64,000 nucleotides of DNA from Phycisphaeraceae bacterium (GTDB lineage Bacteria > Planctomycetota > Phycisphaerae > Phycisphaerales > SM1A02), in contig CP054178.1 in the NCBI GenBank assembly GCA_015709595.1, positions 930,001 to 994,000 of the forward strand. The letters are read 5' to 3'. The notes under the pieces are model-generated. The model ran no database searches and was not told the origin of the DNA. It worked only from the letters and a program-made list of their open reading frames with translations. The stretch's first letter is position 1. Each line of letters opens with the position of its first letter. Positions 1 to 64,000 of this stretch are shown here, piece after piece. The translations under genes were made by a program, and so were the position numbers.

Positions 1-1236
1 GAGGAGGAGTGGATCAAGCAGCGGCTCCTGCCGTGGCTGCACAAGGCACTGCGGTATGTGCTCAACAAGAGTACTGGCGAGATGGAGCTGTTGGACTTCG
101 AATCCAACCCGACGACCGTCAAGCAGGCGCTCGACACCATTCGGTCGCTCGTTCACCTGCCTGCATCGACGGTAACGCCAACTTGGCTCGACGGCGGCAA
201 GGATCGTCCGCCCGCGCTCGAACTGCTCCCGTGCAAGTCGATGAACTTGCACATTCCGACCGGGCGCATCCTCGCGCCGACACCGGCGTTGTTCACCACC
301 AACTCGCTCGACTTCGACTACCACCCCGATCCCGAGTCGCCGGAGCGGTGGATCAAGTTCCTCGAGCAGTTGTTCGGGGATGACCTGGAATCCGTGGAGC
401 TGCTCCAGGAATGGATCGGTTACTGCCTCACCGCCGACACGAGCCAGCAGAAGATGCTACTTCTCGTAGGGCCGAGGCGGTCGGGCAAGGGCACGATCGG
501 GCGCGTCATCATTCGCCTCGTCGGCGCGGGCAACGTGGTGGGGCCGACCACGAGCAGCTTGGCCGGGCCTTTCGGCCTCCAGCCGCTGATTGACAAGTCG
601 CTGGCGATCGTCAGCGACGCCCGATTCAAGGGCGACAACGTCGGTACCGTGGTCGAGCGTTTGCTGTGCGTTTCCGGCGAGGACACGCTGACCATCGACC
701 GCAAGTTCTTGGGGGCAGTCAGCATGAAGCTGACAACCAGGTTCATGTTCCTCACGAACGAACTGCCCCGCCTCAACGACGCCAGCACGGCGCTGGCCGG
801 GCGATTCCTCGTGCTCCGCCTGACGCAGAGCTTCTATGGGCAGGAAGATCCCACCCTCACCGACCAGCTACTGGTCGAGCTGCCCGGCATCCTCCAATGG
901 GCCATCGAGGGGTGGAAGCGCCTGCGGGCGCGCGGCCGGTTCGTCCAGCCCAGGAGCGGGGAGGACGCCATCCGCGATATGGAAGACCTGGCCTCGCCGG
1001 TCGGCGCCTTCATTCGCGACCGCTGCGTCGTCGGCGTCGGGCATCGGGTTTGGGTGGACGACCTGTACAACGCCTGGAAAGCGTGGTGCGAGGCGGACGG
1101 GCGCAACGCCGTCAGTACGAAGCAGGCCTTCGGACGTGACCTCATGGCCGCCGCGCCGGGAGTGTCGCGCCGTCGCGGAACGGGGATGGTGGCGTTCTAC
1201 GAGGGGATCGGCCTCCGAACGGAGGTGCCCGTATGA
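1..1236 (+). CDS. Phage/plasmid primase-helicase (D5/P4 type), 5'-truncated by window edge
   Basis: The frame is open from base 1, so the N-terminus lies outside the window; about 411 residues are visible. They form the C-terminal half of a D5-type replication protein: a short D5_N-like segment, then a superfamily 3 helicase. The Walker A motif is GPRRSGKGT (near residue 156 of the visible part), the B-like strand is SLAIVSDARF, and the sensor segment is FMFLTNELPRL. A winged-helix-like tail follows. In phages, plasmids and satellites such proteins unwind and prime the element's own origin. It is the first gene of the island, followed by a repeat-rich noncoding stretch and a methyltransferase. 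The family call is firm; whether a primase domain lies upstream cannot be seen. Confidence 0.85.
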   Translation, partial: EEEWIKQRLLPWLHKALRYVLNKSTGEMELLDFESNPTTVKQALDTIRSLVHLPASTVTPTWLDGGKDRPPALELLPCKSMNLHIPTGRILAPTPALFTTNSLDFDYHPDPESPERWIKFLEQLFGDDLESVELLQEWIGYCLTADTSQQKMLLLVGPRRSGKGTIGRVIIRLVGAGNVVGPTTSSLAGPFGLQPLIDKSLAIVSDARFKGDNVGTVVERLLCVSGEDTLTIDRKFLGAVSMKLTTRFMFLTNELPRLNDASTALAGRFLVLRLTQSFYGQEDPTLTDQLLVELPGILQWAIEGWKRLRARGRFVQPRSGEDAIRDMEDLASPVGAFIRDRCVVGVGHRVWVDDLYNAWKAWCEADGRNAVSTKQAFGRDLMAAAPGVSRRRGTGMVAFYEGIGLRTEVPV

Positions 1237-1674
1237 GCGCCGCTGCCCCGCACTGTCACGCACTGTCGCGTCAGTCGCCATCGCGGCGGACCCCACGCCG
1301 CGCGCGTGCGCCGGCGCGCCCGCATGCATGGGTATCAATCGGAACTGTCGCGTCAGTGCGCGGCAGTGCGCTCCAGTCATCCCCGCTTGCGGGCTCCTGC
1401 CCGTGGGCCACGACGTTGCCCCGTGTTGCGGGCGGACCGACGGCTCGGGTCGGTCGTCCGCCGTGCGGTCTCGCGGCCCACTGGCCAACGTCGGCGAACA
1501 TGGGGGTGCCCCGTCTGGACTGCCGGTGTGCGTTCGATCGAGTGAGTACGCAGCCACCTCGTGGGCTCGGTCGGTATCTCGACAGCCACGGCACATCTGC
1601 CAACAAACGATTCACCACAGTGCCCACCGTGGGCCACGTCCCTCACCTGCCAAGACTGCACGGAGGCGAACGCC
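1237..1674. other. Noncoding stretch with short repeats and a strong hairpin
   Basis: No convincing gene lies between the helicase and the methyltransferase. Two tandem 10-mers, CACTGTCACG and CACTGTCGCG, occupy 1251-1270. The 14-mer ACTGTCGCGTCAGT occurs at 1262-1275 and again at 1344-1357. A GC-rich hairpin at about 1430-1462 pairs GGCGGAC..CCGAC with GTCGG..GTCCGCC around a short loop. Iterated short repeats beside a replication helicase could mark an origin, but this is inference. An ORF starting at 1233 with a GGAGG upstream is possible; its composition looks non-coding and it overlaps the next gene. Confidence 0.4.
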
Positions 1675-3006
1675 ATGTCCAACGAACTCACAGTCCACCA
1701 ACGCTCTATCACAGAGATCAAGCCGTACGAGCGGAACCCGCGCAAGAACGATGCGGCGGTGGACGCCGTCGCCCGTTCCATCAAGGAATTCGGTTTTCGC
1801 CAGCCCGTCGTGGTGGACGAGCATGGCGTCATCGTCGTCGGTCACACGCGCTTCAAGGCCGCGCAGCAGTTGGGGCTGGCCGAGGTGCCCGTCCACGTGG
1901 CCGTCGGACTCACCGAAGAGCAGGCGAAGGCGTATCGAATCGCGGATAACCAGACCGCCGCGCTCTCCACATTCGATCCCGACCTCTTGCCGCTGGAACT
2001 GCACGACCTTCAAGCGATGGGCGTCGACCTCGCGCTGACCGGCTTCAGCGAGGCCGAGATCGAACGGCTGCTGCACTCGGGCGCGAACCCGGGGCTGGTC
2101 GATCCCGATGACATTCCCGAGCCGCCCGCCGAGGCCGTCACCCAGCCGGGCGACATGTGGGTGCTGGGGAACCATCGCTTGTTGTGCGGTGACTCGTCAA
2201 AGCCAGAGGACCTCGATCGACTGCTGGACGGCCAGCCCATTCATCTGGCCCACGTCGACCCGCCATACAACGTGAACGTCGAGCCGCGCTCGAACAACGC
2301 CCGGGCGGCGGGCTCGACGGCGCTGCCGGCGGTCGCCAAGGCCAAGGCGCATCTGCAGGGATTCGATGACGCCCGGCAGGGCAAACCCAAGGCGACGCAC
2401 AAGCAGATGCGCGCCAAGGACCGGCCGCTCCAGAACGACTTCATGTCCGCCGCCGACTTCGACGCCGTGCTGCTCGCCTGGTTCGGGAACATGGCCCGCG
2501 TACTGCTGCCGGGTCGGTGCTTCTACGTGTGGGGCGGCTACGCCAACTGGGCCAACTACTGCAGCGCGCTGGCCACGTGCGGCCTGTACTTCTCGCAGGG
2601 CATCACTTGGGTGAAGAGCCACCCCGTCCTCGGTCGCAAGGATTTCATGAATGACTGCGAGCACGCGTGGTATGGATGGCGCGAAGGCGCTGGCCACCGG
2701 TTCTTCGGGCCGAACAACATCTCGAACGTGTGGAACGTCAAGAAGGTCAACCCGCAGGCGATGGTGCATTTGACCGAGAAGCCCGTCGAACTCGCGGCCC
2801 GCGCCATCGTCTACTCATCGCAACCCGGTGAGAACGTGCTGGACCTCTTCGGCGGCTCGGGCTCGACCCTCATCGCGTGTGAACAACAGGGGCGGCGCGC
2901 GTTCCTCTTGGAACTCGACCCGCTCTACTGCGACGTGATCGTCCAGCGGTGGGAGCAGTTCACAGGACTGAAGGCCCAGCGGCAGTCTGCAAGGCCACAA
3001 CCATGA
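1675..3006 (+). CDS. ParB-like nuclease domain fused to DNA N6-adenine methyltransferase
   Basis: This 443-residue protein has an N-terminal ParB/Srx domain (about residues 5-95, with VVGHTRFKAA and RIADNQTA) and a C-terminal DNA methylase. The methylase shows catalytic motif IV DPPYNV and, later, the AdoMet-binding motif DLFGGSGST. The order IV before I fits the beta class of N6-adenine or N4-cytosine methyltransferases. The motif DPPY favours adenine but does not prove it. The start at 1675 is chosen because GGAGG lies 10 bases upstream and the ParB homology begins there; the frame is open further upstream to about 1561. Such fusions are common in phages and integrative elements, where they modify the element's DNA or mark packaging sites. 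It converges with the next gene with only 2 bases between the stops. Confidence 0.9.
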   Translation: MSNELTVHQRSITEIKPYERNPRKNDAAVDAVARSIKEFGFRQPVVVDEHGVIVVGHTRFKAAQQLGLAEVPVHVAVGLTEEQAKAYRIADNQTAALSTFDPDLLPLELHDLQAMGVDLALTGFSEAEIERLLHSGANPGLVDPDDIPEPPAEAVTQPGDMWVLGNHRLLCGDSSKPEDLDRLLDGQPIHLAHVDPPYNVNVEPRSNNARAAGSTALPAVAKAKAHLQGFDDARQGKPKATHKQMRAKDRPLQNDFMSAADFDAVLLAWFGNMARVLLPGRCFYVWGGYANWANYCSALATCGLYFSQGITWVKSHPVLGRKDFMNDCEHAWYGWREGAGHRFFGPNNISNVWNVKKVNPQAMVHLTEKPVELAARAIVYSSQPGENVLDLFGGSGSTLIACEQQGRRAFLLELDPLYCDVIVQRWEQFTGLKAQRQSARPQP

Positions 3007-3008
3007 CA

Positions 3009-3782
3009 TCACGAGCCAACGTCTTCATCGGCGATCGTGACTCCTGGCGGCGGCACCTCGGTCAGGCCGAGGAGCAGCCACTCCAGGGCCGCTGCTTCGT
3101 AGGTTTCCACAGGGATGTCGAGCGGCTCATTGTCCCGGTGTGCGTTCACATGTCGCACGAATTGGGGGCAGATCTCTGGGTTGGTCCTGACAACGTCCGC
3201 ACCCCATCGCAGGATTGCCAGGTAGGTGTGAAGGTCGCACGCGCCCTTGGGGTACGTGGCACCGGCCCGACCAATGCTCGAAGCGATTCTCGCATGGGTT
3301 CTCTTGATCGGTCGCCTCAGCCACCCGTGGGCGAGTACCCATCTCCACATCACGGCGTCGTCCACCACGATGAAAAGCCGCGGGTTCCAGAAGTGCAGCA
3401 CCTTGGAGATCGCTACGACCGAAGGCCCGTGCCGGTTGGGCTTGATGAGCCGCATCGAATCCAGAATACGGCTGCATGCGGGAACATCAGCGTCCTCCAG
3501 CGAACTGAGCCGTCGGCTCCGGTACGCCGTGTCCAGCGAACTCAGTTCATCAAACGTGCGGCGAGCATCCCACGGCCGGCCTGTAAATCCCCGAAAGACC
3601 TGCCAGTACCCGCGCAGCGCCTTGTGGAGCTTCGCATACTCATCGAATCGCTTCTGCTCGAAGGCGACCGCACCCTGCCGCCACCATCGTATGTGGTCGG
3701 GAATCTTCCAGCCCTTCACGTCGTGGTAGATGCGGCCGTGCTCCTTGAAGCCGCTTCTGATCGCCTCTTCGGTGAATCGCAT
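3009..3782 (-). CDS. Conserved-looking hypothetical protein
   Basis: About 257 residues, rich in Trp and Arg, no signal peptide or membrane segment. I do not recognise the family with confidence. The central segment SKVLHFWNPRLFIVVDD resembles a motif (SK..HF..P..FP..D) in several uncharacterised bacterial proteins. The ATG at 3782 is preferred over the TTG at 3803 because GGAAGG sits 7 bases upstream. It is transcribed towards the methyltransferase gene and ends 2 bases from it. Codon use is ordinary for this GC-rich island, and the protein has normal amino-acid composition, which argues that it is a real gene. Confidence 0.65.
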   Translation of the reverse strand: MRFTEEAIRSGFKEHGRIYHDVKGWKIPDHIRWWRQGAVAFEQKRFDEYAKLHKALRGYWQVFRGFTGRPWDARRTFDELSSLDTAYRSRRLSSLEDADVPACSRILDSMRLIKPNRHGPSVVAISKVLHFWNPRLFIVVDDAVMWRWVLAHGWLRRPIKRTHARIASSIGRAGATYPKGACDLHTYLAILRWGADVVRTNPEICPQFVRHVNAHRDNEPLDIPVETYEAAALEWLLLGLTEVPPPGVTIADEDVGS

Positions 3783-4087
3783 CAACAGACCTTCCGGCGT
3801 CAAGGGTGCGGTCTTTGCATGGGCCGCGCCCAGGTGACCAGTTTGCGTTCACTGCATCGTCCGCATGTGCCCCTGTCCCGGGCGAAGTCTGTGGTCAGCC
3901 CGAGCGCGGTCGCGATCGGATTGACGGCCACACGGTTCTTGATGCCCGCAAGCAGCGCGATGCAGTCGTCGCACAGGGGTCGACCTGGCGAGGAACGCAA
4001 AGCAGCCACGACGCGTTCTGGATTCGATCCAGTCATGCCGCAAGCCATCGTACCGCAGCGCGTGGTAGGCCGAAAGGAGATCGAACC

Positions 4088-4300
4088 ATGCACCGCCTGA
4101 CCACCCGCATCCACCGCCTCGAACGCTGCCAGCCGCCCTCGCTGGCGACGGTGTCGCTGCCGCCGGAGTGCCACGCGCGGGTGGAGGCGCTGCTGGCGCT
4201 GTACGAGTCGCGCTGGCCCGACCTGGCGGCTATCGCCGACCCGGTGGTGCGGTTCGAGGAGGCGGCCCGGCGGCTGGATGACCCGGAGGAGGCGTGGTGA
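4088..4300 (+). CDS. Small RIxRLE-type protein (70 aa)
   Basis: A 70-residue protein beginning MHRLTTRIHRLERCQP with an AAAGGAG ribosome-binding site 8 bases before the ATG. The N-terminal RIHRLE segment is shared with two other small island proteins (8770-9045, RIHRLERA; 9080-9301, RINRLEHR), so the three form a family. This member lacks the Cys pairs seen in the other two and continues as a charged helix. Its stop overlaps an ATG (TGATG at 4298-4302), but the ORF that would follow runs through a repeat tract and is not convincing. Function unknown. Confidence 0.6.
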   Translation: MHRLTTRIHRLERCQPPSLATVSLPPECHARVEALLALYESRWPDLAAIADPVVRFEEAARRLDDPEEAW

Positions 4301-4762
4301 TGCGGCACCGGCCCGATGATCATCCTGCCGGTCGTGGCGATGATCGTGCACCAGCGCGCGGTGATGATGCTCGGGTGATCATGCACGATCCTGCCGGGCG
4401 GCTGCGCGATCATCAACGGCTGCTCGTGGATGATCGTCCACTATCACCGCGTGATGATCCCCGCGCGCTGCTCACCGATCATCGACCATCACCGCGTGAT
4501 GATCCCGCGCGCTCCTCGGATGCTCCTCGACGATCCTGCGGTGATGATCCTGCAGGAGCGCGCAGCGCGGCAGCAGGAGCACGAGGGTCTGGGGGCGCGG
4601 CTCATGGCGATGTTCAGCACCCCGCCAGTGTCGTTCCGTCCCCAAAGCGCCACTTGGCCCGTGGTCGCCTGCGGGTACGCCTGGCGGTCGCCGCGACGGT
4701 GGCGCAGGACGCCACGCTCCGGCCGCAGAAAACCCCACCTTCCGGGGCGGTCGGTGGGGTGA
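4301..4762. repeat. Tract of imperfect repeats rich in GATGATC / GATCATC
   Basis: Between 4314 and 4560 the core ATGATC or GATCAT recurs at close, irregular spacing. The clearest pair is ATCACCGCGTGATGATCC at about 4443-4460 and 4489-4506, a 46-base period, each copy followed by a CGCGCG(C)T tail. More diverged units with CGCGGTGATGATG and TGCGGTGATGATCC lie near 4356 and 4540. All three forward frames are partly open because of composition, and none reads as a normal protein. The tract separates the plus-strand and minus-strand parts of the island. It could be a repeat-derived noncoding element or a decayed gene. Confidence 0.55.
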
Positions 4763-4785
4763 AAGGCGCCTTGGCGGCGAGGCGG

Positions 4786-5142
4786 TCAGAGAGGCGTCAG
4801 TGGCGGCGGCCCTTTCTCCCGCAGCGCATGCCACTCGGTCATGGCATCCAGGTGAATCGATTCGCTGGCCGCCACGCTCTTGCGCCGCAGCGTCTCGACC
4901 ACGATGCCGCGCTCCCGCAGGAACGCCAGCGTGACGTTGATCTGCGTGAAGGGCAGGCCGGTGGCGGCCCGCAGCGTCTCGACGGTGAACGAGCCGCCGC
5001 CGAGGTCATCGATCGCGTGGACCACCGCCTCGTACACATCGAGGTCGCAGGTGTGGCGGTAGGGCGTGCCGCGCCGGGGCCGCACGTCGCGGACCATGAT
5101 GCGTTCCAAGACCGCGAAGGTCTCGTCGAGGTCGTGCGGCAT
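4786..5142 (-). CDS. Small winged-helix-like protein, accessory cassette
   Basis: 118 residues. The middle (about 45-90) reads as a winged helix: a helix VYEAVVHAIDDLG, a second helix VETLRAATGLPFTQINVTLA and a wing RGIVVETLRRKS. That fits a small DNA-binding regulator. The start is set by a strong GGAAGGAGG 10-11 bases upstream. It is the last gene of a minus-strand cassette of eight small genes, all with short spacers. The 5' leader here (GGAGGTGCGTGAGCC before ATG) is almost the same as the leader of the gene starting at 5733. No named family recognised. Confidence 0.65.
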   Translation of the reverse strand: MPHDLDETFAVLERIMVRDVRPRRGTPYRHTCDLDVYEAVVHAIDDLGGGSFTVETLRAATGLPFTQINVTLAFLRERGIVVETLRRKSVAASESIHLDAMTEWHALREKGPPPLTPL

Positions 5143-5145
5143 GGC

Positions 5146-5424
5146 TCACGCACCTCCTTCCGGTTGAGGCGCGGCCGCCCTTGCTCCCGCCCCCGTTCCG
5201 GCCCCCATTCCGGGGGTTCGGCGGCGCAGCCGCGCGGCCGAGCGGAAGGTGAGTTGGCGGCCGGTGCGCTCGTTGACCACATCGATGCGCTTCTGCCAAC
5301 GCGTGCTGCCGGGCGTGTGCCAGGCGGGCGGCACCTCGCGGATGGCCAGCACCCTGACCGTGGTCATCTGGCCCGACACCTTGGCGATGTACCGCCCTCC
5401 GATTTCAACGTCGGTGATCTTCAT
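5146..5424 (-). CDS. Small hypothetical protein, accessory cassette
   Basis: 92 residues, preceded by AAAGGAGG at good distance from its ATG. The N-terminal half (MKITDVEIGGRYIAKVSG onward) reads as small beta strands, as in short phage proteins that adjust nucleotide or protein binding. The C-terminus is Arg/Ala/Gly-rich. It sits 3 bases before the next cassette gene. No family recognised. Confidence 0.6.
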   Translation of the reverse strand: MKITDVEIGGRYIAKVSGQMTTVRVLAIREVPPAWHTPGSTRWQKRIDVVNERTGRQLTFRSAARLRRRTPGMGAGTGAGARAAAPQPEGGA

Positions 5425-5427
5425 GGG

Positions 5428-5733
5428 TCAGCCCTCCTTTCCCGGATTGGGGTTGTCGTCCTCGGGGTCGTACCGCAAGGTTGCGGTGCCGTCCTCGTGC
5501 AGCATGGGCTGCGCGCCTTCCCAGGGGCGCGGCTGTTCGTAGCAGCAGATATAGAGCGCGGCCGCCTCGCCGATGAGTTCCTGCCGATCGGGTCCAATCG
5601 ACACGGCGTGGCCACACACCTGCTGCTCCGCGTAGGCCGCGTTGTACCGGGGGCCGTCGATGATGCCCACGACGACCTGGGCGTCGGGCGGCAACCCTTC
5701 GATGGCGTCGAGAAGTTTCTGAATGGTCAGCAT
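5428..5733 (-). CDS. Small hypothetical protein, accessory cassette
   Basis: 101 residues. The start MLTIQKLLDAIEGLPPDAQV is typical of short phage and plasmid proteins beginning with an amphipathic helix. There are two Cys in LYICCYEQ and an acidic tail. GGGAGGTGCGTGAGCC precedes the ATG, nearly identical to the leader of the gene starting at 5142. It lies 3 bases from the flanking genes on either side. Function unknown. Confidence 0.6.
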   Translation of the reverse strand: MLTIQKLLDAIEGLPPDAQVVVGIIDGPRYNAAYAEQQVCGHAVSIGPDRQELIGEAAALYICCYEQPRPWEGAQPMLHEDGTATLRYDPEDDNPNPGKEG

Positions 5734-5736
5734 GGC

Positions 5737-6303
5737 TCACGCACCTCCCTTCTGGTTGGCGGCGAACAGCCCACGGTCCTTCTTGGTGAAGCGTGCCTCG
5801 CGTCCCTTGGCCGCGATCTCGCGGATGATGGCGGCGTAGAGGGTGGCGTGCGGCGTGGCCCCGCTGGTCTTCCAGCCCGCCGCGATGGCGCGCTCGGCGA
5901 TGGTCTTGGCGTTGAGCGGCTCGCCCGACTCGGCCAACACGGTGGCGGCCAGGTCCAGCCCGCTGAGGCGCTTGGGCTTGGGCTCCTTCGGCGTCTTGGG
6001 CGTCCGGGGTGCCTTCGGCGTCTTGGCCTTGGGGCCGCCGACGTTGCCCCCCGTGGCGTCCTTCGCGTCGGTGGCGTCCTTGGCCGCCTTCTTGCCCTTC
6101 TTCGCCCCGTTCGCCCCAAGGGCGACCATCGGCACGCGGTCGAGTTCCGCCGTGCCGTTGGCCTTGGCTGCCGCCTCGGACTCGGCCCACTTCTTCGTGA
6201 TCTCAGCGCGGGCCTTGTCGATGGTGGCCCGGCTGGCGGGCTCGCTGCCCTTGGGCCGGTCGCTCTTGCGGAGGGTGGACTTCTTCGTGTTCTTCTTCGA
6301 CAT
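5737..6303 (-). CDS. HARE-HTH domain protein with basic N-terminal tail
   Basis: 188 residues. The first 110 are a Lys/Pro/Ala-rich, probably disordered basic tail with repeated KTPK/KAPR units. The C-terminal 70 residues fit the HARE-HTH (HB1/ASXL-type winged helix) family: [20 protein letters not shown], then [11 protein letters not shown], then [12 protein letters not shown]. That module occurs in restriction endonucleases, RNA polymerase delta subunit and chromatin proteins, where it reads nucleic acid state. Here a chromatin-like or modification-sensing DNA-binding role is plausible. It is part of the minus-strand cassette; the basic tail recalls histone-like proteins. Family call good, role inferred. 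Confidence 0.8.
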
Positions 6304-6384
6304 TGCGTTTCTCCTGGTAGGAGGGTGTGTGATCCCCGCCCGGCACGCGCCGGGTCGGGCGTGTTGGCTCGTGGATTCCGTGGG

Positions 6385-6735
6385 TCAGTGGCTGGCGACC
6401 TGGATGCGGGTGTCGCTGCTGCCGTTCCACTCGACCTTCAGGCCTGCCTGGCGCAGGGCCTCGCAGATCTCCGCGCCATCGCCGGACCAGCCGAGCATGC
6501 AGCAGCCGTCCTCGGCGAGTCGGCGGGCGTCCTGGCCGTGGTAGAACACCACCTTGCCCTCGCGGCCCTCGGGCACCTCGTACCAGGCGCAGGTCATGCA
6601 GCAGGTGAAGTTCATGCGGCAGAAGTAGCCGCGCTTGCGGAGGTGCTTGAAGGCGGCGCGGATCGCATCGCGCACCTGGTCGGGCGTCATGCGGGGCGTG
6701 CTTCGGGGCGTGGTGTTGGTGGTTGGCGTCGTCAT
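6385..6735 (-). CDS. DUF6891-like small protein
   Basis: About 116 residues from the ATG at 6735; an upstream ATG at 6756 is in frame. The downstream start is preferred because the bases before it (GAGGACCACACCACC) match the leader shared by other cassette genes. Conserved-looking elements are FTCCMTCAWYEVP, VVFYHGQDARRL and a C-terminal LKVEWNGSSDTRIQV. These resemble DUF6891-type proteins, whose function is unknown. Three clustered Cys could bind metal. The assignment is from memory of the motif pattern and needs a profile search. Confidence 0.6.
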   Translation of the reverse strand: MTTPTTNTTPRSTPRMTPDQVRDAIRAAFKHLRKRGYFCRMNFTCCMTCAWYEVPEGREGKVVFYHGQDARRLAEDGCCMLGWSGDGAEICEALRQAGLKVEWNGSSDTRIQVASH

Positions 6736-6807
6736 GGTGGTGTGGTCCTCGTTCATCGCGTGGTAAGTGGGGGGGCGGAAAACAGCGAAGCCCGCATTCA
6801 GCGGGCT

Positions 6808-7101
6808 TCAGGGGGTCGGAGGGGTGGGGGGATTCGTGGCGTTGGGCCGTGGTTCCCCAACGGCCTTGAGGTAGTCGATCAGGTCGCTGGCGGTCCAGGT
6901 GTCATCGTCGATCGCGTGATGCTCCTCGGCGCTCTCGCGGTCATCGGGATCGATCTCGTAGAGGCGGAAGCCCATCGGCGAATCGATGTCGATGGCCCAC
7001 TCGCGTCCGTCGGGCGTGTGGACGGTGACGCTGCTCACGGTGCAGCCGCGGTTGCCCAGGAGGCGGGTGATCGCGAGGGCGTTCTTTGTCGTGCTGTTCA
7101 T
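6808..7101 (-). CDS. Small acidic hypothetical protein, accessory cassette
   Basis: 97 residues with an acidic middle (EIDPDDRESAEEHHAIDDD) and a Pro/Thr tail. The start is supported by a CCGGAGCACAAGCACC leader before ATG, the same type seen at 7440 and 7707. No domain recognised. In the 60 bases upstream the plus strand is a run of G-rich GGTGCGTGGGG units, also found before other genes of this cassette. Confidence 0.55.
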   Translation of the reverse strand: MNSTTKNALAITRLLGNRGCTVSSVTVHTPDGREWAIDIDSPMGFRLYEIDPDDRESAEEHHAIDDDTWTASDLIDYLKAVGEPRPNATNPPTPPTP

Positions 7102-7161
7102 GGTGCTTGTGCTCCGGTTGGTGGTGCGTGGGGGGGTGCGTGGGGTGGTACGTGGGGGGGC

Positions 7162-7440
7162 TCAGCAGTCGGCGAGTCGTTCGATCTCGCAGCGGACGTC
7201 GTAGACCAAGCTGCCGGTGCAGTTCGGGCCGCCGCCACCACCGAAGCGGCTGGGCCTGGCGATGCCGTAGATGCGCTTGGCGACCTCGATGGCCTTGAGG
7301 CGGCGCGTCTCGTCATCCTCATCCCGCCGCACGTCGCAGATGACCGCGTCGCCCTTGGTGACCAGCGCGCCGTTGTCGGTGCGCGTGATCTTCAGGTCGG
7401 TGCCGTCGAAGGTCTCGATGGTGATGGCCTTGATGGTCAT
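7162..7440 (-). CDS. Small hypothetical protein, accessory cassette
   Basis: 92 residues. The N-terminal half reads as beta strands (MTIKAITIETFDGTDLKITR), followed by a helix and a Gly-rich turn FGGGGGP. The leader CCGGAGCACGACGACC precedes the ATG and matches neighbouring genes. No family recognised. It lies inside the eight-gene minus-strand cassette. Confidence 0.55.
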   Translation of the reverse strand: MTIKAITIETFDGTDLKITRTDNGALVTKGDAVICDVRRDEDDETRRLKAIEVAKRIYGIARPSRFGGGGGPNCTGSLVYDVRCEIERLADC

Positions 7441-7488
7441 GGTCGTCGTGCTCCGGTGGATGGTGCGTGGGTGGGTGCGTCGAGCGCG

Positions 7489-7707
7489 TCAGGCGATCAT
7501 CTCGTCGAGGATGGCGTAGTGGAACCAGTGGGCCTCGGCCCAGCCCTCGATCATGTCCTGCCCGTCGCTGACGCGCTCGCCGTCGCGGTCGATGCGGTCG
7601 AGCAGCGCGGCGTGGATGTACGAGATGGCCTCGGGGCTCAAGCACTCCCGCAGGGCCTCGATCAGGTTGTCGCGGTCGCGCTGCGTGGTGGCGTTGTTCG
7701 TCGTCAT
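7489..7707 (-). CDS. Small hypothetical protein, first gene of accessory cassette
   Basis: 72 residues from the ATG at 7707, chosen because AAGGAGCACGACC lies just upstream. A longer frame reaches 7764. The sequence is helical (DNLIEALRECLSPEAISYIH) with an acidic centre and a C-terminal AHWFHYAILDEMIA. It is the promoter-proximal gene of the minus-strand cassette and is divergent from the zinc-ribbon gene at 7860. Function unknown. Confidence 0.6.
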   Translation of the reverse strand: MTTNNATTQRDRDNLIEALRECLSPEAISYIHAALLDRIDRDGERVSDGQDMIEGWAEAHWFHYAILDEMIA

Positions 7708-7796
7708 GGTCGTGCTCCTTCGCGTGGTGGCTGGTATGGGCTTCGTTCGGTACGCCACACACATCTACCTCGACCCCCGTGGACATCAAGGCCAAT

Positions 7797-7833
7797 CCCC
7801 CGGAATCCGCCGGAAACCACCGGATTCCGGGGG
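7797..7833. promoter_or_regulatory. 13-bp perfect inverted repeat between divergent gene modules
   Basis: CCCCCGGAATCCG (7797-7809) and CGGATTCCGGGGG (7821-7833) are exact reverse complements around an 11-base loop. The repeat sits between the minus-strand cassette (first start 7707) and the plus-strand module (start 7860). It has only a three-T tail, so a divergent operator or a bidirectional hairpin is more likely than an intrinsic terminator. Confidence 0.5.
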
Positions 7834-7859
7834 TTTGGCCACATTCCGGAGTTCCCCAC

Positions 7860-8186
7860 ATGTGCCCCACTCGACCCCCCACGTCGCCCCCTTCCACATC
7901 GCCGCCGCAGCCCGTTGATGCGACCGCCCACGATGCCGCCCGCGACGCCGCCGACGTGGCCGCCCGTGGCGACGCCGGTGCGACCTCGCCGCCCAACGCC
8001 GCTCCAGCGTCGAGCCGCCCACGTCTGCCGCTGGTGGCCCTCACGCGGCCCCGCTGCCCGCGCTGCGGCGGCGCGCGGCTGAAGCGATATCGCTCGCTCA
8101 CCGACCAGGGCGATGGCACCACGCTCTCGTGGGTGAGGTGCCGCGACGAGGCGTGCGGCCACCGCTTCCGCCTGCTGCTGGAATGA
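7860..8186 (+). CDS. Zinc-ribbon protein with disordered N-terminus
   Basis: 108 residues from the ATG at 7860, which has CGGAG 9 bases upstream; the frame is open further back to 7779. The first 65 residues are Pro/Ala/Asp-rich and probably disordered. The C-terminus carries CPRCGG and, 23 residues later, CRDEACGHRF, a typical zinc ribbon as found in phage and transcription-associated proteins. It opens the plus-strand module before the terminase-like gene. A nucleic-acid-binding role is likely; the exact role is unknown. Confidence 0.65.
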   Translation: MCPTRPPTSPPSTSPPQPVDATAHDAARDAADVAARGDAGATSPPNAAPASSRPRLPLVALTRPRCPRCGGARLKRYRSLTDQGDGTTLSWVRCRDEACGHRFRLLLE

Positions 8187-8226
8187 CCACCACACGCGCC
8201 ATCGTTCGCCGGTTCAGCACGCCTGC

Positions 8227-8267
8227 TTCCACGTTGTGGAACATGCGCCACCGCGACGGGGTACGCT
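8227..8267 (+). promoter_or_regulatory. Palindromic operator copy 1 with TACGCT promoter element
   Basis: TTCCACGTTGTGGAA at 8227-8241 is a perfect 6-3-6 palindrome. TACGCT, a plausible -10 hexamer, begins at 8262, exactly 35 bases from the palindrome start. The same spacing recurs at 12329/12364. The gene at 8288 follows with a GAGG ribosome-binding site. A repressor binding over the -35 region would fit this layout. Confidence 0.55.
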
Positions 8268-8287
8268 CATCCATCGAGGTCCATGCC

Positions 8288-8770
8288 ATGCAGCACACCA
8301 ACGGCTACCACGAGCCCTTGCCCCCGGATGATGAAGGCGATGGTGACGGTGCCGACGGTAGTGAGGGAGATGGACTGGCATCTCTCTCACCGCGTCAGCA
8401 GAAGGCCATCATCGCCCTGCTGCAGGAACCGACCATCACCAAGGCCGCCGAGTCATCCGGCATCCCGGTGCGCACGCTGCACTTCTGGCTCGACCAGGAG
8501 GTCTTCAGCCGGGCGTATCGCAAGGCGCGGCGCGAGGCGTACGGCCAGGCCATCGCGCTGGCCCAGCGATACACCCCGCTGGCGGTGCAGACGCTGGCCA
8601 ACATGCTCAACGACCACGGAGCCAGCACCAGCGGACGCGTGAGCGCCTGCGCCACCATGCTCAAGTTCGCCCGCGCGTCGATTGAACTGGATGACCTGGC
8701 GGCGCGCGTGGAGGCGCTGGAGCGGGCCGAGAAGGAGCGCGGCAGCGAGCCCTCCTGGAGGCGAAACTGA
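8288..8770 (+). CDS. Small-terminase-like helix-turn-helix protein
   Basis: 160 residues. An acidic Asp/Gly N-terminus leads into a helix-turn-helix: LSPRQQKAIIALLQEPTITK then AAESSGIPVRTLHFWLDQ. A long helix follows (FSRAYRKARREAYGQAIALA), ending in a coiled-coil tail AARVEALERAEKERG. This is the arrangement of small terminase subunits of the phage phBC6A51 type, which recognise packaging sites. No large terminase is present in the window, so it may act on another phage's packaging machinery or as a regulator. The start at 8288 follows GAGG by 8 bases. Its stop overlaps the next ATG (TGATG). Confidence 0.75.
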   Translation: MQHTNGYHEPLPPDDEGDGDGADGSEGDGLASLSPRQQKAIIALLQEPTITKAAESSGIPVRTLHFWLDQEVFSRAYRKARREAYGQAIALAQRYTPLAVQTLANMLNDHGASTSGRVSACATMLKFARASIELDDLAARVEALERAEKERGSEPSWRRN

Positions 8771-9045
8771 TGCCCGGTGCGTTCATCCACCATGCGAGCG
8801 GCGGCGGCACGCTGCTTGGCCGCATCCACCGGCTGGAGCGCGCCCGGCACATGCACGGCTGCCCTCGCTGCGGCGGCGAGGGGCTGTGGGTGGTGCGGTA
8901 CGAGGGCGCTGAAGCCCTGCCGCTCGGACTCATCGATGCACCGTCTCACCCAGCGCAGGGCTGCCCCGTCTGCGGGCGGATGCGGGAACTGCGCGTGTGC
9001 TTCATCAGCGAGAACGCCCAGGGTCGGCCGCTGGCGGCACCGTGA
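8770..9045 (+). CDS. RIxRLE-family zinc-ribbon protein
   Basis: 91 residues, translationally coupled to the preceding terminase-like gene (ATG shares a base with the TGA). An N-terminal LLGRIHRLERARHMHG helix is followed by CPRCGG and, later, CPVCGR, giving a two-knuckle zinc ribbon. It is a paralogue in outline of the genes at 4088 and 9080. Small Cys-knuckle proteins with an RLE helix often follow small-terminase genes in phage-like DNA. Function unknown. Confidence 0.65.
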   Translation: MPGAFIHHASGGGTLLGRIHRLERARHMHGCPRCGGEGLWVVRYEGAEALPLGLIDAPSHPAQGCPVCGRMRELRVCFISENAQGRPLAAP

Positions 9046-9079
9046 GCCACCGTGTTTCGCCGTCGAATGGGAACGGACC

Positions 9080-9301
9080 ATGCACCTGGCCCAGCGCATC
9101 AATCGGTTGGAGCATCGCGGGCGAATTATCGCGTTCGGCCCGCACAGCGGCTGCGCGGCGTGCGGACGCCACGGCGGTCGCCTGGCTATCGAGTTCGGCG
9201 TGTGGGGCGAAGCCGCCCCTGCCGCATCCACGCGGCCCACGCACTGCCCGCGCTGCGGGAGGCGGCTGGTGCTGGAGTTGACATTCGACCCGAGGGACTG
9301 A
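9080..9301 (+). CDS. RIxRLE-family zinc-ribbon protein
   Basis: 73 residues starting MHLAQRINRLEHRG, then CAACGRHGG and CPRCGRR as two Cys-x2-Cys knuckles, ending in beta strands (LVLELTFDPRD). The ATG at 9080 has only a weak purine stretch upstream (GGGAACGG). It is the third member of the family with 4088 and 8770 and closes the plus-strand module. Probably a small metal-binding protein that contacts nucleic acid or protein. Confidence 0.65.
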   Translation: MHLAQRINRLEHRGRIIAFGPHSGCAACGRHGGRLAIEFGVWGEAAPAASTRPTHCPRCGRRLVLELTFDPRD

Positions 9302-9346
9302 CGCGACCGTGCCGCCCCAACGCCCCACGCCCCACCATGCCGCATC

Positions 9347-9361
9347 TTCCACGGCGTGGAA
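9347..9361. promoter_or_regulatory. Palindromic operator copy 2
   Basis: TTCCACGGCGTGGAA is the second copy of the 6-3-6 palindrome TTCCAC-N3-GTGGAA. It lies in the 238-base gap between the zinc-ribbon gene and the HNH gene. No TACGCT element is found 35 bases downstream here. Confidence 0.5.
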
Positions 9362-9539
9362 GTTGGCGGGTCATGTGGGGGTCGGACAGGCGGGTCAAAG
9401 GCTTGAAAATCCCGCTGGGAGTGCAATGGCGGGCAGGGACGGGCAGCACCAGGGGCTACGTGGGGGGCGAGTGTCGCTTTGCGGTGGAAGCGCAACTTGG
9501 CCATGTTGCCGCGATCATCGCAATGTACTATTGTGCGTG

Positions 9540-10685
9540 ATGCTCAGTTGCGTTTACTGCACGAATAAGTTTCAAGAGTCGCGCGTTGGCGACCACGTTA
9601 TTCCTGCGTCTTGGGGTGAGTTCGATGGAGCCGAGCAGTTTCACCGCTTGTGTCCGCGATGCCATGCAGAGATCGACAAGGGCGTCGAACAACTGGTGAG
9701 GTGTGGGCCGGAGGCATGGGTGGCAAAGCAGCTGGGGCTGCAGTTTCTGCGAAAGCGACGCTCGGGGTCAAAGGCGAGTTTGGCTGCGCATGGGGCCAAG
9801 CCGCCGAAGTTAACCGCTCTGATGCGCGGTGCTCATCTTCCGGTGCGGCACTCGGACGTCGCACAGGCAGTTGAGCCGGTTGATTGCGTCATCCTTACAG
9901 ACGCGGCCGATGCAGAACACACTGTCGAGTTGCGCCCGGAGATGTCGGCGAGAAGTATTCTCAAGGTCTTGCGCACCACAGGCGCACAGCCGATCACGAA
10001 GGCGCGCTTGAGTTGCCAACACGATCAATACTCAGCATACATCGAGAAGATGCGAGCCTACTGGCCAAGTCTTCGATCCGTGGAACTGCCCTCGATCGAA
10101 GCAGGACAACGGCGAGTCCGTGTGAGCATTCTATTCAACGTCACAGACCTCTACTTTCGAGTGATCGCCAAGATCGCGTTCCACTACTTCCTCACCACCC
10201 GCCCAACGCCGGTGTCTGGCGACGAACCGGAGTTTGACGCGGTGCGTTCCTTCATTCGCGATGGAGGCGCGGTGGACAGATTCGTTCACTCTGGACCGCA
10301 AATCGACCAGTGTTTCTCCGCTCCGACGCCCCCCACAGATTGGGGACACGTTGTCGCAGTCAATGAACGGGCAGACGGCATCGGTGTGATGCTGCACCTG
10401 TTTGATGGGCCTGGGACGTTGACTCGTCCCTACCTCGTGGATCTCAGCAGGGAGCACCGAATCCAGTTACCGGGCGGACAGGTCTGGGGAGATCGGTTCA
10501 CATACAGGCGCACTCGCGGGCAGGCGCGTCGGTTCTTGGGAGTGAGGCTCCCAATAGATGTTTCGGCAATCCCCGCGGGATTCGTGACAGTGCTGCCGCG
10601 CTTGCTCGTGCCTCGGCCCAGATCGTCTCGCATTGTGCAGGTCAAGACCCGCATCATCCGGCCGAGGTTCGAATGGCCCGAGTGA
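9540..10685 (+). CDS. HNH endonuclease with uncharacterised C-terminal domain
   Basis: 381 residues from the ATG at 9540. The HNH module is at the extreme N-terminus: CVYC, then GDHVIPASWG, then CPRCHAEI, giving a Cys4 zinc site with the catalytic His of DHVIP. The remaining 300 residues are unfamiliar and mostly globular. The frame is open 230 bases upstream, but that part has no protein character. TACTAT at 9526-9531 lies 8 bases before the ATG and there is no ribosome-binding site, so the mRNA may be leaderless. The gene is clearly less GC-rich than its neighbours, a sign of separate acquisition. It is a cargo or defence candidate next to the integrase. Confidence 0.8.
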   Translation: MLSCVYCTNKFQESRVGDHVIPASWGEFDGAEQFHRLCPRCHAEIDKGVEQLVRCGPEAWVAKQLGLQFLRKRRSGSKASLAAHGAKPPKLTALMRGAHLPVRHSDVAQAVEPVDCVILTDAADAEHTVELRPEMSARSILKVLRTTGAQPITKARLSCQHDQYSAYIEKMRAYWPSLRSVELPSIEAGQRRVRVSILFNVTDLYFRVIAKIAFHYFLTTRPTPVSGDEPEFDAVRSFIRDGGAVDRFVHSGPQIDQCFSAPTPPTDWGHVVAVNERADGIGVMLHLFDGPGTLTRPYLVDLSREHRIQLPGGQVWGDRFTYRRTRGQARRFLGVRLPIDVSAIPAGFVTVLPRLLVPRPRSSRIVQVKTRIIRPRFEWPE

Positions 10686-10749
10686 CTTCAGGCGTCGCAC
10701 TCGGGTTCCACCGTGGGCTTGTGGCTTCGGTCGTTGCATTGCGTCACCC

Positions 10750-11487
10750 TCACCACTCCCGCCCCCGCATCGCCGCGACCACGTCCCACGGGGCGATGTG
10801 GTCCAGGTACCGCGCCGTCGTCGCGATCGAGCGGTGGCCCAACTGCTTCGAGATCAGCCCGATGTCCACGCCCTCCTGCCGCAACTCGGCGGCGTGGGTG
10901 TGCCGCAGCCCGTGGGCGTGCACGCGCCGCACCAGCCCCGCCCGGCGCGCAATACGCGGCAGGAACACGCGCACGTAGGACGATGCCATCGGCCGCCCGT
11001 TGATGAGGCAGAACACGGGGTCGGCATCGGTGACGGGCAGGCCGCGCCGCACGCTGAGCCACTGCTCGACGATCTCGAAGCCGGCGCGGTCCATGCCGAC
11101 CATGCGCGACCGGCCGCCCTTGGCGTGCAGCACGCGGATGGCACCACTGCGGGGGTCGAGGTCGATGGGACGCAGCGCCAGCGTCTCGGTGATGCGCAGC
11201 CCGGCGCGGTAGAGCACGGTGAGCAGGGCCCGGTTGCGGATGCCCGCAGGCGAGTCCTCGCGGCAGGCGGCCAGCAGGGCGGCCACCTCGGCGTCGGTCA
11301 GCACCTCGGGCGGGTAGCGGCGGACGGGCTTGGGTCGCGCCCGTGGGCCACCGTCGTGGCCGTGGGGCGGCGTGGGGGTGACCGTCACCGGCGGGCCGCC
11401 AGGACGCGGCAGGTGGTCGTCGTCGCGCACCGCATTGGCGTGGCGGTGGCGTGCGGCCCGCGCCTGTGTGGTCGTCGTCGTCGTCAT
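10750..11487 (-). CDS. Tyrosine recombinase / integrase
   Basis: 245 residues from the ATG at 11487, which has AGGAGG upstream; a longer frame reaches 11514. A disordered 55-residue N-terminus precedes a catalytic domain. Visible catalytic residues are Arg98 (AGLRITET), Lys123 (HAKGGRSR), His192 and Arg195 (HGLRHTH), His218 (GHRS) and Tyr227 (TARYLDH), the complete tyrosine-recombinase set. The protein is short and seems to lack a full core-binding SAM-like domain. It probably integrates or resolves the island. It converges with the HNH gene, 64 bases away. No att core could be tied to it within the window. Confidence 0.88.
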   Translation of the reverse strand: MTTTTTTQARAARHRHANAVRDDDHLPRPGGPPVTVTPTPPHGHDGGPRARPKPVRRYPPEVLTDAEVAALLAACREDSPAGIRNRALLTVLYRAGLRITETLALRPIDLDPRSGAIRVLHAKGGRSRMVGMDRAGFEIVEQWLSVRRGLPVTDADPVFCLINGRPMASSYVRVFLPRIARRAGLVRRVHAHGLRHTHAAELRQEGVDIGLISKQLGHRSIATTARYLDHIAPWDVVAAMRGREW

Positions 11488-11636
11488 GCGTGCCTCCTGG
11501 TCCCCCGGCCCCAACGCCCCCGGCGACGCTGGGGTACCTCAGGAGGCCGCATGGAGGCAAGGCCTGTTTGGCACGGGCAGTGACGAATCCGGCGGAAAGC
11601 GCGACTGGGGCGGAATCCCTCGCTGTAGGCACCACT

Positions 11637-12248
11637 TCAGAGTGTGATGCCGAGTTCTTCACGCATGATGCGCTGCCACTCTCCGACCGCTGTTTCCTGC
11701 AGCGAGTGCATGTCGCCGATGAGGTTCCCGTCAGAATCAACCACATCGGCAGTCGTCACTGCCGTGACGTTGCCATCGCCCGCGATCGACACGCGTCCAT
11801 CCATCCCGCCGCGCATGACGACCCGACGGCCAAACCCACCACCGACTCGAATCACGGCCTGGCGATGAATGTTGCGCAATGTTGGCCCCAGTCGGGACCA
11901 CCCTCCCGCCCTGTCCTCTCCGCCGTGTTTGTCTCGGTTCGTCAGGTCGATGATGATCGGGATCGCGCGGCACTCTCTCACGCGCGCGTCGATGCATTCC
12001 GCGCCAACACCGCGGCGTCGAGCCCATGCCTTGACGTGATCGCGCAGATGAGCCAGATGAAAGTTCGTCAGGTGCAGTTCGTTCTCAAGGTCGGCAGGCG
12101 TCTTGCCGCCCGTGAAATCGAAGTCGACTCCGACGAATCGATCCGTGCGCCACGTCCTGCCACGAAGCGTGGTGACATCCTTCGTGACGGTGGCATGGAC
12201 CGCCGCCCAGAGCCGCTCGACGCGCTGTTGAATGCCAGATTCGATCAT
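11637..12248 (-). CDS. Hypothetical protein with NxDKHG motif
   Basis: 203 residues from the ATG at 12248; the frame extends to 12347 but that extension would run through the palindrome at 12329. The centre contains LRDHVKAWARRRG and IIDLTNRDKHGG. The latter resembles an N-x-D-K-H motif in small uncharacterised bacterial proteins. The C-terminal third is beta-rich with Gly-Asp turns. No signal peptide. It is transcribed in line with the integrase gene. Function unknown. Confidence 0.6.
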   Translation of the reverse strand: MIESGIQQRVERLWAAVHATVTKDVTTLRGRTWRTDRFVGVDFDFTGGKTPADLENELHLTNFHLAHLRDHVKAWARRRGVGAECIDARVRECRAIPIIIDLTNRDKHGGEDRAGGWSRLGPTLRNIHRQAVIRVGGGFGRRVVMRGGMDGRVSIAGDGNVTAVTTADVVDSDGNLIGDMHSLQETAVGEWQRIMREELGITL

Positions 12249-12328
12249 GGCTGGTGACACTCCGTGTCTGCGGCATGCGCCGTCCGTGGCTCCTTCGCCG
12301 CCGCTGCCGAAAATGGTAGCCGTCCATC

Positions 12329-12369
12329 TTCCACAACGTGGAAACACACCGCGCGACCCCCGCTACGCT
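12329..12369 (+). promoter_or_regulatory. Palindromic operator copy 3 with TACGCT promoter element
   Basis: TTCCACAACGTGGAA at 12329-12343 is a perfect palindrome. TACGCT begins at 12364, 35 bases from the palindrome start, as in copy 1. Bases between also resemble copy 1 (ACCGCG..GAC). The predicted start of transcription falls at about 12376, where an ATG stands, so a short leaderless transcript or a small RNA could begin here. Confidence 0.5.
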
Positions 12370-12419
12370 CCGGCCATGACGGTGACTCGCTTCGACAATC
12401 CAGGTCTTCTCGTCCCCGG

Positions 12420-12457
12420 CCGCGCCGCCTTCACCGTCCGGCGCGGTCGGGGCTTTT
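12420..12457 (+). terminator. Possible intrinsic terminator of a short transcript
   Basis: CCGCGCC (12420-12426) pairs with GGCGCGG (12440-12446), followed by TCGGGGCTTTT. Together with the promoter-like element at 12364 this would define a transcript of roughly 80 bases. The T-run has only four T, so strength is uncertain. Confidence 0.4.
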
Positions 12458-12964
12458 CCTCGTCCTGCGGGCTTCGGGTCCGTTCATCCCGCTGCAACAA
12501 GAACGGTTACGGAACGCTCCCGGCGGGTAGCCAGACCCGCTTCAGCGGCCTGACGGGACCGCTGACGCCGCGTGGCCTGATGAGCCACCATGAGAACCGC
12601 GGCGATTCCAGGGTGGATGCCGCTCCCCCGGCATCATGGGCGTCCGGTCGATTCCGCACTCGGGCTGCGCACCAAACAAACCCGGGCAACGCTGCCGAGC
12701 GACCCGGCGCTGGAGCCCCGCATCCACGGCGATGCGGCCAACCCAGGCGCGCGGCGACGCATGCGAGTCACGTCTGAAGGGACGCGACTTGTGGTGCCCG
12801 GGTGAACTGTCGACCGGCTGGACGGGGTTGGATGCGTTGGCGCTCATCGGGCTGGCAGGACCAGTCCCGAGCGGGTTCCAGCGATAAACGGGGGGTGTCG
12901 AAGCGGCCAGTTGCGGCGTGGCACCGGATTCGCATCGGCGCACGACGAGAGTCACTTCACCGCC
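12457..12964. other. Long noncoding stretch with serial hairpins
   Basis: No convincing gene. Several compact stem-loops follow one another on the plus strand: GCGGGT-6-ACCCGC near 12525, AGCGG-10-CCGCT near 12545, GTGGC-7-GCCAC near 12570, and CTGG-5-CCAG near 12850. Open frames here are Arg/Pro/Ala-rich and look like composition artefacts. A structured RNA or eroded mobile DNA are both possible. Confidence 0.35.
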
Positions 12965-13339
12965 TCACATCCACTCCGCCGTCAGCACGCGCAGTTCGAT
13001 CTCGCTGAGCATGCCGTTGTCGCAGCGGATGACGATGCGCGTGAACTCGCCGTCCGGGGTGAAGGCGGCGCGCGGGTCGAGGTCATAGAACATCTCGTGG
13101 CCGACGCCCTCGCGCTGCCGCACGACGAGGCGAATCTCGACCAGGTGCTCCAACCCGCGCTGAACTTCGCTCAGTTCCAGCCCGACCAACGCCGCCAGCG
13201 TGTCGGCGGTGGCTGAACCCAGCGAGAGGCGCATGAGCAGGCGGCGGTGAACGGGGTCGCTCAGGGCCAGCATCTCGGGGATTACATGGTCGCCGTCGGG
13301 ACGGTCGGGAGCATCGTCGGTCTCGCGATCGATGGTCAT
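12965..13339 (-). CDS. ArsR-like winged-helix regulator
   Basis: 124 residues from the ATG at 13339. After an acidic start, residues 18-85 form an ArsR-type winged helix: LALSDPVHRRLLMRLSLGSA, then ATADTLAALVGLELSEVQRG, then HLVEIRLVVRQREG as the wing. No Cys metal site of the classic ArsR kind is visible. The C-terminal 40 residues are beta-rich and could be a dimer or ligand domain. GAGGG lies upstream of the start. It marks the end of the island-like gene content. The target is unknown. Confidence 0.7.
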   Translation of the reverse strand: MTIDRETDDAPDRPDGDHVIPEMLALSDPVHRRLLMRLSLGSATADTLAALVGLELSEVQRGLEHLVEIRLVVRQREGVGHEMFYDLDPRAAFTPDGEFTRIVIRCDNGMLSEIELRVLTAEWM

Positions 13340-13859
13340 GGTGAGAGCCCTCGTTCCACCGGATACCGCCCGGACGCGAGGCCGGGCTGCCGAACGATAC
13401 CCGTCAGGGGGCACGGGCAGCGCCTTGGGCAGGACCATGCGGTTCAACCCGCCGCCGGCCCTCGCACCGCCCGCAGAAAAAAAACTTCACGAGTTTGTCA
13501 CGCTGACCCTTCGGCGAGCGCCTTCCTCTATAGAACCTCTCCGGGGCCACGGACGGCCACGGTCGCCATGACTGCGACATGGAAGTCATCCCCGGAGAGG
13601 TGTTGCTCCATCGAGAACGCGGCGGTGACGCCGTGCGTTGTGTGTTTGTCCCGTGAAGGGGAGAAACACGTCCGTATGCGTGTGTATCGAGTGGACATTT
13701 TTCTGCACTTCGCAGCATCCTGCCTCTTGACAGCAGGAACGCCGATCCGCAAGATGCCCGCCATTGGGATGCCGGTGATCCGTTCCCCACCGCCGACATC
13801 CGGTACGTCTTCAGTCGGAGGTCAGAACCGCGCGGTGGCTCCAAGCGGAAGGGAACGGC
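13340..13859. other. Noncoding region with a spaced inverted repeat
   Basis: No gene seen. CCTCTCCGGGG (13536-13546) and CCCCGGAGAGG (13590-13600) are an exact 11-bp inverted repeat 43 bases apart. An A8 tract occurs near 13474. TTGACA at 13727-13732 is a consensus -35, but the bases 17-18 downstream (AAGATG) are a poor -10. The segment is visibly less GC-rich than its neighbours and probably holds the promoter of the DUF1573 gene. Confidence 0.4.
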
Positions 13860-14408
13860 ATGCATTCGATTTCGGTTTCCGGGTGCGGCAACCCCGTCAC
13901 GAATCGGGAGGTTGTCTGCGAGGCACCCTCGCACTCACCCCCTCGTTCGAGGCGGGCGGCCTTCGGCATTCTCTTCGTGATCTTGACGCTGGGGGCCGCC
14001 TTCGTCGCGTTCTCCGTGACGAGCGCCGTGGCCCGCCGCGCCGGCCAGGACATGTCAACGCCGGGGTTGGGTCTGACCTCGATGGCTCCGCTGCGCATCG
14101 AGCCGGAGCGCGTTGATCTTGGGCTGGTGGCAGCGGGTTCGACGAACCGGCAGTCGGTCACGCTGCGCAACACCAGCCGCCGACCGATCCGGATCACCTC
14201 CGTGAGTTCCACCTGCACGTGTACGGCGGCGGAAGTCCCATCGGAGCTGATTCCTCCGGGGGCGACAACAGAAATCGAAGTGCGGATGCGGGCGCATCGC
14301 AAGGCGGGGCGCATCAACGAGCGCACGCTCAGTTTCTTCGTGGATGGGTGGAAGGAGCCGGTGCGCGTGGTGGTTCGCTGCGAGTCGGCCAAGGCATCGG
14401 ATGCGTGA
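13860..14408 (+). CDS. Membrane-anchored DUF1573 protein
   Basis: 182 residues. A single transmembrane segment (FGILFVILTLGAAFVAFSV, about 35-55) follows a short, Cys-containing cytoplasmic N-terminus. The exported part is a DUF1573 immunoglobulin-like domain: IEPERVDLGLVAAG, then SVTLRNTSRRPIRI, then the STCTCTAAEVP Cys segment and IPPGATTEIEVRM. DUF1573 proteins are abundant in planctomycetes and Bacteroidetes; their role is unknown, perhaps cell-surface assembly. GGAAGGG precedes the ATG. It lies 100 bases before the Rhs gene in the same direction. Confidence 0.85.
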   Translation: MHSISVSGCGNPVTNREVVCEAPSHSPPRSRRAAFGILFVILTLGAAFVAFSVTSAVARRAGQDMSTPGLGLTSMAPLRIEPERVDLGLVAAGSTNRQSVTLRNTSRRPIRITSVSSTCTCTAAEVPSELIPPGATTEIEVRMRAHRKAGRINERTLSFFVDGWKEPVRVVVRCESAKASDA

Positions 14409-14508
14409 TGGTTGTCGTGTTGATGGGGTAGACCATCAGGGGTAGCGGGTTTCTCAGGGCGTCGGCGGGCACAAGTGCGTGAACGCTGGCGGGAACGCGG
14501 GGTGTTGA

Positions 14509-17500
14509 ATGACGCTGGGAATCAGGGGACTGGCGGGCTCGATGGTGGCGGCGGCGGGAGTGGGTGTGGTGGCGGCGACCTTTGTCGCGCCCAGAGAACC
14601 TGCGGCCAACGGAACGAATGGGACAGCCGCGGCGCGATCCGGCGAGATGCGCGAGGTCAATGGTCTGGAGTACTGGGCGCCGGATGACTGGTGCGACCTG
14701 CTGTGGGCCGATGTACTCATCGCCTCGGAGACCGGCTATTACGCGGTCGAGGAAGAGTTCTACACGCCCGAGCAGATCCTCCTCGTCTACAACGAGTGGC
14801 GATTCGATGCCACGGACCACTGCATCCATCGCAAGTCCACCACGGGCGGGACCAACTACAAGACCCTCTTCGACATCGACTTCGACTGGTTCGATGAGGG
14901 CAACTCGGACTCGGGCGACTTCCTCTGCGACCGCGATGGTGACGGCGTGGACAGCGACGACATCCTCTGGTATTGCGGTTTGTCCATGCATGCCAACAGC
15001 GCGCGGACGTGGACTGTTGAGGATGTGCTGGGACTTCTGAAGATCTTCGCGGTCGAGTGGCTTGATTCACCGGACTGTCTGGACGGCGATCCCCCCACGA
15101 TGGACCCCGAGGGTCTTCTGCTGTGCGATGCCGGACATCGGGCGATCCAGTCGCGTTTCGGCCGACGGATGCGGTACTGGGAGTTGGCGGATCTCCTGGA
15201 GGCGTCGGAGATCTCGGGTCGCGTGTGCGACATGCTCCCTGGCGACGTGCCCTATTCCAAGGGCGGCGACACCTTCCTAGTTGATCGCGACGAAGACGCC
15301 GACCGTGATCTTGATGATCTCCTGCTGTTCATGGCCGAGTCTGAACTGTGCGCCCGCGAAGAAGACCCGCCGTACGAGTTTGATGATGAGGATCGTCTGG
15401 CGCTGATTCTCTATTGGCTCAGTCAGCCGTGGATCACCGGCTCGGAAGTCATGTGCTGGGAGTACGTCAACTGGGCCGAGCATGTCTTTGCGCGCGTGCT
15501 CACACCCGATGAGGTCGATGAGATCCTCGGCGAGGTGGACTGCGATGGCGACTACCGCGATCCGCGATCGGGCGGATGGCGTCCGCCGGGTGAGGGATGG
15601 TGGAGCGAGCGGCTTCCGACGTGCGAACCGTGCATCGGCGAGTTCCCCCCGATCGCGCCCGGTGGCGGTGATGGTGGGAGTGACGGCGGCAGCGGCGGCT
15701 GGCCTCCCGACTTCAACAACGACATCCGGCAGTTCATCCCGCCGCCCGCGCCCCCGGGCCAAGACCCGGATGCGGGTGGTCTCGAAGGTCCATTGATGAT
15801 CGGCCTCGGGGGCGGAGTCGGCCAGCGGCAGTTGCCGCCGGGCTGGAACTTGCCGCCGCAGAACCCACCCACCGAGACGGGCGAGGGCGGATTGGGCATG
15901 ATCCAGGAAGCGCCGGGATGGCGTGAGTGGGGAGATGGCCAGACGCCTCCCGGCGACATGTGCGATGGCCCGCTGATGGTTCCGGTCGATCCGGTCTACG
16001 GCCACAAGATGGAAGCCATCACTGACCTGCGCGTGCAGGTGCCAGGCCCGGATTTCTATCTCACGCGCTCGTACTCCAGTCATCCGGGCAACAGCCAGGC
16101 CTCACCGGATGGCGGCGGTGGCATGGTGGGCGAGAACTGGTCGCTCAACCTCTTCTATGCCCTCCGCCGCGTCGGCGCGGGCGATCCGCAGGATCTGGAA
16201 CTCGATGCGGGCCACGGGCGGCGCATCCGGTTCTCCTGGAACCAGACCAGCAGCAAGTGGCTGCCCAGCGGCACATCGACGCAGTCTATCACGGCCAGCG
16301 GCGGCCTCTTCACGCTCACGGAGCCGGGGTCGTGGGAGATCGACTTCTATGACGATGACCAGAGTCCCTTCGACCTGCTCATCAAGGAACGCCGGGACGC
16401 GTACGGCAACAAGCAGGTCTACGACTGGCGGGCCGACTCCAACGACAAAGAGTACCTGCAGGCCATTTACCTCAACGGGACCGGCCCCGCCAATGCGGAT
16501 GCGACAGTCCAGATCACCTACGACGCCCAGGCGGACATGCGCGTCAAGAGCGTGCGGGTCATTCGCCGCAACGCGGGCGGCCAGTACTTCGAGACCCAGC
16601 GAGTCGCCTACACCTACATCACGGACACGAGCAGCTACCACGACGCCGTGGGCACCGAGGGCGACCTCGTGCAGGTGGTCCACCGCCAACTGGTGGATCG
16701 ATCCGAGACCAACGCACCCGCCTACCGCGAGTGGGTGACGCAGTACCGCTATCACGGCGGCTTGGCCAACGAGACCAGCGATGATCCCGGCTCCGGGGGC
16801 GATGGCGATGGGTTCCTGGAGAAGGGCAGCGCCCATCAACTCAAGGCGGTCATCCTGCCCGAGCAGATCGAGTGGTTCGTCCAGCAGCGCTACAAGGACA
16901 ACCCCGCCGAGATCGGGGTTCTCTCGGTCGAGGCGCTGGATCTGCTGGCGATGAGTGATGCGCAGCAGGTCTTCAGCACCATCCGCGAGGAGACGCTGCT
17001 GAACCTGGCGTCCAAGGTCATCGCGGAGTACGAGACCTCCGGCGACAAGCGCGTCAAGGTGCAGCACCTGCAGGCGGCCTGCGGCTGCGCCGGGTCGGGC
17101 GCGGAGTCGGTCAAGTACGAGTACACCTACCTCAGCGGCACGGTCGGCCTGGCGGGATGGAAGACCACGCGCATCGATCACCTGGTGTACGACGAGGGGC
17201 AGAGCACGCATGTGCTGCATCGCCGCTCCTACTTCGATGCCGAGGAGGTGTCGAGCGGGGCGTACTACATCATCAATCGGGTGATCGAGCAGCCGGGCAC
17301 GACGCCCCTGCGCTGGGTACGGCACTTCGAGTTCACCGGCTCCTCGCGGCACCTGACCAAGATCATGATGCCCTCGGCGACCTCGTCCTACACGCCATCT
17401 TCCGCGGGTTCGCCCGACACCAAGTGGACCTACGCCGCCAGCACCACGGCCGGGCTGGTGTACGAGTACACCATCAACAGCGCCCACCGCGTGGAGAGTT

Positions 17501-20500
17501 TTGGGGTCCGCAAGGGCAATGGCTCCAACACGCTGGAGACCATCTGGGAACTGACCTGGGGCACGGGCAGCGAGGATCACCTCGTCACCAGCGCCAAGTT
17601 CTACCGGGTGGCGGGCTCCTCCGCGGCCGATGACATCGAACTCATCTCACTCGACTACGGCTTCCACTCTGGGCGCACGCTGGCCTGGACCGAAATGACG
17701 ATCGAGGCGGGCCTCGTCGGCGAGAACGGGCCGGGCGGATCGCTGACGATCTACCGGCTCTTCGACACCGAGGGCAACCTGGTGTGGCGCAAGTCCGCCG
17801 ATGACCGGATGGACGGCTTCACCTTTGATGCGATGACCGGCCTGATCGCCACGGCGGAGTACAACGCCGACAAGGCCGGCAAACCGTCGGGCAGCGCGTA
17901 CACCAACATCCCCAACTACAGTTCGTGGAATGATCGCCACGCCGATGGCGATTCGCTGGCGTACGCCATCACCTACGACCTGCTCGGTCGCCCCCGGAAG
18001 GTCACCACGCCAAGCGGCGTGAACAAGTACTTCGTGCGTGAACTGCGGCGTGATGCCTCCGGTGAGCGCGCCGGCATCCTCTACCCCGTCGAAATGGGTC
18101 TGCCGCACATCCTCAGCGGCGGCTCCACGCCCAGCGCCGATGGCCCCATCGTGGCCCGTTGGCGCACCGGCTCGGGCGGCATCTTCCGCGAGAGCGAGTT
18201 CGCGGTGGGCGCGGACCCAGACTACCACACCCAGAACGGCGCGATCACGGCGTTCACGCTGGACAGCGAGTTCGCCCGGGCCACGGTCCAGCAGGACCGC
18301 CACGGCAACGTCGAGTCGCAGCGCGTGTGGCATGACCTGGCGCGTGACGCCTTCCACGAGACCAACTTCACCTATGACACGCTCGGCCGGCCGCAGGACA
18401 CGATCGCCGTCACCGGCACCATCACCCGCCGCGTGTACGATGCGCTCGACCGGCTGACGGCCATCCGCACGGGCACCTCGGACGCCAACCTGGAGACCGT
18501 GGTCGAGTTCTTCTACGACCACCAGATCGAGTCGAGCCAGCCGGTCTCCAAGGTCGGCGACGGCAACCTGACGTACATCCGCGAGCACTCCGGCGAGATG
18601 AGCGGGCAGGATGAGATCGTGCGCGACACGATCATCACCTACGACTCCCGCAACCGCGCCTTCAAGGTGGAGCGGCCCGAGAAGCCGCACATCTACGTCG
18701 AGTACGACAACCTGGACCGGGCGATCAAATCGGCGCTCAACTCCAACGCCGGGGGCACGGGCGTGGGCAGCAACCTCTCCACGCGCGGGCTTTACACCGA
18801 AACCAGCTACAGCCAGCGCGGGCTGCCTTACCGCACGCGCGTGGCCATCGACCCGACGCAGTCATCACCGACGTTCCTCGAAAGCCACCGCTGGTTCGAT
18901 GAGGCCGCCCGCGTGGTCGGCGCCTGGGCTCCCAACTCGCCCGGCACGAAGGTGACCTACGACGGGCTGGGACGCGTGACCAGCACCTATGTCACCGACC
19001 GCCGGGGCGATGCCGCCCCCGGCGCGGCGGGCAACTACGCCGATGTGCATGCCTCGCACGCCTCGGTCCTGACCAGCGACGTGGTGCTGGAGCAGAGCAC
19101 CACGCGCTACATCACCAGCGGCACCGATCGCCGCGGCCTGCCCGACCTCGACACCACTTGGGTGCGCACCCACGACGCCTCCACGAGCGTCACCGGCGCG
19201 CTCAGCGCGCTGGCCGGAGGCGATGCCAAGTACGCCATCGCCACCTTCCACGCCCTGTACTACGACGCGGCGGACCGCCTCATCCGCACCGCCGAGTTCG
19301 GCACCAACCAGACGGGCTTCAAGTCGGGCGGCACCGCGCCCACGGTCAACCAGGCCAGCCCGCCGGTGTGGAATACGGGCGACCAACTGGTCACCGCCCT
19401 GTCGTACAACGCGCGAGGGCTGGTGGACACCGTCACCGATCCGCAGAACACCATCTCGAAGTCCCTCTACGACGACCTGGCCCGCACCGTCGCCACCATC
19501 GATGGGTACGTCAACGCCACGGTGACGTGGAGCGCCACGCTGGGGCGCTGGGAAGCCGCCAATCTCAACGACGACGTTGATCGCGTCATCAGCACCATCT
19601 ACGACCTTGAGAACAAGGTCATCAAGCAACTGGCCCACCAGCCCGACGGCGAGGGCGACACGGTGCAAGTGACCGAGTACCACTTCGGCGTCACCAAGGG
19701 CACGGGGAGCAGCGATTCGCTGGTCGCCTCCAACGACCTGCTTCGGAAGATCGTGTTCCCGGATCACGAGACGGGCGAGACCGAGCCGGACTACGCGGTG
19801 TTCTTCTCCTACAACCGCCTGGGCGAGCCGCGCTACCGCAAGGACCAGAACAAGACCGAGCACTTCCTCACCCGCGACAAACTCGGGCGTCTGACCCTCG
19901 ACAAGGTGACCATCCCCGGCGGCAGCCCGGTGGACACGACCATCAATGCGCTGGCGTACACCTTCGACGACTTCGGGCGTCTGGACCTCGCCCGCTCCTA
20001 CACCGACCACGGCGGGGGGAGCCAGGCGGTCATCAACGCCGTCAAGTTCACCTACACCACGCTGTGGCAGATCGACAAGTTCTGGCAGGAGCCGGTGGGC
20101 GACGTGGTGACTTCCGGGGGCAGCGCCTCGAAGAACGTGATCCCCACCTACACCACCGCCGTCGCCGGCTCCGGCAACTACAGCCGCGTCTCAGACATCA
20201 AGTACCCCGACGGCAACAAGATCGGCTACACCTACGGCGACACCGGCTCGGTCAACGACGTGATCAGCCGCCTGCACCGCATTCGCCGGGGCGCGACGGG
20301 CACGCCGCCGGTCATCGCCGTGTACGACTATGTCGGGCTCTCGGGCCACGCCCAGGTCACCTACGACTGGATCGACGTGGTCCAGTCGTACAAACTCAAG
20401 CACAACGGCACGAACCCCGAGGGCGAGTACGGCGGCCTGGACCGCTTTGGCCGCATCACGCGCCACGCCTGGACGGATGCCGCCTTCGGCGCGCATGGCA

Positions 20501-22524
20501 GTTCCGGGTCGGTCCCCAACATCCCGCCCATCGTGGAGTACGCCTACGCCTACGACCGCGTGGGCAACGTGCTGAGCGCCTACGACGCCCGGCCGGGGGC
20601 CGCGCAGGAGCGCAGCCACGAGTACGACTACGACCCGCTCTACCGGCTGAAGGAGGCGGAGCGCGGGCTGTGGGACGGCTCGACGTTCACCAAGAAGGTG
20701 GATTCCCAGCGCTTCACCCAGGACATCCTGAACAACTTCCGCCGCATCGAGACGGATGCGGACGGGGCGGATGGGTACGAGGCGGACGAGATCGAGGACC
20801 GCGACAACTTCTCGGATGCCAACGAACTGCTGGGCCGCGACACGGACAACGATGGGACTGATGAGATCGAGATCGAGTACGACCTCAACGGCAACACCAC
20901 GTGCACGGATGACACGCCCGGCGGCGGTTCCCGCCTTGTGAAGTACCGCTACGACGCCTGGAATCGGCTCATCGCCATCGACCACGAGGAGGGTGAGAGC
21001 ACCTACCCCGTGGCCCAGTACCAGTACAACGCCCTGCACCACCGGGTGCTGGTGCGGGTGGACCTCGACCCCGAGGACTCAACCCACACCCTCAATCAGC
21101 AGCGGGTGCTGTACTACAGCCCGGCGTGGCAGGTGCTGGAGGAGCGGATTGATGATGACTGGTCGGCCCAGTCCTCAACCGTGGATCGCCACGTCCAGCA
21201 CGTGTGGGGCGCGCTGTACATCGATGACATCCTCCTCCACCGCGAGGATGGCAACGCCGATGGCGACTACAACGACTCGTTCGACTCGACCTGGTACCAC
21301 CTGACCGACCCGCAGTTCAGCACCGTGGCGATCCTCGATCTGTCGGGCGCGGTGATCGAGCGGGTGTCGTATGACGCCTGGGGCGAGCCGCGGCACCACC
21401 CCAAGCACGACTTCGACGGTGATGGTGACTTCGATCAGGACGATGCCGATGCGCTGGATGACCTGATCGCATCCGGCAGCGTGCCCATCACCGGCTCGAC
21501 CTACCGCTCCGAGTTGGACATCGACCGGGACGGCGATGTGGACTCGACGGACCAGACGCTGCGGGGGACGACGTTTATCGCGGCCCTGCCCAAGGGCCAC
21601 CTCTCCACCCCCGGCCCGGGTTCCGGCGGGGGCGTCGATAGCACGGTGGGCTGGTCCGGCTACCGCTACGACCAGCCGACGCGGCTGTACGCGGTGCGTT
21701 TCCGGTTCTACGACGCGGTCACCTTCCGCTGGCTCAACCGCGACCCGGCGGGGTACGTGGACTCGATGAACCTGTACGGGTATGGGATCGGCAGCGGGAT
21801 CGGATGGACTGATCCCTCTGGGCTCGGGTTCCTGGACGAGATTTGGGGCGGGATCAAGGGGTTCGCGGGGAGTCTGTGGGATACCGGTCGATCGATCGTC
21901 AACACGTACGGAACCATCGCCGAAAGCGCATGGAACTGGGACTGGCGGTGGGAGAAGTTCGGTCGCAACTACGACTATGGGGCGATCGGGCAGGCTTATG
22001 ACATCAGCCCGTCACTTGGGGTCACGGTCGAGGCACTGATCTGGACGGCAGCGTTCATGATGCTGTTGGCAGGTGGTGTCGCGATTGCCCCGCATGCCCT
22101 CTCGATCGGAGCCAGAGTCTTCGGGCCGACCAGTCGCTTCTTTGCTACGAAGGGAGGATGGCTCAATTCGAACAACTACCTCCGGTTCGGATGGAGTTGG
22201 TATGGTCGCGGCGCTGGGTTCTTTCCAGCACAGGTGGTTTTTCGCGCAGTGATGGGCAACTCGCGCTCTTGGCTCCACTGGCACTTTCTGCTCCTGTACC
22301 CACTCGGAACAAAATCAGGATTGTTCCTTGGAGGTGGCATTCTTGCGTACCTGGCCTGGCTGCTCGGATTCTTCGAAATGGAGGGCGACCAACCGCAGCC
22401 GGCGACGGGGGTCGATGTCGATGTCTCAAATGAGCATCCGCGATCAAGTGTTCCGGATGCATCCCTCCAACACGACTGGGCTCGTTCCGGGATGCGACAG
22501 ATCAGCGGCGCTTGTCCTTTCTGA
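14509..22524 (+). CDS. Giant secreted Rhs/YD-repeat polymorphic toxin
   Basis: 2671 residues. The start has a signal-like segment (GLAGSMVAAAGVGVVAATFV). Residues 60-480 contain EF-hand/dockerin-like loops such as DRDGDGVDSDD and a Pro/Gly-rich linker. Near 495-525, VYGHKMEAITDLRVQVPGPD resembles the DUF6531 domain that opens Rhs shells. Many YD repeats follow to about 2280, then two more EF-hand loops (DFDGDGDFDQDD, DIDRDGDVDSTD). The Rhs core ends with RFYDAVTFRWLNRDPAGYVD and DPSGLG near 2440. The last 230 residues are a variable tip with two or three hydrophobic segments and HWHF; its DNA is lower in GC. In this family the shell encloses the toxin and the DPxG region is the cleavage point. 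A candidate immunity gene follows. Confidence 0.92.
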   Translation: MTLGIRGLAGSMVAAAGVGVVAATFVAPREPAANGTNGTAAARSGEMREVNGLEYWAPDDWCDLLWADVLIASETGYYAVEEEFYTPEQILLVYNEWRFDATDHCIHRKSTTGGTNYKTLFDIDFDWFDEGNSDSGDFLCDRDGDGVDSDDILWYCGLSMHANSARTWTVEDVLGLLKIFAVEWLDSPDCLDGDPPTMDPEGLLLCDAGHRAIQSRFGRRMRYWELADLLEASEISGRVCDMLPGDVPYSKGGDTFLVDRDEDADRDLDDLLLFMAESELCAREEDPPYEFDDEDRLALILYWLSQPWITGSEVMCWEYVNWAEHVFARVLTPDEVDEILGEVDCDGDYRDPRSGGWRPPGEGWWSERLPTCEPCIGEFPPIAPGGGDGGSDGGSGGWPPDFNNDIRQFIPPPAPPGQDPDAGGLEGPLMIGLGGGVGQRQLPPGWNLPPQNPPTETGEGGLGMIQEAPGWREWGDGQTPPGDMCDGPLMVPVDPVYGHKMEAITDLRVQVPGPDFYLTRSYSSHPGNSQASPDGGGGMVGENWSLNLFYALRRVGAGDPQDLELDAGHGRRIRFSWNQTSSKWLPSGTSTQSITASGGLFTLTEPGSWEIDFYDDDQSPFDLLIKERRDAYGNKQVYDWRADSNDKEYLQAIYLNGTGPANADATVQITYDAQADMRVKSVRVIRRNAGGQYFETQRVAYTYITDTSSYHDAVGTEGDLVQVVHRQLVDRSETNAPAYREWVTQYRYHGGLANETSDDPGSGGDGDGFLEKGSAHQLKAVILPEQIEWFVQQRYKDNPAEIGVLSVEALDLLAMSDAQQVFSTIREETLLNLASKVIAEYETSGDKRVKVQHLQAACGCAGSGAESVKYEYTYLSGTVGLAGWKTTRIDHLVYDEGQSTHVLHRRSYFDAEEVSSGAYYIINRVIEQPGTTPLRWVRHFEFTGSSRHLTKIMMPSATSSYTPSSAGSPDTKWTYAASTTAGLVYEYTINSAHRVESFGVRKGNGSNTLETIWELTWGTGSEDHLVTSAKFYRVAGSSAADDIELISLDYGFHSGRTLAWTEMTIEAGLVGENGPGGSLTIYRLFDTEGNLVWRKSADDRMDGFTFDAMTGLIATAEYNADKAGKPSGSAYTNIPNYSSWNDRHADGDSLAYAITYDLLGRPRKVTTPSGVNKYFVRELRRDASGERAGILYPVEMGLPHILSGGSTPSADGPIVARWRTGSGGIFRESEFAVGADPDYHTQNGAITAFTLDSEFARATVQQDRHGNVESQRVWHDLARDAFHETNFTYDTLGRPQDTIAVTGTITRRVYDALDRLTAIRTGTSDANLETVVEFFYDHQIESSQPVSKVGDGNLTYIREHSGEMSGQDEIVRDTIITYDSRNRAFKVERPEKPHIYVEYDNLDRAIKSALNSNAGGTGVGSNLSTRGLYTETSYSQRGLPYRTRVAIDPTQSSPTFLESHRWFDEAARVVGAWAPNSPGTKVTYDGLGRVTSTYVTDRRGDAAPGAAGNYADVHASHASVLTSDVVLEQSTTRYITSGTDRRGLPDLDTTWVRTHDASTSVTGALSALAGGDAKYAIATFHALYYDAADRLIRTAEFGTNQTGFKSGGTAPTVNQASPPVWNTGDQLVTALSYNARGLVDTVTDPQNTISKSLYDDLARTVATIDGYVNATVTWSATLGRWEAANLNDDVDRVISTIYDLENKVIKQLAHQPDGEGDTVQVTEYHFGVTKGTGSSDSLVASNDLLRKIVFPDHETGETEPDYAVFFSYNRLGEPRYRKDQNKTEHFLTRDKLGRLTLDKVTIPGGSPVDTTINALAYTFDDFGRLDLARSYTDHGGGSQAVINAVKFTYTTLWQIDKFWQEPVGDVVTSGGSASKNVIPTYTTAVAGSGNYSRVSDIKYPDGNKIGYTYGDTGSVNDVISRLHRIRRGATGTPPVIAVYDYVGLSGHAQVTYDWIDVVQSYKLKHNGTNPEGEYGGLDRFGRITRHAWTDAAFGAHGSSGSVPNIPPIVEYAYAYDRVGNVLSAYDARPGAAQERSHEYDYDPLYRLKEAERGLWDGSTFTKKVDSQRFTQDILNNFRRIETDADGADGYEADEIEDRDNFSDANELLGRDTDNDGTDEIEIEYDLNGNTTCTDDTPGGGSRLVKYRYDAWNRLIAIDHEEGESTYPVAQYQYNALHHRVLVRVDLDPEDSTHTLNQQRVLYYSPAWQVLEERIDDDWSAQSSTVDRHVQHVWGALYIDDILLHREDGNADGDYNDSFDSTWYHLTDPQFSTVAILDLSGAVIERVSYDAWGEPRHHPKHDFDGDGDFDQDDADALDDLIASGSVPITGSTYRSELDIDRDGDVDSTDQTLRGTTFIAALPKGHLSTPGPGSGGGVDSTVGWSGYRYDQPTRLYAVRFRFYDAVTFRWLNRDPAGYVDSMNLYGYGIGSGIGWTDPSGLGFLDEIWGGIKGFAGSLWDTGRSIVNTYGTIAESAWNWDWRWEKFGRNYDYGAIGQAYDISPSLGVTVEALIWTAAFMMLLAGGVAIAPHALSIGARVFGPTSRFFATKGGWLNSNNYLRFGWSWYGRGAGFFPAQVVFRAVMGNSRSWLHWHFLLLYPLGTKSGLFLGGGILAYLAWLLGFFEMEGDQPQPATGVDVDVSNEHPRSSVPDASLQHDWARSGMRQISGACPF

Positions 22525-22600
22525 CGCGGAGGCGTACTATCCAACATCCGTAGAGTCGCGTGCAACAATGATGAGCCCCGTTGACTGACGAGACTTCCAT

Positions 22601-22990
22601 GTGGAGACGCCCGTGTGGACTTGGATCGCGGTAGGCGCAATGACGGTCGGGATTGCACTCCTGTTGTTCGCGCTCGCGACACGCTTGAGTCGGCGTCGCA
22701 ACGTCATGACTTACGAAGAGGTGGCGGCCATTATCGAGCGATTCCTCGATGGCGCTGGCGATGTATGGGACTGGGATGACTTTATTACACGCCCTCTTGC
22801 GGACGACTTGCTAGACACGATTCGAGAACGCTGTGCGACTCTCAGAGAACAGTATCCACCGACGGAAGAGAATCGCTATACCAATGAACGCGGGGAGGAG
22901 ATCCTTCGCGGATATGTGCGGCAACTGCGCGGATTGACGGCAGAGCGCGATCGGCGCGATAGCGCAGTACTCGGCGAACGATCCGATTGA
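22601..22990 (+). CDS. Candidate immunity protein for the Rhs tip
   Basis: 129 residues from GTG at 22601; a GTG at 22613 is also possible. An N-terminal membrane anchor (WIAVGAMTVGIALLLFALAT) leads to a soluble acidic domain: MTYEEVAAIIERFLDG, then WDWDDFITRPLADDLLD, then REQYPPTEENRY. I recall similar small acidic WDWDDF proteins next to Rhs genes, but cannot name a family. It begins 77 bases after the Rhs stop, has the same reduced GC, and is acidic. All of these fit an immunity partner of a membrane-acting toxin. This pairing is inferred from position. Confidence 0.6.
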   Translation: METPVWTWIAVGAMTVGIALLLFALATRLSRRRNVMTYEEVAAIIERFLDGAGDVWDWDDFITRPLADDLLDTIRERCATLREQYPPTEENRYTNERGEEILRGYVRQLRGLTAERDRRDSAVLGERSD

Positions 22991-23050
22991 CCTACGCTCC
23001 CTGTACAATACTCCGCACACCACTTCCATCGGCGATTCCCAACTGGAACC

Positions 23051-23397
23051 TCACGCCGCCTCCCGCCACCCATAGTGCCTCAGCAGCCCACCCAGCCGCT
23101 CGCGGCAGGCCAGTTCCCCGGCTTGCCGTGTCGACCCGAGTGCTTCTGCCACAGTGCGCCTACGTGGCACCGCCTGCCCCGAGCCCGCGTGCACTGTGCC
23201 CGCCAGTCTTGCCGGTTGGCCCGTCTGCTGGTGCCCCACCAACCCCAGCGGTACATTCCCCACCCCCTGATGCGGCCGCTCGGTGTGGTAGCGGACGAGG
23301 TACTCCCGCACCAGGTGATCCATGTGCCGCCTGCCGAACACGATGAAGTGATCGAGGCATTCCTGCTGGAGCGTCTGGACCCTAAGAGGAAGGGCAG
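23051..23397 (-). pseudogene. C-terminal remnant of an integrase-core (rve-type) transposase
   Basis: About 115 residues remain: LQQECLDHFIVFGRRHMDHL, then YHTERPHQGVGNVPLG and the end LGGLLRHYGWREAA. This is the C-terminal part of a DDE transposase of the IS3/IS481-like integrase-core type, with the third catalytic acidic residue in QECLDH. The N-terminal region with the first two Asp residues is absent upstream. No terminal repeats were found. It is a dead fragment lying between the immunity gene and the restriction operon, which suggests repeated insertions here. Confidence 0.75.
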
Positions 23398-23547
23398 AGG
23401 AGTCGGTGCGTGGCGTGCCGCCAACGCTTGACACGACCACTACCGCCGCGCTCTCGGTTCGTTTCCCATCTCGGGGACGCGAGCCGAACTGTGGGAGTTG
23501 GGTTCGGCCCCCCGAGCCGAACCCTCTTCGAACTCTCCGTCGGCTGG

Positions 23548-24073
23548 TTAACGGGTGGGGTGGGTTGACAGGTCATGTGGCAATCGCTCGTCAAGCGATG
23601 TGGCTTGGTGGTCGGGGTGGTCGGGGTGGTCCTTGTTGACGAACGCCCCGAAGGTCAAGGCGATCTCGTCGTCCTCTAGTGTCCTGACTTGGAAGTGCTC
23701 GACTGAGTCACCATCCCCTAAAGCATTGAGTGGCAATGTGTTGCAGCCATCGAAACGTGCGAGATTTTTGAGGACCGGACACTAGGTTCCGCACCCAGGA
23801 GCCGTAGTCGAGAAGTTGGGCCACCACCTCGCGCGGCGTCCGGTTCTTCTTCAGCTCGATCACGATCAGTTGACCCTCGGCGTCGATCGCCAGCAGGTCA
23901 ATGAACTTGCCGAACGCCGTAGGCACCTGACGCCCGATGAGCAGCCAGCCGGGGTCCACCACGGTGATGTCAGCGGCCAGCACCGTCTCCAGCCGGCTCT
24001 CGCTGGCCATGCCAGTAAACGAGGTCGGCTCCAACTGTGCCCCGAGTTTCAACATTCCAACCTCGATGGGCAT
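23548..24073 (-). pseudogene. PD-(D/E)XK nuclease (NucS/DUF91-like) gene split by a MITE
   Basis: The N-terminal part (from ATG 24073, with GAGGAGG upstream) contains FGKFIDLLAIDAEGQ and IVIELKKNRTPREVV, the D..ExK pattern of a NucS/DUF91-like nuclease, then LLDYGSWVRNL. At 23785 the frame is broken by a 102-bp insertion. Beyond it the protein resumes in another frame with EDDEIALTFGAFVNKD. Joining at one CTAG gives VRNLEDDEIA without loss, about 139 residues. The end after NKDHPDHPDHQ may also be truncated. It starts 15 bases after the hsdR stop, so it was the last gene of the restriction operon. Confidence 0.78.
23680..23781. mobile_element. 102-bp MITE-like insertion with CTAG target duplication
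   Basis: The element is flanked by CTAG at 23676-23679 and 23782-23785. Its ends are imperfect inverted repeats, TGTCCTGACTT and TGTCCGGTCCT (read inwards from each side). It has no coding capacity. Because CTAG contains TA, a TA duplication with GTGTCC-type ends (IS630/Tc1-like) is an equal reading. The 106-bp net insertion shifts the frame of the host nuclease gene. Confidence 0.75.
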
Positions 24074-24088
24074 GCCTGCCTCCTCGGT

Positions 24089-27000
24089 CTACGCCCACTC
24101 CTTGCACAACGCTTCCGTCTGCTCCAAGACCAGTTCCGTCGCGCGTTGCTCCATGTCGGGCGGGTATCCGTACTTCCGCAAGACTCGCTTCACGAGCACC
24201 CGGATCTGCGCGCGGGCGTTCTCTCGCACCTGCCAGTCGATCGTCACGCTCTGCCGCACGCGGTCGACGAGTTCTTGGGCGAGAAGCCGGAGCTTCTCGT
24301 CGCCCATGACCTCCCGAGCGCTCGGGTTGTCGGCAAGGGCGTCGTAGAAGGCGACCTCATCATCCGACAGGCCCAGTTCGTCTCCACGGGACTGCGCAGC
24401 CCGCATTTCCTTGGCGATCCCGATCAGTTCCTCGATCACCTGTGCGGCCTCGATCGCCCGGTTCTGATACTTCCGCACCGCCGCCTCGATCATGTCCGCG
24501 AACGACCTTGCCTGCACGACGTTCTTGCGCAGCCTGGTCTTGATCTCGTCGTTCAAGAGCCGCTTCAGGAGTTCGAGAGCGAGGTTCCGCTGCGGAAGCT
24601 GTCGCACATCCGCGAGAAACTCGTCCGAGAGAATCGAGATGTCCGGCTTCTCCAGTCCGGCCGCCGCGAAAATGTCCACCACTTCCGTTGGGTAGACGGC
24701 ACGCGACACCAATTGACGAATGGCCGACTCGATATCCTCCGGTGACCGCTCCGCCTCGGAAGCGGCCACCTTCACGAGGGCCGCGCGGATCTCCTGGAAC
24801 AGGCCCACTTCATCCCGGATCGCCATCGCCCGCTCGTGCGGCACTGCGAGCGCGAACGCCTTCGAGAGCGCCGCGACCGCCTGAAGATACCGCTTCTTCC
24901 CATCCGCCAGCCCCAGCACGAACTCCATCGCCTGGGCGATCCCCGACATCCGTCGTGCTGGCTCCGCCCGAAGGACTGCCGAGTAGTCGAAGCCGTGGAG
25001 AATCGCTTTGACTACCTCGTACTTCTCCAGAAGAACGGCCACGGCTTGTTCAAGATCGACCGTTGCCTGTCCCTTCCCACCGCTCGCCGTGTACGTGCGC
25101 AGCGCCCGCTTGAGCGCATCCGCGAGGCCCAGGTAGTCCACGACCAGGCCACCTGGCTTGTCCCTGAACACACGGTTGACGCGGGCGATGGCCTGCATCA
25201 GATTGTGCCCGGTCATTGGCTTGTCCACGTACATCGTGTGCATACTCGGGCAGTCGAATCCCGTCAGCCACATGTCGCGGACGATGACGACCCGCAACGA
25301 GTCCTTCGGGTCTTTGAAGCGCTTGGCGATGGACTCGCTCTCCGCTTTGGTGCGGATGTGCGGCTGCCATGCCTGTTCGTCCGATGCGGACCCGCTCATC
25401 ACGACCTTGAGTGCGCCCTTGGAATCCTCCTCGCTATGCCATTGCGGACGCAACCGCCGAATGGCTTCGTACATCTCGACGCAAATCCGTCGAGACATGC
25501 ACACGATCATGGCCTTCCCATCCATCGCACCAAGCCGCTTCTCGAAATGATCGACGATGTCCTGGGCGACAAGTCCGATCCTCTTCTCCGTTCCCACCAT
25601 CGCCTCGAGGGCGGCCCACTTCGTCTTCAGCTTCTGCTTCTCGGTCTCCACTTCGCCCTCGGTGATCTCCTCGAACTCCGGATCAAGCCGCGGCTTTTCC
25701 TCCTCGTCCAATTCGAGTTTGGCGAGCCGCGACTCGTAGTAGATCGGCACGGTCGCGCCGTCCTCAACCGCGCGGAGAATGTCGTACTTGTCGATGTAGT
25801 CGCCGAACACCGCTGGTGTGCTCTTGTCGTCCAGCTCCAGCGGCGTGCCGGTGAACCCGATGAACGAGGCGTTGGGGAGCGCATCGCGCAGGTACTTCGC
25901 CATCCCGTACTTGATGTCGCCCGATTTCTGGTCGATCTTCGCCTTGAACCCGTAGTGACTCCTGTGCGCCTCGTCGGCGATCACCACGATGTTCCGGCGA
26001 TCGCTCAGCGCGTCGCCCCCCTCGAACTTCTGCATTGTCGTGAACACGACCCCGCCGGCGGCCACCCGCAGCAGTGTCTTCAGATGCTCGCGGCTCTCGG
26101 CCTGGATCGGCTTCTGCCGCAGCAGGTCGCCGTTCAGTGTGAACGTGCCGAAAAGCTGATCGTCGAGATCGTTGCGGTCAGTGATGACGACGATCGTCGG
26201 GTTCTCCATCGCCGAGTGTGCGATGATCTTCCCGGCGTAGAAGACCATCGACAGACTCTTGCCCGACCCTTGCGTGTGCCACACAATGCCCGCACGCTTG
26301 TCCCCCTCGGGCCGGGTCGCGGCCACAGTGCACCCGACCGCCTTGTTGACGGCCCAGTACTGGTGGTAAGCCGCAGCCTTCTTCACCACCTCTCGACCAT
26401 CATCCTCAAACGTGATGAAGTGCAGCAGATAGTCCAGCAGCCTGCGCTTCTCGAACACGCCCCTGGTAAGGACCTCCAGTTGCACCGTGCCGGCAGACGG
26501 AATGGCATCGCCATCGACCGTCCGCCACGGCGAGAAACGGTCCCACCCCGCCGTCAGCGTCCCCAACTTCGCCGCAAAGCCATCCGAGATGGCCACGATC
26601 TCATTGAACGTGAACAGGCTCGGGATGTCCGTCTTGTAGGTCTGAATCTGGTTGAAGGCGTGCCGGATAGTCGTGGTCTCGTCGGCGGGGTTCTTCAGCT
26701 CGATCACCGACACGGGCAGGCCGTTCAGGAAGACCACAACGTCCGGCCTGCGGTTCCTCCGATCCTCGATGACTGTGAACTGATTGACGACGAGGAACTC
26801 GTTGTCGTCGAGTCGGGCAGGGTCTCGCTGCACCAGCCATACCTTCCCGTGCCTCTCGCGCCCGTCCTCCATCCAAGAGACGTCCACCCCTTCGACCAGC
26901 AGCCGATGGAACGCGCGGTTGTTGGCGACCAGAGACGGGCTCTCGGGGCGCGTGACCTTGCGGATAGCGTCTTCGATTGCCTCCCCCGGCACGTCAGGGT

Positions 27001-27175
27001 TGATCCGCCGCAACGCGGCCCGCAGCCGCCCAAGCAGCACGACCTGTGCGTAGTCGGCCCTCTCGGGGCGCTCGCCGTCCGGCGCAATATCCGGGCCAAA
27101 GGCGTAGTCGTACCCCAGATCCCGGAAGTACCCCACCGCGACGATCTCGGCCTGGGATTCGTCGAGGTAGCTCAT
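24089..27175 (-). CDS. hsdR: Type I restriction enzyme R subunit
   Basis: 1028 residues, normal for HsdR. The N-terminal nuclease shows Asp145 (RRPDVVVFL), Glu159-x-Lys161 (VIELKN) and a downstream QTY segment. The SF2 motor follows: Walker A TQGSGKS near 302-308, DEAHRSHYG near 401, FIGFTGTPL, then helicase C-terminal motifs ([18 protein letters not shown]). The C-terminal helical part contacts the methyltransferase. In the complex this subunit translocates DNA and cuts at a distance from unmethylated sites. Its ATG overlaps the stop of the gene upstream (ATGA at 27172-27175), so the two were translationally coupled. The reading frame is intact. Confidence 0.95.
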
Positions 27176-27875
27176 GCGGTGCCCTTCAGTTCAATGCCGG
27201 CGGCCACAGCCTCGCGCCGTACGAGCCAGACCTGGAGGCGGTTGCGCATCCAGCCGTGCAAACCGGCGACCGTCGCACCGAACACCAGGTTCAGAATGGT
27301 TCCAACGAGCAGCGCTCCCGTACCGCATATCAGAATCCAGCTCCACCATCCCGATCTGGCGCGCAAACCGATGCCAGCAACCAAGCCAGCCACTAGGAGC
27401 AGGACGACGGCGACGGACACTACCCATGCCCCCAACTTGGCGTAATGCACACACCGCCAGTACAACCGTTCCTGAATCCGTGCTCGTTCGTCACGGGCCG
27501 CCTGGAGTTCCTGCTGCGTGGTCCGGTGGGCCGTTGCTTCAGCATCGAGGCGGCTCAACTCTTCCTTCTTGAGCTCTCCCGTGACACGACGCAGCGTCTC
27601 GGTGACAGTCTCCGACGTGAGCGCCTCATCGTCCCCGAGCGTCAGCCGCACCAGTTCGTCTTGCGCGAGCGTGCTGCTACGGAGCAGTTGGTGGTCGCGA
27701 GCACTGATCGTGCCCTGCCGCTCGAGCTTGTCGATCTCGGACAGGAACTTCGTGAGCAGTTCCTTCGACGGTTGGAGCGCCGCATAGGAGAACGCGAGAA
27801 TCTCCGCCGCCGGGATGGCCGGCGCGCCCATCGGCGCCTTCAGCCATGCCATGTTTGCGAGGCTGAAGTCCGTTA

Positions 27876-28967
27876 TCACGCTCGATACCTCGCGCGTTTC
27901 TTGGTGCTTCTGCCCATACTCGAACGCAGCCCTCGCGAACCCTGCGTTGCTGGAGACGAGGACAGCTCGGGCACCTTCCACGGTGAAGGGCGAAGTGCCG
28001 CTGCGAAGCACATAAATGCTTCGTACTTGCTCTGTAGAAAACCTCCCCGATGACGTTTGATGATCATGATATTGTGCGTAAGCACTTTCAGGGTCAGCGC
28101 ACGGGCCTGGGCGTGGCGATGGATGGCGTTCACGGCGTCGCCCTGCCGCCGCTTGATCATGCTGAAGACCGTCTCCGCCTGCCAACGCTGTCCGTAGAGT
28201 GCCGTCGGGAACGAGTGATGCATCAACGCCCGGAAGTGACCGGTCGGGGCACGAGTGGTCGGTCGCCCGATCTTCGGGGGGATGATCGACCGCACCCCCA
28301 GATCAAGCCGCAGGTATCGATGCATCCATTCCGCGTCGTACCCGGCGTCGAGGACCGCGGCCCGCAGCGTGCGGCGACGACAGGCCTCATGAATCAGGTC
28401 GGCGAAGCGGACCAGATCCGACGATGGTCCCTGCGTCACCGTCCAAGCCAGAATGAGATGCGAATCGGCATCGACGACGATGCTCGCCTTGGGGAAGCGG
28501 CGGTACGTCGTGGTCTGATACAGCGGGTTGGTGCGGGTCTTCTCGCCCCGCTCGCGCCGCCGGATGAAGTAGCGGCTGGTGTGCCTGGCCTCGAAACCAC
28601 TGGAGTCGATGGCGGCCAGTCGGATGGTGCGTTTCAGGATTCGTCGGCGCTCGGCGAGGTGAATCGTCTCGTCGTGAAGTCGCCGGGCGAAGGGCTGACG
28701 CAGCAGGCGATCGGCGGCCTTCTGCAGGGTCGTGAAGTGCGGCGGGCGGTCGAGATCAATCGAGCGGCACAGATCGCCGCAGTCCTGGAGGAGTGCGGCG
28801 ACGCTCCGGTAGTCGAGATCAAGCATCGACTTGAGCACGAGACACGCGAAGAGCTGGTGCTGGGTGAACTTCTTCGGGCTGAACCGATGCGCGTACGCCG
28901 GCAGCGACGCCTTCGCCACGGCGTACGCAGCCACCATCACCATCCGTGGCGATCGACTGGTCTGCAT
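27876..28967 (-). CDS. IS4-like DDE transposase with read-through tail
   Basis: 363 residues from the ATG at 28967. DDE residues are seen in AAIDSSGFEA (first D), AVLDAGYDAEW (second D) and the signature YGQRWQAETVFSMIK, an exact Y(2)R(3)E(6)K pattern typical of IS4-type DDE_Tnp_1 enzymes. The IS ends at 28028, but no stop codon occurs inside it: the frame passes through the terminal repeat (GGFLQS) and adds about 50 residues from the host gene before stopping at 27876. The natural protein may end with whatever the target supplies. Likely active or recently active, as the frame is intact. Confidence 0.85.
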   Translation of the reverse strand: MQTSRSPRMVMVAAYAVAKASLPAYAHRFSPKKFTQHQLFACLVLKSMLDLDYRSVAALLQDCGDLCRSIDLDRPPHFTTLQKAADRLLRQPFARRLHDETIHLAERRRILKRTIRLAAIDSSGFEARHTSRYFIRRRERGEKTRTNPLYQTTTYRRFPKASIVVDADSHLILAWTVTQGPSSDLVRFADLIHEACRRRTLRAAVLDAGYDAEWMHRYLRLDLGVRSIIPPKIGRPTTRAPTGHFRALMHHSFPTALYGQRWQAETVFSMIKRRQGDAVNAIHRHAQARALTLKVLTHNIMIIKRHRGGFLQSKYEAFMCFAAALRPSPWKVPELSSSPATQGSRGLRSSMGRSTKKRARYRA

Positions 28968-29043
28968 CCCTGAGCATGAAACACATTCTGCGCCATGGCG
29001 CAACCGAACACGCGCCGAACATCCGAGGGTTTTCTACAGAGCA
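28028..29043. mobile_element. Complete IS4-like insertion sequence, 1016 bp
   Basis: Inverted ends begin TGCTCTGTAGAAAACC on both sides (16 identical bases, then diverging). The flanks are an exact 9-bp direct repeat, CTTCGTACT, at 28019-28027 and 29044-29052, a length usual for IS4-type elements. One transposase gene fills the element on the minus strand. It interrupts the wHTH/PIN-like gene. Confidence 0.9.
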
Positions 29044-30112
29044 CTTCGTACTGAGTTGATGTCGTCCTCGCGAGCACGCGTGTTGTAGTATGACACTTCG
29101 TCCTGGAGCGCGGCCTCGAATGCGGCTTCGTCGATTTGAAACTGCTGAATGTACTGCGGCGAGCGTTTCACTTCGATCTTGGCGACTCTCAGTTCTTCGT
29201 CGAGTCGCTCGGCAAACAGAAGCAGGTCTGATTTTGTCCTTCCTTCGCGTCGGGCCTCCATGACAATGTCACCACGGCCACTGACCGAGTCGATGTGCGC
29301 AGCAGCTCCGCGGAGCACCCGCTCAAGCTCCACTCGAGAGTGCGAGAATGTGGCGACGCTCGCGCCGAGCCGGAGAAGAAGATCAATCAGGGCTTCGGCA
29401 GCCGCCTTTTTCGGCAATCCCTCAAGTCCGAGTCGTCGAACGAGGAGGGGCGTGTCGAGGTAAAACGTCACTCCCTTGTACGTCTTCGGCACGCTCTGGA
29501 GGTCTGGGCACAGCAGTGCATTCGCAAGCATGTGCCCCTGGACGAGGACCAAGAAGCTCTCGAACCGCTCAGGCGACGTCCTCTGCAGGTGAACGACATA
29601 CTCGCTGACAAGTACGATGTCAGCACCGTGACTCCCGGTGGTCGGAGGAATCGCTGTTCCGCGCAAGTAAGCGCGGAGACATGGAATGTCGAACTCGGAA
29701 AGAAAGGCACAGACTGCGGTTACGGCCTCGTCGTCGCTGCCGAAGGGCCTTGGGGTCTGCTTCGAGAAGTCGACGAGGTCCGAGACAACCGCCTGAATGT
29801 GGCGGACAGCATTGGCCTTCTGTAAAGCGATGCCCGGGTCAGGAATCGTGCCCGTGATGTGGTAGATCCCTGTGTCGCGGCGGATGTGACCATTCCGGGT
29901 CAGTCGGCGCAAGATGATCTGGACGGCGCGGTCGGGAATCTCAAGACCAAACTGGTCTCTGAGATGATCACGGACACTCGCGTCGGTCACTGGCTCGGCC
30001 GGATGGTCCACCAGCACCTGAAGAACGAACGGCCGCAAGTAGTCGAGGTAGTCCTTCCCCTGGTCGATGTTCACCTTGAGCATCGCTAGGCTGGTGAGTG
30101 TCGCGGTTGACA

Positions 30113-31394
30113 TCACGACACCTCCCTAATCGCCGCTTCGGCCTCTGACACCTCGACCTCGCCGCTCAAGAGTTTCGGCAGCAGCGTGTCACGCAGCCGT
30201 GCAAGCGTCCGAGCCTGCCGCAAGGCGTTAATGCGGCGACCGATGGCGGTCCCGAGAATCTCGGTCGCAGCCAGCATGAGCTTCTCGGGAGGCACCGCGA
30301 GCTTGGCGTTGGTGAGATGGTGCCGCTGGATGTGCCCCATCGTCGTGGCCTTATCCGCCGCGATGCGCTGGAACTCTTCGAGGTGGTGCTTGGTCGCGTG
30401 GTAGTAGTACCACTTCGGGTACTTTGCCGACGTCACCTTGAAGACGTGCTGGTTCAGCACGCCTCGCCCGTTGCACCAGATCGTGACGAGCAGGCTGCCA
30501 GACCACGAAAAGAGAATGTCGCCGTCGTTGATGATGTACTTGGCAGCCACCTCCGCCGTTGCGCGATCGGAGTTCTCGGTGATCCCTTGCCGCAGCTCGC
30601 GGATCTTGATCACCGGTAGCGACGTCTTGCCCTCTACAGCCGGATACTTCTGGCAGGCAAGGCCGTTCAAATAGTCCGCGATCTCATCGAGAGATTGCAC
30701 CGCCCACTCATCGGGGATCTCGCCAAGGTCGGACTCCACGAGGCGGTCGGGGAAGAGGGCAGCGAGCGGGGCGGGCAGGCCGCCGGCGGTGGGGTCGCCC
30801 GCGGCCTTGGTCCGGACGGGGTCGAAGTCGATGAACCACGACTTGAACAGCGCCTGCGCCATCCGCTCCAGCGTCCGGTTCATCCGCCGGTTCAACTCGA
30901 TCTTGTCATCCAGCGAGCCGAGGATCGCTGCGATGCGACGTTGGATGCCGATCGGTGGAACGATAACCTCGAAGTGTGAGAGCGACTCTGCCGGCACGCG
31001 CTGTCTGCCGGAACTCCCGGTCATTTGCGAGATTGCATACTGCCGAAACGCGGGCCACTTCGTGAGGTAGTACGCGAAGTCATTGTCCGTTACGCCGCTG
31101 CGGCCACGGATCACGATGAATTCCGTCGATCCGAAGCCAGGACTGGTGGTGTCGATTGGGCGAAACCTCGCAATCTTGCCGTTCTCAAGGCACGGCGTGA
31201 TCCTCGCCATGAGCGTGTCGCCTGCCGCGAATCGGGACCCGCCGCCATCAAGCACGCGGACTTCAGACTCATGGACTGATCGGGAGTCTGGATCGACGGC
31301 CGCCATTTCAACGAAGGGATATGTCGTGCCCTTCTTGAGGGGTACGTGTGGATTGACGCTCACGGCGTCAGTGAACGACATGGGGCGCCAGCCA

Positions 31395-31405
<11 letters not shown>
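30113..31405 (-). CDS. hsdS: Type I restriction-modification specificity subunit
   Basis: 430 residues from the ATG at 31405, which overlaps the hsdM stop by 11 bases. Two target-recognition domains are visible. The first ends in [17 protein letters not shown] and the spacer helix [23 protein letters not shown]. The second is introduced by [20 protein letters not shown] and ends with [20 protein letters not shown]. The two halves each give a half-site of a bipartite recognition sequence, which cannot be read from the protein. The frame is open upstream to 31546, but that part has no protein character. The stop overlaps the next ATG (TGATG). Confidence 0.93.
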
Positions 31406-33041
<1,636 letters not shown>

Positions 33042-33054
33042 GCGGTGAGTCCAA

Positions 33055-33288
33055 TCAATGGCGGCGGGCGCGCGGCGCCGGGCGATCCTGTGAGAGCCAG
33101 TTGTCGATGGTCTGACGCCGGAACCGCCAGTGCTTGCCGACCTTCTGGCCGGGCACCTTGCCGTCCTGCGCGAGTTTGTAGAGCGAGGACTTCGACACCT
33201 GGAGGTGGGCGGCGAGGTCGTCGATGGTCATGACGGCGGACCGAGCGGCCACAGGCTTGCCAAGTCGAGTCCGGGGCATGCGTGCCAT
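33055..33288 (-). CDS. Excisionase-type helix-turn-helix protein, first gene of the operon
   Basis: 77 residues from the ATG at 33288; starts at 33279 or 33231 are also possible. The core is a MerR/excisionase-family helix-turn-helix: [20 protein letters not shown], then [20 protein letters not shown], then TIDNWLSQ. Such proteins often precede hsdM and may control the operon; they also act as excision factors of mobile elements. The gene is 13 bases from hsdM and close to the tRNA-derived att scar, so either role is possible. Confidence 0.8.
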
Positions 33289-33533
33289 GATAGAGGATTC
33301 TGGCCCGCCTGGGGGAGGTCGGTCTGGGGGTGGCGATCCCGGCGGTGACGGCCCCTCTGGTTTCACCCGATGAATTGCTCGGGTCTTGGCACCTGAACGG
33401 ACACCAAACGGATGGGGGCGGACAACCTGCCAGACCCACTGAGCTGCTGTCGCATATGGTACCCTGCACTCGCTTGAGCACCGGAGCGGACGACGGACCG
33501 TCCCCTGTGGGTCACCAGCACGGAGGCAACGCC

Positions 33534-33776
33534 ATGTCCCTGAATGAACTCGCCGCAGCGGCTTGTGAACTCCGCGATGTGCTCAGACGGCATGAGATGT
33601 CCAACCTGACGATCGCAAGCCACGACCACCCCGCTCTCCAACTGGCGAACGCCCTCGCCGACCTCGACCTCTCGGCACGGAATCGACGTTTTCTTCCATG
33701 CGATGGAGCCCGCCGCCCGGCGCGGTGTACACCGCGCAATCCGCCGAAATCGAGCCAAAACCGCGCCAAGGAGTAA
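33534..33776 (+). CDS. Small hypothetical protein next to the att scar
   Basis: 80 residues, start supported by CGGAGGCAACGCC before the ATG. The N-terminal half is helical and protein-like (MSLNELAAAACELRDVLRRH); the C-terminal half is Arg/Pro/Lys-rich and may be out of the original frame or truncated. The leader is similar to that of the ParB-methyltransferase gene (GGAGGCGAACGCC). It stops 68 bases before the tRNA fragment. Unknown function, possibly a broken gene. Confidence 0.4.
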   Translation: MSLNELAAAACELRDVLRRHEMSNLTIASHDHPALQLANALADLDLSARNRRFLPCDGARRPARCTPRNPPKSSQNRAKE

Positions 33777-33843
33777 AACCCTTGCAATCCACAAACCCAC
33801 ACGTTATAGTGGTTTGCGCGTTCTGGACGTCGGCCTGGACGGA

Positions 33844-33885
33844 ATGGCATGCAAGAGGTCGCCGGTTCGACCCCGGTCAGCTCCA
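33844..33885 (+). other. 3' half of tRNA-Ala(GGC): probable attachment-site scar
   Basis: The 42 bases match a tRNA from the anticodon loop to the discriminator. They are ATGGCAT (anticodon GGC), stem GCAAG, variable AGGTC, T-arm GCCGG-TTCGACC-CCGGT, acceptor strand CAGCTCC and A. The 5' half is absent: the bases before the loop (GGACGG) cannot pair with GCAAG. Integrases commonly recombine between the anticodon loop and the 3' end, leaving exactly such a partial copy at one end of an island. Confidence 0.75.
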
Positions 33886-33888
33886 CTT

Positions 33889-34066
33889 CCATCATCGATA
33901 CCGGGTACGACCAGGCGATCGTGACGATCACCGATGCACTGACGAAGAAGCGCCGCGACTTCCGGCTCGGCTCCCGCATCGACCCCGAGATGAACATCGA
34001 CCGGGACGGCGATGTGGACTCGATGATCACCGACGATGGGGCAGGTGCTTCCCGCGACACGCCTGT
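33889..34066 (+). pseudogene. Remnant of an Rhs/dockerin-type gene
   Basis: In frame with the tRNA fragment the translation reads TVTITDALTKKRRDF-like (IVTITDALTKKRRDFRLGSR) then MNIDRDGDVDSM, an EF-hand loop. Thirty consecutive bases (33994-34023) are identical to 21518-21547 inside the Rhs gene. No start codon, signal peptide or continuation exists, so it is a fragment of a second Rhs-like gene left beside the island junction. Confidence 0.5.
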
Positions 34067-34074
34067 CCCGTTGG

Positions 34075-35130
34075 TCACCCCCCGCTCTCCCCTTCCGCGA
34101 TCGCCAGCGGCTTCTCCAGCGACGGCTTCCTGCGGCTCATGCGGTACTGCACGCTCAGCATCAGCATGGCGCCGGTCACGGCCACGCACCCGCCCACCCA
34201 TTGCCAGGGAGTGAGCACTTCGCTGAAGAGGGCCAGCGAGCCGATCGCTACCAGGAATGGCTGCAGTTGCAGCACGCCCGCCGTCACCGCCACGCCCAGC
34301 CGGGCGATGGCGATGTAGTAGAACACGTGCCCGATGGCGATGCCGATCAGCGCCGACACCAGCAGCACCAGGAATCCGTCCGCCCCCAGCGCGAAGACGC
34401 TCCACCCCGCCTCCACGCCCAGGAAGAGCATCAGCGCCACCAGGGCGGCGGCGGTGTACTGGCAGATCGCGGCGAAGGCGATCACGGGGTTGATGCCGTC
34501 CATGTACTTGCGCACGGCCAATCCATAGCAGGCGAAGAGCAGCCCGCTGAGAATCGCCAGCGTGACGCCTTCGAGGTGAGCCGCCCGCGTGCCGCGCTCG
34601 ACCCCGGTGGCGGAGGCGGCTTCCACCGTTGCGGCAAGGGTCCGCACGGCGTCACCGTTCCCATCGTTCGCGCCGTCGAGCGCGATCACGGCGATCATTC
34701 CCGCCACGAGCAATCCCGCGCCCAGCAGGTAACTGCGGGTGCGGATGATCGCCCGTTCCTTCGGAAACAGCAGCCACGCGCCGATGGCCACGAACAGCAG
34801 CTGGCTGCGCAGGCCGAACGTCAGCAGACCGGGGTCGATGCGGTAGTGCGCCCAGGTGAAGCACACCTGTCCCGCCGCGTTGACCGCGCTGGGGATGAGC
34901 GCGGCCCGCCACAGACCGGGCGGCAGAGCCCGCTTGAATGCCACGACGATCAGAACGGGCAGCCACACCAGCGCGCTGAAGCCGTAGCGCCAGCCGTTGC
35001 TGGTCCAGAAGTCGATCGACTCGGCGAAATGCCGCAGGAACAGAGGCACGCTCGACCAGCCGACCAGCGTCAGCACCACGGTGATGACGCCGAGGGCGAG
35101 CGAGGGCGGCGCGTTGGCGGGACGTGACAT
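34075..35130 (-). CDS. DMT-superfamily (EamA) transporter
   Basis: 351 residues with about ten hydrophobic segments, starting with LALGVITVVLTLVGWSSVPL, and two EamA halves. The second half holds VLQLQPFLVAIGSLALFSE and TPWQWVGGCVAVTGAMLM, features of EamA repeats. The hydrophilic loop of about 40 residues between halves (GANDGNGDAV onward) is longer than usual. Such carriers export metabolites or amino acids; the substrate cannot be told. It is the first clearly chromosomal gene after the tRNA scar and is transcribed towards it. Confidence 0.85.
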   Translation of the reverse strand: MSRPANAPPSLALGVITVVLTLVGWSSVPLFLRHFAESIDFWTSNGWRYGFSALVWLPVLIVVAFKRALPPGLWRAALIPSAVNAAGQVCFTWAHYRIDPGLLTFGLRSQLLFVAIGAWLLFPKERAIIRTRSYLLGAGLLVAGMIAVIALDGANDGNGDAVRTLAATVEAASATGVERGTRAAHLEGVTLAILSGLLFACYGLAVRKYMDGINPVIAFAAICQYTAAALVALMLFLGVEAGWSVFALGADGFLVLLVSALIGIAIGHVFYYIAIARLGVAVTAGVLQLQPFLVAIGSLALFSEVLTPWQWVGGCVAVTGAMLMLSVQYRMSRRKPSLEKPLAIAEGESGG

Positions 35131-35314
35131 GGGTCCGTGATGAAAGCCGGTCAGACGGGGAAGTCGATGGGGCCAGTGGGAGGCGTGGGTCTGAGGACTG
35201 AGGGTGGCAGGTGGGACGCCGGCCCCGCTGGCGCCGGCCTCACCGGAGTTTCCAAATGGCTCAGTCCCCGGTGCTCAGGGCCGGCGCCCAGTACCCAGGC
35301 CTGACGCCCCCACT

Positions 35315-35349
35315 CAACGAACAAGGCCCGCGTCATCCGACGCGGGCCT
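35315..35349 (-). terminator. Intrinsic terminator after tRNA-Ala
   Basis: On the minus strand an 11-bp perfect stem AGGCCCGCGTC / GACGCGGGCCT with a four-base loop (35324-35349) begins 8 bases after the tRNA end. It is followed by TTGTTCGTT. It should end transcription of the tRNA gene. Confidence 0.75.
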
Positions 35350-35357
35350 GTCGCCAA

Positions 35358-35430
<73 letters not shown>

Positions 35431-35538
35431 GCTGAAACCAGCATCATCGGCCCGTGGCGGCGGTTCCGATGAGTTCCTGATGCTAGGCGGGAGTGGTTCG
35501 AGGGGCTACCGCGCCCAAGGGCTGTGAGGGCGGGCTCC

Positions 35539-35567
35539 TTGACTTCCCCTCGTTTGACTGATTTACT
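35539..35567 (+). promoter_or_regulatory. Promoter of rpsD
   Basis: TTGACT (35539-35544) and TTTACT (35562-35567) are separated by exactly 17 bases, matching five and four positions of the sigma-70 hexamers. Transcription would start near 35574, giving a leader of about 75 bases before rpsD, long enough for autoregulation by S4, though no specific structure was identified. Confidence 0.65.
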
Positions 35568-35647
35568 GCCACCCTGTGAGGTCGCCCGAGTCGGCAGGCA
35601 CGGGCGGTTGCTGTGTTTCGTTTCGTGAACAGTGAGGACAGTCGCGC

Positions 35648-36247
35648 ATGGCCAGGTACTTGGGGCCGAAGGTCAAGCTTTCCCGTCGCGTCGGCGTGCC
35701 GATCATGGACGTGCCGAAGCACACCGCCAAGCGTCAGTTGACGCCTCCGGGGGTGCATGGTTTCCGCGGTCGAAGGCCCAAGGACTTCGGCATCCGCCTG
35801 ACCGAGAAGCAGAAGCTCCGGTATCACTACAACGTGCTGGAGCGTCAGTTCCGCAAGTACATGGCCGCCGCCGCCCGCTCCAAGGGCAACACCGGCGAGC
35901 GTCTGCTGCAGCTGCTGGAGCGCCGTCTGGACAACGTCATCCGGCGCGCGGGTCTGACGCGCACGATCTGGGCCGCCCGTCAACTGGTGGTGCACGGCCA
36001 CGTGCTGGTGAACGGACGCAAGGTCGATCGCCCCAGTTACAGCGTCGAGGTGGGCGACGTGGTGACGGTGAAGCCCAAGGTCGAGAAGCTGGTGCGTGAG
36101 AACATGGAGTCGATGGCTGGACACATCGTGCCCGGCTGGATCGACTTCAACCCCGCCGAGCTGACCACCCGGGTGATCGCCATGCCCACGTCGGACCAGA
36201 TTCCGTTCGAGGTGAACACCAACCTCATCATCGAGTTCTACCGGTAA
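35648..36247 (+). CDS. rpsD: 30S ribosomal protein S4
   Basis: 199 residues, a normal S4 length. It starts MARYLGPKVKLSRRVG and contains the S4 RNA-binding domain (RRLDNVIRRAGL, ARQLVVHGHVLVNGRKVD) and the C-terminal VNTNLIIEFYR. S4 binds 16S rRNA early in 30S assembly. No Cys residues are present, so this is the zinc-free form. The gene stands alone, not within a cluster with S11, S13 and rpoA, unlike the usual alpha operon. GAGGA precedes the ATG, and a good promoter lies 80 bases upstream. Confidence 0.97.
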   Translation: MARYLGPKVKLSRRVGVPIMDVPKHTAKRQLTPPGVHGFRGRRPKDFGIRLTEKQKLRYHYNVLERQFRKYMAAAARSKGNTGERLLQLLERRLDNVIRRAGLTRTIWAARQLVVHGHVLVNGRKVDRPSYSVEVGDVVTVKPKVEKLVRENMESMAGHIVPGWIDFNPAELTTRVIAMPTSDQIPFEVNTNLIIEFYR

Positions 36248-36320
36248 TCCGCCCTGGTCTCCGCGGCGGGCTGGTCCCCGGCGGGGGTTGATGGCGGACT
36301 CCGGCGCCCGACACGCCGCC

Positions 36321-38285
36321 ATGATTCGACTCTTCCGCAAGTACAAGAAGGTGATCATTCTGGTCGGCCTGCCGATCCTGCTGATCATCTTTCTGATTCC
36401 CGGCGCGATTCACGAGATCGGCAACTACACCGCCCGCCAGGGGCGTACGGTGGCTTCGTTCACCGCGCTGACGGGCGAACGGGTCACGGTCAACGCCGCC
36501 CGGTATGAGGAAGCCCAGCGCGATGTGGCGGTGCTGATGAAGGGGCTGCCGATCCCGCCCAGCTACCTGCTGCAGATCGGGCTGGTCGATCGTCCCGAGC
36601 ACTGGCTGCTTCTGCTCCATGAGGCGCGGGCGCACGGGCTGCAGGGCGGTCCGGACGACGCCCGCATCGCCGCTGAGCAGCTTGCCGAGCAGATGGCCGG
36701 ATTCACCAACGCCGAGAAGCCCGTGCCGTGGGAGGACATGGTGCGTCAGCTGGCCAACGGCGCGGGGGTCAACGGCGCCGCGGTGATGGAGGCGCTGACC
36801 AATGCCCGGGCGGTTCGACGCCTGCTCGAGTTGTACGTCGGCTCCAGCCGCCTGTCGGACCGTCGGATCAAGCAGACGGCGGAGCGCATCCTGCAGGGCA
36901 TCGACGCCCGCATCGCGGTGGTCGCCGCCGACCCGTCCAGGGAGACGGACCTGCCGGAGCCGACCGAAGAGCATCTCCAGGCCCACTTCGAGAAGTACCG
37001 TGACGTGGAGCCCGGCTCCGGTGAACAGGGCTTCGGCTACCGGCTGCCCAATCGCGTGCGGCTGGAGTGGCTGACGATTTCGGCGGAGAAGATCCGGACC
37101 GCGCTCAACCGCGATGACCGCATCGACCGGCTCGAGCTGCGCAAGTTCTTTGTGCGCAACAAAGGTCAGTTCCTCGTGCCGGGCGCGCCCGCCGGGCATG
37201 AGCCGACGTTCGAGGAAGTGGAATCGCGCGTCCGCGACGCGTATGTGCGCCAGATGACGGAGGAGCGGATCACGGAGATTACGCGCTTCGTCGAGGCCGA
37301 GATCGTGCGGCGCCTGCGCGATCTGAAACGCGACGGCGTCTACTACGCGCTGCCCGAGGACTGGGCCGATCGACGGCTGAAACTGCACGAGATGGCGGAT
37401 CAGATCGCGGCGCAGTTCAACGTGGGCACGCCGGACTACGACCGTCGCGGCGACGTATGGTTCGCCCCGCGCGAGTTGGCCGCCCTGCCTGGCATCGGCG
37501 GCGCGACGACCGACCGCTTCGGGCGCGCCCTCGGCCTGTCCGACCTGGTTCCGGCCCTCAAGGAGTTCGGCGGTTCGCTGGAGATCACGCTGCAGACGGG
37601 CGTCATCGGACCCGTGCTGCGGGGTCGCGATGGATCGGTGTACTTCTTCCGCATTCTCGAAGCCGACCCCGCCCGCGCCCCGGCGACGCTGGACGAGGTG
37701 CGCGACGTGGTCGTCGCCGACCTGAAGCGACTGGCCGCCTATGAGCGACTGGCCGGACGCGCCGAGGCGCTGCGGTCCGAGGCGGCGCGGGGCGGCATCG
37801 ACCGCTTCGCCCGCACGCGCGACTCCGTCGCCATCCCCTACCGCAACATCGGGTACGCGCCCGGCGATTCCCAGCTGGTGCAACTGTACCGTCGCAACAA
37901 CACCGAGCTGCTGCCCCCCGTGGGACGCGACGAGGCGGTGCTCAACGCCGTGGTCGAAAAGGGCCGCGCCCTGCTCAACCGCCTGCTGACCGATCGGCGG
38001 ACGATGGAGGATCTGTCGCTCGACGACCTGACCTTCGTGATCCCGGCGCCGAACCGGCTGGCGATCGTGGTGGGTCAGTTCACCGACCTGCGCCCGCTGG
38101 TGCGCGAGGAACTGGCCCTGTATTCGATGCCGGTCATGGAGATCATCGTCCGCGATGAGATGGGCGAGCAGGGCGCGGACGTGTTCTCGTTCGACTCCAT
38201 GCGCCGCCGCTACAAGCTCGACATGGGCGCCGACGGCCAGCCAGATGACGACCCGGACGCGGCCGATGCGACGACCGCATCGTGA
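36321..38285 (+). CDS. Membrane-anchored PpiD/SurA-like periplasmic chaperone
   Basis: 654 residues from the ATG at 36321; an in-frame start at 36288 adds 11 residues. A short basic N-terminus (MIRLFRKYKK) and one membrane helix (VIILVGLPILLIIFLIPGAI) resemble PpiD. The exported part holds SurA-N-like helices and a region (about 220-480) with parvulin-like pieces such as LPNRVRLEWLTIS, APRELAALPG and VIGPVLRGRDGSVYFFRILE. The last matches the strand-turn typical of rotamase domains. It probably assists folding of exported proteins. Key parvulin residues are not clear, so isomerase activity is uncertain. It follows rpsD by 73 bases. Confidence 0.65.
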   Translation: MIRLFRKYKKVIILVGLPILLIIFLIPGAIHEIGNYTARQGRTVASFTALTGERVTVNAARYEEAQRDVAVLMKGLPIPPSYLLQIGLVDRPEHWLLLLHEARAHGLQGGPDDARIAAEQLAEQMAGFTNAEKPVPWEDMVRQLANGAGVNGAAVMEALTNARAVRRLLELYVGSSRLSDRRIKQTAERILQGIDARIAVVAADPSRETDLPEPTEEHLQAHFEKYRDVEPGSGEQGFGYRLPNRVRLEWLTISAEKIRTALNRDDRIDRLELRKFFVRNKGQFLVPGAPAGHEPTFEEVESRVRDAYVRQMTEERITEITRFVEAEIVRRLRDLKRDGVYYALPEDWADRRLKLHEMADQIAAQFNVGTPDYDRRGDVWFAPRELAALPGIGGATTDRFGRALGLSDLVPALKEFGGSLEITLQTGVIGPVLRGRDGSVYFFRILEADPARAPATLDEVRDVVVADLKRLAAYERLAGRAEALRSEAARGGIDRFARTRDSVAIPYRNIGYAPGDSQLVQLYRRNNTELLPPVGRDEAVLNAVVEKGRALLNRLLTDRRTMEDLSLDDLTFVIPAPNRLAIVVGQFTDLRPLVREELALYSMPVMEIIVRDEMGEQGADVFSFDSMRRRYKLDMGADGQPDDDPDAADATTAS

Positions 38286-38384
38286 CGCCCGCCCCGCCAG
38301 AGGTCCGGCGCCGTCCCGTCAACCCGGTGAATCCGGTGTTCTTCGATCGTCGGGAAGTAAACGCCGCTTCCCTGTCTCACGCGC

Positions 38385-38789
38385 TCAACTGACCACCGAA
38401 CCGGCGGGGAGCGGCTTCTCCAGCGTGAGGATCACCACGGTGCGACCCTCGTCAGGCGCGGCGCCGTCCTTGGGCGCGTCGCTTCCGGCCAGAATCATGC
38501 CCTGGCTGATCTCGCCGCGAATCTTGCGCGGCTCCAGATTCGCCACGATGATGACCTGCCGCCCGATCAGTGACTCGGGCGTGTACCACCCGCGAATCCC
38601 CGCGCACACCTGACGCCCCGTCGGGGAACCGTCATCCAGTTGAATCTTGAGCAGTTTGTCGGCGTTGGGGTGCGGCTCGGCGTGCTTCACCGTCGCCACC
38701 CGAAGGTCCAGCTTCATGAACTCCTCGAAGGAGATCGTGGGCTTGGCGGGCGGGGCGACCGGGGCGGGAGTGGCGGTCACTTCAGACAT
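38385..38789 (-). CDS. tRNA-binding domain protein (MetG C-terminal/CsaA type)
   Basis: 134 residues from the ATG at 38789; the frame runs to 38873. After a Pro/Ala tail the OB-fold tRNA-binding domain is complete: FMKLDLRVATVKHAEPHPNA, DKLLKIQLDDG, VCAGI, LIGRQVIIVANLEPRKIRG and SQGMILAG. The same domain forms the C-terminus of bacterial methionyl-tRNA synthetase and the free proteins Trbp111 and CsaA. Here it is free-standing, so it may act in trans with a synthetase or as a chaperone. It converges with the gene at 36321; a 6-bp hairpin (GGGAAG/CTTCCC, 38352-38372) separates them. Confidence 0.88.
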   Translation of the reverse strand: MSEVTATPAPVAPPAKPTISFEEFMKLDLRVATVKHAEPHPNADKLLKIQLDDGSPTGRQVCAGIRGWYTPESLIGRQVIIVANLEPRKIRGEISQGMILAGSDAPKDGAAPDEGRTVVILTLEKPLPAGSVVS

Positions 38790-38990
38790 GGGGCTTCCGT
38801 TCGGATCGAGGATGTGAGAACGTGAAATCGCGTGGTCCGAGCCAACAATAGGTGGTCGGTGCGTTCGATTCACGCCCGGATCGATGCAGGTGATCTCTGA
38901 CCTGGCGAATCGTGGGCAGCAAATCGCCTGGATTCTCCATTTTTGCCATTTTCATGGCATGGGCAGGGTTCCTCATTGACTGTTTTCTTC

Positions 38991-39019
38991 TTGGTGGAAT
39001 CACCCATTTCTGATATGCT
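38991..39019 (+). promoter_or_regulatory. Candidate extended -10 promoter of the sorting-tail gene
   Basis: TTGGTG (38991-38996) and TATGCT (39014-39019) are 17 bases apart, with TG one base before the -10, giving an extended -10 element. The region is unusually AT-rich for the window. A small palindrome TGCCAT-4-ATGGCA (38944-38959) lies just upstream. The leader to the ATG at 39149 would be about 125 bases. Confidence 0.5.
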
Positions 39020-39148
39020 GAACAGGATGAGTGGCCGTTCGGGGGTCGAGGGATTCCGGGCAATCGATCCGCACTGTCCACCCATGCTTCCGGGGTGGCG
39101 GCCGTGCGCTGTCACGGCGTGATCGAGGTTCCCATCGAGGAGGAAGCA

Positions 39149-39790
39149 ATGAAGCGTGCGACAATCTGTGCAACCGTACTTGGGCTTGTGCTGGCGCCGG
39201 CGGCGATGGCGGACATTCTGCTCGCCAACCCCGGCCCCGCGAATAACGGCGGCTCACCCAACTGGGCGATCTTCTTCGACCTGGAAGCGGCGGGCAGCTC
39301 GCTCTTCGTCACTCACATGAAGACGGCGAGCACCGCTGCCGCCAACTCCAACTTCAACGTCGAAGTCTTCACCCGCGTCGGCACCGCGCTGGGCGGCGGC
39401 GTGGGAGGCGGCGCGGGCAGTTCGTCCGCCGGGTGGACCTCGCTTGGCACCGTCCCGGCGACGCAGGGTGGAACCAGCAGCGGCATCTCGCTGCTGATCG
39501 ACATCCCCGACATCCTGGTGCCCGCCAACTCGATCGTCGGCGTGGCGGTGCGATTCACCGTCGCCGGGCCGCGCTACTTCGGCACCGGCACCCCGCCCTA
39601 CAGCATCTACCAGGATGCGAACCTGAAGCTGACGACGGGCGATGCCCGCTCGGCGCCGTTCACCACCACGGGCAGCTTCTTCGCGTCACGCGCCCTGGTG
39701 GGCGAGCTGCACTACGAGTTCGTGCCCGCGCCGGGCGCCATGGCGCTGCTGGGCGCGGCTGCGTTCATCGGTCGCCGCCGGCGCCGCTGA
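39149..39790 (+). CDS. Secreted protein with planctomycete-type C-terminal sorting tail
   Basis: 213 residues. A signal peptide (MKRATICATVLGLVLAPAAM-A) is followed by an all-beta, Gly/Ser/Ala-rich body and a C-terminal VPAPGAMALLGAAAFIG plus RRRRR. That tail resembles PEP-CTERM and planctomycete sorting signals: a Pro motif, a membrane helix and an Arg cluster that a dedicated protease removes. The mature protein probably sits in the envelope or outside. GAGGAGG precedes the ATG. A terminator follows. No enzyme motif seen; the beta-rich middle could be a structural or adhesive domain. Confidence 0.75.
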   Translation: MKRATICATVLGLVLAPAAMADILLANPGPANNGGSPNWAIFFDLEAAGSSLFVTHMKTASTAAANSNFNVEVFTRVGTALGGGVGGGAGSSSAGWTSLGTVPATQGGTSSGISLLIDIPDILVPANSIVGVAVRFTVAGPRYFGTGTPPYSIYQDANLKLTTGDARSAPFTTTGSFFASRALVGELHYEFVPAPGAMALLGAAAFIGRRRRR

Positions 39791-39823
39791 ACCGCGCATA
39801 ACCGGATCGTTCCCGATCTCTCC

Positions 39824-39858
39824 CCGCCGCGGGCCTCATCGGCTCGCGGCGGTCTTTC
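39824..39858 (+). terminator. Intrinsic terminator after the sorting-tail gene
   Basis: CCGCCGCG (39824-39831) pairs with CGCGGCGG (39845-39852) around a 13-base loop, followed by TCTTTC. It stands 34 bases after the stop codon. Confidence 0.6.
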
Positions 39859-39986
39859 ATGGGCGGGTTCGCGCCTCGCTCCGGACCGCCGCGCCGAGGC
39901 AGTTGCCGGGCCACGGGCCGGGTACACTGCACGCTCACGCCCCGTTCACGCGCACCCATCCACGCCTCGTCCACCCGGAGACGCCC

Positions 39987-41222
39987 ATGCCCGCACCGTC
40001 GATTCCGCTCAAGGAATACGCCGCCCGTCGTCAGCAACTGCTTCGACGGCTGGATGGCGCGGTCGGGCTGGTGTTCGCCGGCGACGTCTCTTCGCACCTG
40101 CCCGGGCCGTGGCGCCCGCACCCCAACTTCGAGTACCTGACGGGCATCGCCGATGAACCCGGCGCCGCCCTGCTGCTGGAGCCGAGGAATCCCAACCCCG
40201 CGCGACGAGCCGTGCTGCTGCTGCGGCCGCTCAACCCGGAAGTCGAGAAGTGGGACGGCTACCGGGGTGAGATTTCCGCCGCGCTCAAGAAGAAGTACGG
40301 CTTCGAGACCATCCACCGCATGGACTCGCTGCCTCGCTGGCTACGACTGGCCGCGATCCGGTCGAAGCGACTGGCCCTGCTCCACCCGCCGGCGATGCAC
40401 ACGCAGCCGATCACGCCCGACCTGGAGGTCTTCCGCAAGGTCGTCGAGCGCATCCCCGGTGCGAGCATCGTCGATCAATCCGATCTGCTCGCCTCGATGC
40501 GGGCGAAGAAAAGCCCGGCGGAAATCGGCATGATCCGACACGCCGCGTCGATCACCGCCAGAGGGTTCGAGGCCGCCCTGAATACGCTGCGGCCCGGCAT
40601 CACCGAGTTCGACGTGCAGGAAGCCATCGAACACGCCTACAAGTCGCACGGGTCGCGCGGCGTGGGCTACGGCACCATCGCCGGCGCCGGGCTCAACAGC
40701 ACCGTGCTGCACTATCACGCGAACAATCAGCCCCTGGCCGACGGCGACCTGATCTGCATCGACTCGGCGGCGTCCTACGGCGGGTACACGGCGGATGTGA
40801 CGCGAACCTACCCGGTGAACGGGCGTTTCACCAAGCGGCAGCGCGCCATTTACGACATCGTGCTCAAGGCCAACCTCGCCGCCATCGCCCGCACCAAGGC
40901 CGGCGCCACGATCGCCCAGATCGACAAGGCGGCGCGCGATGTCATCACCAAGGCGGGCTACGGCGACTTCTTCATCCACGGCATCGGCCATCACGTCGGA
41001 TTGGAAGTCCACGACCTCACCCCGGTGCTGGATGAGCGCCTGCCGGAGGGCGCGGTCATCACCATCGAGCCGGGCATCTACATCCCCGACGAGAAGATCG
41101 GCGTGCGCATCGAGGACGACGTGGTCGCCACCCGTCGCGGCCCGAAGGTGCTGACCAGCGGAATCGTCAAGCGCGCAGATGACATCGAGCAGGCGATGGC
41201 GAGGACTCGTTCGCGGCGGTAA
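39987..41222 (+). CDS. Xaa-Pro aminopeptidase / M24 metallopeptidase
   Basis: 411 residues from the ATG at 39987. An N-terminal AMP_N-type domain (LLRRLDGAVGLVFAGDV, FEYLTGIADEPGAALLL) precedes the pita-bread fold. Metal ligands are visible: the two Asp of CIDSAASYGGYTADVTR, the His of HGIGHHVGLEVHD, the Glu of VITIEPGIYIP and the Glu of GVRIEDDVVAT, all five expected. The enzyme removes an N-terminal residue before proline, in the cytosol. TACACT at 39923-39928 is a likely -10 element. The protein is slightly shorter than E. coli PepP (441). Confidence 0.93.
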   Translation: MPAPSIPLKEYAARRQQLLRRLDGAVGLVFAGDVSSHLPGPWRPHPNFEYLTGIADEPGAALLLEPRNPNPARRAVLLLRPLNPEVEKWDGYRGEISAALKKKYGFETIHRMDSLPRWLRLAAIRSKRLALLHPPAMHTQPITPDLEVFRKVVERIPGASIVDQSDLLASMRAKKSPAEIGMIRHAASITARGFEAALNTLRPGITEFDVQEAIEHAYKSHGSRGVGYGTIAGAGLNSTVLHYHANNQPLADGDLICIDSAASYGGYTADVTRTYPVNGRFTKRQRAIYDIVLKANLAAIARTKAGATIAQIDKAARDVITKAGYGDFFIHGIGHHVGLEVHDLTPVLDERLPEGAVITIEPGIYIPDEKIGVRIEDDVVATRRGPKVLTSGIVKRADDIEQAMARTRSRR

Positions 41223-41391
41223 TGGATGATGAATCAAGCGAGCCGCGACCGTGAGGGAGCGGTTGCACCGTGCCCCGCGTTGGCTGACTTGGATCGAGAT
41301 TGCGCCACGCTTCCCGGACGGCAGGGAGTGAATCCCGCGGCCTTCCGGCCCGTACGATTGCCTGCACGCCCGACGTTTTGCGAGAATCCCC

Positions 41392-42096
41392 TTGCCGCAC
41401 CACAGCACCACTCGGATCGGGTTCGGACTTCTCTGCCTCGCCGCCGCCACGCTCGCCGGAACCGCCATGCCCCACCTGTCGGGCACATCCGCCTCGGCCC
41501 GCCAGGATGCCCCGATGACTCCACGTTCACCTGCCCAGGGCGGAGAGACCAGCCCCATGCCCGACGCGATGAAACGACTCGACCCCTTCATGGGTGAGTG
41601 GACGGGAACCATCACCTCCCCAGGCGCCCCCGGAGCAGATGGCGCCCCCGAACGCGTCCTCCCCATCCGCTGGACGACCCGCCGAGTGTTCGACGGCCGC
41701 TTCGTGCAGTTCGAGTTCCGCAGCGTGGAGCCCAACCCGCAGGGACGATACGTCGAGTGGATCGGGCTCTTCACCTTCAACCCCGAGACGAAGCAGTACG
41801 AAACGATCTGGATGAACAGCGCCATCCGCCGCGCGCCCGATCGCTTCATGGACGGGCGGCTGATCTTCTTCGAAACGGGCACGTTTGACGAGACGGGCAG
41901 GGTGCTCACGCTCATCTCCAGGCAGCAGCGCGGGCACGACCAGCCGGAGACCACGGTCAGGTCGATCTTTGAGATGCTCGGTCCGGACGCGTTTCGCGTC
42001 ACCGATCAGGAACTCATCGCCGAGACAGGCGAATACCGCACATTCGGCGTGTTTGAGTTGAAGAGGCAGGCGGCGACGGGCGCGCGGGCTGGTTGA
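41392..42096 (+). CDS. Secreted DUF1579-type protein
   Basis: 234 residues from a TTG at 41392. This start is chosen because it includes a signal peptide (TRIGFGLLCLAAATLAGTA); the next ATG at 41467 would remove it. The mature part resembles DUF1579: MKRLDPFMGEWTGTI, then WTTRRVFDGRFVQFEFR, EWIGLFTFNPETKQYE and IWMNSAI, a lipocalin-like beta barrel. Proteins of this kind are common in planctomycetes and have no known function. It stands alone between the peptidase and the dehydrogenase genes. Confidence 0.75.
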   Translation: MPHHSTTRIGFGLLCLAAATLAGTAMPHLSGTSASARQDAPMTPRSPAQGGETSPMPDAMKRLDPFMGEWTGTITSPGAPGADGAPERVLPIRWTTRRVFDGRFVQFEFRSVEPNPQGRYVEWIGLFTFNPETKQYETIWMNSAIRRAPDRFMDGRLIFFETGTFDETGRVLTLISRQQRGHDQPETTVRSIFEMLGPDAFRVTDQELIAETGEYRTFGVFELKRQAATGARAG

Positions 42097-42205
42097 CGGC
42101 GAAGGACGGTCGGGAGCGGACCGCCCGATCGCGGAAATCCCCCCGATTGGAGCGGCCCGCGCGGCGGTCTACGATGCCGTCCCTCAGACCGTGGAGACCC
42201 AGCAC

Positions 42206-43069
42206 ATGACCGAGATCAAGAGCATCGCCGTGATCGGCGCCGGAACGATGGGCTCCGGCATCGCCCTCACCGCCGCCCTGAGTGGGCTGAAGGCGTACCA
42301 GATCGACGTCAGCCCGCCGCAACTGGAGAAGGCCCGCGGCTACCACGACAAGACGCTCGCCCGCATGGTCGAGAAGTCCAAACTCACCGCGCCGGAGGCG
42401 GAGCAGACGCGCGGACGTATCACGTACCACAACCAGATGAAGGACGCGGCGGCGGCGGACTTCGCCATCGAGGCCGCCAGCGAGAACGTGGACCTGAAGA
42501 AGAAGATCTTCTGGGACATGCTGCAGACCTTCCGCAGCGAGGTGGTGCTGGCCACGAACACCTCGTCGATCTCGATCACCGATCTCGCCGCCAGCGTGGA
42601 CGTGGCGGCCCCGCGGGTGATCGGCATGCACTTCTTCAACCCCGTGCCGGTGATGAAGCTGGTGGAGGTGATCCGCGGGCTGGAGACCAACGACGTCGTG
42701 ATGCACATCACCACCGAACTGGCCAAGAAACTGGGCAAGACCCCCGTCCCCGCCAACGACCGGGCGGGCTTCGTCTCCAACCGCGTGCTGATGCCGATGA
42801 TCAACGAGGCCTTCTACGCCTGGATGGAAGGCGTCGCCGAGCCGGCGGACATCGACCAGATCATGATGCTCGGCTGCAACCACCCCATGGGCCCGCTGCG
42901 GCTGGCCGACTACATCGGGCTGGATGTGTGCCACGACATCATGATGGTGCTGCACCGTGAACTGGGCAGCCCGAAGTACTTCCCCTGCCCCAAACTGCGC
43001 CAGCTGGTGCGGGCGGGGCGGCTGGGGGACAAGACGGGGGCGGGGGTGTACGAGTATCCCAAGAAGTAG
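42206..43069 (+). CDS. 3-hydroxyacyl-CoA dehydrogenase
   Basis: 287 residues, the typical length of the single-domain enzyme. The NAD-binding Rossmann motif is IAVIGAGTMGSGIA at residues 8-21. Catalytic residues occur in LATNTSSISI, the His of GMHFFNPVPVMKLVE and the Asn of AGFVSNRVLMPMINEA. It oxidises (S)-3-hydroxyacyl-CoA or 3-hydroxybutyryl-CoA with NAD. A thiolase 2.4 kb downstream could take the product. TACGAT at 42171-42176 is a likely -10 element; the chosen ATG follows it by about 30 bases. Confidence 0.93.
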   Translation: MTEIKSIAVIGAGTMGSGIALTAALSGLKAYQIDVSPPQLEKARGYHDKTLARMVEKSKLTAPEAEQTRGRITYHNQMKDAAAADFAIEAASENVDLKKKIFWDMLQTFRSEVVLATNTSSISITDLAASVDVAAPRVIGMHFFNPVPVMKLVEVIRGLETNDVVMHITTELAKKLGKTPVPANDRAGFVSNRVLMPMINEAFYAWMEGVAEPADIDQIMMLGCNHPMGPLRLADYIGLDVCHDIMMVLHRELGSPKYFPCPKLRQLVRAGRLGDKTGAGVYEYPKK

Positions 43070-43194
43070 TAGGCGTTTTCTGGTTGTCCACCACATCTGG
43101 GTCGCAGCTCAAGAAGATTGACAGCGTAATCGAGTTGAGTATCATTCCTGACGAGCAATCGTTGGTTGAGTGACAATCGACTCAGGGGTATCCT

Positions 43195-44385
43195 GTGGCT
43201 CCAAGAACGAAGTCGCCTGGAGCGTTCGTGCCGATCAGCGAGAGCCCGCCGAACGCCTTGGCTCTGAGCGGTCGCCCCGGCACCCTTCGTGCCTTCGTTC
43301 CCGACCCGCTCCCGCCGGAGTTGGACGCAGCGTCCTTCGTGCGGCTCACCGATGCCCTCGTACGAGCAGAACGAGCGCTGGGGCTGCTGGAAGGGAGTGC
43401 GCGGCGATTGGCGAACCCGCACATTCTGATCGGACCGTTCGCGCGAAAAGAGGCGATTCGCTCCTCCGGCATCGAGGACACCTTTGCGGACATCGAGGAG
43501 GTCGTGCGTGTTGAAGCCGACCTCGATCGACACACGCGACGAAACGATGCGGTTGAAGTGCGAAACTACGTGCGCGCGCTGGAGCAGGGCCTGCGGTCGG
43601 ACCTGCCGATCTCGCAGCGACTGATCCGCGAGTTGCACTGCACCCTGCTGACAGAAACGCGCGGCGCAAACCGTGATCCCGGCAACTACCGACGTTCACA
43701 AAACTTCATTGGCGGGGGCGGCGCTGTACGGTTTGTCCCACCTCCAGCCAATCGAGTGCCCGACCTGATGTCGGATCTGGAGAGGTTCGTCCATGACACG
43801 CGCATCGAACTCCCCCAACTCATCCGGATCGCATTGACGCACTATCAGTTCGAAACGATTCACCCATTTCAGGACGGAAACGGGCGCGTCGGACGGCTGC
43901 TCATCACCCTTCAACTTTGCGACGGAGCGCGACTGACCAAGCCCTTGGTCTACGTCAGCGGGCATTTCGAGAAGCATCGTGCGGAGTACTACGATCGGCT
44001 TCTCGCTGTCAGCATGGTGGGAGACTGGGTCGGGTGGATTCTGTTTTTTCTTGAGGCGATCGAATCAACTTGTCGCGATGCCCTCCGGCGGTCCGATGAT
44101 CTGCTCCAACTCCAGCAGGAGTACCACGCACGCGTTCGAGTGCCACGCGCCTCAGCCCTTCTTCCAAAAATCATCGATCAGTTGTTCGTTCAACAGTGGC
44201 TGACCGTGTCCGTGGTGTCAAGGGAGTGCGGAATCACTCCACCCGCTGCGACTGGGCTCATCCGGAAACTCGAAGCGGTCGACATCATCCGGGAGGTGAC
44301 GGGCGCGAGGTATGGCCAAACGTGGTTTGCTCCGGGGGTCATTGACATCATTCGCCGGGAATACGACGATGTGCCACCCGCCTGA
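43195..44385 (+). CDS. Fic-family AMP-transferase with N-terminal inhibitory helix
   Basis: 396 residues from GTG at 43195. The Fic core motif HPFQDGNGRVGR (223-234) is complete, including catalytic His223. The N-terminal inhibitory motif (S/T)xxxE(G/N) appears as SSGIED at 90-95, with Asp in the last position. The segment VRFVPPPANRVPDLMSDLER is the flap typical of this class, and a C-terminal winged helix (CGITPPAATGLIRKL) follows. Such enzymes transfer AMP or related groups to Ser, Thr or Tyr of target proteins, with self-inhibition by the Glu of the motif. The gene has lower GC than its neighbours and stands alone, suggesting transfer. Confidence 0.92.
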   Translation: MAPRTKSPGAFVPISESPPNALALSGRPGTLRAFVPDPLPPELDAASFVRLTDALVRAERALGLLEGSARRLANPHILIGPFARKEAIRSSGIEDTFADIEEVVRVEADLDRHTRRNDAVEVRNYVRALEQGLRSDLPISQRLIRELHCTLLTETRGANRDPGNYRRSQNFIGGGGAVRFVPPPANRVPDLMSDLERFVHDTRIELPQLIRIALTHYQFETIHPFQDGNGRVGRLLITLQLCDGARLTKPLVYVSGHFEKHRAEYYDRLLAVSMVGDWVGWILFFLEAIESTCRDALRRSDDLLQLQQEYHARVRVPRASALLPKIIDQLFVQQWLTVSVVSRECGITPPAATGLIRKLEAVDIIREVTGARYGQTWFAPGVIDIIRREYDDVPPA

Positions 44386-44419
44386 TCCTTTGCCTCTGTC
44401 GAACTCGCTCAAGGGACGC

Positions 44420-45490
44420 ATGATCTTCCGCGCCATCGCCGCATTCCTGTCCATCCTCCCCCTTTCCGGTTGTACACGGTGGGCGGGTGATGACACCTTC
44501 ATCCTCGACGGCCGCACCGGCGAGCGGCTGACGTGGGAGGCCGTGCTCGATCGTGCCGCCGACGCGGATGTCATCGTCCTCGGCGAACTGCACGATGACA
44601 ACGCCGGCCACGCGCTGCAGCAGCGCTTCTACCGCGATGCGCTGACCCGCTGGCCCGGCGCCGCGCTCTCCATGGAAATGCTCGATCGGGCCGATCAGGC
44701 GGCGACCGATGATTACCTCGCCGGATACATCGACCGTGACCAGTTCATCGAGGCCACCACCAACACGCGCTGGCGGAAGATCGCCCAGGACTATCTCGCG
44801 GGCACGATCGACCGCACCCAGTTCGAGCAGCGCATCCTCCGCATCGGCTGGCCGGAGTGGGACACCAACTACCAGCCCATGATCGACGCGGCGAAGGAGG
44901 CCGGCGCGCCCGTCATCGCCGCCAACGCGCCGTGGGCGCGGTACACGCGGCTCATCAACGCCACGGACGAATACGCCGAACTGGCGGCGCTCTCACCCGC
45001 GCAGGCGGCCCTCATCGCCATTCCCACGCAGGTCCACACCGGCGCCTACCGGGCGCGATTCTGGCAGGTGATGGCAAATCGAGCGGAAGGCGAAGCCCCC
45101 CCACCCCCCCCGCCTCCGCCGCCCGCGCCGACACCGGCAACCGGCGACGCCGCCGCTCCTCCCGCCAACCCCCATGCCGCACCGCGCGGCATGACCGACC
45201 CCCAAGTGCTCGACGGCTACCTCAAGCAACTGCTCTACGACGCCACCATGGCGGACTCCATCGCCCGCGCGCTCGCGTCGGGGCGCATCACCAAGGTTGT
45301 TCACCTTGTCGGGCAGTTCCACTCCGACTTCGAGGGCGGCACAATCCTTGAACTCCGCGCCCGCCGACCGGGCGTGCGCGTGCTGAACATCTCGCTGGTG
45401 CGCGACGACTTCAACTCGCTGCGCGAGGACGACCGCGGCCGGGCGGACATCATCATCCGCACCAGCGCGGCCGCGGCGGATGCGAACTGA
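44420..45490 (+). CDS. ChaN-like haem-regulated lipoprotein with a proline-rich insert
   Basis: 356 residues from the ATG at 44420 (AAGGGA upstream). The signal peptide ends in the lipobox LPLSGC. The family signature is early: VIVLGELHDDNAGHALQQRF, then LSMEMLDRADQ, and near the end HLVGQFHSDFEGG. These match the Cofac_haem_bdg/ChaN family, thought to bind haem at the outer membrane. Between about 225 and 260 a poly-Pro and Ala/Pro stretch interrupts the domain, probably an exposed loop. An upstream in-frame ATG at 44312 overlaps the Fic gene and would hide the lipoprotein signal. Confidence 0.85.
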   Translation: MIFRAIAAFLSILPLSGCTRWAGDDTFILDGRTGERLTWEAVLDRAADADVIVLGELHDDNAGHALQQRFYRDALTRWPGAALSMEMLDRADQAATDDYLAGYIDRDQFIEATTNTRWRKIAQDYLAGTIDRTQFEQRILRIGWPEWDTNYQPMIDAAKEAGAPVIAANAPWARYTRLINATDEYAELAALSPAQAALIAIPTQVHTGAYRARFWQVMANRAEGEAPPPPPPPPPAPTPATGDAAAPPANPHAAPRGMTDPQVLDGYLKQLLYDATMADSIARALASGRITKVVHLVGQFHSDFEGGTILELRARRPGVRVLNISLVRDDFNSLREDDRGRADIIIRTSAAAADAN

Positions 45491-45514
45491 CGGCTTCGCC
45501 CCATATGATCCGCC

Positions 45515-46732
45515 ATGTCACGACGAGTCGCCGTCATCGCCGCGCTTCGCACGCCCGTGGGCCGCTACGGCGGCGCGCTCGCGTCCATTCGCCCGGATGA
45601 CCTGGCCGCCCACGTGATCCGCGCCGTGGTGGCGCGGTCGGGCATCGCCCCTTCGCTCATTGATGATGTCTACCTCGGCGCCGCCAACCAGGCGGGCGAG
45701 GACAACCGCGATGTCGCCCGCATGGCCGTGCTGCTCGCCGGCCTGCCCGACAGCGTGCCCGGCTGCACCGTGAACCGGCTCTGCTCATCGGGTCTCGAAG
45801 CCATCAATATCGCCGCCCGTCTCATCGAAAGTGGCCACGGCGATGTGATGATCGCGGGCGGCGTCGAATCCATGACCCGCGCGCCCTTCGTCTTTCTCAA
45901 GCCGGAAAGCGCGTTCGACCGCACGCCCCCCGCGGTCTTCGACACCACCATCGGCTGGCGCTTCACCAACCCCCGGCTGGCCGCGATGCACCACCCGTAT
46001 TCGATGGGCGAGACCGCCGAGAACGTCGCGCGGAAGTACGGCATCACGCGCGAGGAGCAGGACCGCTTCGCCTTCAACAGCCAGATGAAGTGGAAAGCCG
46101 CGCACGAGCAAGGGCTGTTCGGCGATGAGATCATGCCGGTGGAGATCACCCAGCGGAAGGGCCCTCCCATTGTGTTCGACACCGATGAACACCCACGGCC
46201 CGACACCACGATGGAGGCGCTGGCCAAACTCCGCCCCGCGTTCGCCAAGGACGCCGCCGGGGGCGGCACCGTCACCGCCGGCAACGCCTCCGGCGTGAAC
46301 GACGGCGCGGCCGCGCTGCTCCTCGTCGAAGCCGACACCGCCCGACGGCTGGGGTTGAAGCCCATCGTCTTCGTCGGCCCGAGCGCCACGGCCGGCGTGG
46401 ACCCGGCGATCATGGGCGTCGGCCCCGTGCCCGCCACGAAGAAGGCCCTCGCACGGGCGCGTCTGACCATGTCCGACATCGAGTTGTTCGAACTCAACGA
46501 GGCCTTCGCCGCCCAGTCGATCGCCTGCATCCGCGACCTGGGTCTTGATGAGTCTCGCGTGAACGTCAACGGCGGCGCCATCGCCATCGGCCACCCGCTG
46601 GGCGCGAGCGGCGCGCGCATCGCCACCACGCTCATCCACGAGATGCGGCGACGCAAGAGCAAGCACGGCGTCGCCGCCCTCTGCGTGGGCGTGGGCCAGG
46701 GCGTGGCGACGGTGTTTCATGGGGTGGAGTGA
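45515..46732 (+). CDS. Thiolase (acetyl-CoA acyltransferase)
   Basis: 405 residues, full thiolase length. Catalytic Cys lies in [11 protein letters not shown]; the His and second Cys are in [16 protein letters not shown] and [11 protein letters not shown]; the covering loop motif is NEAFAAQS. It cleaves 3-ketoacyl-CoA or condenses two acetyl-CoA; sequence alone does not show direction or chain length, although features near the N-terminus ([15 protein letters not shown]) resemble beta-ketoadipyl-CoA thiolases. TATGAT at 45504-45509 ends 5 bases before the ATG with no ribosome-binding site, so the mRNA may be leaderless. It could act with the dehydrogenase at 42206. Confidence 0.93.
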
Positions 46733-47253
46733 GGCGTTTCAACGCGGAGGTGCGGAGGGCGCGGAGGACAGTCGCAGGGTGCGTGCCAACGCACCGCGAC
46801 GGCGTCGATCGTGCACGAGCGGCGGGTTGCGCTCGCCCCCGGATACTTCTGCCAACGGCAGATTGAGATGAACACGCGCGCGGCGGCCGAGTCGCGACGC
46901 ACGTGACCGGCCTTCTCACCGGCGCCGTCCGCACCGCGCGAATCCCCGCTCGAGACGCGCCTTTCCTTTCTTCCCACGCGCGTTTGCCAGCGCCCCCGGA
47001 AACAATCCCAACGCCCCGGATCGGGCGGTTCACGGGACAGTGCGGGGATGCGACCGCCTCGACGCGCAGTCTTCCATCCTTCTCCGAGCCCTCCACACTC
47101 CCACCCCTGGGGCGAACCCTCGCGCCTGCTTCCCCTGGCACGGTCCGGGGGCTCGCACTGGGCGGGGTTTTCGTCTACACTGGTCGCCCCGATCCGCCGG
47201 CAAGTCGCCTTTCGGGCGACGCCGCTTGTCCTTCAGGGAGGCAGTTTCCGCGC
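46733..47253. other. Intergenic region with dispersed GGAGG-type repeat and a promoter
   Basis: No gene seen. AACGCGGAGGTGCGGAGGGC with a GCGGAGGA tail (about 46741-46768) resembles a dispersed repeat family known to me from planctomycete-like genomes. TACACT at 47176-47181 is a likely -10 element for the operon starting at 47254, giving a leader of about 66 bases. The rest looks unstructured. Confidence 0.4.
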
Positions 47254-48381
47254 ATGGCTCAGGCATACACACCAGGATTGAAGGTCGCCCCCAAGACCAC
47301 ACACCGCTGCCGGCGGGTGCTGCCCATTCCGGGCGAGGTGCTGGTGAAGCAGGGGCAGACCGTCGGCCCGCGCGACGTGGTGGCGGAAACCTTCATGCCC
47401 GGCGACATCACGCCGGTGAACCTGGCCAATCTGCTTTCCGTCCCGCCCGAGGACGTGCGCGGCTGCATGATCAAGAAGGAAGGCGATACGGTCAAACTGG
47501 GCGAGCCGATCGCCCGCACCAAGGGCATTTTCGGGCTGTTCAAGAACGAGTGCAAAAGCCCGGCGGAAGGGACCATCGAGGCCATCTCGGACGTCACGGG
47601 GCAGATGATCATCCGCGGGGCGCCCATCCCCGTACAGGTCCTGGCCTACATGGCGGGAACCGTCGTGGAGGTGATCCCGAAGGAAGGGTGCATCATCGAG
47701 AACGACGTGTCCTACATCCAGGGCATCTTCGGCATCGGCGGCGAGACCTTCGGCGTGATCAGGCCCGCCTGCAAGGATCACACGCAGGAACTCACCGATG
47801 ACCTCATCACCCCCGACATGAAGGGGTGCATCATCATCGGCGGGGCGCGGATGACCGACAAGGCCATCGCCAAGGCCCGGAGCATCGGGGCGGCGGGCGT
47901 GGTGTCGGGCGGCATCGACGATCAGGATCTCAAGGAGTTCCTCGGTTACGACCTGGGCGTGGCTATCACGGGCAGCGAACGGATGGGCGTGACGCTCATC
48001 ATCACCGAGGGCTTCGGCGAGATCGCCATGGCCGAACGCACCTTCCAACTGCTTCACGCGCTGGCGGGCAAGGAGGCGTCGATCAACGGCGCCACGCAGA
48101 TCCGCGCGGGCGTCATGCGCCCGGAGGTCATCGTGCCGTGGACGGCGGACGTGGCGGCCCCCAGGGGAGGACCGCAGTACGAGGAAGGGCAACTGGCGAC
48201 GGGTCGGCCGGTTCGCATCATCCGGGACCCCTACTTCGGGCTGATTGGCAAGGTGGCGTCGCTGCCGCCCGAGCCGGCGGTGCTGGGGTCGGGTTCGAAG
48301 GCCCGGGTGCTTGAAGTCAAGCTCGATTCCGGGGAAAGTGTGACCATTCCGCGGGCCAACGTGGAACTGATCGAAGGGTAA
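47254..48381 (+). CDS. Operon gene 1: soluble barrel-sandwich/KOW-like protein
   Basis: 375 residues from the ATG at 47254; the frame is open upstream to 46903 but that part is not protein-like. No signal or membrane segment. The N-terminus reads as a barrel-sandwich fold (RRVLPIPGEVLVKQGQTVGP, KSPAEGTIEAISDVTGQMI), as in RnfC or biotinyl-type domains. The middle has IIIGGARMTDKAIAKARSIG and SGGIDDQDLKEF. The end is a KOW-like strand pair (GLIGKVASLP, ARVLEVKLDSGESVTIPRAN). It is the first of five tightly spaced genes; four of them encode membrane proteins. I know of no described function. Confidence 0.75.
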   Translation: MAQAYTPGLKVAPKTTHRCRRVLPIPGEVLVKQGQTVGPRDVVAETFMPGDITPVNLANLLSVPPEDVRGCMIKKEGDTVKLGEPIARTKGIFGLFKNECKSPAEGTIEAISDVTGQMIIRGAPIPVQVLAYMAGTVVEVIPKEGCIIENDVSYIQGIFGIGGETFGVIRPACKDHTQELTDDLITPDMKGCIIIGGARMTDKAIAKARSIGAAGVVSGGIDDQDLKEFLGYDLGVAITGSERMGVTLIITEGFGEIAMAERTFQLLHALAGKEASINGATQIRAGVMRPEVIVPWTADVAAPRGGPQYEEGQLATGRPVRIIRDPYFGLIGKVASLPPEPAVLGSGSKARVLEVKLDSGESVTIPRANVELIEG

Positions 48382-48384
48382 CCC

Positions 48385-49701
48385 ATGCGGATCAAACGCC
48401 GGAACGTGTCACGGAGGCGGCTTCTCGCCGGGCTGCTGGCGGCGGGCTTGGGAGCCGTCCCGACCCTCGCCCAGGGCGAAGCGCCCCGTCCGCCCTCGAA
48501 CGTGGCCGCCGTCGACGCCCCGTGGGACAATGGCACGAAGATCAACCTGACATGGTCGGCCTCGCCGGACGAGGCGGGCGTGCGCCACTACGAAGTCCGC
48601 CGGGCGATCGCGTCCATCGGCGGCAACCGCGTGGCGACGCCGGTGTTCGACGTGGTGGCCAAGGTGCCCGTCAACAACGGGAACGGCGGGACGTACGCCT
48701 TCACGGTCACCGACCTGCCGTACGAGATTCGCAAGCGCGACTTCAAGAATTTCCCCTCGCTGGAAGGTGCGCAGGCCCTGCTTGACACGGGCCGACCGAC
48801 ATTCCGCCCCACGTTCCTCTTCGAAGTCGCGGCGGTCGGGAAGGACGGAGCCGCGTCCGCCGCAGCCCGCCTGTCGGAGCCGATACAGCCGATCATGCAG
48901 TGGTTCGACGGCGGTCGGTTCTACTTCCTGCTCACACTGATCGTGTTCTGCGGCGCGGTGCTGGTGTTCATCGTGCTGGCGCGCGGGGGCAAGCCGCTGA
49001 AGGTGCGCAAGATCGCCGGGCTGGAGGCGGTGGATGAGGCGGTGGGCCGGGCCACGGAAATGGGCCGGTCGATCCTGTTCATCCCCGGCATTCAGGACAT
49101 GAACGACATCCAGACCATCGCGGGCATCAACGTGCTCTCGCACGTGGCCCGCACGTCGGCGGAATACGACGCCAAGGTCGAGGTGCCCACCAGCCGCTCG
49201 CTGGTGATGACCACCGCCCGCGAGACGGTGCAGAACGCGTTTCTCGCCGCCGGACGACCCGACGCCTACAACGAGGATCTGATCTACTACGTCACCGACG
49301 AGCAGTTCGGGTACGTCGCGTACCTGCAGGGCATGATGGTCCGCCAGAAGCCGGCGGCGTGCTTCTACATGGGTTCGTTCTTCGCCGAATCGCTGATCCT
49401 GGCCGAGACTGGCAACTCGATCGGCGCCATCCAGGTGGCGGGCACCGCGCAGCCGGCCCAGTTGCCCTTCTTCGTGGCGGCCTGCGACTACACGCTGATC
49501 GGCGAGGAGTTCTTCGCCGCCTCGGCCTACCTGTCCGGGTCGCCCGAGGAGCTGGGCTCGCTCAAGGGTCAGGACGTGGGCAAGGTGATCGTCGGCGTCG
49601 GCATGCTTCTCGGCGTCGTCGCATGGACCCTGGCGGCCATGACCGAGAGCGAGTTTCTGCAGGGAATCGTGGACTTCATGCGAGGCACGCTGCTGGTTTA
49701 G
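48385..49701 (+). CDS. Operon gene 2: DUF6754-like membrane protein with Fn3-like domain
   Basis: 438 residues. The signal segment (RRLLAGLLAAGLGAVPTLA) leads to a fibronectin-III-like domain (INLTWSASPDEAGVRHYEVR). A membrane helix FYFLLTLIVFCGAVLVFIVL follows, then a cytoplasmic domain with FIPGIQDMNDIQTIAGINVL, ARTSAEYDAKVEVPTSRSLV and YVAYLQGMMVRQKPAACFYM, and a final helix VIVGVGMLLGVVAWTLAAM. The cytoplasmic part resembles DUF6754 as I remember it. It starts 3 bases after gene 1, so the two are co-translated. No enzymatic motif is visible. Confidence 0.75.
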   Translation: MRIKRRNVSRRRLLAGLLAAGLGAVPTLAQGEAPRPPSNVAAVDAPWDNGTKINLTWSASPDEAGVRHYEVRRAIASIGGNRVATPVFDVVAKVPVNNGNGGTYAFTVTDLPYEIRKRDFKNFPSLEGAQALLDTGRPTFRPTFLFEVAAVGKDGAASAAARLSEPIQPIMQWFDGGRFYFLLTLIVFCGAVLVFIVLARGGKPLKVRKIAGLEAVDEAVGRATEMGRSILFIPGIQDMNDIQTIAGINVLSHVARTSAEYDAKVEVPTSRSLVMTTARETVQNAFLAAGRPDAYNEDLIYYVTDEQFGYVAYLQGMMVRQKPAACFYMGSFFAESLILAETGNSIGAIQVAGTAQPAQLPFFVAACDYTLIGEEFFAASAYLSGSPEELGSLKGQDVGKVIVGVGMLLGVVAWTLAAMTESEFLQGIVDFMRGTLLV

Positions 49702-49713
49702 GAACCTCCCACC

Positions 49714-50445
49714 ATGAAACGCACCGCACCGCTCATCATCATGGCGATCGGGGGCTTCGTCCTCATCTTCTCGTTCTTCATTCCGTGGGCGCAGAACTGG
49801 GGCGAGGTGGTGGGGATCTGGTTCAACATCCTCGCGGGCATCGCCTTCATCCTGGGCGGGGGCAACCTGCTCAAGATCCACCTCAAGAAGATCTCCGACC
49901 GCAAGGCGGGGTACGGGTATTCGATCATCTGCCTGGCGGCCTTCCTCGCCACGCTCGCCGTGGGGCTGGGCAAGATCGGCGTCAATCCGAACCCGCAGTA
50001 TCCCGCCTACGGCTGGTCAGGCGACTATCGCGAGCTGGGCAGCCCCTTCTGGTGGTTCTACGAGTACGCCTTCAAGCCGCTCACCGCGACCATGTTCGCC
50101 ATGCTGGCGTTCTACATCGCCTCGGCGGCGTTCCGGGCCTTCCGCGCCAAGAACATCGAGGCGGTGCTGCTGCTGGGCACCGCGTTCGTGATCCTGCTGG
50201 GGCGCACGTTCGCGGGCGTGCTGCTGACCGCGTGGCTGCCCTCGGCGCCGGCGCAGGACCCCACGTTCTTCCAGCTGCTGATCAACTACCTCAAGATCGA
50301 CAACATGACGGTGTACATCATGAGCGTGTTCAACACCGCCGGGAACCGCGCGATCATGATCGGCATCGCGCTGGGCATCGCCAGCACTTCGCTGAAGGTG
50401 CTGCTGGGCGTGGACCGGTCCTACCTCGGATCGGGAAAGGAGTAG
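49714..50445 (+). CDS. Operon gene 3: polytopic membrane protein
   Basis: 243 residues with five or six hydrophobic helices, for example APLIIMAIGGFVLIFSFFIP, GIWFNILAGIAFILGGGNLL, GYSIICLAAFLATLAVGLGK and AVLLLGTAFVILLGRTFAGV. Hydrophilic parts are short. There are no transporter motifs that I recognise. It follows gene 2 by 12 bases and precedes gene 4 by 3 bases; it is probably a core membrane subunit of the same complex. Confidence 0.75.
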   Translation: MKRTAPLIIMAIGGFVLIFSFFIPWAQNWGEVVGIWFNILAGIAFILGGGNLLKIHLKKISDRKAGYGYSIICLAAFLATLAVGLGKIGVNPNPQYPAYGWSGDYRELGSPFWWFYEYAFKPLTATMFAMLAFYIASAAFRAFRAKNIEAVLLLGTAFVILLGRTFAGVLLTAWLPSAPAQDPTFFQLLINYLKIDNMTVYIMSVFNTAGNRAIMIGIALGIASTSLKVLLGVDRSYLGSGKE

Positions 50446-50448
50446 CCC

Positions 50449-51369
50449 ATGGCCGCTGACGCCACCAACCAGGCCGGGCCGGGCGGGTTCGACCTGTTCA
50501 CGTTCCTCAAGACGCTGGATCGCCGCTGGATCTTCCTGCTGATGTTCCTCGCGGTGGCGGTGCCCATTCTCTTCCAGTTGAAGTTCCCGGAGAAGGCCTC
50601 CGGCCTGGCCGAGGCGGTGTACAACGAGATCGAGGCGCTGGAGGAGGGGGACAAGGTGCTCCTCGCCTACGACTTCGACCCCGCCAGCGAGGGCGAACTG
50701 GGGCCGATGGCCACCGCCTTCGTGCGGCACTGCGCGGAGAAGAAACTCAAGATCTACTTCATGGCGCTCTGGCCCGTCGGCCCGCAGATGATCGACGACG
50801 TGATCAACGACGTCATCAAGACCGACTTCCCCCACATGGTCTACGGCGAGGATTACGTCAACCTCGGCTTCAAGACGGGCAACGAGGGGGTCATCCGCGT
50901 CATCGTGACCAACCTGCGCGAGTTGTACTCCACCGACGCCGCGGGCACCAACCTGGGCCAGATTCCCATGATGCAGGGAATCGAGAACATCCAGGCGATG
51001 AAACTCATCATCAACGTGTCGGCGGGATACCCCGGCACCAAGGAGTGGGTGCAGTACGCCGCCACCCCCCACCGCATCCGCCTCGTCGCCGGCTGCACCG
51101 GCGTGCAGGCGCCGCTGCTGTACCCCTACATTCCCAACCAGCTGCCCGGACTGCTCGGCGCCATCAAGGGGGCGGCGGAGTATGAGAAACTGGTGCTGGA
51201 CAAGTACGGCAAGCGCAACGCCGCCGGAGAACTCGTCGAAGACCCCAAATACCTCAAGGGCATCAAGCGCATGGGCCCGCAGCTCATCGCTCACGTGCTC
51301 ATCATCCTGCTCATCGTGGCGGCCAACGTGATCTACTTCGTCGAGAAGAAGCGGGAGGCCCGCGCATGA
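50449..51369 (+). CDS. Operon gene 4: bitopic membrane protein with large soluble domain
   Basis: 306 residues. Membrane helices occur near each end (RRWIFLLMFLAVAVPILFQL and LIAHVLIILLIVAANVIYFV). The 220 residues between them form one domain: VLLAYDFDPASEGELGPMAT, IYFMALWPVGPQMIDDVIND, YVNLGFKTGNEGVIRVIVTN and LIINVSAGYPGTKEWVQYAA. Its alternating strands and helices recall a Rossmann-like fold. Its stop overlaps the next ATG (ATGA at 51366-51369). No known function. Confidence 0.75.
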   Translation: MAADATNQAGPGGFDLFTFLKTLDRRWIFLLMFLAVAVPILFQLKFPEKASGLAEAVYNEIEALEEGDKVLLAYDFDPASEGELGPMATAFVRHCAEKKLKIYFMALWPVGPQMIDDVINDVIKTDFPHMVYGEDYVNLGFKTGNEGVIRVIVTNLRELYSTDAAGTNLGQIPMMQGIENIQAMKLIINVSAGYPGTKEWVQYAATPHRIRLVAGCTGVQAPLLYPYIPNQLPGLLGAIKGAAEYEKLVLDKYGKRNAAGELVEDPKYLKGIKRMGPQLIAHVLIILLIVAANVIYFVEKKREARA

Positions 51370-52415
51370 ACCGCGAGTCGATGATCTTCACCGTTCTGCT
51401 GGTGGTCGGCGCCGTCTGCCTGCTGGTCAACGGACTGGTGCGCGGCGCCGGCGCCTCGTACGTCAAGGTCACCAAGCACGAGTTCGTCCAGGTGGTCGAT
51501 CCCGCCTCCGTCGACGGCAAGCCGACGTGGATGCCGATCGCCGTCGCCCGTGCGAAGGGAATCGCCAATCTCCCCGCCGCGGGCAGCCCGGACCATATCA
51601 CCTGGGATTCGGAGTCCTCCATCACCAAGCGCACGCACGACCAGGAGCGCCTGACCGCGCCGAACCCGGAACAGTACCGATTCTCCCTGGCCCGCACCGC
51701 GGGCGTGTGGGCGGCGGGACTGTTCACGCTCGCCATCTTCTCCTTCCTCTACCGCGACAACCCGCTCTACAAGGTCGCGGAAGCGGTGCTCGTGGGCGTC
51801 TCCGCCGCCTACTGGATGGTCGTCGCCTTCTGGGACACCATCGTGCCCAACCTGATCGGCAAGCTCTCGCCGGACACCGTGCAGCAGTGGGCGATGCCGG
51901 GCCTGGCCGAGGACCGCAACCTGTGGTACCTCATTCCGCTCGTGCTCGGCGTGATGCTGCTGTGGCGACTGGCGCCCAAGGGCAACTGGATCGCCCGATG
52001 GCCTCTCGCCTTCATTATCGGAACCACCGCCGGATTGCGCCTGGTCGCCTACATCCACGGCGACTTCCTGGCCCAGATTCGCAACGGCATCCTGCCGCTC
52101 TACGTCGAGGTCAACGATGCGTTCAACCTGTGGGAGTCGGTGAAGAACCTGCTCATCGTCTTTGGATGCCTGGTGTGCCTGGTTTACTTCTTCTTCTCCG
52201 TCGAGCACAAGGGCATCGTGGGCAAGACGGCCCGCGTCGGCATCTGGGTGCTGATGATCACCTTCGGCGCCGGCTTCGGCTACACCGTCATGGGGCGCAT
52301 CGCACTGCTGGCGATCCGGCTCGAGTTCCTCTTCGACGACTTCCTCTGGCTGATCGACCCGGAGAACAAGCGCGCCATGCTGATGCCTCTGCTGGCGTCG
52401 TTCGGCATCGCCTGA
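51366..52415 (+). CDS. Operon gene 5: polytopic membrane protein
   Basis: 349 residues. An N-terminal helix (IFTVLLVVGAVCLLVNGLVR) and a soluble stretch precede about seven helices, among them TAGVWAAGLFTLAIFSFLYR, LWYLIPLVLGVMLLWRLAPK and LLIVFGCLVCLVYFFFSVEH. No transporter signature. It overlaps gene 4 by 4 bases and ends the operon; a 100-base gap separates it from the efflux genes. Together, genes 2 to 5 look like an inner-membrane complex, with gene 1 as a soluble partner. Confidence 0.75.
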   Translation: MNRESMIFTVLLVVGAVCLLVNGLVRGAGASYVKVTKHEFVQVVDPASVDGKPTWMPIAVARAKGIANLPAAGSPDHITWDSESSITKRTHDQERLTAPNPEQYRFSLARTAGVWAAGLFTLAIFSFLYRDNPLYKVAEAVLVGVSAAYWMVVAFWDTIVPNLIGKLSPDTVQQWAMPGLAEDRNLWYLIPLVLGVMLLWRLAPKGNWIARWPLAFIIGTTAGLRLVAYIHGDFLAQIRNGILPLYVEVNDAFNLWESVKNLLIVFGCLVCLVYFFFSVEHKGIVGKTARVGIWVLMITFGAGFGYTVMGRIALLAIRLEFLFDDFLWLIDPENKRAMLMPLLASFGIA

Positions 52416-52518
52416 TCGCCGAATCCGGTCCGCGACGCTGAATGGTCTGACTCCCCGCTGAAACCCCGGTCGGGTGCAGCCCAATAATGGAGCATCCCGG
52501 GGGGCCTGGGGCTGCAGC

Positions 52519-53934
52519 GTGAAGATCATCATCGGCGTGATTGTCGGCTTCGTGGTGCTCGCAATCGGCGGGCTGGCGATAGCCGGCTTTGTGTTCAGGG
52601 ACCACATGACGTTTCTCGCCAGCGCGCCCCGCGCCACCGAAGTGCGGGTCGAAACGGTCGCGGCCCGCGAACTGATCGAATCGGTCCCGGCGCCGGGCGA
52701 GATCGAACCCAACACCAAGGTGGACATCAGCGCCACCGTGGTCGCCGAGATCGTCGCGCTGCCCTTCCGCGAAGGCGACCTGGTGAAGAAGGGCGACGTG
52801 GTGGTGCGTCTGGACGATCGCGAACTCACGGCCCGGCTGCTGGGGGCGCAGGCGTCGCTGGAATCCACCAAGGCCAATCTCGAATCCGTGCGAGCCAGCC
52901 GCGCCCGCACCCAGGCGCAGCTGCTCGAACAGCAGGCGCGGCACAAGGGCGTGCTGACCACGCTGGAGTTCGCGGAGAAGAACCTGCAGCGCAAGCGTGA
53001 GCTCCACGATTCGGGCGACATCCCGCTGGCCGAACTCGAGACCGCCCAGGAGCGCGTGCGCGAGGTGCTGGCCCAGATCGACGCCTCGAACATGCTCATC
53101 GCCGCAGCGGAAAGCTCGCTGCAGGCCGCTGACGCCCAAATTCTGCAGGCGGAGGCGGCGGTGCGCCAGGGCGAGGCGGAAATCCGCCTTGCCGAGGAAG
53201 CGCTCCGCAACACCATCATCGCCTCGCCCATTGACGGCAAGGTCACCAAGCTCAACGCCGAGGTGGGCGAGCGCGTCGTCACCGGCACCATGAACAACCC
53301 CGGCACGGTCATCATGACCATCGCCGACCTGTCGCGCATGAAGATGATCGCCCGCGTCGCCGAGGCGGACGTGGCCAAGCTTCAGACGGGGCAGAAGGCG
53401 CGCGTCACCATCGAAACCTATCGCGACACCGTCTTCCACGGCGTGGTGGACCGCATCGCCCTGCAGCGAACCACCGCCAACGACGGAACCGGCTTCTTCG
53501 AAACGGAGATCATGCTCCGGCTCGACGGGCGCGAGATCCGCTCGGGTCACGTGGCCAACGTCGAGATCGAGATCGCCACCCATACCGGCATCGTGGTCCC
53601 CAGCCAGGCGGTGGTCGAGCGGGCCGTCGAGGATCTCCCCATCGAGGTGGTCGAAAACAACCCCCACGTGGACCGCAACAAGAAGACCATTCGCGTCGCC
53701 TACCGGGTGGTGGACGGCAAGGCCGTCGCCACGCCCGTGCGCGTCGGCCCCAGCGATCTGACCCACACGCTCGTTCTCGGCGGACTTGACGCGGGCGACG
53801 TGATCGTGACGGGTCCGTACAAGGTGCTGGACAAGATCAGGCATGATGAGCGCGTGGTGGACCTGACCACGCTGCCCCGCAAGCCCGCCAGCGGCGCCGC
53901 CGCGGGCGGCTCAACCGGCGGATCCGCGTCATGA
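52519..53934 (+). CDS. Periplasmic adaptor of a MacAB-type efflux system
   Basis: 471 residues from GTG at 52519, where the membrane helix begins ([20 protein letters not shown]); an in-frame GTG at 52474 adds 15 residues. The HlyD/MacA layout is complete: a lipoyl half ([20 protein letters not shown]), a long coiled-coil hairpin of about 130 residues ([20 protein letters not shown] to [13 protein letters not shown]), the second lipoyl half ([20 protein letters not shown]) and a beta-barrel. It links the ABC transporter to an outer-membrane channel. Its stop overlaps the next gene (ATGA). Confidence 0.88.
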
Positions 53935-54692
53935 CCATCCGGATCCGCCAGATGCGCAAGACCTATCGCGTGGGCGTGGAGCGCATCCACGCCCTGCGTG
54001 GGGTTGACCTGGATATCGAGAAGAACGAGTTCGTCGCCATCATGGGCGCTTCCGGCTCAGGCAAGAGCACGCTGATGAACATCCTGGGCTGCCTTGATCG
54101 CCCCAGCGCGGGGGAGTATCACCTGGCCGGACGCCGCACCGACCGCATGAGCGGCGCGGAACTGGCCCAGGTGCGCAACGAACTGATCGGGTTCGTCTTC
54201 CAGTCCTTCGAGCTGCTACCGCGCCAGACCGCGCAGAAGAACGTGGAGCTGCCGCTGGTCTACGCCCGCGGCGGGTGGCTCAACCGACGCAAGCGCGCCC
54301 GCGAGGCCCTGGACCGGGTGGGCCTTGGCGAGCGCGTGCGCCACCGACCCAATCAGCTGTCCGGCGGGCAGAAGCAGCGCGTCGCCATCGCCCGCGCGCT
54401 CGTCAATCGACCCGCCATCCTGCTGGCCGACGAGCCCACCGGCAACCTCGACTCGCAGACCACCGCCGAGATCATCAACCTGTTTCAGGAGCTGCACGCC
54501 GAGGGGCAGACCATCATCCTCGTCACGCACGAGGAAGATGTGGCCGCCGCCTGCCAGCGGATCATCCGTCTGCGCGATGGCCAGATTCTCTCCGACCTGC
54601 CCCGCGCGCAGGATCCCGTTCACCTGGAGCACATGAAGCGCATGGTGCATGCCGCCCCGTTCGCGCCGCGTTCCGTCGCCGACTCCGCCTGA
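53931..54692 (+). CDS. MacB-type ABC transporter ATPase
   Basis: 253 residues. Walker A is GASGSGKST (39-47), the ABC signature LSGGQKQR near 142, Walker [13 protein letters not shown] near 163, and the H-loop VTHEEDVA. The fold and the TGNLDS motif fit the MacB/LolD/FtsE branch. Here the ATPase is a separate protein, whereas E. coli MacB fuses it to the permease. It overlaps the adaptor gene by four bases. The system probably exports peptides, lipoproteins or drugs; the substrate is not readable. Confidence 0.93.
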
Positions 54693-54710
54693 CCCGTGGT
54701 TCGCCCGCCC

Positions 54711-55955
54711 ATGATCCTCAACCCCCTTTTCCTGGCGCAGACCGTGATGCTCGCCCTGTCGCAGATCTGGGCGAACAAGACGCGGTCGTTCCTCACCTCG
54801 CTGGGGATCATCATCGGCGTGGCGTCGGTGACGGCGGTCATCGCCGCGCTTGACGGGCTGAAGACCAAGGTTCTCACCGAGTTCCAGACGCTGGGCGCCA
54901 ACAAGATCTTCATCATCCACGACCGGCCCGACGGCGAACCGCGCAACAAGTACCCGTGGGAGAAGATCCGCCTCAAGCCGGAGGAACTTGAGGAGATCGC
55001 CGCCAACTGCCCGTCGATCAAGCACGTCACGCCGCAGACCACGCTGGGCGCGATCATCCGCGCCGGCGACGAGATGCGTGAAGGCGTCGAGGTCACGGGC
55101 ATCTGGCCCACCTGGCATGAGATCGAGAATCGAAGCGTGCTGATGGGCCGCCCGTTCAACCGCATCGATGAGGAAATGGCGCGGCAGGTCTGCCTGGTCA
55201 ACGAGGACGCCATCAAGGAGCTCCGTCTCGACGCCGATCCGACCGGCGACACCATCCTGCTCAACAACCGCCAGTTCCTGATCGTGGGCGTGGTGGAGAA
55301 ACGCCCCGCCAGCATCTTCAACCAGCGCAACGTGGCCACCGAGGTCATCATTCCGTTCTCCACGGCCCGCAAGATGCAGCCGCCGGACTTCTTCTTCTTC
55401 ATCCTGGGGCAGACCTGGTCGCCCGACGTGGCGGAGGAGGCCAAGGCCGAGGTGCGCTTCGTGATGCGCAAGGCCCGCAACCTGCAGCCGGGCGACGCCG
55501 ACACCTTCGAGGTGCAGGCCATCGACCAGTTCATCGCGCAGTTTCAGGCGCTGGCGGCGGGCATCACCGCCATCGCGGGCGGCATCGTCGCCATCTCGCT
55601 GCTGGTGGGCGGCATCGGCATCATGAACATCATGCTGGTGTCGGTCAGCGAGCGCACCCGCGAGATCGGGCTGCGCAAGGCCGTGGGCGCGCGCCCCGGC
55701 GCGATTCTGATGCAGTTCCTGGTGGAGGCGGTCATGCTCTGCTTCGCGGGCGGGCTGGCCGGTCTGACGATCGCCCAGCTCCTGGCCTTCGGGCTGACCA
55801 AGATTCCCAACGCCGGGCTGGAGCAGGCGGCCATTCCGCTGTGGGCGGTCATCATGGCCTTCGCCTTCAGCGCGGCGGTGGGCATCATCTTCGGCATGTT
55901 CCCCGCCGTGAAGGCCGCCCGACTCGACCCCATCGAAGCCCTGCGGCATGAGTGA
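54711..55955 (+). CDS. MacB/FtsX-type ABC permease
   Basis: 414 residues from the ATG at 54711; a GTG at 54696 is 5 codons upstream. The layout is N-terminal helix (TSLGIIIGVASVTAVIAALD), a periplasmic MacB_PCD domain of about 230 residues, then the FtsX membrane domain with ALAAGITAIAGGIVAISLLV, ERTREIGLRKAVGARPGAIL (the classic coupling motif) and two more helices ending LDPIEALRHE. It works with the preceding ATPase as a mechanotransmission pump rather than as an ordinary importer or exporter. Confidence 0.93.
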   Translation: MILNPLFLAQTVMLALSQIWANKTRSFLTSLGIIIGVASVTAVIAALDGLKTKVLTEFQTLGANKIFIIHDRPDGEPRNKYPWEKIRLKPEELEEIAANCPSIKHVTPQTTLGAIIRAGDEMREGVEVTGIWPTWHEIENRSVLMGRPFNRIDEEMARQVCLVNEDAIKELRLDADPTGDTILLNNRQFLIVGVVEKRPASIFNQRNVATEVIIPFSTARKMQPPDFFFFILGQTWSPDVAEEAKAEVRFVMRKARNLQPGDADTFEVQAIDQFIAQFQALAAGITAIAGGIVAISLLVGGIGIMNIMLVSVSERTREIGLRKAVGARPGAILMQFLVEAVMLCFAGGLAGLTIAQLLAFGLTKIPNAGLEQAAIPLWAVIMAFAFSAAVGIIFGMFPAVKAARLDPIEALRHE

Positions 55956-55964
55956 ACATGGTCC

Positions 55965-56166
55965 GCCGATGAACACGGATAAAGAGGATCATGCCGATCG
56001 GAACGTGTTCGGCCAGCCATCTCGGGTGCTTCGGCTCGATCCCCTGGTCGCAAGGGAGCACCGTGCCAACCAGCCGCCCTTTCGGTACTCGACCGCTTGA
56101 CGGGAGCCGACCAGTCGTGACGAACTCTACACGCTTTCCATCCGTGCTCATCTGTGTTTATCTGTG
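55965..56166. repeat. Dispersed GATGAACACGGATAAA-type repeats, inverted pair
   Basis: GATGAACACGGATAAAGAGG starts at about 55969, and a related unit in opposite orientation, TCCGTGCTCATCTGTGTTTA, begins near 56140 and runs into TCTGTGG. Both resemble a repeat I associate with intergenic DNA of planctomycete-like genomes. The right-hand unit lies inside the predicted signal peptide of the next gene. Confidence 0.5.
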
Positions 56167-57784
56167 GATGAACCTGACCGGCTGCGAGAACGCCAATCCG
56201 CTTTCCCGCAACGACTACTACCTCGAGATCGCCCGTGAGGGCGCGGTGGAGATAATCGACGCGAAGGATTTCGCATCCTCGTCGCGCACGCCGCCCGTGT
56301 CGGTGGAGGAGGCGACCGCCGCGATGCGGCGCGACTGGTCGCCTCAGTCAATGGTGCGCCCCGGCGAGCCGGTGTCGCTTTCGCTGGCCGAGGCCCGCGC
56401 CGCCGCGCTGGCGGGCAATCTCGACCTGCAGGTGACCCTGTACGACCCTGCCATCGCGCAGGAATCGATCAACGAGGAGGAAGCCCGGTTCGAGTGGGTG
56501 TTCACCGCCTCGGCGCGTCGCACGCACGTGGACGCCGCCACCGCCTCCACGCTCGCCAACTCGCAGGCGCTGATCGACGAGTTCGACTTCGGCGTCAACA
56601 TTCCGCTGCGCACGGGCGGCACGGTCAACGTCAACCTGCCGGTCAACCGCACCGAGACCAACAACGCCTTCGCCACGCTCAACCCGTCGTTCTCGACCGA
56701 CCTGCGGTTCTCGATCTCCCAGCCGCTGCTGCGCAACGCGGGCGTGCGGCCCAATACGCACGGCATCCGGGTGGCGAAGTACCAGAAGCGCCTGACGGAC
56801 GCGCTCACGAAGCTCGAGGCCATCCGCGTGCTGGCCAACGTGGACCGCGCCTACTGGAACCTGTACGCCGCCCGGCAGTCGCTGGACGTCGCGCTCAAGC
56901 AGTATGAACTGGCGGTGGCGCAACTGGAGCGCGCCCGCCGTCGCGTGGCGCAGGAGACGGCCCCGCGCATCGAGGTGACGCGGGCCGAGTCCGGCGTCGC
57001 CCAGCGGCTTGAAGCCATCATCGTGGCCCAGAACGCCGTGAAGCAGCGGGAGCGCGACCTCAAGCGACTGATGAATCGCACAGACCTGCCCGTCAATAAC
57101 CAGCAGGCGGTGCTGCCCACCACCGAGCCCAACCCGCTGGGGCTGCAACTCGACGCCGGTGAACTCGCCGCCTTCGCCATCGACAACCGCATGGAGATGC
57201 TGGAGCAGGAGCTGCGGCTGGCGATCAACGCCAGCACCATCGACTTTCAGCGCAACCAGGCCCTGCCGCTCGTGGTGCTGGACTACTCATACACCGTGAA
57301 CGGACTGGGAGGCAACCTCGGCAACTCCTTCGACCTGATGGCCAGCAAGCGGTTCGAGGACTGGTCCGCCGGGCTGCGCGCGGAAATCCCCATCGGCAAC
57401 GAAGCCGCCAACGCCCGCATCAACCGCGCCATTCTCGAGCGGCTGCAGCGACTGGCCACCAGGGAGCAGCGGCGCCAGGCCATCGAAACCGAGGTGCGCA
57501 ACGCCGTGGACACCTTCGACACCAACTGGCAGCGCGTGCTGGCGGCCAGGCAGGCGGCCATCCTGGCGGGCGAGGTGCTGCTGGGCGAGCAGCGCCAGTA
57601 CGACGCAGGAGCCCGCACCAGCACGGATGTGCTCGACGCCGCCGCCGCTCTCGCCGACGCGCAGAACGCCGAGATTCGCGCCCTGGTGGACTACCAGATC
57701 GCCCAGGTCGATCTGGCTTTCGCGACGGGAACTCTCCTTGGACAGGGTCAGGTGCGATGGGAAGCCAAGGGACTGGAGGAGTGA
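56117..57784 (+). CDS. TolC-family outer-membrane efflux lipoprotein
   Basis: About 555 residues from GTG at 56117, which has GGGAG upstream and gives a lipoprotein signal ending MNLTGC. Other starts (55991, ATG 56167) are possible. Two OEP repeats follow, each with long helices (RPNTHGIRVAKYQKRL; LEAIRVLANVDRAYWNLYAA; ALADAQNAEIRALVDYQIAQ) and strands such as LRFSISQPLL and LVVLDYSYTVN. It should form the trimeric outer-membrane channel for the upstream MacAB-like pump. It starts 160 bases after the permease gene. Its N-terminus is partly encoded by a dispersed repeat. Confidence 0.88.
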   Translation: MTNSTRFPSVLICVYLWMNLTGCENANPLSRNDYYLEIAREGAVEIIDAKDFASSSRTPPVSVEEATAAMRRDWSPQSMVRPGEPVSLSLAEARAAALAGNLDLQVTLYDPAIAQESINEEEARFEWVFTASARRTHVDAATASTLANSQALIDEFDFGVNIPLRTGGTVNVNLPVNRTETNNAFATLNPSFSTDLRFSISQPLLRNAGVRPNTHGIRVAKYQKRLTDALTKLEAIRVLANVDRAYWNLYAARQSLDVALKQYELAVAQLERARRRVAQETAPRIEVTRAESGVAQRLEAIIVAQNAVKQRERDLKRLMNRTDLPVNNQQAVLPTTEPNPLGLQLDAGELAAFAIDNRMEMLEQELRLAINASTIDFQRNQALPLVVLDYSYTVNGLGGNLGNSFDLMASKRFEDWSAGLRAEIPIGNEAANARINRAILERLQRLATREQRRQAIETEVRNAVDTFDTNWQRVLAARQAAILAGEVLLGEQRQYDAGARTSTDVLDAAAALADAQNAEIRALVDYQIAQVDLAFATGTLLGQGQVRWEAKGLEE

Positions 57785-57808
57785 GCGGAAGACGGTTGGG
57801 CTGATGGA

Positions 57809-57844
57809 CCGGCTTTCGGCTTTCGGCTTTCGGCTTTCGGCTGC
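57809..57844. repeat. Short tandem repeat, unit TTTCGGC
   Basis: The 7-base unit TTTCGGC occurs four times in a row just after the TolC gene. It lies in a 150-base intergenic gap; no coding or promoter feature overlaps it. Confidence 0.7.
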
Positions 57845-57926
57845 ATTCCCCTCGTCCCGTGTCAGAAGGCCGGAGTGAGGGCTCTTCTGACGGCGCACGG
57901 ACCATCACCGCACACTCCACCGCCCC

Positions 57927-57932
57927 TACACT
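57927..57932 (+). promoter_or_regulatory. -10 element of ruvX, possibly leaderless
   Basis: TACACT ends 5 bases before the ruvX ATG and there is no ribosome-binding site between them. Transcription would start at or next to the ATG. No good -35 was found. Confidence 0.45.
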
Positions 57933-57937
57933 CCGTC

Positions 57938-58357
57938 ATGCGGCTGATGGCGGTTGATCTGGGCGACAAGCGCACCGGGCTGGCCGTGGGCGATGATGAG
58001 ACGGGCATCGTCACGCCCGTGGAAGTGCTGAACATCATTCGCCCGGCGCAGGAAGCGCGGCTGATCGAGGCGATTCTCCATGCCGCCCGTGAGCACGGAG
58101 CCGCCGTGCTGGTGCTCGGCCTGCCGATCAACATGGACGGTTCGGAGAGCGACCGCGCCCGGCTGGTGCGCGCGTTCGGCGCGCGCCTGGAGGCCGCGGC
58201 GTCGCCGCCCATTCGCATCGTGTATCAGGACGAGCGGCTGACCAGCGACGCGGCGGAGGCGTACCTCGACCGCTCCGGACGCACGCGCGGGGAGAAGAAA
58301 CAACGCCGGGACGCCCTGGCGGCGATGGTGATTCTGCGGGATTACCTGAATCAGTGA
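57938..58357 (+). CDS. ruvX: Putative Holliday-junction resolvase / pre-16S rRNA nuclease
   Basis: 139 residues, the normal YqgF/RuvX length. The RNase H-like fold is clear: MAVDLGDKRTGLAVGDDETG with the first Asp, VLVLGLPINMDGSESDRARL, and YQDERLTSDAAEAYL with the Glu and Asp that complete the site. The last helix is KKQRRDALAAMVILRDYL. This family finishes the 5' end of 16S rRNA in E. coli and resembles RuvC resolvases. The start at 57938 is where homology begins; upstream in-frame codons have no support. Confidence 0.93.
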   Translation: MRLMAVDLGDKRTGLAVGDDETGIVTPVEVLNIIRPAQEARLIEAILHAAREHGAAVLVLGLPINMDGSESDRARLVRAFGARLEAAASPPIRIVYQDERLTSDAAEAYLDRSGRTRGEKKQRRDALAAMVILRDYLNQ

Positions 58358-58374
58358 GAACCGACTGATGGGGA

Positions 58375-58444
58375 CTGTGGCGCGGACGTCTCGCCCGCGA
58401 CCATCATCCGCACCTGTGGCGCGGGCGTCTCGCCCGCGACCATC
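58375..58444. repeat. Two direct copies of a 31-base palindromic repeat
   Basis: The unit CTGTGGCGCGGGCGTCTCGC.. occupies 58375-58405 and 58414-58444, with one mismatch between copies. Its core GCGGGCG-TCT-CGCCCGC is a perfect hairpin in the second copy. It resembles the repetitive extragenic palindromes of GC-rich planctomycetes. It lies between the convergent ruvX and DUF1569 genes and may serve as a transcription stop. Confidence 0.7.
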
Positions 58445-58453
58445 GGATCCGGC

Positions 58454-58939
58454 TCAAGTCCCACCGTGCTTGAGAAAACTGAAGTGCATCTCTGCATGGC
58501 GACAGTGGAGTTGCTCCCACTCTTCGTGCGTCAGCGGGCCGAGAACCGGGCTGGGCTGCTCCATCCGCTCGCCCTGCTGCACGCGATCGACCGCGCGCCA
58601 CAGCTCCGACACGGCGTCGTCCCACGTCACGTCCGGGTCCGGCAGAAGCAGGTCAAAGCGGCCCGGAAGCGTGATTCCCGGCTTCAAGGGCCTGGTGAGC
58701 ATGTGACGCTTGAACAGCCGCCCCAGCGCCCGCAGGATGAACGGGGCCATGAGGCCCTGGAAGCCGTCAATCGACAGATGAATGAGTTTCGCCACGTGCT
58801 GCACGATCTGGGCGGGCGTCCAATTGCCCGTGGCGATGACGGTCGCGCCGTCGAACTGCTGCACGTCGGCCAGCAGGTCGCCCAGCCAGGTGAAGTGCAG
58901 GGGACGCCGATCCTTGACGAGGTTCGTGCGAACGGTCAT
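58454..58939 (-). CDS. DUF1569 (DinB-like) protein
   Basis: 161 residues. A four-helix DinB-like fold is suggested by GNWTPAQIVQHVAKLIHLSI, with a His of the type that binds metal, RLFKRHMLT, and the C-terminal LTHEEWEQLHCRHAEMHFSF with two more His. It fits DUF1569, an uncharacterised family of the DinB superfamily common in planctomycetes. Its ATG overlaps the stop of the 6-phosphogluconolactonase gene (ATGA), so the two are co-translated. Confidence 0.82.
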   Translation of the reverse strand: MTVRTNLVKDRRPLHFTWLGDLLADVQQFDGATVIATGNWTPAQIVQHVAKLIHLSIDGFQGLMAPFILRALGRLFKRHMLTRPLKPGITLPGRFDLLLPDPDVTWDDAVSELWRAVDRVQQGERMEQPSPVLGPLTHEEWEQLHCRHAEMHFSFLKHGGT

Positions 58940-59871
58940 TTGAACTCGTTCTCATCGAAGGGCGGCGCGTCGCCCTCGAGTTCGTCGAAATCCATGCCTG
59001 GTCGATCGCGCCATGTCAACGGTTGGCCCGCCTCGGCGCCGGTGGCGGATGATCCCTCACCTTGACCCTGCAAGCCCAGCCCGGCGGCCTCGCGGTCCAG
59101 ATACCACACCAGGTCGCCTCCGGTGGGGCGCACTCCCAGGATCGGCAGCTCCTGCACCGTGTCGCGCGCCGAGGCCACGCGGCGGATTGTCTCCGCCTTG
59201 CTGAAGCCCGTCACCATCACCGCCACGTAACGTGCGGAGTTGAGAAGCGGGTACGTCATCGTCACACGACCGGGCGACGGGGTCTGCCCGCCCCGGTTGA
59301 GCCGCACCAGCCGGGCGTCCTCGTTCACCGCGTCGCTGTAGGGGAAGAGCGAGGCGGTGTGCCCGTCCGCACCCATCCCCAGGAGCACGAAGTCCAGTCG
59401 ATCCTGCCCCTTTTCGCGCCACATCAGGTGCTCGCGCAGCTCGCGCTCGTATTCCTCGTCGCACGCCGGTGAGCACGTCGAGATGGGATGCACCTGCTCG
59501 GGCGGAATGTCGGCGTGATCCACGATCGTCTCGCGGATCATGCGATAGTTCGACTCCGCATGGTCGTGCGGCACCAGACGCTCATCCACCAGCCACAGGT
59601 GGGTGCGACGCCAGGGCAGAGCGCGGCAGGCGGGGTCGTACATCAACCGCTGATAGAGCGGCTCAGGCGTGCGCCCCCCGGAGAGCGCCAGGTGGAAGTC
59701 GCCGAAGCGCCGCACGCACTCCAGACCCTGCACCACCATCTCGGCGGCGATGCGGTCGATCACCGCGTCTACGTCCTCGCACACGATGACATCGCTGGCG
59801 CCGGGCAGCCGCGGACCGGCGGGGGGCGGCGTGATCGCGTACGGATCGGGCTTGCGACGTGAGCCAGGCAT
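58936..59871 (-). CDS. pgl: 6-phosphogluconolactonase
   Basis: 311 residues from the ATG at 59871. The SugarP-isomerase/DevB fold is shown by HLALSGGRTPEPLYQRL (phosphate loop), HLWLVDERLVPHDHAESNY and FVLLGMGADGHTASLFP, a hallmark with the catalytic His. It hydrolyses 6-phosphogluconolactone in the oxidative pentose phosphate path. It is longer than usual (about 230-250) because of a 30-residue N-terminal extension and a 40-residue acidic C-terminal tail. Upstream in-frame codons to 60003 lack support. It is followed by the DUF1569 gene. Confidence 0.9.
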   Translation of the reverse strand: MPGSRRKPDPYAITPPPAGPRLPGASDVIVCEDVDAVIDRIAAEMVVQGLECVRRFGDFHLALSGGRTPEPLYQRLMYDPACRALPWRRTHLWLVDERLVPHDHAESNYRMIRETIVDHADIPPEQVHPISTCSPACDEEYERELREHLMWREKGQDRLDFVLLGMGADGHTASLFPYSDAVNEDARLVRLNRGGQTPSPGRVTMTYPLLNSARYVAVMVTGFSKAETIRRVASARDTVQELPILGVRPTGGDLVWYLDREAAGLGLQGQGEGSSATGAEAGQPLTWRDRPGMDFDELEGDAPPFDENEFK

Positions 59872-60053
59872 GGGAAGCCCCTGATTATGCCACGTTCCAG
59901 GGCGGATCGCCAGACGGGAAACGTCTGGTTTCGGGTGTGATTGCGTGAATCGAGCGTTGCCGATGCAGCGCCGCCGTGCCGCGCGACGCCCCGGCGGGTA
60001 CACTCCATGCAGCCCGCGATGGAGCGCGGCCGCACCGCGTACGGAGACCCGCC

Positions 60054-60608
60054 ATGCGCCGACACCGAGAGACCGTCATCCCCGCCCGACTATCCATGCC
60101 AGTCCGCCTGGCCCGGCTCGTCATCGCGTGTACCGGGCTTGGGGTGGGAATCGCGCTCGCCTCGTGCGCACCCTTCGCCACCTACCCGCCCATCGAGGGC
60201 GCGTCGAGCATCGACAACCCCGCCTACGAGCCGGTCCCGTCGATCATGGCCGCGGCGATCCAGCACGTGCACGCCCGTTTCGGGGGCGAGCGTGAGTACT
60301 TCATCAATCTGCCCGCCGGCTGCCCCGCCAAGGTGTACGACCTGGTGATCGCCAAGCTGGGGACGGGCGCGCCCATGACGCAGCCGGACCAGTGGACCTA
60401 TCACGTCACGCAGGTCCGCTCGCGGGCCATGAACGCCGAGTGCGACCTGGTCTTCCCCCGCGCCGGCGGCGGCGTGGGCCAGATCACCGTGCACCTGCGC
60501 AAGGAGTTGACGGGCTACAGCGTGCAGTCGTCCAAGATCTGGAACCTGCCCGTGGAGGCGCCTCCGCCGCATTACGTGCCGGCGCCGACGCCCGGCTCGG
60601 GCGGATGA
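60054..60608 (+). CDS. Predicted lipoprotein, unknown function
   Basis: 184 residues from the ATG at 60054, with GGAG at 60042. The signal peptide ends LGVGIALASC, a good lipobox. The mature part starts AP FATYPPIEG, has a helix PSIMAAAIQHVHARFG, then strands EYFINLPAG, YHVTQVRSRAMNAECDLVFP and QITVHLRKELTG, and a Pro-rich end. It is a single compact domain, probably in the periplasm or outer membrane. TACACT at 59999-60004 may be its -10 element. Family not recognised. Confidence 0.7.
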   Translation: MRRHRETVIPARLSMPVRLARLVIACTGLGVGIALASCAPFATYPPIEGASSIDNPAYEPVPSIMAAAIQHVHARFGGEREYFINLPAGCPAKVYDLVIAKLGTGAPMTQPDQWTYHVTQVRSRAMNAECDLVFPRAGGGVGQITVHLRKELTGYSVQSSKIWNLPVEAPPPHYVPAPTPGSGG

Positions 60609-60624
60609 TGCGGGCGCTCCGTTC

Positions 60625-62574
60625 TCAGGCCGCCATCGACATCGCGCGCGACTCGTCGTCCCGGCCCGCCTCCTCCGGCGCTCCCGCAGCGCCGGTCAGG
60701 AGTCCATTGACCACGCCGATGAACCGGCGGATGGTGAAGGGCGTGGAAAGCTGAATGACCCGACGGCCTTCCATCAATGAGGGCATGGGCGCGATTCGTC
60801 CGCCCGCCGAGAGACAGATGAGCGGTAGTTTCGGCAGTCCCTGGGCCCGTTCGCGCTCGGCATAGGCGCGGGACATGGGTTCTCGATCGCGGGGGTTGCG
60901 GAAGCGGATGAGCCCCAGGTTGGCGGGCTCGCCGTCACCCCAGTCCGCGAGCTGCTCGACGAAGATGCGATGCGCGTCGATGGCCGGCGCGGGGGCGACG
61001 TACAGGGGACGCAGCGGCCTGAGCAACTGCGACTGATGCACCAGGTTCAGTTGATCCCAGTTCGACAGGTTCGATCGCGCCAGCAGGGCGAACTTGATCT
61101 TGTCGGTCTCGTCGCGCGCGGTCATCTCGATGCGCGCGACGACGGACGGATCAAGGTCGAGCAGTTCACAGAGATCCTCGGTGGGAGCAATCGTCTCATT
61201 GCCGCTCGAACCGAGCATGAAGGCGTGGGCGAGCCGGTCGGCCAGGCCGAGCGTGGCGACCTCGGTCGCCTCGTTGGAGGCCACCTGGCGGATGTTGCCC
61301 GCCGAGACGTGGTGCATGGTGATGGGCGTGATGAGATGGCGCGAGAACTTCCAGGTCTGGAACACCCGCGCGGTCACGTCCGCGTGGGTGATCTGAAGCA
61401 TGGCCTGCTCCACCTGCTCAAGCGGGAGCATGAGTCGTCCGGCCGCTTCGAGCACCTGCTCATAGGGTTCGCGGGCCTCGGTGAGCAGCACCATGCGCCC
61501 CACGTCGTGCAGCAGCCCCATGGTGAAGGCGCCGTCCACTTCCTTCTCGTCGCGTGAACGGGCGATCTCGGAGGCGATCAAGCCGGTGGCGATGGCGTGC
61601 TCCCAGAACTGGTCCCCGTCCACCGTGCCGTCGATGGAGCGCACGCTCAGGCGCTCCACCAGGGCCAGGTTGAGAACCGCCTGCCGAATCTGTCCCACGC
61701 CGATGCGCAGCACGGCCTTCTGCATGGAGTCCACCGGCTCGCCGCGCGTATACACCGCCGAGTTGGCCAGCCGCAGCACCTTCAGCGCGATGGCGTGGTC
61801 GCGGCTGATCGCCTTGGCGATCTGTTCGATGGAGGCGTTCTGGTTGCCGGTGAGTTTGAGCACCTCGCTCACGGCTGGCGAGAAGCCCTTGAGCTCGCCG
61901 CAGCCATCGATCATCTCCAGCAGGCGCGACTTGCCGATGGGCGGGCGCAGCGACTTGAGCGCCGCGGTGTCCTCCTCGAGCGTGGGGGGAACCTCGATGA
62001 TGAGAGGATGCTCACGGTCCGACGATGAACCGCGCGGAGACGCCTCCACCACCGACGCGGCGGTGAGAGAACGCGGCGCACCCACGCCGCCCGTCGGCGA
62101 CCTCCGGGCATCGACGTGGTCCGGGGACACCGGTTCGGACCTTGTCGCGGCCGGGGGCGGAGTCGCGGCGTCCGTCATCGTCACCGCGGTTCCGGAGGTC
62201 GCCGACGGAGCGGCGAGAATGCGATCCAGCTGCGCCAGCACGGCGCGCAGCGAGAACTCCTGTTTCAGCACGATCCCGCGCACGCCGAGTCGGGCGGCTT
62301 CGATCAGGCGGGCGCGATCGCGCACCCTGGTCAGAATCACCACCGGCAGCGACCGCGTGCGCTCGTTGCCGCGCAGGGCGCGCAGCACACCCTCGCCGTC
62401 GAGTTCGGTAAGCGCCAGGTCAAGCAGCAGCACGTCCATGGGCGCTGTTCGACAGATCGTCGCGGCTTCCCGGCCGCTGGCGACCGTCGTGACGGCGTAG
62501 CCGCGCTCGCGGAGCGCTTCGGACAGCAGTTCCCGGGACATCGGGTCGGCGTCGGCCAGGAGGATCGACTTCAT
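60625..62574 (-). CDS. Receiver-HDOD response regulator
   Basis: 649 residues from the ATG at 62574, where the receiver homology starts. Residues 1-120 are a receiver domain (MKSILLADADPMSRELLSEA; phospho-acceptor Asp52 in LLLDLALTE; Thr in VVILTRV; Lys in GIVLKQEF). A 90-residue Ser/Pro/Ala linker follows. The HDOD domain spans about 210-420 (FSPAVSEVLKLTGNQNASIE, RDHAIALKVLRLANSAVYTR, FTMGLLHDVGRMVLL). A C-terminal region of 200 residues is unfamiliar. HDOD regulators act in signalling linked to the cell cycle, motility or second messengers. No sensor kinase is adjacent. Confidence 0.88.
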   Translation of the reverse strand: MKSILLADADPMSRELLSEALRERGYAVTTVASGREAATICRTAPMDVLLLDLALTELDGEGVLRALRGNERTRSLPVVILTRVRDRARLIEAARLGVRGIVLKQEFSLRAVLAQLDRILAAPSATSGTAVTMTDAATPPPAATRSEPVSPDHVDARRSPTGGVGAPRSLTAASVVEASPRGSSSDREHPLIIEVPPTLEEDTAALKSLRPPIGKSRLLEMIDGCGELKGFSPAVSEVLKLTGNQNASIEQIAKAISRDHAIALKVLRLANSAVYTRGEPVDSMQKAVLRIGVGQIRQAVLNLALVERLSVRSIDGTVDGDQFWEHAIATGLIASEIARSRDEKEVDGAFTMGLLHDVGRMVLLTEAREPYEQVLEAAGRLMLPLEQVEQAMLQITHADVTARVFQTWKFSRHLITPITMHHVSAGNIRQVASNEATEVATLGLADRLAHAFMLGSSGNETIAPTEDLCELLDLDPSVVARIEMTARDETDKIKFALLARSNLSNWDQLNLVHQSQLLRPLRPLYVAPAPAIDAHRIFVEQLADWGDGEPANLGLIRFRNPRDREPMSRAYAERERAQGLPKLPLICLSAGGRIAPMPSLMEGRRVIQLSTPFTIRRFIGVVNGLLTGAAGAPEEAGRDDESRAMSMAA

Positions 62575-62993
62575 GGCGTTCTCCCCGCGAGAACCGCCGT
62601 GCGTGATCTGATCCCGAATTGACGGCGCCGCCACCTGGGGCGGTCTCCGGCGGAACATGACGGCGCAACGGCGCCGTCGTCGGGGTAGAGTCACGCATCA
62701 TGGCGGAACCCTCGCTCATGGCCCTCCACAGGAAGGCCCCAACCTGAACTCCGCGCCAACGGCCCTCGCGGACCATGCCTCCGACAATCCAGGTCGGAAG
62801 CGGCGCGATCGAACGCCATCTTCATCGGCTCAAACAGCAGGCCGCTGAACCCGACCTGCGTGATTGGACTTCGATGCAGGTTTGCGGACGTGACGCGCGT
62901 CGCTTATCGGCCGCGGGAGATGACCATGTCGCCCCCGGAGGATACGGGAGGCGTTGCACGAGGCGCCATTACCACGATTCCCCACGTCTTCGG
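62575..62993. other. Intergenic region without a recognised gene
   Basis: The 419 bases between the regulator and the hydrolase gene hold no convincing ORF, tRNA or hairpin terminator. The promoter of the regulator gene must lie near 62600-62700, but no clear hexamers were found. Confidence 0.4.
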
Positions 62994-64000
62994 TCAGATT
63001 CCGCCCAGCGAGAGATTGGCCAGTCGCTCCGCCGCTGGCAGGCCGGTGTCGGCGTTGAAGAGGATCACCACGCCGCACTTTGAATCCGGATACCAGCGCA
63101 TCAGGCAGCCGACGCCCTGACGAACGCTCGACACCTGGGCGCACCGGCCGAACTCGGTCTCCCGCACCTCGATTCCCAGTCCGAAGTGCCAGCCAGCGAG
63201 TGCGGGATGCTCCAGCCCCGGCGCATGCATCGACGCGATGGACTCGATCGTCAGCACGGGTCGGACGCCGTCAGCGTGGCTGCCGAGCATGAACTCGAGC
63301 AGCAGGCCCAGATCGCCCGCGGTGGTGAAGATCGGCGAGGCCGGCTTGCGGGGCTCCATCGCCGCCAGGTAGGGCGTGCCGTACTCCGAATGGCCCGTGG
63401 CCACGTCGAACCGCTCGCGCGTGACGTAGCCAGTGCGTGTGGCGTTCATGCGCAGCGGCGTGAGCACCCCGGCTCGCACGCGCTCGCCGAAGTACCCGTC
63501 GAACTCGTCGCTTTCGCGCTGATCGGCGGTGTCCGGGTTGGCCAGGGCCTTCTCCACGGCGCGCCCCACGGCCAGGTACGCCTCCGGCGCCCACGTGTAC
63601 TTCACCCCCACGCGGGACGGGTCGAGCACGATGGTGCGGTTGATTTCGTCATCTACGCCCTCGGCCGGCTCGGTGAGACGACGGGCCGCCAGTCCGGCAG
63701 TGTGATTGAGCGCCCGCCGGATGGTCACGTCCCTGGCGAAGTCGAGCGAGCCGAAACGCAGCGCGCTCGTCCACTTCGACAACGGGTCATCAAGCGACCA
63801 GGCCTGACGCTCATGCAACTGCATGGCCACAATGGCGGTCAGCAGCCGCGCCGGTCCGTCCACGCGAAAGAGCGTGCCCATGCTCAGTCGCTCGTCGCTG
63901 CGCTCGTCCTTGCGACCGAAGGCGCCGGTCCACACCACCCTGCCGTCCGACACCAGCGCGATCGAAGCCCCCGGCACGTGATGACGGGCAAGGATGGCCG
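62994..64000 (-). CDS. Serine beta-lactamase-like protein with degenerate active site, partial
   Basis: The frame is open to the window edge, so the N-terminus is missing; about 334 residues are seen. The fold follows class C beta-lactamase/esterase relatives: VPGASIALVSDGRVVWTGAF, GTLFRVDGPARLLTAIVAMQ, LDDPLSKW, IRRALNHTAGLA and the end CGVVILFNADTG. The catalytic SxxK motif, expected in FRVDGPARLL, reads GPAR with no Ser or Lys. The YxN motif, expected near VKYTWAPEAYLAV, reads YTW. It is therefore probably not a serine hydrolase and may bind cell-wall or other ligands. Confidence 0.8.
   Translation of the reverse strand, partial: AILARHHVPGASIALVSDGRVVWTGAFGRKDERSDERLSMGTLFRVDGPARLLTAIVAMQLHERQAWSLDDPLSKWTSALRFGSLDFARDVTIRRALNHTAGLAARRLTEPAEGVDDEINRTIVLDPSRVGVKYTWAPEAYLAVGRAVEKALANPDTADQRESDEFDGYFGERVRAGVLTPLRMNATRTGYVTRERFDVATGHSEYGTPYLAAMEPRKPASPIFTTAGDLGLLLEFMLGSHADGVRPVLTIESIASMHAPGLEHPALAGWHFGLGIEVRETEFGRCAQVSSVRQGVGCLMRWYPDSKCGVVILFNADTGLPAAERLANLSLGGI

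What the first reader, a model, noticed from the sequence alone, without database searches (positions are those of the whole stretch)
47254..52415. Five-gene operon of unknown function building a membrane complex
Genes are spaced 3, 12, 3 and -4 bases apart, so they are one unit. Products: a soluble barrel-sandwich/KOW-like protein, an Fn3 plus DUF6754-like membrane protein, two polytopic proteins and a bitopic protein with a large Rossmann-like domain. No enzyme, transporter or secretion signature is visible. A soluble partner of RnfC-like fold suggests redox or coupling work, but this is speculation. It looks like a core chromosomal system, not cargo.
Basis: partly seen in the sequence, partly recalled or inferred. 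Interest (0 to 1): 0.65.

Follow-up and report, generated by a model that had tools for sequence, protein, structure and literature searches.

The report
Uncharacterised ATPase-linked inner-membrane complex
Five adjacent genes encode parts of an unstudied bacterial inner-membrane machine found in several bacterial phyla, and its likely partner is an actin-fold ATPase named after a vitamin-B12 enzyme helper, which gives a first handle on how the machine may be powered.

Summary
The operon is real (gaps 3, 12, 3, -4) and conserved: g2-g3-g4-g5 are collinear in 85 of 97 copies tested, and g1 precedes g2 in 39 of 44. The finding covers only part of the system. In relatives g1 is usually preceded by, or fused to, a long MutL (PF13941) ASKHA-fold protein, often preceded by two small genes. 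This genome keeps all eight parts at three distant places. Of 199 Planctomycetota genomes, 45 have both DUF6754 and MutL, 5 and 9 only one. None of the 50 DUF6754 genomes has the glutamate mutase E subunit for which MutL is named. Models show g2 as Fn3, membrane helix, Rossmann-like DUF6754, membrane helix; g4 as a Rossmann-like domain between two helices. The RnfC/redox idea is not supported: only a generic barrel-sandwich segment is shared, and g1 has no conserved cysteine. Best reading: an inner-membrane machine worked by the MutL-type ATPase through adaptor g1. That the parts form one system is well supported; the ATP-driven mechanism is inferred; the substrate is unknown. One library search found no paper naming DUF6754.

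The parts
47254..48381 (+). g1: soluble 375-aa protein, barrel-sandwich-like N half and KOW/SH3-like C end; proposed adaptor between the MutL-type ATPase and the membrane module
   Evidence: fused to MutL in Neomarinimicrobiota loci L062, L065, L069
48385..49701 (+). g2: 438 aa; signal-peptide-like N-terminus, Fn3 (predicted periplasmic), membrane helix, DUF6754 (alpha/beta, predicted cytosolic, Sir2-like fold lead), membrane helix
49714..50445 (+). g3: 243 aa, six predicted membrane helices, no family
50449..51369 (+). g4: 306 aa; Rossmann-like alpha/beta domain (about 52-253) between two membrane helices, predicted periplasmic
51366..52415 (+). g5: 349 aa, seven predicted membrane helices (an eighth possible), no family; its start overlaps the end of g4 by 4 bases

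Best explanation
The five genes encode the adaptor (g1) and the inner-membrane module (g2-g5) of an eight-component system; the other three are a long MutL-type (PF13941) ASKHA-fold ATPase and two small proteins, c1 (soluble) and c2 (membrane, PH-like). Proposed mechanism: the cytosolic ATPase docks through g1 on the cytosolic DUF6754 domain of g2; its ATP-driven cleft motion is passed through the g2-g5 membrane bundle to the periplasmic Fn3 (g2) and alpha/beta (g4) domains, doing work on an envelope substrate (transport, or assembly/remodelling). Shown: gene linkage, gene fusion, co-occurrence, domain folds (models). Inferred: physical complex, topology (positive-inside rule), ATP hydrolysis (motifs intact), direction of coupling. 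Unknown: the substrate.
For: In the 80 named loci: g2-g3-g4-g5 collinear in 85 of 97 copies with room; g1 before g2 in 39 of 44; MutL followed by or fused to g1 in 37 of 41; g1 with MutL directly upstream or fused in 32 of 37. MutL-g1 gene fusions in Neomarinimicrobiota and, in a diverged stand-alone form, in genomes G264, G295, G308 and G219. 199 Planctomycetota genomes: both 45, DUF6754 only 5, MutL only 9, neither 140, Fisher p 8e-30 without phylogenetic correction; by family 21/4/6/48, p 3e-10, with 79 families as a lower bound. MutL in 24 of 25 genomes that I chose among those behind the named loci. All parts kept in this genome though dispersed; g4 kept in all 8 f32 genomes searched, five of which have it away from g1-g2. 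ASKHA motifs intact in 15 of 15 long MutLs aligned. Glutamate mutase E in 0 of 50 DUF6754 genomes. Topology from charge bias and models.
Against: No biochemical data; complexes could not be modelled here. Exceptions: MutL without g2 and g4 in G248 (99% complete; it also has c1 and g1), G151 and G171 (73 and 79% complete; G171's match is partial) and G290 (four MutL places, yet no glutamate mutase E either); G165 has MutL and g4 but no DUF6754 hit. DUF6754 genomes without a MutL hit: G113, G135, G139, G148, G240, all of 320 or more contigs; and one of 25 (G304, behind L111, whose record is titled a chromosome). Five of 37 g1 genes lack MutL upstream. ASKHA proteins can be kinases or chaperones instead of motors (recalled). 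The periplasmic placement of g4 rests on charge bias that is weaker for its second helix (39 versus 10 of 61).
Confidence: 0.5

Rival explanations
1. A membrane-tethered reactivase/chaperone system: the MutL-type protein keeps its supposed GlmL-like role (cofactor exchange or refolding of a B12-type enzyme) and g1-g5 anchor or serve that client at the membrane.
For: PF13941 is the MutL family; the long MutLs match it at E about 1e-128 to 1e-130. That MutL/GlmL is the accessory protein of glutamate mutase, and the reactivase role of such proteins, are recalled, not from a call. MutL-only genomes G151, G165, G171, G248 and G290 lack a glutamate mutase E match too, so MutL there has some other client.
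Against: Glutamate mutase E occurs in none of the 50 DUF6754 genomes; over cut-off it is only in G109, G138 and G194, which have MutL but no DUF6754. 14 long MutLs share 62-74% identity with the host's, the short type (L159) only 31%. No B12-binding family was matched in g1-g5. Other B12 enzymes were not searched.
Confidence: 0.15
2. A redox or ion-coupling complex with g1 as an RnfC/NqrA-like soluble subunit; the Rossmann-like domains of g2 and g4 bind NAD(P) or flavin.
For: Barrel-sandwich similarity of g1 to RnfC and NqrA; DUF6754 resembles Sir2 (1s7g_D, Z 12.0, 139 aligned, rmsd 3.3), and g4 gives middling matches to transhydrogenase domain III (Z 7.3-7.8), folds that bind NAD(P) in those proteins.
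Against: No conserved Cys in g1; at more than 80% of rows g2 has one conserved Cys (C367), g4 and g5 one conserved His each and g3 none, too few for Fe-S or haem sites; RnfC_N and NQRA_N below cut-off. Middling Z is common for such models (tool note).
Confidence: 0.1
3. Several independent neighbours with no common complex: the operon is only a co-transcribed housekeeping group and MutL a fortuitous neighbour.
For: Parts are dispersed in this genome and in several f32 genomes.
Against: Fusion of MutL and g1 in more than one lineage, retention of dispersed parts, repeated tandem copies of the whole g2-g5 module and largely joint presence or absence.
Confidence: 0.08

Closest known systems
MutL/GlmL, glutamate mutase accessory protein (PF13941; its role is recalled)
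   Same: Same ASKHA-fold family; the phosphate-motif regions are shared with the short type in the alignment
   Different: Long form (about 600 aa) with a conserved C-terminal extension, linked to or fused with g1; no glutamate mutase E in the 50 DUF6754 genomes
RnfC / NqrA soluble subunits
   Same: A barrel-sandwich hybrid segment in g1
   Different: Below the family cut-offs; no conserved cysteine; no RnfC_N or NQRA_N match in the host genome at E <= 0.001
Sir2 / transhydrogenase domain III type Rossmann-like folds
   Same: DUF6754 aligns with Sir2 (Z 12.0); g4 aligns at Z 7.3-7.8 with transhydrogenase domain III
   Different: Domains between membrane helices; 8-11% identity in the rows quoted; I identified no catalytic or ligand motif
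PilM/FtsA-type actin-fold ATPases docked on inner-membrane complexes (recalled, no call)
   Same: Analogy only: a cytosolic actin-fold ATPase serving a membrane assembly
   Different: Different ASKHA family; no pilus or division family was matched by g1-g5 in Pfam

Membership tests
DUF6754 (PF20539) family | Profile match above the curated cut-off | tested here: met
   g2: 406.4 bits against 27
Fn3 domain | Profile and fold match | tested here: met
   Profile of the g2 alignment matches titin Fn3 chains; model residues 31-171 against 3lpw_B, Z 13.3, rmsd 1.9, 96 aligned
GlmL/glutamate mutase system (for the linked MutL) | PF13941 match above cut-off | tested here: met
   Host MutL 430.7 bits against 27, E 8e-129
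GlmL/glutamate mutase system (for the linked MutL) | Glutamate mutase E subunit (PF06368) in the same genome | tested here: not met
   No match at E <= 0.001 in the host genome; 0 of 50 DUF6754 genomes
Rnf/Nqr redox complexes | RnfC_N or NQRA_N above the curated cut-off | tested here: not met
   16.8 of 25.6 and 13.3 of 25 bits
Rnf/Nqr redox complexes | Conserved cysteine ligands in the RnfC-like subunit | tested here: not met
   No column with Cys in more than half of 40 g1 rows
Rnf/Nqr redox complexes | Flavin or NAD(P)H binding | not testable with these tools
   needs purified protein
Sir2-like fold (DUF6754 domain) | Structural match well above background over most of the domain | tested here: inconclusive
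   1s7g_D Z 12.0, 139 aligned over model 210-383; the only one of the 50 rows shown that covers this domain, Fn3 fills the rest
Known anti-phage defence systems | PADLOC model match | tested here: not met
   No match for 8 proteins (g1-g5, host MutL, c2, c1) at E <= 0.01
ATP-driven transporter or secretion machine | ATP hydrolysis coupled to substrate movement | not testable with these tools
   needs biochemistry

The most novel reading that the evidence does not exclude
A new class of ATP-powered envelope machine: an actin/Hsp70-fold (ASKHA, MutL-type) ATPase, docked by g1, drives an inner-membrane complex built of one to three g2-g5 modules. It would be unrelated to ABC, P-type, F-type or AAA-driven systems, and would occur in Planctomycetota, Zixibacteria, Gemmatimonadota, Marinimicrobia and other bacteria.
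Probability: 0.3. Interest if true: 0.9.

Novelty: categorically new. Interest (0 to 1): 0.7.

Why it matters
A multi-gene membrane system found in several bacterial phyla, including a cultured Planctomycetota strain (Thalassoglobus neptunius by record title) and, by inference, an anammox bacterium, has no function that I could find described, and its ATPase carries a name that probably misleads. Joining the three sets of genes turns scattered 'hypothetical' and 'MutL' annotations into one testable system. If ATP hydrolysis by an ASKHA protein is shown to drive it, it would add a new kind of energised envelope machine.

Tried and rejected
Homology of g2 (DUF6754) and g4 by sequence: hhalign found none, although both models show the same run of helix and strand elements between two membrane helices (my reading, no structural comparison of the two was possible). 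g3 against g5: none. g1 against g2 or g4: none.

Solved relatives by profile: g3, g4 and g5 gave nothing credible; g1 only weak matches, the best being SPT5 KOW (E 0.069) and RNA polymerase beta' (E 0.24). Foldseek gave no PDB match to g4 at E <= 0.001. The Pfam hit of g5 to Vmethyltransf_C (E 8e-4, 36 residues, below cut-off) was taken as chance. A first hhalign run gave end-forced alignments and was replaced by local mode. A first operon-mapping script read too few loci and found nothing; it was corrected.

Neighbours: the thiolase upstream and the HlyD-type gene downstream in the window are not among the recurring neighbours. The neighbour clustering used longest ORFs, and in nine loci an antisense ORF (cluster c5) took the place where I read MutL to lie; therefore used profile hits on all ORFs. 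Fatty-acid-synthesis-like genes (my reading of sequences) and PPDK downstream in some relatives were not used as functional evidence.

Literature: DUF6754, 0 papers; MutL/GlmL searches gave nothing relevant in their listings; searches on anammox complexomes and on such a cluster gave nothing that I could use on function (listings). The Planctopirus limnophila essential-gene paper (PMC10632474, 12 passages of a term search) has no occurrence of fibronectin, MutL or glutamate mutase in its main text; the Verrucomicrobium one (PMC12283558, term search) has none of the four terms tried. Supplements could not be read, and I did not test whether either species carries the genes.

Full report
OBSERVATION. 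The five + strand genes are as described: g1 47254-48381, g2 48385-49701, g3 49714-50445, g4 50449-51369, g5 51366-52415, gaps 3, 12, 3, -4. g1 starts at 47254: its first residues are near-invariant in an alignment of 40. Only g2 matches a Pfam family above cut-off (DUF6754, E 5e-122); NCBIfam gives nothing above cut-off, PADLOC nothing.

CONSERVATION. g4 has homologues in 63 of 101 genomes drawn mostly from the same family and order. DUF6754 occurs in 50 of 199 genomes sampled across the phylum and in 0 of 14 control genomes, so the system is widespread but far from universal. Their record titles name Planctomycetota, Zixiibacteriota, Neomarinimicrobiota, Gemmatimonadota, Latescibacterota, Eisenbacteria, Coatesbacteria, Acidobacteria, Deltaproteobacteria and others; titles are the depositors' and were not checked. 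P0002 has no match in the plasmid and phage collections.

GENE ORDER. The other seven are L049, L053 and L055 (modules without g1 in the stretch), L051 and L052 (g1-g2 only), L057 (contig end) and L059 (g1 placed after the module). In the 80 named loci, g2 was followed by g3-g4-g5 in 85 of 97 copies with at least 3.6 kb of room; some of the 12 misses look like split or fragmentary hits. g1 was followed by g2 in 39 of 44. The g2-g5 module is repeated in tandem two or three times in many loci, mostly ones titled Zixiibacteriota; by the strict count 13 loci hold two modules and 5 hold three.

THE MISSING PARTNER. Upstream of g1 in relatives lies a gene of about 600 aa; four representatives run against Pfam match MutL (PF13941) at E 1e-127 to 1e-130. 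MutL is followed by, or fused to, g1 in 37 of 41 cases, and g1 has MutL immediately upstream or fused in 32 of 37; the five without are L072, L075, L077, L092 and L098. In three Neomarinimicrobiota loci (L062, L065, L069) MutL and g1 are one protein. A diverged MutL-g1 fusion with a repeated g1-like segment stands apart from the operon in genomes G264 (two copies), G295, G308 and G219. Before MutL often come c1 (small, soluble; within 700 bases in 23 of 37) and c2 (small membrane protein, sub-threshold PH-like match). The eight regions L041-L048, from the window's family and order, have MutL next to g1.

THIS GENOME. MutL is at C1:1888398-1890281 (L150:8399-10282) and c2-c1 at about C1:2712157-2713010, while the operon is at C1:977254-982415. 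So the unit lies in three places with all parts kept. Five genomes of family f32 (G201, G123, G287, G232, G184) likewise have g4 away from g1-g2, and three others (G275, G146, G167) have it beside g2. That f32 is Planctomycetaceae is my inference from L077 (below).

CO-OCCURRENCE. Among 199 genomes (the handles in the calls show the same draw): both DUF6754 and MutL 45, DUF6754 only 5, MutL only 9, neither 140 (Fisher p 8e-30). One of the 9, G222, is a sub-cut-off match. The test ignores phylogeny; by family it is 21, 4, 6 and 48 (p 3e-10), where 79 families is a lower bound read from the highest family number seen. The sampled genomes of three families of the window's own order (f2, f5, f6) have neither. 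The glutamate mutase E subunit is over cut-off in 3 of 199 genomes (G109, G138, G194), all MutL-positive and DUF6754-negative; 0 of the 50 DUF6754 genomes has a match. Hence the long MutL is probably not serving glutamate mutase. Against a simple two-way split, five further MutL-only genomes (G151, G165, G171, G248, G290) have no glutamate mutase E either; G165 does have g4, and G248 has c1 and g1. In 25 genomes behind named loci, 24 have MutL; the miss is G304, holding L111. I chose these 25, mostly where MutL had not been seen adjacent; they are not a random sample.

ANATOMY. Long MutLs keep three motifs (DCGSTTTK, DIGGATTD, SGGVLSH) in 15 of 15 rows (that these are ASKHA ATP-site motifs is recalled) and carry a conserved C-terminal extension beyond the Pfam model. 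g1 has the highest mean column identity of the five alignments (58%; the others 31-54%); it has barrel-sandwich-like and weak KOW-like segments and no conserved cysteine. The g2 model (pLDDT 88.9) shows Fn3 at 31-171, a membrane helix at 176-200, an alpha/beta DUF6754 domain at about 211-384 and a membrane helix at 387-420. DUF6754 aligns with Sir2 (1s7g_D, Z 12.0, 139 aligned, rmsd 3.3), a fold lead from one row. The g4 model (pLDDT 94.5) shows an alpha/beta domain at 52-253 between two membrane helices; best matches are middling (TrkA Z 8.3, transhydrogenase domain III 7.3-7.8, a 168-residue CODH chain 7.8), a common level by the tool's note. The charge bias puts DUF6754 in the cytosol (58 and 57 of 61 at its two helices) and the g4 domain outside (56 of 61; second helix 39 against 10). 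g3 has six and g5 seven predicted membrane helices, with a possible eighth in g5.

MECHANISM. The most economical reading is a cytosolic ASKHA ATPase docked through g1 onto DUF6754, working an inner-membrane bundle whose Fn3 and g4 domains face the periplasm. Usually one MutL and one g1 with one to three membrane modules fits a shared power unit. The linkage and fusion are shown; physical contact, ATP hydrolysis and its use for transport or assembly are inference; the substrate is unknown.

ORGANISM HINT. Genome G185, which has MutL-g1 and the g2-g5 module at separate places, is 4,406,153 bases, 40-41% GC in the two stretches read; Kuenenia stuttgartiensis MBR1 is given as 4,406,132 bases, 41.1% GC in PMC7709395 (passages). 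The identity is my inference. L077 is titled Thalassoglobus neptunius; its contig length equals that of G287's C27, and the MutL of its genome (G313) lies at the same place as G287's.

NOVELTY. No paper in the held library names DUF6754, and four further searches on MutL/GlmL and on such clusters found nothing relevant in their listings. Most subscription papers, and all preprints, are outside this library. I rate the system as categorically new on that footing: no known kind was matched as a whole, though individual domains are known.

Noticed in passing
L128:9821-12208: A single 795-aa ORF joins DUF6754 (g2) with a peptidase S49 domain; no g3-g5 recognised in the locus. A possible functional hint or a fusion with a neighbour.
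   Followed up: no
L161:6275-8749, L226:7310-9817, L227:6010-8958, L228:3923-6898: A second, stand-alone family of MutL-g1 fusions (about 820-990 aa) with a repeated g1-like segment, in genomes that also carry DUF6754. What it works with is unknown.
   Followed up: partly
L222:9512-11338, L223:6761-8605, L224:12239-14059, L074:2934-4751: In f32-type genomes and in L074 g3 is about 605-614 aa instead of about 240; three of the four were run against Pfam and match no family.
   Followed up: partly
L079:15166-16941: The g3 of the third module carries FG-GAP repeats.
   Followed up: no
L160:7391-10332: Genome G110 has a second MutL-g1 pair without a membrane module recognised beside it.
   Followed up: no
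window 44312-45490, 45515-46732, 52474-55955: Neighbours: a ChaN-like haem-binding family match, a thiolase, and an HlyD-type fusion protein, the last followed by what reads like a MacB-type ABC exporter (my reading).
   Followed up: no
L119:9989-19514: Two convergent g2-g5 modules in a record titled Coatesbacteria; the genome's MutL match is in pieces, one of them between the modules next to c1, which may be an inversion or an assembly error.
   Followed up: no
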